Assembly (NCBI GenBank): GCA_016932965.1
Contig: JAFGBW010000024.1
Coordinates: 1-17,086 of the forward strand
DNA from: Candidatus Auribacterota bacterium
GTDB lineage: Bacteria > Auribacterota > JAFGBW01
Reading direction: 5' to 3'
DNA length: 17,086 nt
The notes beneath the pieces are model-generated. The model saw only the letters and a program-made list of their open reading frames with translations. It was not told where the DNA came from and made no database searches. Both the position numbers and the translations under genes were made by a program. This document shows positions 1 to 17,086 of this stretch, one piece after another; the first letter of the stretch is position 1; each line of letters starts with the position of its first letter.

Positions 1-810
1 AAACCCTATGCCAGCATTAATTTCATCACTTGTCATGACGGATTCACCCTGGAGGACCTGGTGAGTTACAATGAAAAACACAATGAGGCCAATTTTGAGA
101 ATAACAATGACGGTACCAATGAGAATTACAGTTGGAATTGCGGAATCGAGGGGCCGACGGATGACATAAATGTCCTTGCTTTACGCGAAAGGCAAAAAAG
201 GAATCTTCTATCCACTTTATTTCTGTCCCAGGGAGTCCCCATGCTTTTAGGCGGTGATGAGATCGGTCTTACGCATCTCGGCAACAATAATGTTTATTGT
301 CAGGATAATGAGTTAAACTGGATAGACTGGAATCTCACAAAAGAAAAACAGGAACTGCTTGATTTCACCAGGCGTCTCATACGATTGCGCCGTGAACAGA
401 TGGTATTCCGCAGGAGGAATTTTTTTCATGGCCGGGTCATTCGCGGATTGAATGTCAAGGACATTTCATGGATCAATACTGACGGTAAGGAAATGACCGA
501 TGAAATCTGGAATTCTTCGATGATCAAGTGCCTGGGGGTCATATTGGCCGGGGATGCCATAAATGAGGTGGATGAATATGGGGAACGGATAGAAGGTGAA
601 TCCGTCCTTTTACTGATGAACGCTTCATCGGAGGACATCAAATTTGTTTTGCCGCCGTTGCACAGCGGATTTTCATGGGAGCTTTGTCTGGATACGTTTA
701 ATTTAAAACAGGATATCCAGGATCTACAGGGCGGACAGGAATACGAGCTTAAGAACCGTTCCATGGCTATATTTATTCTTGTTGAAAACCCCGAGAAAAA
801 GGGATCATGA
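1..810 (+). CDS. glgX: Glycogen debranching enzyme GlgX/TreX, C-terminal part (5' end outside window)
   Basis: This GH13 isoamylase-type enzyme hydrolyses alpha-1,6 branch points in glycogen or maltooligosaccharides in the cytoplasm. The reading frame is open from base 1 (KPYASINFITCHDGFTLEDL), so the start and the first catalytic motifs lie upstream. In the visible 269 residues the HDGFTL motif (fragment residues 12-17) carries the conserved His-Asp pair. The GVPMLLGGDEIG stretch and GNNNVYCQDNE further on are typical of GlgX/TreX. The remaining roughly 130 residues form the C-terminal beta domain. The stop codon overlaps the next start as ATGA, so it is co-translated with treY. Together with TreY it belongs to the TreX-TreY-TreZ trehalose route; GlgX used only for glycogen breakdown is the alternative. 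Family assignment is firm, but the exact branch (GlgX or TreX) is not decidable here. Confidence 0.93.
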   Translation, partial: KPYASINFITCHDGFTLEDLVSYNEKHNEANFENNNDGTNENYSWNCGIEGPTDDINVLALRERQKRNLLSTLFLSQGVPMLLGGDEIGLTHLGNNNVYCQDNELNWIDWNLTKEKQELLDFTRRLIRLRREQMVFRRRNFFHGRVIRGLNVKDISWINTDGKEMTDEIWNSSMIKCLGVILAGDAINEVDEYGERIEGESVLLLMNASSEDIKFVLPPLHSGFSWELCLDTFNLKQDIQDLQGGQEYELKNRSMAIFILVENPEKKGS

Positions 811-3800
811 ATATCGCCGCTCCCAATCTCGAAAATAAACCTTCTGATGATGCTCCGAAGAAAAAGACATTCAGCGAAGAGAAGTTACGCGCCTTTATTT
901 TAAAAAAGATCAGGACCATCTTTATTCCCTCCTCTGTTTACAGGTTGCAGTTGAATCGGGAGTTTACCCTGAAAAAGGCCTCGGTGCTCCTATCCTATTT
1001 GAAGAAGCTGGGAATTCATGCTGTATACTGTTCTCCTTTTTTTCAGGCTGCTCCGGGCAGCATGCATGGTTACAACGTTACGGACCCGAATCAGATTAAT
1101 AAAGAGCTGGGCTCATGGGAGGATTATCTGCATTTCTGTGATAAATTGTCCCAGAGTTCAATGGGGCAGATCGCTGATATCGTTCCCAATCATATGGGGA
1201 TAACGGGCAACAACAATCCCTGGTGGCAGGACGTTCTGGAAAACGGTCAGAGCTCGTTATATGCTGATTATTTCGATGTCAATTGGAATCCGGTGAAACA
1301 GGAGCTGGCCCATAAGGTTCTGATTCCGGTTTTAGGAGATTTTTACGGCAAGGTTCTCGAAAATCAGGAACTGTTTCTCCATTATCAAAAAGGCGGTTTT
1401 TATCTGTCCTATTATGACCATCAATTCCCAGTCGATCCCAAAACGTATCCTGATATTCTGGATGATCCGGACAATTATCTTGTCAAGAATATGGGAGACA
1501 AGAATCCTGATCTGATTGAATTATTGAGCATCATCACCGCATTTAAAAATCTGCCTTCTTCCCATGAAATCCTTCAGGAGAAAAAAATGGAGCGCAGCAG
1601 GGAAAAGGAAATCGCGAAACAGAGACTTGATCAGCTGGTGGGACGCTGTGAAGATATTCGGGTGTTCATTGACGGCAGGTTACTTATTTATAACGGCAAT
1701 AAAAATGATCTTAAAAGTTTTGATGCGATGGATCAGCTGTTAAACCAGCAGCCCTACCGTCTCGCTTATTGGTCCGTCGCTTTTCAGGAGATCAATTACA
1801 GGCGTTTTTTTGATATCAATGACCTGGCCGCCCTCCGTATTGAGGATGAAAAAGTCTTCCTCCATCATCATGAGCTGCTTTTCAGACTGATCCAGGAGGG
1901 AAAAATCAATGGATTGCGCATTGATCATCCTGACGGGCTGTATGATCCGTCCTTATATTTTAAGAGACTTCAGAGGGAATATCTTCTGCAGATGCTCATG
2001 AAGGAATTTGAAGAGCAATTGAGGCCGGAAGGGGATTCCTCCTCTGCCAGGGAAGAGATCGACAAGGATTCGGTGAGACAGGTTTTGGACGGACTGTTCA
2101 CCAATGAATTCTTATCTTCACCGCCTTTTTATATCGTAGCAGAAAAAATTCTGGACCGGAATGAGACTATGCCGGGAAATTGGAGTATTCACGGGACAGT
2201 GGGTTACGATTACATGAACGCTCTGAACGGTCTTTTTGTCAAGCGGTGCAATGAAAAGAGGTTTGCCGATCTTTACGAGAATTTTATCGGTCATGCCATT
2301 GATTACGAAGGCCTGGTTTACGACAAGAAGAATTATTTCTGCCAGCTGTATATGGCTAGTGAGATCAATGAACTGGGACACAGGCTGGATTTTATTTCTG
2401 AAACAAACAGAAATTACAGGGATTTCACCAGGAACGATCTGACCACGGCAATCAGGGAGGTGATCGCGGGATTTCCCGTGTACAGGACGTATGTATCATC
2501 GGATGGACTCAAGATTTCAGAAAGGGATGAAAAAAATATTCATGCGGCTATTGCCAGGGCCAGAAACAGGACGCCGGCATTGCATTCCGCGGTCTATGAT
2601 TTTCTGGAAAATGCCCTTTTATTGCGTTTGAATATCGAGCCGGGAAGCGAAGAAATGAAATTATATAAGGATTTTTTGCTGCGTTTTCAGCAGCTTTCAG
2701 GGCCGATCATGGCTAAAGGCCTCGAGGACACTTCGTTTTATGTTTACAACAGATTGATTTCTTTGAATGAGGTCGGAGGAGATCCGTTTTATTTTGGATA
2801 CACGGTGCCGGATTTTCATGAGCATAATTTGTCGCGGAACAGGCGCTGGCCCTGCAGCATGCTGTCCAGTTCCACTCATGATACCAAGCGGAGCGAAGAT
2901 GTCAGGATGAGGATCAATGTGCTGAGCGAGATTCCGGATGAATGGGAACAGAAAATCAAAGAATGGGCCGATATCAACCAAAAGTATAAGACTTTCATCA
3001 ATGAAGTTGCCGAACCCCGTCGCAACACGGAATATTTTATTTACCAGACGCTGGTCGGGATCTGGCCGGACAATCCTGTTGGATCTGAAACAGGCAGGCT
3101 TTTTATAAGACGGATATGGCAGTATGTATTGAAATCCATCCGCGAAGCGAAAATCTATACGAATTGGCTCAAGCCGAACGAGGAATATGAAAAGGCAGTC
3201 GAATCCTTTGTCGCATCCATTTTGTCGGAAGGTGAGGAAAACGGGTTTTTGAAAAGTTTCGCTGCCTTTCAGGAGAGAGTATCCTTTTTAGGCAAGCTCA
3301 ACAGTCTTTCTGCGACGCTGATTAAAATGGCTTCGCCGGGCGTGGTGGATATTTACCAGGGGAATGAAACCTGGAATTATTGTCTGGTGGACCCGGATAA
3401 CAGAAAACCGGTTGATTATAAAGGACGGAAGGATCTTCTATCCGGGATCAGAAAAAAGGATGATGAAAACAGGGTAGACCAGATGAGTTTTGGCGCCGTG
3501 ACGCCGGATAACATGAAACACTTAAAATTTTATTATACGATGAAAGGCCTGTTGTTCAGACGAAAGCATAAAGATTTGTTTGTGGGAGGGGAATACATAC
3601 CCGTAGATGTCAAAGGGCCTAAGCGGGAGAATATCATTGCGTTCATCCGCAAGTACGGAAAAGACTTGGTTCTTCTTGCGGCATTGAGATTTTTTTCAGA
3701 GTTGCTCCCGGATGAAAGTGATATCATCAATTCCCAGATCCTTTCAGGTACCGAGCTTATCTGGCCAAAAAATATTGAATCCAAACACGGACTCCGTGAT

Positions 3801-3917
3801 ATCATCCGGGAAAATATCATCACCACGGAATCAAAGGGCGAGGATACGGTTATCAGGGCCTCTGATTTGTTTCAGAGCACTTGCGTCTGCATGTTGACTG
3901 CTGATGTCGAAGAATGA
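807..3917 (+). CDS. treY: Maltooligosyl trehalose synthase TreY
   Basis: A GH13 enzyme that isomerises the reducing-end alpha-1,4 bond of maltooligosaccharides to an alpha,alpha-1,1 bond, giving maltooligosyltrehalose, which TreZ then cleaves to trehalose. The 1036-residue product starts the catalytic barrel near residue 42 (SSVYRLQL). It contains APGSMHGY (82-89), DIVPNHMG (124-131), LRIDHPDGL with nucleophile Asp373, IVAEKIL with acid/base Glu446, and HDTKRSED (691-698) with the transition-state Asp692. AKGLEDTSFY before it and SPGVVDIYQGNE after it are TreY-specific. It is longer than the roughly 700-850 residues common in the family, with a polar N-terminal extension (1-40) and long inter-motif loops. 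The 4 bp overlap with glgX supports the start. treZ is not downstream; it may be upstream of the window. Confidence 0.95.
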   Translation: MNIAAPNLENKPSDDAPKKKTFSEEKLRAFILKKIRTIFIPSSVYRLQLNREFTLKKASVLLSYLKKLGIHAVYCSPFFQAAPGSMHGYNVTDPNQINKELGSWEDYLHFCDKLSQSSMGQIADIVPNHMGITGNNNPWWQDVLENGQSSLYADYFDVNWNPVKQELAHKVLIPVLGDFYGKVLENQELFLHYQKGGFYLSYYDHQFPVDPKTYPDILDDPDNYLVKNMGDKNPDLIELLSIITAFKNLPSSHEILQEKKMERSREKEIAKQRLDQLVGRCEDIRVFIDGRLLIYNGNKNDLKSFDAMDQLLNQQPYRLAYWSVAFQEINYRRFFDINDLAALRIEDEKVFLHHHELLFRLIQEGKINGLRIDHPDGLYDPSLYFKRLQREYLLQMLMKEFEEQLRPEGDSSSAREEIDKDSVRQVLDGLFTNEFLSSPPFYIVAEKILDRNETMPGNWSIHGTVGYDYMNALNGLFVKRCNEKRFADLYENFIGHAIDYEGLVYDKKNYFCQLYMASEINELGHRLDFISETNRNYRDFTRNDLTTAIREVIAGFPVYRTYVSSDGLKISERDEKNIHAAIARARNRTPALHSAVYDFLENALLLRLNIEPGSEEMKLYKDFLLRFQQLSGPIMAKGLEDTSFYVYNRLISLNEVGGDPFYFGYTVPDFHEHNLSRNRRWPCSMLSSSTHDTKRSEDVRMRINVLSEIPDEWEQKIKEWADINQKYKTFINEVAEPRRNTEYFIYQTLVGIWPDNPVGSETGRLFIRRIWQYVLKSIREAKIYTNWLKPNEEYEKAVESFVASILSEGEENGFLKSFAAFQERVSFLGKLNSLSATLIKMASPGVVDIYQGNETWNYCLVDPDNRKPVDYKGRKDLLSGIRKKDDENRVDQMSFGAVTPDNMKHLKFYYTMKGLLFRRKHKDLFVGGEYIPVDVKGPKRENIIAFIRKYGKDLVLLAALRFFSELLPDESDIINSQILSGTELIWPKNIESKHGLRDIIRENIITTESKGEDTVIRASDLFQSTCVCMLTADVEE

Positions 3918-3963
3918 CGCAGATACGGATATTTAATCCGATAAAGCATCAGCGTCAATTTTT
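3915..3963 (+). terminator. Hairpin terminator after treY
   Basis: TGACGC (3915-3920, starting at the treY stop codon) pairs with GCGTCA (3952-3957). Inside it, CGGAT and ATCCG (3927-3931 / 3936-3940) make a second stem. A short T run (3959-3963) follows. This is a plausible intrinsic terminator for glgX-treY; the mismatched middle and the short T run lower confidence. Confidence 0.55.
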
Positions 3964-4008
3964 CCGTGGCAAAGGCTGACTGCGATGGAAGTATCTGAAA
4001 ATAAATTT

Positions 4009-4177
4009 ACCACGGAGGGAATCGGGAAAAGTTTTGAGTTGTGAGTGTTGAGTTATGAGTTAACAAATGAAATTTCATTTAACTCAAAGTTGGACTACGG
4101 ACATCCTGTCCTTGCCTTTCAGTCAGGCAAGCTGTCCCTCTTCGACATCCCGTCTTGAGTCGTGTCCTTCGTGGTGG
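4009..4177. repeat. ACCACGAAG-type inverted repeat pair, copy 1
   Basis: The left arm ACCACGGAGGGA (4009-4020) is a degenerate inverse of the right arm CGTGTCCTTCGTGGTGG (4161-4177). Inside the left arm lies TTGAGTTATGAGTTA (4048-4062), found again exactly at 11602-11616 in copy 3. AAATGAAATTTCATTT (4065-4080) is a perfect 16 bp palindrome. There is no open reading frame of note in this stretch. Confidence 0.5.
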
Positions 4178-4191
4178 AATAAAGATAGGTA

Positions 4192-4225
4192 ACATTAGCT
4201 TCACAAGAGTGGGGCTAACGTTGAA
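4192..4225. other. Imperfect hairpin in intergenic DNA
   Basis: TTAGC and GCTAA flanked by AAC and GTT form a stem with one mismatch and a loop of about 14 bases. No T run follows, so it does not look like an intrinsic terminator. A short TA microsatellite lies just after it, near 4246-4258. Function unknown. Confidence 0.3.
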
Positions 4226-4296
4226 CCAAATCCGCCCCCCGTACACATATATATATAGTCTGTCGTTTGCAAGCGTTGGTTATCCTTTTATTTTTT

Positions 4297-4559
4297 AACC
4301 ACGAAAAACACTAAAAGCACGAAAGTTTTTCTCAGCTTTCGCTTCGAAAAATGATAAGAATGAAATCATTTTTTTTAGAGCTTTTTATTTTATTATTTTT
4401 AAAATTTGAATCACCTAAAAATCAATTATGTCTTCTGAAAAATTTAATGTTCATTTCTAAAATTAATCCTAAAAGCACGAAATTATTCTCTAGGATCAAT
4501 AATTCTTAAACATGATTTAAAAAACAATCTTTTTCGTGTCTTTCGTGCATTTCGTGGTT
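4297..4559. repeat. ACCACGAA-type inverted repeat pair, copy 2
   Basis: The left arm at 4297-4325 begins AACCACGAAAAACACTAAAA. The right arm at 4529-4559 ends in TTTCGTGGTT and is its approximate inverse complement. A partial third unit, TAAAAGCACGAAA, occurs at 4470-4482 and repeats 4312-4324 exactly. The 200 bases between the arms are very AT-rich and hold no supported gene. Confidence 0.65.
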
Positions 4560-4606
4560 TCAAATTTTTATATTCATATGGATAACAATGAAATTATATG
4601 AATGTT

Positions 4607-4635
4607 ATGCCATATTCAGTGGCTTTATATAAGAG
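4607..4635 (+). promoter_or_regulatory. Leader motif shared with the purine permease gene
   Basis: ATGCCATATTCAGTGGCTT followed by TATATAAGAG closely matches 11765-11797 upstream of the permease, and both lie shortly downstream of a repeat right arm. GCCA and TGGC can pair. The motif could be a promoter with an unfamiliar sigma factor, an operator, or a further module of the repeat. Its function is inferred only from recurrence. Confidence 0.35.
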
Positions 4636-4677
4636 ACGTTGAGCCGATCATCCTTTCAATCCGCCGGCATGGTCTTT

Positions 4678-4710
4678 GACAATTGACTTTTTTCCATTGT
4701 CTGCTATAGC
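4678..4710 (+). promoter_or_regulatory. Candidate promoter overlapping an inverted repeat, upstream of the DHp operon
   Basis: TTGACT (4683-4688) and TATAGC (4705-4710) are spaced 16 bases apart, resembling a sigma-70-type promoter. GACAAT (4678-4683) and ATTGTC (4696-4701) form an inverted repeat around the -35 box, which could be an operator. A second small hairpin, CTCTA / TAGAG, lies at 4721-4737. The -10 match is only moderate. Confidence 0.35.
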
Positions 4711-4790
4711 CTGAGAGCTGCTCTATGCATCCTAGAGATTGGATACAGAAATAAATTTATTATCGTTCGGAATAATGATAAGACTCGGGT

Positions 4791-6200
4791 ATGAACGGAT
4801 ATCTTGATTTCATCATACAGCATGCGTTTTTTTGTGTTCAACTGCTGACCGGAGTTTGCTGGCTGATCATCTATTTGAGTCTGGAGAAGGCGGATAGCTC
4901 CTATCCATTTTCAGAGAGAAGTTTTCTATTTTTAGGTCTGCTTTTCATTTTTCTTTCCTTTTATTCCGATCTGACCCCCTTGATCACCATTGTATCGGCG
5001 GTCGGTAGTTTGATGCTTATATTTCATGTGGCAAGCTGGTTTCAACTCGTTTGGTTTCGGCTTGTTGCTTCTGTTATTTTGTTCCCCTTTCTGCTGGCAG
5101 GACTGATTGTTTTTTTTCATTACGCCATTCTTTATTATTTTCAAAAGACAGGGGCCGAGTTGGTTTTTCTTTCTTTTACACTGGCCATGCTGATCAATCC
5201 TCTTCTGTTATTTTTCTCTTTTTGCTGGAATCGTATTGAGAAGAAGAAAGGATACATCATCCCGTCCGAGACGGAGATTTTTAAAATTTTTGATTTCAAA
5301 AGGATTGATTTCTTCGGTGAAGATTTTCTCCTGCAGTGGGTACGGATTCTTTCTTCGCATTTCAAGGATTTTCATTGGTTGGCCTTGGGTGTTTTAAACC
5401 AGGATGATCTGTCGTTTGAAGTCTTTGATCCTGCGGATCCGTCTGATTCCAGCCGTCCCGGTCAACATTTTTCTTTTCCTCCAAAACTGGCTGCCGGGGT
5501 TTCTTCCATGAACAAACCGCTGACGAAGAAAGGATGGTCTGGCAAAGGGGCCGGGTTCATAAAGGAATGGATGGATTTTTTTAAACAATGCACGGGCCTG
5601 AATGAATGTGATCTGGTGATGCCTTTGAGGACGAAAAATAACGTTTCATGTTTTCTTTTTCTTAAAATGTCGGAAGGACATTCAGACGCCCCGTCTCAAG
5701 ACGAATTGGATCGTCTGAATCGGGTTTTTCAATTATTGCTGAACATGCTTGAACAGTTGGGGGATGAAAAAGATATCCGTGAGATGTTTACTCAAACCAG
5801 GGATAAAAAAGGGAGTTATGATCTGATGGCGAAAAAGATAGAGGAGGTCAATGAGGCATTGAGCGATCTTCAGAAAAAACAGCAGAAATTGATTGCCACT
5901 GAACGTTGGATATCCCTGTCTCAGATCACAGTCACATTGAATCATGAGATCAATAATCCTTTGACTCACATTTTAGGGATGTCGCAGATTTTAAAGGCGA
6001 AAATGAACAAAGGCCATGAAATCAGAAAAGAAACATTCCTCAAGGATATTGAATCCATTTTTCATCAATGTCAGCGGATCTCCGAAATCATTAAAAGCCT
6101 GAGACGGATTTCCACTCCTGTAACCGAGAAGTATCTTCCTGAAATTGAGATGATCAAGCTGGATATCCCTCATGGAGAGATGAACAGTGAAAATGGATAA
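4791..6200 (+). CDS. Membrane protein with GAF-like region and histidine-kinase DHp segment, no ATPase domain
   Basis: A 469-residue protein with about five hydrophobic helices (about 7-30, 43-58, 62-81, 91-118, 123-145). A soluble region at about 175-320 could be GAF-like. A polar helix, probably coiled coil, follows at 343-370, then a DHp segment (371-442). The H-box reads LNHEINNPLTHILG, with His385 as the expected phospho-acceptor. The chain stops 27 residues after the DHp, so the N, G1 and G2 boxes of the catalytic ATPase are absent; the next reading frame does not supply them. It could be a phosphotransfer protein in the manner of Spo0B/ChpT, a partner of a kinase encoded elsewhere, or a non-phosphorylating sensor. 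ATG 4791 is the first start after an in-frame stop at 4779; no good ribosome site precedes it. The next gene overlaps by 14 bp. Confidence 0.85.
   Translation: MNGYLDFIIQHAFFCVQLLTGVCWLIIYLSLEKADSSYPFSERSFLFLGLLFIFLSFYSDLTPLITIVSAVGSLMLIFHVASWFQLVWFRLVASVILFPFLLAGLIVFFHYAILYYFQKTGAELVFLSFTLAMLINPLLLFFSFCWNRIEKKKGYIIPSETEIFKIFDFKRIDFFGEDFLLQWVRILSSHFKDFHWLALGVLNQDDLSFEVFDPADPSDSSRPGQHFSFPPKLAAGVSSMNKPLTKKGWSGKGAGFIKEWMDFFKQCTGLNECDLVMPLRTKNNVSCFLFLKMSEGHSDAPSQDELDRLNRVFQLLLNMLEQLGDEKDIREMFTQTRDKKGSYDLMAKKIEEVNEALSDLQKKQQKLIATERWISLSQITVTLNHEINNPLTHILGMSQILKAKMNKGHEIRKETFLKDIESIFHQCQRISEIIKSLRRISTPVTEKYLPEIEMIKLDIPHGEMNSENG
6174..6189 (+). promoter_or_regulatory. Ribosome binding site supporting a GTG start
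   Basis: GGAGAGA (6174-6180) lies six bases before GTG 6187 and twelve before ATG 6193. The spacing favours GTG as the start of the second DHp gene, inside the end of the first gene. Confidence 0.5.
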
Positions 6201-7245
6201 TAAAACACGATGGATCCTGCTTTTAATGTTGTTGCTGTTGGGGCTCCTTCTTCCTTTGACTGTCATGCCGGGGATTTCGTTTTTTCAGATGATTGGATTT
6301 GTTGTATTGTTTTCGCTGTCGTTGTTCATCTTTTCCTTTATAATCCAGTGGGGTATGAGGGTGATTTCCCGTTTCATTTATCTATCTGTTCATGATTTTT
6401 TATTCCGTCTGAAGATCTGTCGTGAACATATGGTTTCTATTTTACATATGGAGGAATTCTTTTTCTTTTTATCAGGCTTGTGGCATGAATTTTTTAACGC
6501 ATCGGATTTTTTTATCCTCATTCTGAATCATAGTGAAAAATGGTACCGGATCGTTTCAAGCAAAGAGGATCATTTTTACCGCCTGGAAAGTCAGACCGAT
6601 CAATTGCTGGATTATCTTCATGCGGTCTTGCCTGGAAAGGAAGCCCACTGGAAGAGGAAAAAAAGATACGATGATATTTTAAGGATATTGAATCAAAGTT
6701 TATGCGTGAATCATCTGCTTGAGTTTTCAGGTAGGGACGTGATTTATGTTTTGGGTTTTTATTCCCCCAAGTTGATGAAAAACGAGGAAATCAGCCGGAT
6801 ACGTGAAGAAGGGCCTTTTTTGGCATTTTGTCTGGATCAGATTCTTTATTTTGAGCATCACAAGAACTGTATCCTGCATCATCTTGGAATCCAGAATGGT
6901 CAAAACTGGAATATCCAGGAATTGAAAAATCAGAATCTGATTCTGCAATACGCTTATGACAGGATTAAAAAACTTCAGGATGAATTGCTGATCAAGGAAA
7001 AAAAGGCCGCGGTCATCAAATTCGCTATTTCCCTGGACGATGAAATTTCCAATCCGCTGACCAACCTGATCATGTCAGTGCAGTATCATCTTGAAAAATA
7101 TAGAACGGATCATGATCCTCATGACAGTCATCATCATGAACGGCTTTTAGATATCATCATCGAGCAGTCCTTGAGAATCAAGAGCATCCTCGATCAATTG
7201 AGGGAAGTCACGGAAGGGCATGTGAGAAATACAACAGCAGGGTAG
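6187..7245 (+). CDS. Second DHp-like membrane protein, phospho-acceptor His replaced by Asp, no ATPase domain
   Basis: A 352-residue protein with the same plan as its upstream neighbour. It has two hydrophobic segments near the N-terminus (about 9-28 and 30-54), a soluble region with no motif I recognise (70-235), a polar helix (245-275) and a DHp-like helical pair (275-342). The H-box equivalent reads ISLDDEISNPLTNLI. Asp285 (codon GAT, 7039-7041) stands where the neighbour has His385 (CAT), a one-base codon difference, while the following Glu and NPLT are kept. The protein ends ten residues after the second helix; no ATP-binding boxes follow. It cannot be a conventional histidine kinase and is better described as a degenerate paralogue that may heterodimerise with the first protein. 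The overlap indicates translational coupling. The GTG start is preferred from the ribosome site; ATG 6193 would remove two residues. Confidence 0.82.
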   Translation: MKMDNKTRWILLLMLLLLGLLLPLTVMPGISFFQMIGFVVLFSLSLFIFSFIIQWGMRVISRFIYLSVHDFLFRLKICREHMVSILHMEEFFFFLSGLWHEFFNASDFFILILNHSEKWYRIVSSKEDHFYRLESQTDQLLDYLHAVLPGKEAHWKRKKRYDDILRILNQSLCVNHLLEFSGRDVIYVLGFYSPKLMKNEEISRIREEGPFLAFCLDQILYFEHHKNCILHHLGIQNGQNWNIQELKNQNLILQYAYDRIKKLQDELLIKEKKAAVIKFAISLDDEISNPLTNLIMSVQYHLEKYRTDHDPHDSHHHERLLDIIIEQSLRIKSILDQLREVTEGHVRNTTAG

Positions 7246-7252
7246 TCAGCAA

Positions 7253-7774
7253 ATGGCAGGAGAAGAAATATTCGATATTGTAGATCCTGACACGAACAGG
7301 GTCCTTGGACAAGCTGACAGAAAGAAGGTTCATGGGAATCCGTCCCTGGTTCATCAGGCCGTGCATGTTCTTGTTTTTAACAATGCCGGGCATCTTTATC
7401 TTCAGAAAAGATCCCCTCATAAAGATATCCAGCCTGATAAATGGGATACTTCCGTAGGAGGGCATGTCCAATCCGGCGAATCGCTTGTGGAGGCGGTCCG
7501 GCGTGAGACAATGGAAGAATTGAATATTTGTCCGTCTGAATTCATTCATCTTTATCAGTATTTGATGTCTAATTCCCTTGAAACGGAGCTGGTTAATACT
7601 TATAAGATCGTTTATAACGATTCGCTTATCCCTAATCCTGAAGAGATAACGGAAGGCAGATTCTGGACACCGGAGGAAATTGAACGGAATTTGAATCAAG
7701 GCGTATTCACTCCCAATTTTGAAGAAGAATGGATCAAATATAAGGAAGATCAAAATGACAGCCCAACTCATTGA
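7253..7774 (+). CDS. Nudix hydrolase, YfcD / isopentenyl-diphosphate isomerase-like branch
   Basis: Nudix proteins cleave nucleoside-diphosphate-linked compounds or, in the Idi branch, isomerise isopentenyl diphosphate. The 173-residue chain opens with EEIFDIVDPDTNRVLGQADR, as in YfcD-type proteins. It carries a complete Nudix box at 70-92: Gly70, then Glu76, then the RETMEEL stretch with Arg84, Glu85, Glu88 and Glu89, which bind the divalent metal. QKRSPHKDIQPDKWDTSVGG just before the box is characteristic of this subgroup. The substrate cannot be read from sequence; the Cys and Glu pattern of true Idi was not evident, so a hydrolase is preferred. It starts 7 bases after the preceding stop with a weak AGGG site (7239-7242) and overlaps folD by 20 bp, so it is in the same operon. 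Confidence 0.88.
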   Translation: MAGEEIFDIVDPDTNRVLGQADRKKVHGNPSLVHQAVHVLVFNNAGHLYLQKRSPHKDIQPDKWDTSVGGHVQSGESLVEAVRRETMEELNICPSEFIHLYQYLMSNSLETELVNTYKIVYNDSLIPNPEEITEGRFWTPEEIERNLNQGVFTPNFEEEWIKYKEDQNDSPTH

Positions 7775-8645
7775 CGGTAAAACCATTGCCGGACAGATCC
7801 GGGAAGAGGTCAGAAAAGAAGCCGAGCGGCTTTTTCAGGAGAAACAGGTTCGGGTCAAGCTGACGGTGATTCTTGTCGGATCCAATCCTGCTTCGCAAGT
7901 CTATGTGAAGAACAAAAGGATTGCTTGCGAGAAAACAAATATTCTATCTGAGATCATTCAAATGGAAGAGAGTGTGACTGAGGCCCGGCTTCTGGATCAA
8001 CTTAAAACACTCAATGAAGATGGTTCTGTCCACGGGATTTTAGTTCAGCTTCCCCTTCCATCCCATATTGATGAAAACAAGGTGATTCTCTCCATTTCTC
8101 CATGCAAAGATGTGGACGGTTTCCATCCGGTCAATGTCGGGAATCTCCTGATCGGCAGACCCTTTTTTAAACCCTGTACTCCTGCGGGTATTGTGGAGCT
8201 TTTGAGACGGTATCATCTTTCTCCTGCGGGCAAAAATGTCGTGATTATCGGCCGCAGCAATATCGTGGGAAAACCGCTGGCCGCACTGCTCATGCAAAAA
8301 GGTGATTTCGCTGACGCGACCGTGACGGTTTGTCATTCCCGGACAAAGGGTTTGGAAGAGCACGCGTTGCGTGCTGATATTTTGATTGCCGCGATCGGCT
8401 CAGCGGGTTTTGTGAAGGGGAATATGATCCGGGAAGGGGCCGTTGTGATTGATGTCGGGATGAACCGGATTCCTGATCCCAGCACTCCTTCAGGTTCACG
8501 CCTTTGCGGGGATGTGGCTTACGAGGAGGCACTCAACAAGGCTTCCTGGATCACGCCGGTTCCAGGCGGGGTCGGCCCCATGACGATTGCGATGCTTCTT
8601 AAAAATACACTCCTAGCTGCAGGCATCGGATTTTCACGGCCGTAA
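7755..8645 (+). CDS. folD: Bifunctional methylene-THF dehydrogenase / methenyl-THF cyclohydrolase FolD
   Basis: A cytoplasmic enzyme that interconverts 5,10-methylene-THF and 10-formyl-THF, feeding purine and formyl-Met-tRNA synthesis. The 296-residue length fits the family (E. coli 288). Visible motifs are YVKNKRIACEK with Tyr50 and catalytic Lys54, VQLPLP (97-102), KDVDGFHP with Asp121, CTPAG (141-145), the dinucleotide-binding GRSNIVGKP (166-174), CHSRT (193-197) and TPVPGGVGPMT (267-277). The start is set at ATG 7755 because AAGGAAG (7742-7748) sits six bases before it and homology begins with TAQLIDGK; an upstream in-frame ATG at 7719 would add 12 unrelated residues. After the stop, CCGTA / TACGG (8640-8657) form a small hairpin without a T run. 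Confidence 0.97.
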   Translation: MTAQLIDGKTIAGQIREEVRKEAERLFQEKQVRVKLTVILVGSNPASQVYVKNKRIACEKTNILSEIIQMEESVTEARLLDQLKTLNEDGSVHGILVQLPLPSHIDENKVILSISPCKDVDGFHPVNVGNLLIGRPFFKPCTPAGIVELLRRYHLSPAGKNVVIIGRSNIVGKPLAALLMQKGDFADATVTVCHSRTKGLEEHALRADILIAAIGSAGFVKGNMIREGAVVIDVGMNRIPDPSTPSGSRLCGDVAYEEALNKASWITPVPGGVGPMTIAMLLKNTLLAAGIGFSRP

Positions 8646-8707
8646 TAGAAACTACGGTGAGAAATTCGGGCTAGCGCGAGATTAGAAAATTTAACCGGAC
8701 GGAAGTG

Positions 8708-9646
8708 ATGGATTTGATCATTGAAGCAGATCAATTGTGCATGGCTTTTGGCAGCACTCAGGCGCTTTCTTCTGTCAGTTTGCAGGTGGAAAAGGGGGAA
8801 ATGTTCGGTCTGATCGGACCTGACGGAGCCGGCAAGACAACCCTCATCCGTATTCTGACTACCCTTATAACTCCAGACTCCGGCGAGGCCAAAGTCCTGG
8901 GTTATTCCGTCCATAAGCAGTCTGCTTATATCCGGCAAAGGATAGGATACATGCCTCAGCGTTTTTCGCTTTACCCGGATTTGACTGTGGAGGAAAATTT
9001 GCGGTTTTTTTCGGATTTATTCCAGGTTTCACGGGAGGAACGCGAAAGCCGGACAGAAGAATTGATGGCCTTTTCAAGGTTGTCACCGTTTATGAAGAGA
9101 CGCGCCGACCGTCTTTCAGGCGGCATGAAACAGAAACTGGCCCTTTGCTGCGCGCTGATACACACCCCCCATCTTTTGATCCTGGATGAACCTACAACCG
9201 GTGTGGATCCTGTATCCAGGCGTGAATTCTGGGAAATTCTCCAGGATTTAAAAGGAAAAGGGGTGACGATTTTTGTCTCGACACCTTACATGGATGAAGC
9301 CTCACGCTGTAACAGGATAGCTCTTATTCATCAGGGTACCATCCTTGCCGTCCAGAAATTGGAGGCCATAAAAAAATTGTTTCAAAAAACGGTTTACGCT
9401 GTTTTCAGCCCCGATCTTACCGGGCTTTCTAATCATTTCAAAAAAGACCTCAGGCCGGAGTTCGTACAGATTTTGGGTGACAAAGTCAAAGTCATCTTGA
9501 ACAAGGAAGACGGTCCCCGAATGGAGAATCTGGTAGCCTCAGCGGCTGACCAGGGGCATACGGTCCATCATGTGGAACAGTTGAATCCTGAGCTGGAAGA
9601 TGTGTTTGTCACCTTGATGAACGAACGGGACAGCCATGAAAGATGA
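8708..9646 (+). CDS. ABC transporter ATPase, equivalent to the N-terminal half of YbhF
   Basis: An ATP-binding subunit of an ABC-2-type exporter. In the 312 residues: Walker A GPDGAGKT (37-44), Q-loop Gln84 (YMPQRF), signature LSGGMKQ (136-142), and Walker B ILDEP with catalytic Glu161. At the H-loop the sequence is VSTPYMDEA, with Pro193 where most ABC proteins have His. E. coli YbhF, recalled from memory, has the same GPDGAGKT and a non-His residue in its first half. So this is a conserved asymmetry of the family, with the fused protein split in two here. About 80 residues follow the ATPase core. GTG 8705 is an alternative start. It lies 62 bases after folD and overlaps the next gene by 11 bp. 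The substrate is unknown; YbhFSR has been linked to drug and cation efflux. Confidence 0.9.
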   Translation: MDLIIEADQLCMAFGSTQALSSVSLQVEKGEMFGLIGPDGAGKTTLIRILTTLITPDSGEAKVLGYSVHKQSAYIRQRIGYMPQRFSLYPDLTVEENLRFFSDLFQVSREERESRTEELMAFSRLSPFMKRRADRLSGGMKQKLALCCALIHTPHLLILDEPTTGVDPVSRREFWEILQDLKGKGVTIFVSTPYMDEASRCNRIALIHQGTILAVQKLEAIKKLFQKTVYAVFSPDLTGLSNHFKKDLRPEFVQILGDKVKVILNKEDGPRMENLVASAADQGHTVHHVEQLNPELEDVFVTLMNERDSHER

Positions 9647-10376
9647 GTCTTTTTTCTATACGATGCAGGTGAAGGAACTCACACGGCGTTTCGGAAATTT
9701 TATTGCAGTTGACCGCATCACTTTTGACGTTAAAGAGAGGGAGATATTCGGTTTTCTGGGTGCCAATGGAGCCGGCAAAACTACCACAATCCGGATGCTG
9801 ACAGGTCTTTTGCAGCCGAGTTCCGGTTACGGGAACGTGGCGGGACTGGATATTCATACCGAATACGAGGAAATCAAGAAGAAAATCGGATACATGTCCC
9901 AGAAATTCTCCCTTTATGAGGATCTGAGCGTCAGGGAAAATCTTGTATTTTTCGGTGGAATATACGGCCTTGGCCGGAAACAAATCGCAGAGAGGATCGA
10001 GGTACTGGGTACCGTATTGGGGATTGAAAAGCATTTATCGATCAGTACGCGATCGCTTCCTTTAGGCTTCAAACAGCGTCTGGCCCTGGCTTGCTCCATT
10101 CTTCACGACCCTAAAATTTTATTTTTAGACGAACCGACAGGCGGAGTGGACCCGATTGCCAGGCGGAATTTCTGGAATTTGATTTCGCATCTTGCCTCAG
10201 AAGGGACCACTATTTTTGTGACCACCCATTATATGGAGGAAGCAGAGTATTGTCACCGTTTGTCCATCATGTATGGAGGCCGGATCATCGAAATGGGGTC
10301 TCCCGGAGAATTGAAGAAAAAATATTCCATGAATTCTATTGAAGATATTTTTATTCATCTGGTGGATAAACAATGA
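9636..10376 (+). CDS. ABC transporter ATPase, equivalent to the C-terminal half of YbhF
   Basis: The second ATPase of the same transporter, 246 residues. It has Walker A GANGAGKT (42-49), Q-loop Gln89 (YMSQKF), Walker B LFLDEP with Glu166, and an intact H-loop His198 (VTTHYMEEAEYC). Its signature is LPLGFKQ (141-147), in place of LSGGQ. The same LPLGFKQRLALACS stretch occurs in the second half of YbhF. In a heterodimer, its Walker A/B and H-loop would face the good signature of the preceding subunit, giving one complete and one degenerate ATP site (inference). A GGGA stretch (9627-9630) lies five bases before the start. The end overlaps the permease start as ATGA. Confidence 0.92.
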   Translation: MKDESFFYTMQVKELTRRFGNFIAVDRITFDVKEREIFGFLGANGAGKTTTIRMLTGLLQPSSGYGNVAGLDIHTEYEEIKKKIGYMSQKFSLYEDLSVRENLVFFGGIYGLGRKQIAERIEVLGTVLGIEKHLSISTRSLPLGFKQRLALACSILHDPKILFLDEPTGGVDPIARRNFWNLISHLASEGTTIFVTTHYMEEAEYCHRLSIMYGGRIIEMGSPGELKKKYSMNSIEDIFIHLVDKQ

Positions 10377-11482
10377 AATTGTCACGCTTGATCCCTCTGA
10401 TGCGAAAAGAATTGATCCACATGAAACGCGATCCGCGTTCTCTAGTGATTCTATTTATCATGCCGATATTCATGATGTTTATTTTCGGATACGCGATCAA
10501 TATGGACGTAAAGAACATCCGCATCGGAGTATGCGACCTGAGCAAGAGTTCCGCCAGCCGTGACCTGATCTCCAAAATCAAAGCCTCTCCCTATTTCAGG
10601 ATAGTGGAATTTTTCGATCATCCCGGCCGGTCCGAAGCGTTCTTTCTGGATCGTTCTGTCAGAGCAGTCGTTTTGATTCCCAGGGAATTCGCGAGGGATT
10701 TCGAATTCCGGCGTTTCAGCCGCATAGGGATTATCGCGGACGGATGCGATGCCAACACCGCTACCCTGGTTCAGAATTATTTGGACGGACTGCTGTCAGG
10801 ATACACCGTGTTTTCATCGGGGAAACAGACGTTGTCTCCCTTTGTTTATAAGCCTCAAGTGTTATACAATCCGGATATGCAGTCTTCCCATTTTGTTGTT
10901 CCGGGACTGGTTGTTCTGATCCTCATGATGGTGGGAGCCATGCTGACTTCCGTCACGATAGCAAGGGAAAAAGAAACCGGAACCCTGGAGCAGATTCTGG
11001 TAAGCCCCATCCAGGCACATGAAGTCGTACTGGGCAAGATCATTCCGTATTTTTTTCTGGCCATGGGGATCGCCCTGAGCATCTTGTTGTTCGGCCATCT
11101 CTGGTTCAAGGTGCCTTTTCTGGGTTCCTGGTTCTGGCTGATGTTTTTCTGCGGTCTGTATTTATTCACAGCCCTTGCAATAGGACTTTTAATCTCGACA
11201 GTCGTATCCACCCAGCAGGTGGCCATGATGCTGGCGCTTATCGCGACCATGCTTCCTTCGGTCATGCTCACCGGTTTTATTTTTCCGATTGCCTCCATGC
11301 CGGAAATACTCCAGGTGCTCACCAAGTTTATTCCGGCCACCTATTTTTTGATCATCATCCGGGGAATCATGCTCAAAGGGATCGCTCTGGTTGAATTATG
11401 GCCTTCTGTCTGCGCCATGTCCGCCATAGGTCTTTTTTTCATTCTTATAGCGGTTAAAAAATTCAGTCTGAAATTAAAATAA
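10373..11482 (+). CDS. ABC-2 type exporter permease, YbhS/YbhR-like
   Basis: The membrane component partnering the two ATPases, 369 residues. An N-terminal amphipathic stretch (LIPLMRKELIHMKRDP) precedes helix 1 (23-43). A large extracytoplasmic domain follows (about 45-172) containing CDLSKSSASRDL and QNYLDGLLSGY. Five more helices lie at about 174-196, 223-241, 253-277, 283-305 and 344-361. The VTIAREKETGTLEQILVSPI stretch (194-213) is the hallmark coupling region of ABC-2 permeases. YbhF-type operons usually encode two permeases and a HlyD-like adaptor; only one permease and no adaptor are present here, so the permease would have to homodimerise or use partners encoded elsewhere. Translationally coupled to the ATPase by the ATGA overlap. 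Substrate unknown. Confidence 0.93.
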   Translation: MKLSRLIPLMRKELIHMKRDPRSLVILFIMPIFMMFIFGYAINMDVKNIRIGVCDLSKSSASRDLISKIKASPYFRIVEFFDHPGRSEAFFLDRSVRAVVLIPREFARDFEFRRFSRIGIIADGCDANTATLVQNYLDGLLSGYTVFSSGKQTLSPFVYKPQVLYNPDMQSSHFVVPGLVVLILMMVGAMLTSVTIAREKETGTLEQILVSPIQAHEVVLGKIIPYFFLAMGIALSILLFGHLWFKVPFLGSWFWLMFFCGLYLFTALAIGLLISTVVSTQQVAMMLALIATMLPSVMLTGFIFPIASMPEILQVLTKFIPATYFLIIIRGIMLKGIALVELWPSVCAMSAIGLFFILIAVKKFSLKLK

Positions 11483-11505
11483 TGAATCCGGAAAACGCCG
11501 GCAAA

Positions 11506-11529
11506 GTCTTTGGACTGGTCAAGTCCGAC
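11506..11529 (+). other. Hairpin downstream of the ABC operon
   Basis: GGACT (11512-11516) and AGTCC (11522-11526) pair across a 5-base loop, with GTC / GAC extending the stem past a bulge. No T run follows, so an intrinsic terminator is not supported; it may still slow polymerase or stabilise the mRNA 3' end. Confidence 0.3.
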
Positions 11530-11558
11530 AGATACATAAGTATCTTAAAAATAATTAT

Positions 11559-11753
11559 CACCTCGAAGGACACGAAGAGCGCGAAGAAAATTTGGAAGAA
11601 TTTGAGTTATGAGTTAGAAATAGAGAATGGTTGATGGCTGGCAGATATCGTTTTTTCATCTGCGTCACTCAAGCCTCTGTGGAAGTATCATCTGATTTTA
11701 AATTCATCACTCAAAACGAATGACTCTTTTTCTCCTTCGTGCTCTTCGTGGTG
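11559..11753. repeat. ACCACGAAG-type inverted repeat pair, copy 3
   Basis: The left arm at 11559-11590 (CACCTCGAAGGACACGAAGA onward) is an approximate inverse complement of the right arm at 11727-11753 (ending CTCTTCGTGGTG). It contains TTGAGTTATGAGTTA (11602-11616), the same 15-mer at nearly the same offset from the left arm as in copy 1 (43 versus 39 bases). TGGAAGTATC (11680-11689) is also found at 3986-3995. Copies 1 and 3 therefore share several modules. Confidence 0.6.
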
Positions 11754-11764
11754 AAAAATGATAC

Positions 11765-11797
11765 ATGCCACTTTGAGTGGCTTCATATTTATAAGAG
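11765..11797 (+). promoter_or_regulatory. Leader motif with perfect small hairpin upstream of the purine permease
   Basis: ATGCCACTTTGAGTGGCTTC followed by ATATTTATAAGAG matches the motif at 4607-4635. GCCACT / AGTGGC form a perfect 6 bp stem with a 3-base loop. It lies about 94 bases before the permease start. It does not match the purine riboswitch consensus. Regulatory role is inferred. Confidence 0.35.
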
Positions 11798-11890
11798 GAA
11801 TCTAGACGATAATGATTTCCAGTCTTAAATAAAAAATGATAACGTATGATTTCATCTCTTTTTCCCAGATACAGATAGGAGCCATTCATC

Positions 11891-13204
11891 ATGATGAACC
11901 ATTTTCTTGAAAAAAAATTCAACCTCAATAGTCATGATTCTGATGCTAAGACTGAAATCAGGGCAGGTGTGGTCACTTTTCTCACCATGGCCTACATCAT
12001 CGTGGTCAATCCTTCCATTTTAGAGGCAGCAGGCATCCCGAAAGGGCCCAGCATGGTGGCGACGATTTTAACCGTTATTTTCGGGACTCTCATCATGGCG
12101 TTTTACGCCAACAGGCCTTTTGCGATTGCGCCACTCATGGGGGAGAATGCCTTTGTGGCGTTCACGGTATGCAAAGTCCTTCATTATTCCTGGCAGACGG
12201 CACTGGCGGCGGTCTTTGTCAGCGGTTTTTTTGTCACTCTTTTGACGGTCACCAGACTTCGTCAGTGGCTCGTGGATTCCATCCCTTCCGGAATCAAATA
12301 CGCCATTGCTGTCGGGATAGGATTGTTCCTTTCCTTCATCGGATTAAATGAAAGCGGGATTGTCGCTCTCGGCGTTCCGGGAGCGCCGGTCCATGTGGGA
12401 AAGATCACCAGTCCTTCTGTGCTGCTTTCCATATTTTGTTTCTTGTTGATCGTCGTGCTGGTCGTGAGAAAAGTCAAGGGCGCCATACTGATCGGGATTC
12501 TTGCAACAACATTTTTGTCTTTTGTATTCAAACTCACGCCGGTGCCTGAAAAAGTCATCAGCCTGCCCCCGTCGCTTTCCCCGGTATTTTTGAAGCTGGA
12601 TTTCATTTCTCTTTTCAGCTGGCAGATATTTCCCGTGATCCTGACCATGTTTCTGATGGATTTTCTGGACATGATGGGGACTCTCATTGGTTGTTCGGCG
12701 CAAGCCGGTTTTTTGGATGAAAAGGGGGATCTGAAGGATGCGCAAAAACCCATGCTTGCTGATTCCATTGCCAGTGTTTTCAGCGCCCTGGCCGGCACCA
12801 CGACCAGCGGAACTTATGTGGAATCCGCTGCCGGTATTCAGGAGGGGGGAAGAACAGGCTTGACGGCCCTGGTTGTTGCAGTCCTGTTCGCATTGAGCCT
12901 TTTTTTTGCCCCTCTTCTCACTTCTGTTCCTCCCCATGCTTACGGCCCTGCTCTGATCATTGTGGGGCTCTTCATGATCAAACCGATTAAAAAAATTGAT
13001 TTTGAAGATTATTCCGAATCCATTCCGGCTTTAGTGATCATCGGATTGATGAGTTTTACATACAATATCGGCGTGGGACTCTTGGCGGGATTTGTCGTGT
13101 ATCCTCTGGTCAAGCTCTTTTCCGGGCGTTTCAAAGAAGTGAATTCCGGACTCTGGGTCCTGTTTGTGCTGTCGCTTTTATTTTTTATTTTTTATCCGTA
13201 TTGA
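11891..13204 (+). CDS. NCS2-family purine permease, AzgA/PbuG-like
   Basis: An inner-membrane proton symporter for adenine, guanine or hypoxanthine, judged from family membership. The 437-residue chain has about a dozen hydrophobic segments. It starts with the AzgA-type VVTFLTMAYIIVVNPSIL (27-44). Further matches are NRPFAIAPLMGENAF (74-88), FLMDFLDMMGTLIG (254-267) and TTTSGTYVESAAGIQEGGRT (303-322), whose Glu311 is in the substrate-binding region of the family. AGGAG (11877-11881) nine bases before ATG 11891 supports this start over ATG 11894. It is transcribed separately from the ABC operon, behind a 408-base gap. It converges with the HicB-like gene across 43 bases that contain a weak TCCTG / CAGGA hairpin but no T run. 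The exact purine preference is not readable. Confidence 0.92.
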   Translation: MMNHFLEKKFNLNSHDSDAKTEIRAGVVTFLTMAYIIVVNPSILEAAGIPKGPSMVATILTVIFGTLIMAFYANRPFAIAPLMGENAFVAFTVCKVLHYSWQTALAAVFVSGFFVTLLTVTRLRQWLVDSIPSGIKYAIAVGIGLFLSFIGLNESGIVALGVPGAPVHVGKITSPSVLLSIFCFLLIVVLVVRKVKGAILIGILATTFLSFVFKLTPVPEKVISLPPSLSPVFLKLDFISLFSWQIFPVILTMFLMDFLDMMGTLIGCSAQAGFLDEKGDLKDAQKPMLADSIASVFSALAGTTTSGTYVESAAGIQEGGRTGLTALVVAVLFALSLFFAPLLTSVPPHAYGPALIIVGLFMIKPIKKIDFEDYSESIPALVIIGLMSFTYNIGVGLLAGFVVYPLVKLFSGRFKEVNSGLWVLFVLSLLFFIFYPY

Positions 13205-13247
13205 TCAGCTCCTGCCGGACTGAACAGGAAGAGACGCCAGGACAGAT

Positions 13248-13439
13248 TTACTGGGTTCTTAAAACGATATGGAATTTTCTGTTTTCATTGCGGCTGAAAT
13301 GCGCCTCCACAACATCATCGATGTTCTGCCTGAGATCCTCCAGCGTGTTTCCGCGGACAATAAACTGTTCTGAGAGGCATTTGGCAATATAACTGTTGTC
13401 GGGGTCCTGGGACACTTGAAAGATCAGTTTGATTTTCAT
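13248..13439 (-). CDS. Orphan HicB-like small protein
   Basis: A 63-residue protein. SYIAKCLSEQFIVRGNTLEDLRQNIDDVVEAHF (residues 16-48) matches the single alpha/beta HicB-like fold seen in type II antitoxins and in many solitary small proteins. HicB normally blocks the HicA mRNA interferase and represses its own promoter. No HicA-sized frame adjoins it: the purine permease ends 43 bases downstream, and upstream is a 346-base gap. No DNA-binding tail follows the HicB-like core, so it may be a short form. A good promoter lies upstream (13490-13517); the ribosome site is weak. It could be a solitary regulator, or the remnant of a toxin-antitoxin pair. Confidence 0.72.
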   Translation of the reverse strand: MKIKLIFQVSQDPDNSYIAKCLSEQFIVRGNTLEDLRQNIDDVVEAHFSRNENRKFHIVLRTQ

Positions 13440-13489
13440 GCTGAGATCATTCTAATCCGGGACATTTGGCTTTTTGAAACATCTTAACC

Positions 13490-13517
13490 ATTATAAATGT
13501 TTTTTGTCTCATTTCAA
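13490..13517 (-). promoter_or_regulatory. Sigma-70-type promoter for the HicB-like gene
   Basis: Read on the minus strand: TTGAAA (13517-13512), a 16-base spacer, then a perfect TATAAT (13495-13490). Transcription would start near 13482, about 43 bases before the ATG at 13439. Confidence 0.6.
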
Positions 13518-13618
13518 GATATATTGTGCTTGGGCACTGCTGTCCGGTAAAATATGGGCATGAGTAAAATATGACGCATAAGTTAGGATTGAGAATTGAG
13601 ATCATGACCCGATTATTT

Positions 13619-13731
13619 CATGAAGATTTTTTTATCCACGAAACACACTAAACACACGAAAAAAGAAAAGAATATTCTTATCTCTTCCTTTAGTGTAATT
13701 CGTGTGTTTCGTGGATAAAAAAATCTTCATG
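13619..13731. repeat. Long palindrome with 30 bp perfect arms, ACCACGAA family copy 4
   Basis: Bases 13619-13648 are the exact inverse complement of 13702-13731 (outer ends CATGAAGATTTTTTTATCC and its complement). The inner part continues as an imperfect match to a centre at AGAATATTCT (13669-13678). The arms contain CCACGAAACACAC, relating them to the other repeat pairs. The element lies between two minus-strand genes and has no T run outside the stem. An RNA copy would form a very stable hairpin. Confidence 0.85.
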
Positions 13732-13785
13732 TCTTCTCTTAAAAATTTATCAAAAATCACAAAACAGGTGGAATATGACATTTGA

Positions 13786-14532
13786 CTAGGCTGAGTGTTC
13801 CAACTCAGGTTTAGAGAGCCTGGATGAAGGGGGTTGGGGCATGACTGTGATGATGATTTTGGTTCCCGAAATGTCCGAGCCGGTTTCAATGACAGAGCCG
13901 GCTGAAAAGGAGAATTGTTGATGATTTGTCTCCAGATCAAAGAAGATTCCGGGAATATCCGATGCAATGGCTTTCAATCCCGTATAAAAAAAACCGCGTA
14001 TTCCGCTTGTTTTGACAAACCGCATGGGTTGGAAACGGATATGTTTTCCATCCAGAATATCTTTAATATTACTGATCGGTTTATCTGATTCATATACCAG
14101 TCTCATTCCCCGTACGCCTGATGGGTTCTCCATGATTTGGATTTTCAACCGGAAGTAATGTCCTGAGGCATATTCGAGATTTTTTAGCATTTCATTTATG
14201 CAGTAATCAAAAAAATGAAAACGGTTTTGGCTGTTCAAGGAAAACTCATGCCCGTTGATTAAGTATCTTGGAAGAGTCATGGGATCAAATAATGCGGGAT
14301 TACAGGAACAGGTGGAGGGATGATAGGCTGTTCCAACGGACCGAAACTCCGAATAGTCGTATTCAGATACAAGACAAAGGCTTCGATACGGTTCATTTTT
14401 GTCAGGATGGGATATGGGCTTATCTGAAACTTGTGTTTGGGGAGCCAGTGTCTGTTTCAGAGAATCCACGGCATGAAGAGGAGATAGGAATATAAAGATT
14501 AAAATGATTTTGATCCGCATAAATTGAATCAT
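13786..14532 (-). CDS. Unrecognised exported protein, possible degenerate GHKL-type fold
   Basis: A 248-residue protein with a likely signal peptide: charged start, a hydrophobic core (about 8-17), then PLHA/VDS with cleavage near residue 21. A Ser/Pro/Gln-rich linker (25-50) follows, then a short Cys-bearing stretch (53-77). I do not recognise the family. INEMLKNLEYA (112-122) resembles the N-box of histidine-kinase ATPases, SGIRGFFYTGLKAIA (176-190) loosely resembles a G2 box, and SGTKIIITVMP (222-232) resembles the final strand of that fold; the resemblance is by eye and may be chance. ATP binding would be odd outside the cytoplasm. The start is set at ATG 14532, preceded by GGAAAG; TTG 14568 and ATG 14544 are possible but would lengthen the region before the hydrophobic core. 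Confidence 0.65.
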   Translation of the reverse strand: MIQFMRIKIILIFIFLSPLHAVDSLKQTLAPQTQVSDKPISHPDKNEPYRSLCLVSEYDYSEFRSVGTAYHPSTCSCNPALFDPMTLPRYLINGHEFSLNSQNRFHFFDYCINEMLKNLEYASGHYFRLKIQIMENPSGVRGMRLVYESDKPISNIKDILDGKHIRFQPMRFVKTSGIRGFFYTGLKAIASDIPGIFFDLETNHQQFSFSAGSVIETGSDISGTKIIITVMPQPPSSRLSKPELEHSA

Positions 14533-14627
14533 CTGTCTTTCCATTCGTTCATTCGGGTGGAAGAGCAATTTTTAATACCTTATCCTATAAAGAAAGTCAA
14601 GTTATTATTGGCTATGATTAGTACTTC

Positions 14628-14641
14628 GGTCATTTCTGACC
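14628..14641. other. Small perfect hairpin in the divergent intergenic region
   Basis: GGTCA and TGACC enclose TTTC. It lies between the exported-protein gene (minus strand) and the membrane-protein gene (plus strand). It could be an operator or a leader RNA element; nothing else supports either. Confidence 0.3.
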
Positions 14642-14675
14642 ATCTCCCCTATTTTTCTTGATTGGTGCTAAATAA

Positions 14676-14702
14676 ATGCCTAATTATAAGGCATATTTTT
14701 TT
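14676..14702 (+). terminator. Intrinsic terminator in front of the five-helix membrane protein
   Basis: ATGCCT (14676-14681), loop AATTATA, AGGCAT (14689-14694), then a T run at 14696-14702. The nearest plus-strand gene upstream ends at 13204, so it most likely lies in the leader of the gene at 14809, or ends read-through or an unannotated small RNA. Confidence 0.6.
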
Positions 14703-14808
14703 ATTACAGAATTTTTCAGAACAATGAAGCATGCGTTGTTTTTTCGGATAATGATACAGCATTTTTTGCCATATTCAGCCTGACAGGTTGAACGAGAGAA
14801 GCACAGTC

Positions 14809-15348
14809 ATGAATTATGATTTAATCGGAATACTCACCTATGTCTGTGGATTATTGCTGTGGTTTCCGGTGTGGCAATTGCTCATAGGGCTGAATATGTT
14901 GACTAGAATCAAGCTGTTGAATATCGCATTTTACGGAACGATATTTGTATGTATTATCAATATAGGGCTTGCATGTTTTGCTGTGATTCCGGCCTATGAC
15001 ACAGAACTGACCATCTATGCCTATGTTGAACAAAACGCCACAACGGTTGCCGGACTGGCATTGGCCATTGCTGTATTTGTGGTCATTGAGTTCAAGGAGG
15101 TGGGGCTCTTATTGAAAGGGAGCTATGCGAATAAGTTTTTATCGCTGCTATTATGGTCATTTCTGTTTTCGGTTATCGGCTGTCTCCCCTTATATTGGAT
15201 GCCGCCGATAAAAGGCTGGTTAACCGCCTTGCGGCATATCAAAACAATCCCCTTCACCTATTCTCTGTTTATTTTAGCCGCTGCGATCATTATTTTTATA
15301 AGCGAATTAAAGGAACGGAAGATCGAAAAGGATTCGGAGAATCATTGA
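14809..15348 (+). CDS. Hypothetical five-helix membrane protein
   Basis: A 179-residue protein I do not recognise. Five hydrophobic helices at about 5-28, 37-60, 78-95, 109-131 and 149-165 are followed by a charged C-terminal tail (SELKERKIEKDSENH). No enzymatic motif stands out; Glu94 and Glu97, next to a Lys, sit at the end of helix 3. ATG 14809 is chosen because GAGAGAAG (14794-14801) precedes it; TTG 14788 would add seven polar residues without a ribosome site. It is monocistronic as far as can be seen, with a terminator-like hairpin about 107 bases upstream of the start. Confidence 0.75.
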   Translation: MNYDLIGILTYVCGLLLWFPVWQLLIGLNMLTRIKLLNIAFYGTIFVCIINIGLACFAVIPAYDTELTIYAYVEQNATTVAGLALAIAVFVVIEFKEVGLLLKGSYANKFLSLLLWSFLFSVIGCLPLYWMPPIKGWLTALRHIKTIPFTYSLFILAAAIIIFISELKERKIEKDSENH

Positions 15349-15404
15349 TCCGGTGTCCATTTTTATTTCATTTTTCTTCTTTGGGTTATTCACGGTATTT
15401 TTAA

Positions 15405-15434
15405 TTGACGTTTTATATTTAAAAAATACATAAC
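15405..15434 (+). promoter_or_regulatory. Candidate promoter for tRNA-Arg and yicC
   Basis: TTGACG (15405-15410) and CATAAC (15429-15434), 18 bases apart, in AT-rich DNA 30 bases before the tRNA. The -35 is good and the -10 moderate. Confidence 0.4.
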
Positions 15435-15464
15435 TACAAGGATTCAATCATAGTTTTTATATCA

Positions 15465-15537
15465 GCGCCCATGGCCTAATGGATAGGGCACCTGACTACG
15501 AATCAGGCGGTTGCAGGTTCGAATCCTGCTGGGCGCG
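15465..15537 (+). tRNA. tRNA-Arg (anticodon ACG)
   Basis: A complete cloverleaf. Acceptor stem GCGCCCA (15465-15471) pairs with TGGGCGC (15530-15536), with discriminator G15537. The D arm contains GCCTAATGGATAGGGC. The anticodon stem CCTGA / TCAGG holds loop CTACGAA with anticodon ACG at 15498-15500. The T arm is GCAGG-TTCGAAT-CCTGC. The CCA end is not encoded (TTC follows). A34 is normally deaminated to inosine by TadA, letting it read CGU, CGC and CGA. The tRNA ends 25 bases before yicC and probably shares its transcript. Confidence 0.97.
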
Positions 15538-15562
15538 TTCAGACAAAAAAAGGGAGAGATCA

Positions 15563-16438
15563 ATGGCATTGAGCATGACCGGATTTGGAAGAGCGAGCTT
15601 TTCCACAAAAGAAATGTTTCTGAGATGTGAAATCCAAAGCCTGAATAAGAAAAATTTTGAAGCTTTTTTCATTTTGCCGAAATTTTGTCTTTTCGCCGAG
15701 CTGGAACTCAAAAAAGTGCTGGAGAAAATGCTTCAACGGGGCAAGGTCACGGTGAATTTCGATATCCAGGTCTCCTCTTCAAGAAATAAAATCAATCTGA
15801 ATGAATCCCTGGCTGATTCCTGGATAAAAGCAGCCGCTTATTTTAAGAAAAAATACGGATATAAAAACAATTTGACCGTTTCTGACTGGCTGAGACTAAA
15901 TGAGATTTGGGAGATTCATGAGGAAAGGGTTCCGCCCAGAGAATTGTATGAAAAGATCGAGGCCTGTATGATCGCTTCAGTGAAAAAAGTGATAGAGATG
16001 AGAAAGAGGGAAGGTCACAGGCTTCAGAAAGATATTCTCAAAGCTCTTCATGATGCACAGAAGCTCTTGGGTCAAATCGCTAAGAGAGCTCCGGAGCAGT
16101 TGAAAGCCTATCGTCAAAGATTGGGAGAAAAAATTCATGCGGGAAAAGGATTTTCCCATGCTGAAATCGATTTGTTCAGCCGTTTTATCGGCGCTTTTTC
16201 CGATAAGACGGATATTCATGAGGAAATTGTCCGTCTTGGCAGTCATTTTCAACAATTCAAGTCTCTGCTCATCAGAGATACCCCCGTAGGAAGAACGGTT
16301 GATTTCCTGCTGCAGGAATGCAACAGGGAAGTGAATACCATCGGATCCAAATCCAATGATCTGATCATCACTGAAAATGTGGTGAACCTTAAAACTCTTC
16401 TTGAACAAATTCGAGAACAAATACAGAATATCGTTTAA
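15563..16438 (+). CDS. yicC: YicC family protein (YicC N-terminal + DUF1732), putative endoribonuclease / RNA decay factor
   Basis: A 291-residue protein, close to the 287 of E. coli YicC. It starts with the family hallmark LSMTGFGRA (3-11) and QRGKVTVNFDI (58-68). It ends with the DUF1732 region DIHEEIVRLGSH (217-228), PVGRTVDFLLQECNREVNTI (241-260) and GSKSND (261-266), with an acidic and Asn pattern typical of the family. E. coli YicC has been tied to small-RNA decay with PNPase and to stationary-phase fitness. AGGGAGAG (15551-15558) lies four bases before ATG 15563. An in-frame extension back to 15479 would translate the tRNA gene and is not real. The next gene starts 16 bases after the stop. 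Confidence 0.95.
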   Translation: MALSMTGFGRASFSTKEMFLRCEIQSLNKKNFEAFFILPKFCLFAELELKKVLEKMLQRGKVTVNFDIQVSSSRNKINLNESLADSWIKAAAYFKKKYGYKNNLTVSDWLRLNEIWEIHEERVPPRELYEKIEACMIASVKKVIEMRKREGHRLQKDILKALHDAQKLLGQIAKRAPEQLKAYRQRLGEKIHAGKGFSHAEIDLFSRFIGAFSDKTDIHEEIVRLGSHFQQFKSLLIRDTPVGRTVDFLLQECNREVNTIGSKSNDLIITENVVNLKTLLEQIREQIQNIV

Positions 16439-16454
16439 TGATCGAGGAGGAGAG

Positions 16455-17086
16455 ATGAAACGGATTATTGATATTGTTTTTATCGCATGTCTCACTGTTT
16501 CTGTTCAAGCGAGAGGCAAAACAATGCTTGAGTGGTTTGAAGCAGGATGCATGGCGGATAATCCGGACAAACAGATCAAGTATTTTAACAAGGCTTTGAA
16601 ATTGGATCCGAATTTTGTTCTTGCCTATAAAAACCGCGCATTTGCCAAAGAAAAAAAAGGTAATTTTGTCGGAGCCATAACGGATTATTCCCGTATTCTT
16701 GAATTGAAACCGGGATACTCTGATATTTATCTATACCGGGCCATAGCCAGGGAAAAAATCGGCAATACGACCGAAGCATTCTCGGATTACTCCAAAGCGA
16801 TTGAATTGAATCCGATGGATCAGGATGCATATAACCGGCGCGGCAGATTGAAGGAAAAAATGGGGAACAAAGAGGAATCATTGCTGGATTTTCAGAAGGC
16901 CGCGAGGCTGAATGCTCCGCAGGAGGTCAAAACAAAACCAGTCCCGGCGGGAAAAAAAGCAGAAACCATCCCCGCCAAATCCATTGGGCAGGAAAAAAAG
17001 ATTGAAGGCATCAAGGAAACAAAAAGAGCCGGGCGGGTTACGGATGCAGAAGTGAAGGTGCTCCCGAAATCCGCCAAACCAAAAGA
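16455..17086 (+). CDS. Exported TPR-repeat protein (3' end outside window)
   Basis: The frame is open from ATG 16455 to the window edge (210 codons). A strong ribosome site, GAGGAGG, lies at 16444-16450. The first 20 residues (MKRIIDIVFIACLTVSVQAR) look like a signal peptide cut after Ala19. About four TPR units follow (about 24-55, 56-89, 90-123, 124-157) with the usual alternation of Ala/Tyr/Asn-Arg positions and LxP ends such as KLDPN, ELKPG and ELNPM. After residue 157 the chain turns Lys/Pro/Ala-rich and low in complexity. TPRs mediate protein-protein contacts, here probably in the periplasm. No partner can be named; coupling to yicC suggests shared transcription only. Confidence 0.88.
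   Translation, partial: MKRIIDIVFIACLTVSVQARGKTMLEWFEAGCMADNPDKQIKYFNKALKLDPNFVLAYKNRAFAKEKKGNFVGAITDYSRILELKPGYSDIYLYRAIAREKIGNTTEAFSDYSKAIELNPMDQDAYNRRGRLKEKMGNKEESLLDFQKAARLNAPQEVKTKPVPAGKKAETIPAKSIGQEKKIEGIKETKRAGRVTDAEVKVLPKSAKPK

Follow-up and report, generated by a model that had tools for sequence, protein, structure and literature searches.

Two overlapping genes encode membrane proteins, P1 and P2, which both end in a DHp hairpin, the first with and the second without a histidine at the acceptor site, and neither of which carries an ATPase domain. Neither of them is thus able to autophosphorylate. The locus is best explained, with about an even chance of this being right, as a sensor pair handling phosphate rather than as a kinase, in which P1 would be a transfer or phosphatase station and P2 its non-phosphorylatable partner. 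The window analyzed here is an entire contig of 17,086 bases belonging to a draft genome of 3.1 Mb (300 contigs, 93% complete).

P1 and P2 share a common plan (Table 1), in which the membrane helices precede a domain that is GAF in P1 and GAF-like in P2, then a coiled coil, and finally the DHp hairpin. Their likeness does not extend beyond coiled coil and DHp (24% over 87 residues). HisKA is recognized by Pfam in P1 above the cut-off (residues 377-441, 2.6e-8). In P2 (residues 281-339, 2e-5), it is borderline, with 25.0 bits for a cut-off of 26.9, and reaches 27.1 bits, just above the cut-off, in the genome scan. The original prediction of two overlapping DHp-only membrane proteins is therefore borne out, as HisKA is found in both and the ORF check of the window places both genes on the plus strand with the proposed boundaries, the ATG of P2 lying upstream of the P1 stop. 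A search for HATPase_c, which had been proposed along with it, detects none in P1 or P2 even at an E-value of 10 (Pfam), so that, of the domains expected of a sensor histidine kinase, HATPase_c follows the DHp in neither protein. None of the 45 places of the genome matched by HATPase_c in a genome-wide scan falls on the window contig, so that no ATPase gene is present in the window. The HPt domain PF01627 is likewise not listed by Pfam for P1 or P2 at E-values up to 10.

Table 1. Features of the P1-P2 tandem, numbered from the first base of the window.
Feature	Position	Strand	Details and basis
P1 (membrane-GAF-coiled coil-DHp, His385, without ATPase domain)	4791..6200	+	469 aa; Pfam, AF2
P1 membrane region, about five helices (residues 2-153)	4791..5249	+	AF2 secondary structure, hydropathy
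P1 GAF domain (residues ~174-323)	5310..5759	+	VIA-align Z 10-12 to many GAF structures; 3o5y Z 11.0
P1 coiled coil and DHp hairpin (residues 326-438)	5766..6104	+	Pfam, AF2; block pLDDT mostly 86-96
P1 His385 codon (CAT)	5943..5945	+
P1 Asn389 codon	5955..5957	+
P1 conserved tail (residues 445-455), signature of the DHp-only family	6123..6155	+	Alignment, AF2 beta-hairpin
P1 stop codon	6198..6200	+
P1 end/P2 start overlap	6193..6200	+	8 nt (ATG 6193); 14 nt with GTG 6187
P2 (His-less DHp-only partner)	6193..7245	+	350 aa from ATG, 352 from GTG 6187; Pfam, AF2
P2 two membrane helices (residues 3-58)	6199..6366	+	Hydropathy, AF2
P2 soluble alpha/beta domain, GAF-like by layout, low confidence	6448..6810	+	AF2 block pLDDT mostly <55
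P2 coiled coil and DHp hairpin (residues 208-348)	6814..7236	+	Pfam, AF2; block pLDDT >80 from about residue 231
P2 Asp283 codon (GAT) at the His position	7039..7041	+
P2 Asn287 codon	7051..7053	+

The acceptor-site motifs read LNHEINNPL in P1 and LDDEISNPL in P2, with the CAT and GAT codons announced. The aspartate had been numbered 285, which is correct from the GTG start; from the ATG, it is Asp283. Both proteins had also been described as stopping right after the DHp. This is the case for P2, in the AlphaFold2 model of which no hairpin comes after the DHp, whereas P1 continues for about 30 residues beyond the second DHp helix, including a predicted beta-hairpin (strands 445-449 and 452-455, block pLDDT 76-81). 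The sequence of this tail, TPVTEKYLPEIEMIKLD, lines up with the tails of other family members and, judged by its position, might represent what is left of the N-terminal part of an ATPase domain. The models of P1 and P2 were built from shallow alignments (20 and 17 rows, respectively) and, with an overall pTM as low as 0.36 for P1 and 0.32 for P2, they do not fix the arrangement of the domains. The P2 DHp matches a LOV-kinase DHp within 1.5-2.2 A over about 90 columns (Foldseek), the VIA-align listing for P1 is filled with GAF matches and has no bearing on the tail, and the profile matches in the PDB reach the DHp only, none of them covering both DHp and tail.

The same tandem is found in G001, a genome from a different family of the same order, where P0003 and P0004 follow each other on one strand of contig C36, about 100 nt apart. 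P0003 (573 aa, SLNHEINNPLTHI) displays His at the acceptor position and P0004 (602 aa, SLDSEISNPLTNI) displays Ser, and Pfam detects no HATPase in either at E-values up to 1. P1 is 30% identical to P0003 overall, with 45% over the coiled coil, DHp, and tail versus 23-25% elsewhere. For P2 and P0004, the overall identity of 27% covers 35% in the DHp region versus 18% in the soluble domain, so that P2 gives no impression of gene decay. Around the acceptor site, Asp282, Glu284, Asn287, and Pro288 are common to P2 and P0004. Both window proteins have fewer membrane helices than their respective orthologues.

The originally predicted DHp-only tandem, in which one member is phosphorylatable and the other is not, is thus real; it is kept in G001 and recurs in a TPR pair of the genome G239. 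The survey proposed for the same tandem with its His/Asp pattern recovered the tandem in G001, but there with His/Ser. The idea of Asp as the characteristic residue of the acceptor site consequently fails: with Asp in the window and Ser in G001, the conserved feature of P2 is the loss of His and not an Asp acceptor, and Asp as a new phospho-acceptor was dropped as a conserved feature. The asymmetric His/His-less pair is probably older than the split of the two families. The order is represented by three genomes and the phylum by 44. No second tandem was found in the third genome of the order, which is 77% complete, and the other matches read in the 44 genomes are full kinases, except for one REC-DHp protein in G001. 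The only relative among named genome contigs is a full kinase encoded by an alphaproteobacterial MAG and, on plasmids, ordinary kinases and cache-domain proteins make up most of the annotated matches. G001 also includes, at L117 3066-4959, a REC-DHp-only gene followed by an overlapping gene for a REC-DHp-ATPase kinase, possibly a two-gene relay.

A truncation due to a sequencing error, or a pair of decaying genes, could be suspected in a draft assembly of 300 contigs, and homologues combining the same N-terminus with an ATPase domain had been named as the sign of it. None was found among the 44 genomes of the phylum. Moreover, the proteins end alike in G001 and across the wider family, where the stop comes a few residues after a conserved tail, and the contig is free of HATPase. 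This explanation, which can practically be dismissed, was ruled out by the G001 tandem together with the family survey.

In HisKA kinases, a Thr or Asn at H+4 is required for phosphatase activity and an acidic residue at H+1 for kinase activity (PMC3510030). The Thr/Asn expected of a HisKA phosphatase is present as Asn389 in P1, as Asn287 in P2, and as Asn in both orthologues. As the His, the acidic H+1 residue, and the H+4 Asn are all kept, P1 could in principle accept or pass on phosphate, or act on the phosphate of a receiver. P1 is a membrane-anchored GAF-DHp protein, the DHp of which would dimerize into a four-helix bundle. His385 may swap a phosphoryl group with receiver domains, in a phosphorelay or by reverse transfer; alternatively, Asn389 may promote the loss of phosphate from the receiver. 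The membrane and GAF inputs would control this chemistry. P2 would be the co-encoded partner, probably a paralogue, in which the acceptor His has gone while the DHp and the H+4 Asn are retained, and it may cooperate with P1 in one pathway, as a partner with a regulatory or phosphatase function that is gated by its sensor. The phosphatase activity of HK853 is lowered by the H260A substitution (PMC5727384), and the His-less P2 may therefore be a weak phosphatase or none at all. The wider family speaks for such a role, as it joins the DHp to REC, GAF, PAS, or TPR domains, the architecture one would expect if transfer stations were gated by sensors or receivers. Against it, besides the HK853 result, stand the absence of any receiver or kinase gene next to either tandem and the differences between P1 and P2 at H+8 and H+11, which argue against shared docking.

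These two positions determine regulator specificity (PMC2991266). They are occupied by His and Gly in P1 and by Asn and Met/Leu in P2, each orthologue keeping its own state, so that P1 and P2 may dock different partners. Accordingly, P1 and P2 might form separate homodimers serving different regulators, with the tandem providing co-expression only, and the lack of the tail in P2 fits this arrangement, which is credible although the odds are somewhat against it. Indeed, the overlap of the genes, their order kept in two families, and the fewer membrane helices in both proteins rather suggest that the two evolved jointly. At the other extreme, the two proteins could be obligate partners in a membrane heterodimer, where only one His can be phosphorylated. 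This proposal is a tentative and rather doubtful one; it supposes that the same design arose independently in G239. The pair would then be a half-sited DHp bundle without ATPase domain, the His-less half of which would gate transfer or dephosphorylation, and it would take its place in a widespread family of kinase-less DHp sensors in which a C-terminal beta-hairpin replaces the ATPase domain.

The second His/His-less tandem, that of G239, belongs to a phylum other than that of the window and consists of TPR-DHp proteins encoded in the same orientation. At L205 3392-6652 (minus), the gene of the His protein comes first (5084-6652), directly followed by that of a Lys protein (3392-5080), and the two share their residues at five positions of helix 1 that face the regulator. 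The related genome G370 includes about a dozen DHp-only genes, several of them with TPR repeats. Such His/His-less tandems are a natural system in which to ask whether DHp dimers must have two acceptors, and also whether DHp domains can be stand-alone, sensor-gated phosphatases or phosphotransferases.

P1 is a member of a widespread and apparently unstudied family of bacterial DHp-only proteins. A profile (A4) built on P1 and four similar proteins, from the DHp through the C-terminal end, was searched over 384 genomes, and its full-length matches include many ORFs of about 120-570 aa. They end in a DHp followed by about 20 residues that close in a motif approximating Y-x5-M-[IL]-D-[LI], after which, as a rule, comes the stop. 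The N-terminal parts, read in 60-odd loci, are REC (the commonest), GAF, PAS, TPR, or membrane regions. P1, itself one of the sources of the profile, matches the whole of it with 148 bits, leaving 11 residues. The tail motif is absent from the full kinases compared, as well as from P2 and P0004. NCBIfam showed no model for the tail family, the matches of the proteins tested being far below cut-off, save for generic PAS domains. With a broader profile (A7), matches running through the tail were obtained in 58 of 386 genomes, a figure that may be an undercount as 12 candidates per genome were scored; this genome set largely overlaps that of A4, and part of the A7 matches were read to the stop codon. 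Up to a dozen copies occur in one genome. Annotation easily takes such proteins for histidine kinases, although they cannot be kinases on their own; with this spread, a whole level of two-component signalling may be misinterpreted. Minimal members, about 120 aa long, have the tail but no sensor domain (L196 5048-5407 and L195 4992-5366, both minus). At L187 4207-5731 (minus), two REC-DHp-only genes overlap in tandem, each of them with the His, and apparent arginine biosynthesis genes lie beside them.

The DHp itself also separates the family from kinases. Scored against DHp-only and kinase profiles, P1 and P0003 reach 85.3/71.1 and 93.5/82.0 bits, respectively, and P2 and P0004, both devoid of the tail, reach 55.3/45.5 and 62.3/54.9. 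With the tail removed, leave-one-out scoring correctly places 97% of the DHp-only and 93% of the kinase DHp cores. In a tree of 114 DHp cores, the label changes 3 times versus a mean of 33 after shuffling, with none of 500 shuffles as low; P1 groups with P0003 (95/96) and P2 with P0004 (100/99). Tree and profile scores are to be read with the facts that members were picked by a profile including the tail, that the 81 columns leave many forks open, and that a dozen copies belong to one genome.

The acceptor His is present in 63 of 68 DHp-only proteins versus all 43 full kinases, the exceptions having Asp (P2, L188, and L200), Ser (P0004), or Lys (L205). These five proteins, P2 with its missing acceptor among them, could be taken to mean that the DHp is a mere dimerization scaffold for GAF and membrane sensors, with no phosphate chemistry; the retention of His in the other members, within a largely intact motif, makes this improbable. 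Gln at H+4 is more frequent in DHp-only proteins (20/68) than in kinases (2/43), with a Fisher p of 0.0012 that is indicative only, the sequences being related, whereas the difference for a non-acidic H+1 (10/68 versus 2/43, p 0.12) is not significant.

About ten of some sixty DHp-only loci adjoin a full histidine kinase or stand one gene from it. At L139 7723-9755 (minus) and L209 3266-5381 (plus), which come from two different families, a full histidine kinase gene is immediately followed by a GAF-DHp-only gene, among flagellar genes. Both kinases have Gln or Ala after their own His instead of Asp/Glu, and the DHp-only neighbor has His-Glu. They are possibly complementary pairs in which the kinase phosphorylates its DHp-only partner. 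The two loci suggest phosphorylation in trans as the main alternative chemistry for P1: in such a split kinase, the ATPase domain of another kinase, joined to P1 in a mixed dimer or complex, would phosphorylate the P1 DHp, and P1 would give specificity and sensing. The acidic H+1 missing from these kinases is needed for kinase activity elsewhere (PMC3510030), which favors this scheme. It is nevertheless unlikely for the tandem, as neither the window pair nor the G001 pair adjoins a kinase and most of the sampled DHp-only loci have none within about 5 kb.

Indeed, no receiver or kinase gene is seen beside either tandem. The neighbors are trehalose-type glycosidase, Nudix, and FolD genes in the window, and, in G001, with names assigned by eye, an acetyltransferase gene upstream and V-type ATPase genes downstream; the two neighborhoods have no gene in common and include no regulator. 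A promoter and terminator scan around P1-P2 returned a number of sites not above chance.

Several known systems resemble parts of the pair. DivL, a conserved protein in which Tyr replaces the DHp His, has, like P2, a non-His residue at the acceptor site, but it retains its ATPase domain and is not known to be part of a DHp-only tandem. RetS and GacS are two different DHp proteins in contact, as proposed for P1 and P2, although both retain ATPase domains and they are not known to be encoded in tandem; PDB 7n0e, an entry for this precedent, is among the weak Foldseek matches. For EnvZ, phosphatase activity is reported, by the title of Zhu et al. 2000, without the kinase catalytic domain, but that fragment is engineered while P1 and P2 are natural proteins. 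ChpT, Spo0B, and PhyT are kinase-derived DHp-type phosphotransferases without kinase activity, among which ChpT and PhyT retain degenerate ATPase domains (PMC3433190, PMC5898713). Spo0B and ChpT have the DHp four-helix bundle and the phosphotransfer His that are predicted for P1 and, like it, lack autokinase activity. However, ChpT has an atypical ATPase fold after the DHp, whereas P1 and P2 have none and carry sensor domains instead. PhyT of Sphingomonas is, as proposed for the pair, a kinase-derived, membrane-anchored phosphotransferase, earlier proposed to be a phosphatase, but it has an HRxxN-type DHp, a degenerate ATPase domain, and no His-less partner.

Kinase-less HisKA proteins are already recognized as a class. 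In P2CS, HisKA proteins without HATPase are filed as phosphotransfer proteins (PMC2716373). A 2018 archaeal census describes 'nonenzymatic HK-like proteins' of PAS/GAF-HisKA and REC-(PAS/GAF)n-HisKA types, for which a phosphatase role is suggested, the REC-bearing class being given as experimentally unstudied (PMC5847659). P1 fits the class outlined in both sources, with a sensor domain and a C-terminal HisKA with His and no HATPase (PMC5847659, PMC2716373), and P2 shares its features except for the conserved His. The census concerns archaeal proteins, and neither a tail nor a His/His-less tandem is mentioned in the accessible part of the census (PMC5847659). No literature on a bacterial tail-bearing DHp-only family, its predicted hairpin, or His/His-less tandems was found among open-licence papers, and the tail family and the tandems appear, tentatively, to be new.

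Elsewhere in the window, a 63-aa ORF at 13248-13439 (minus) looks by eye like a HicB-type antitoxin, with no Pfam match at 1e-5. A tRNA-Arg (acg) is located at 15465-15537, and the ORF called for a YicC-like gene begins inside it (15479), so that the true start of this gene is probably downstream.
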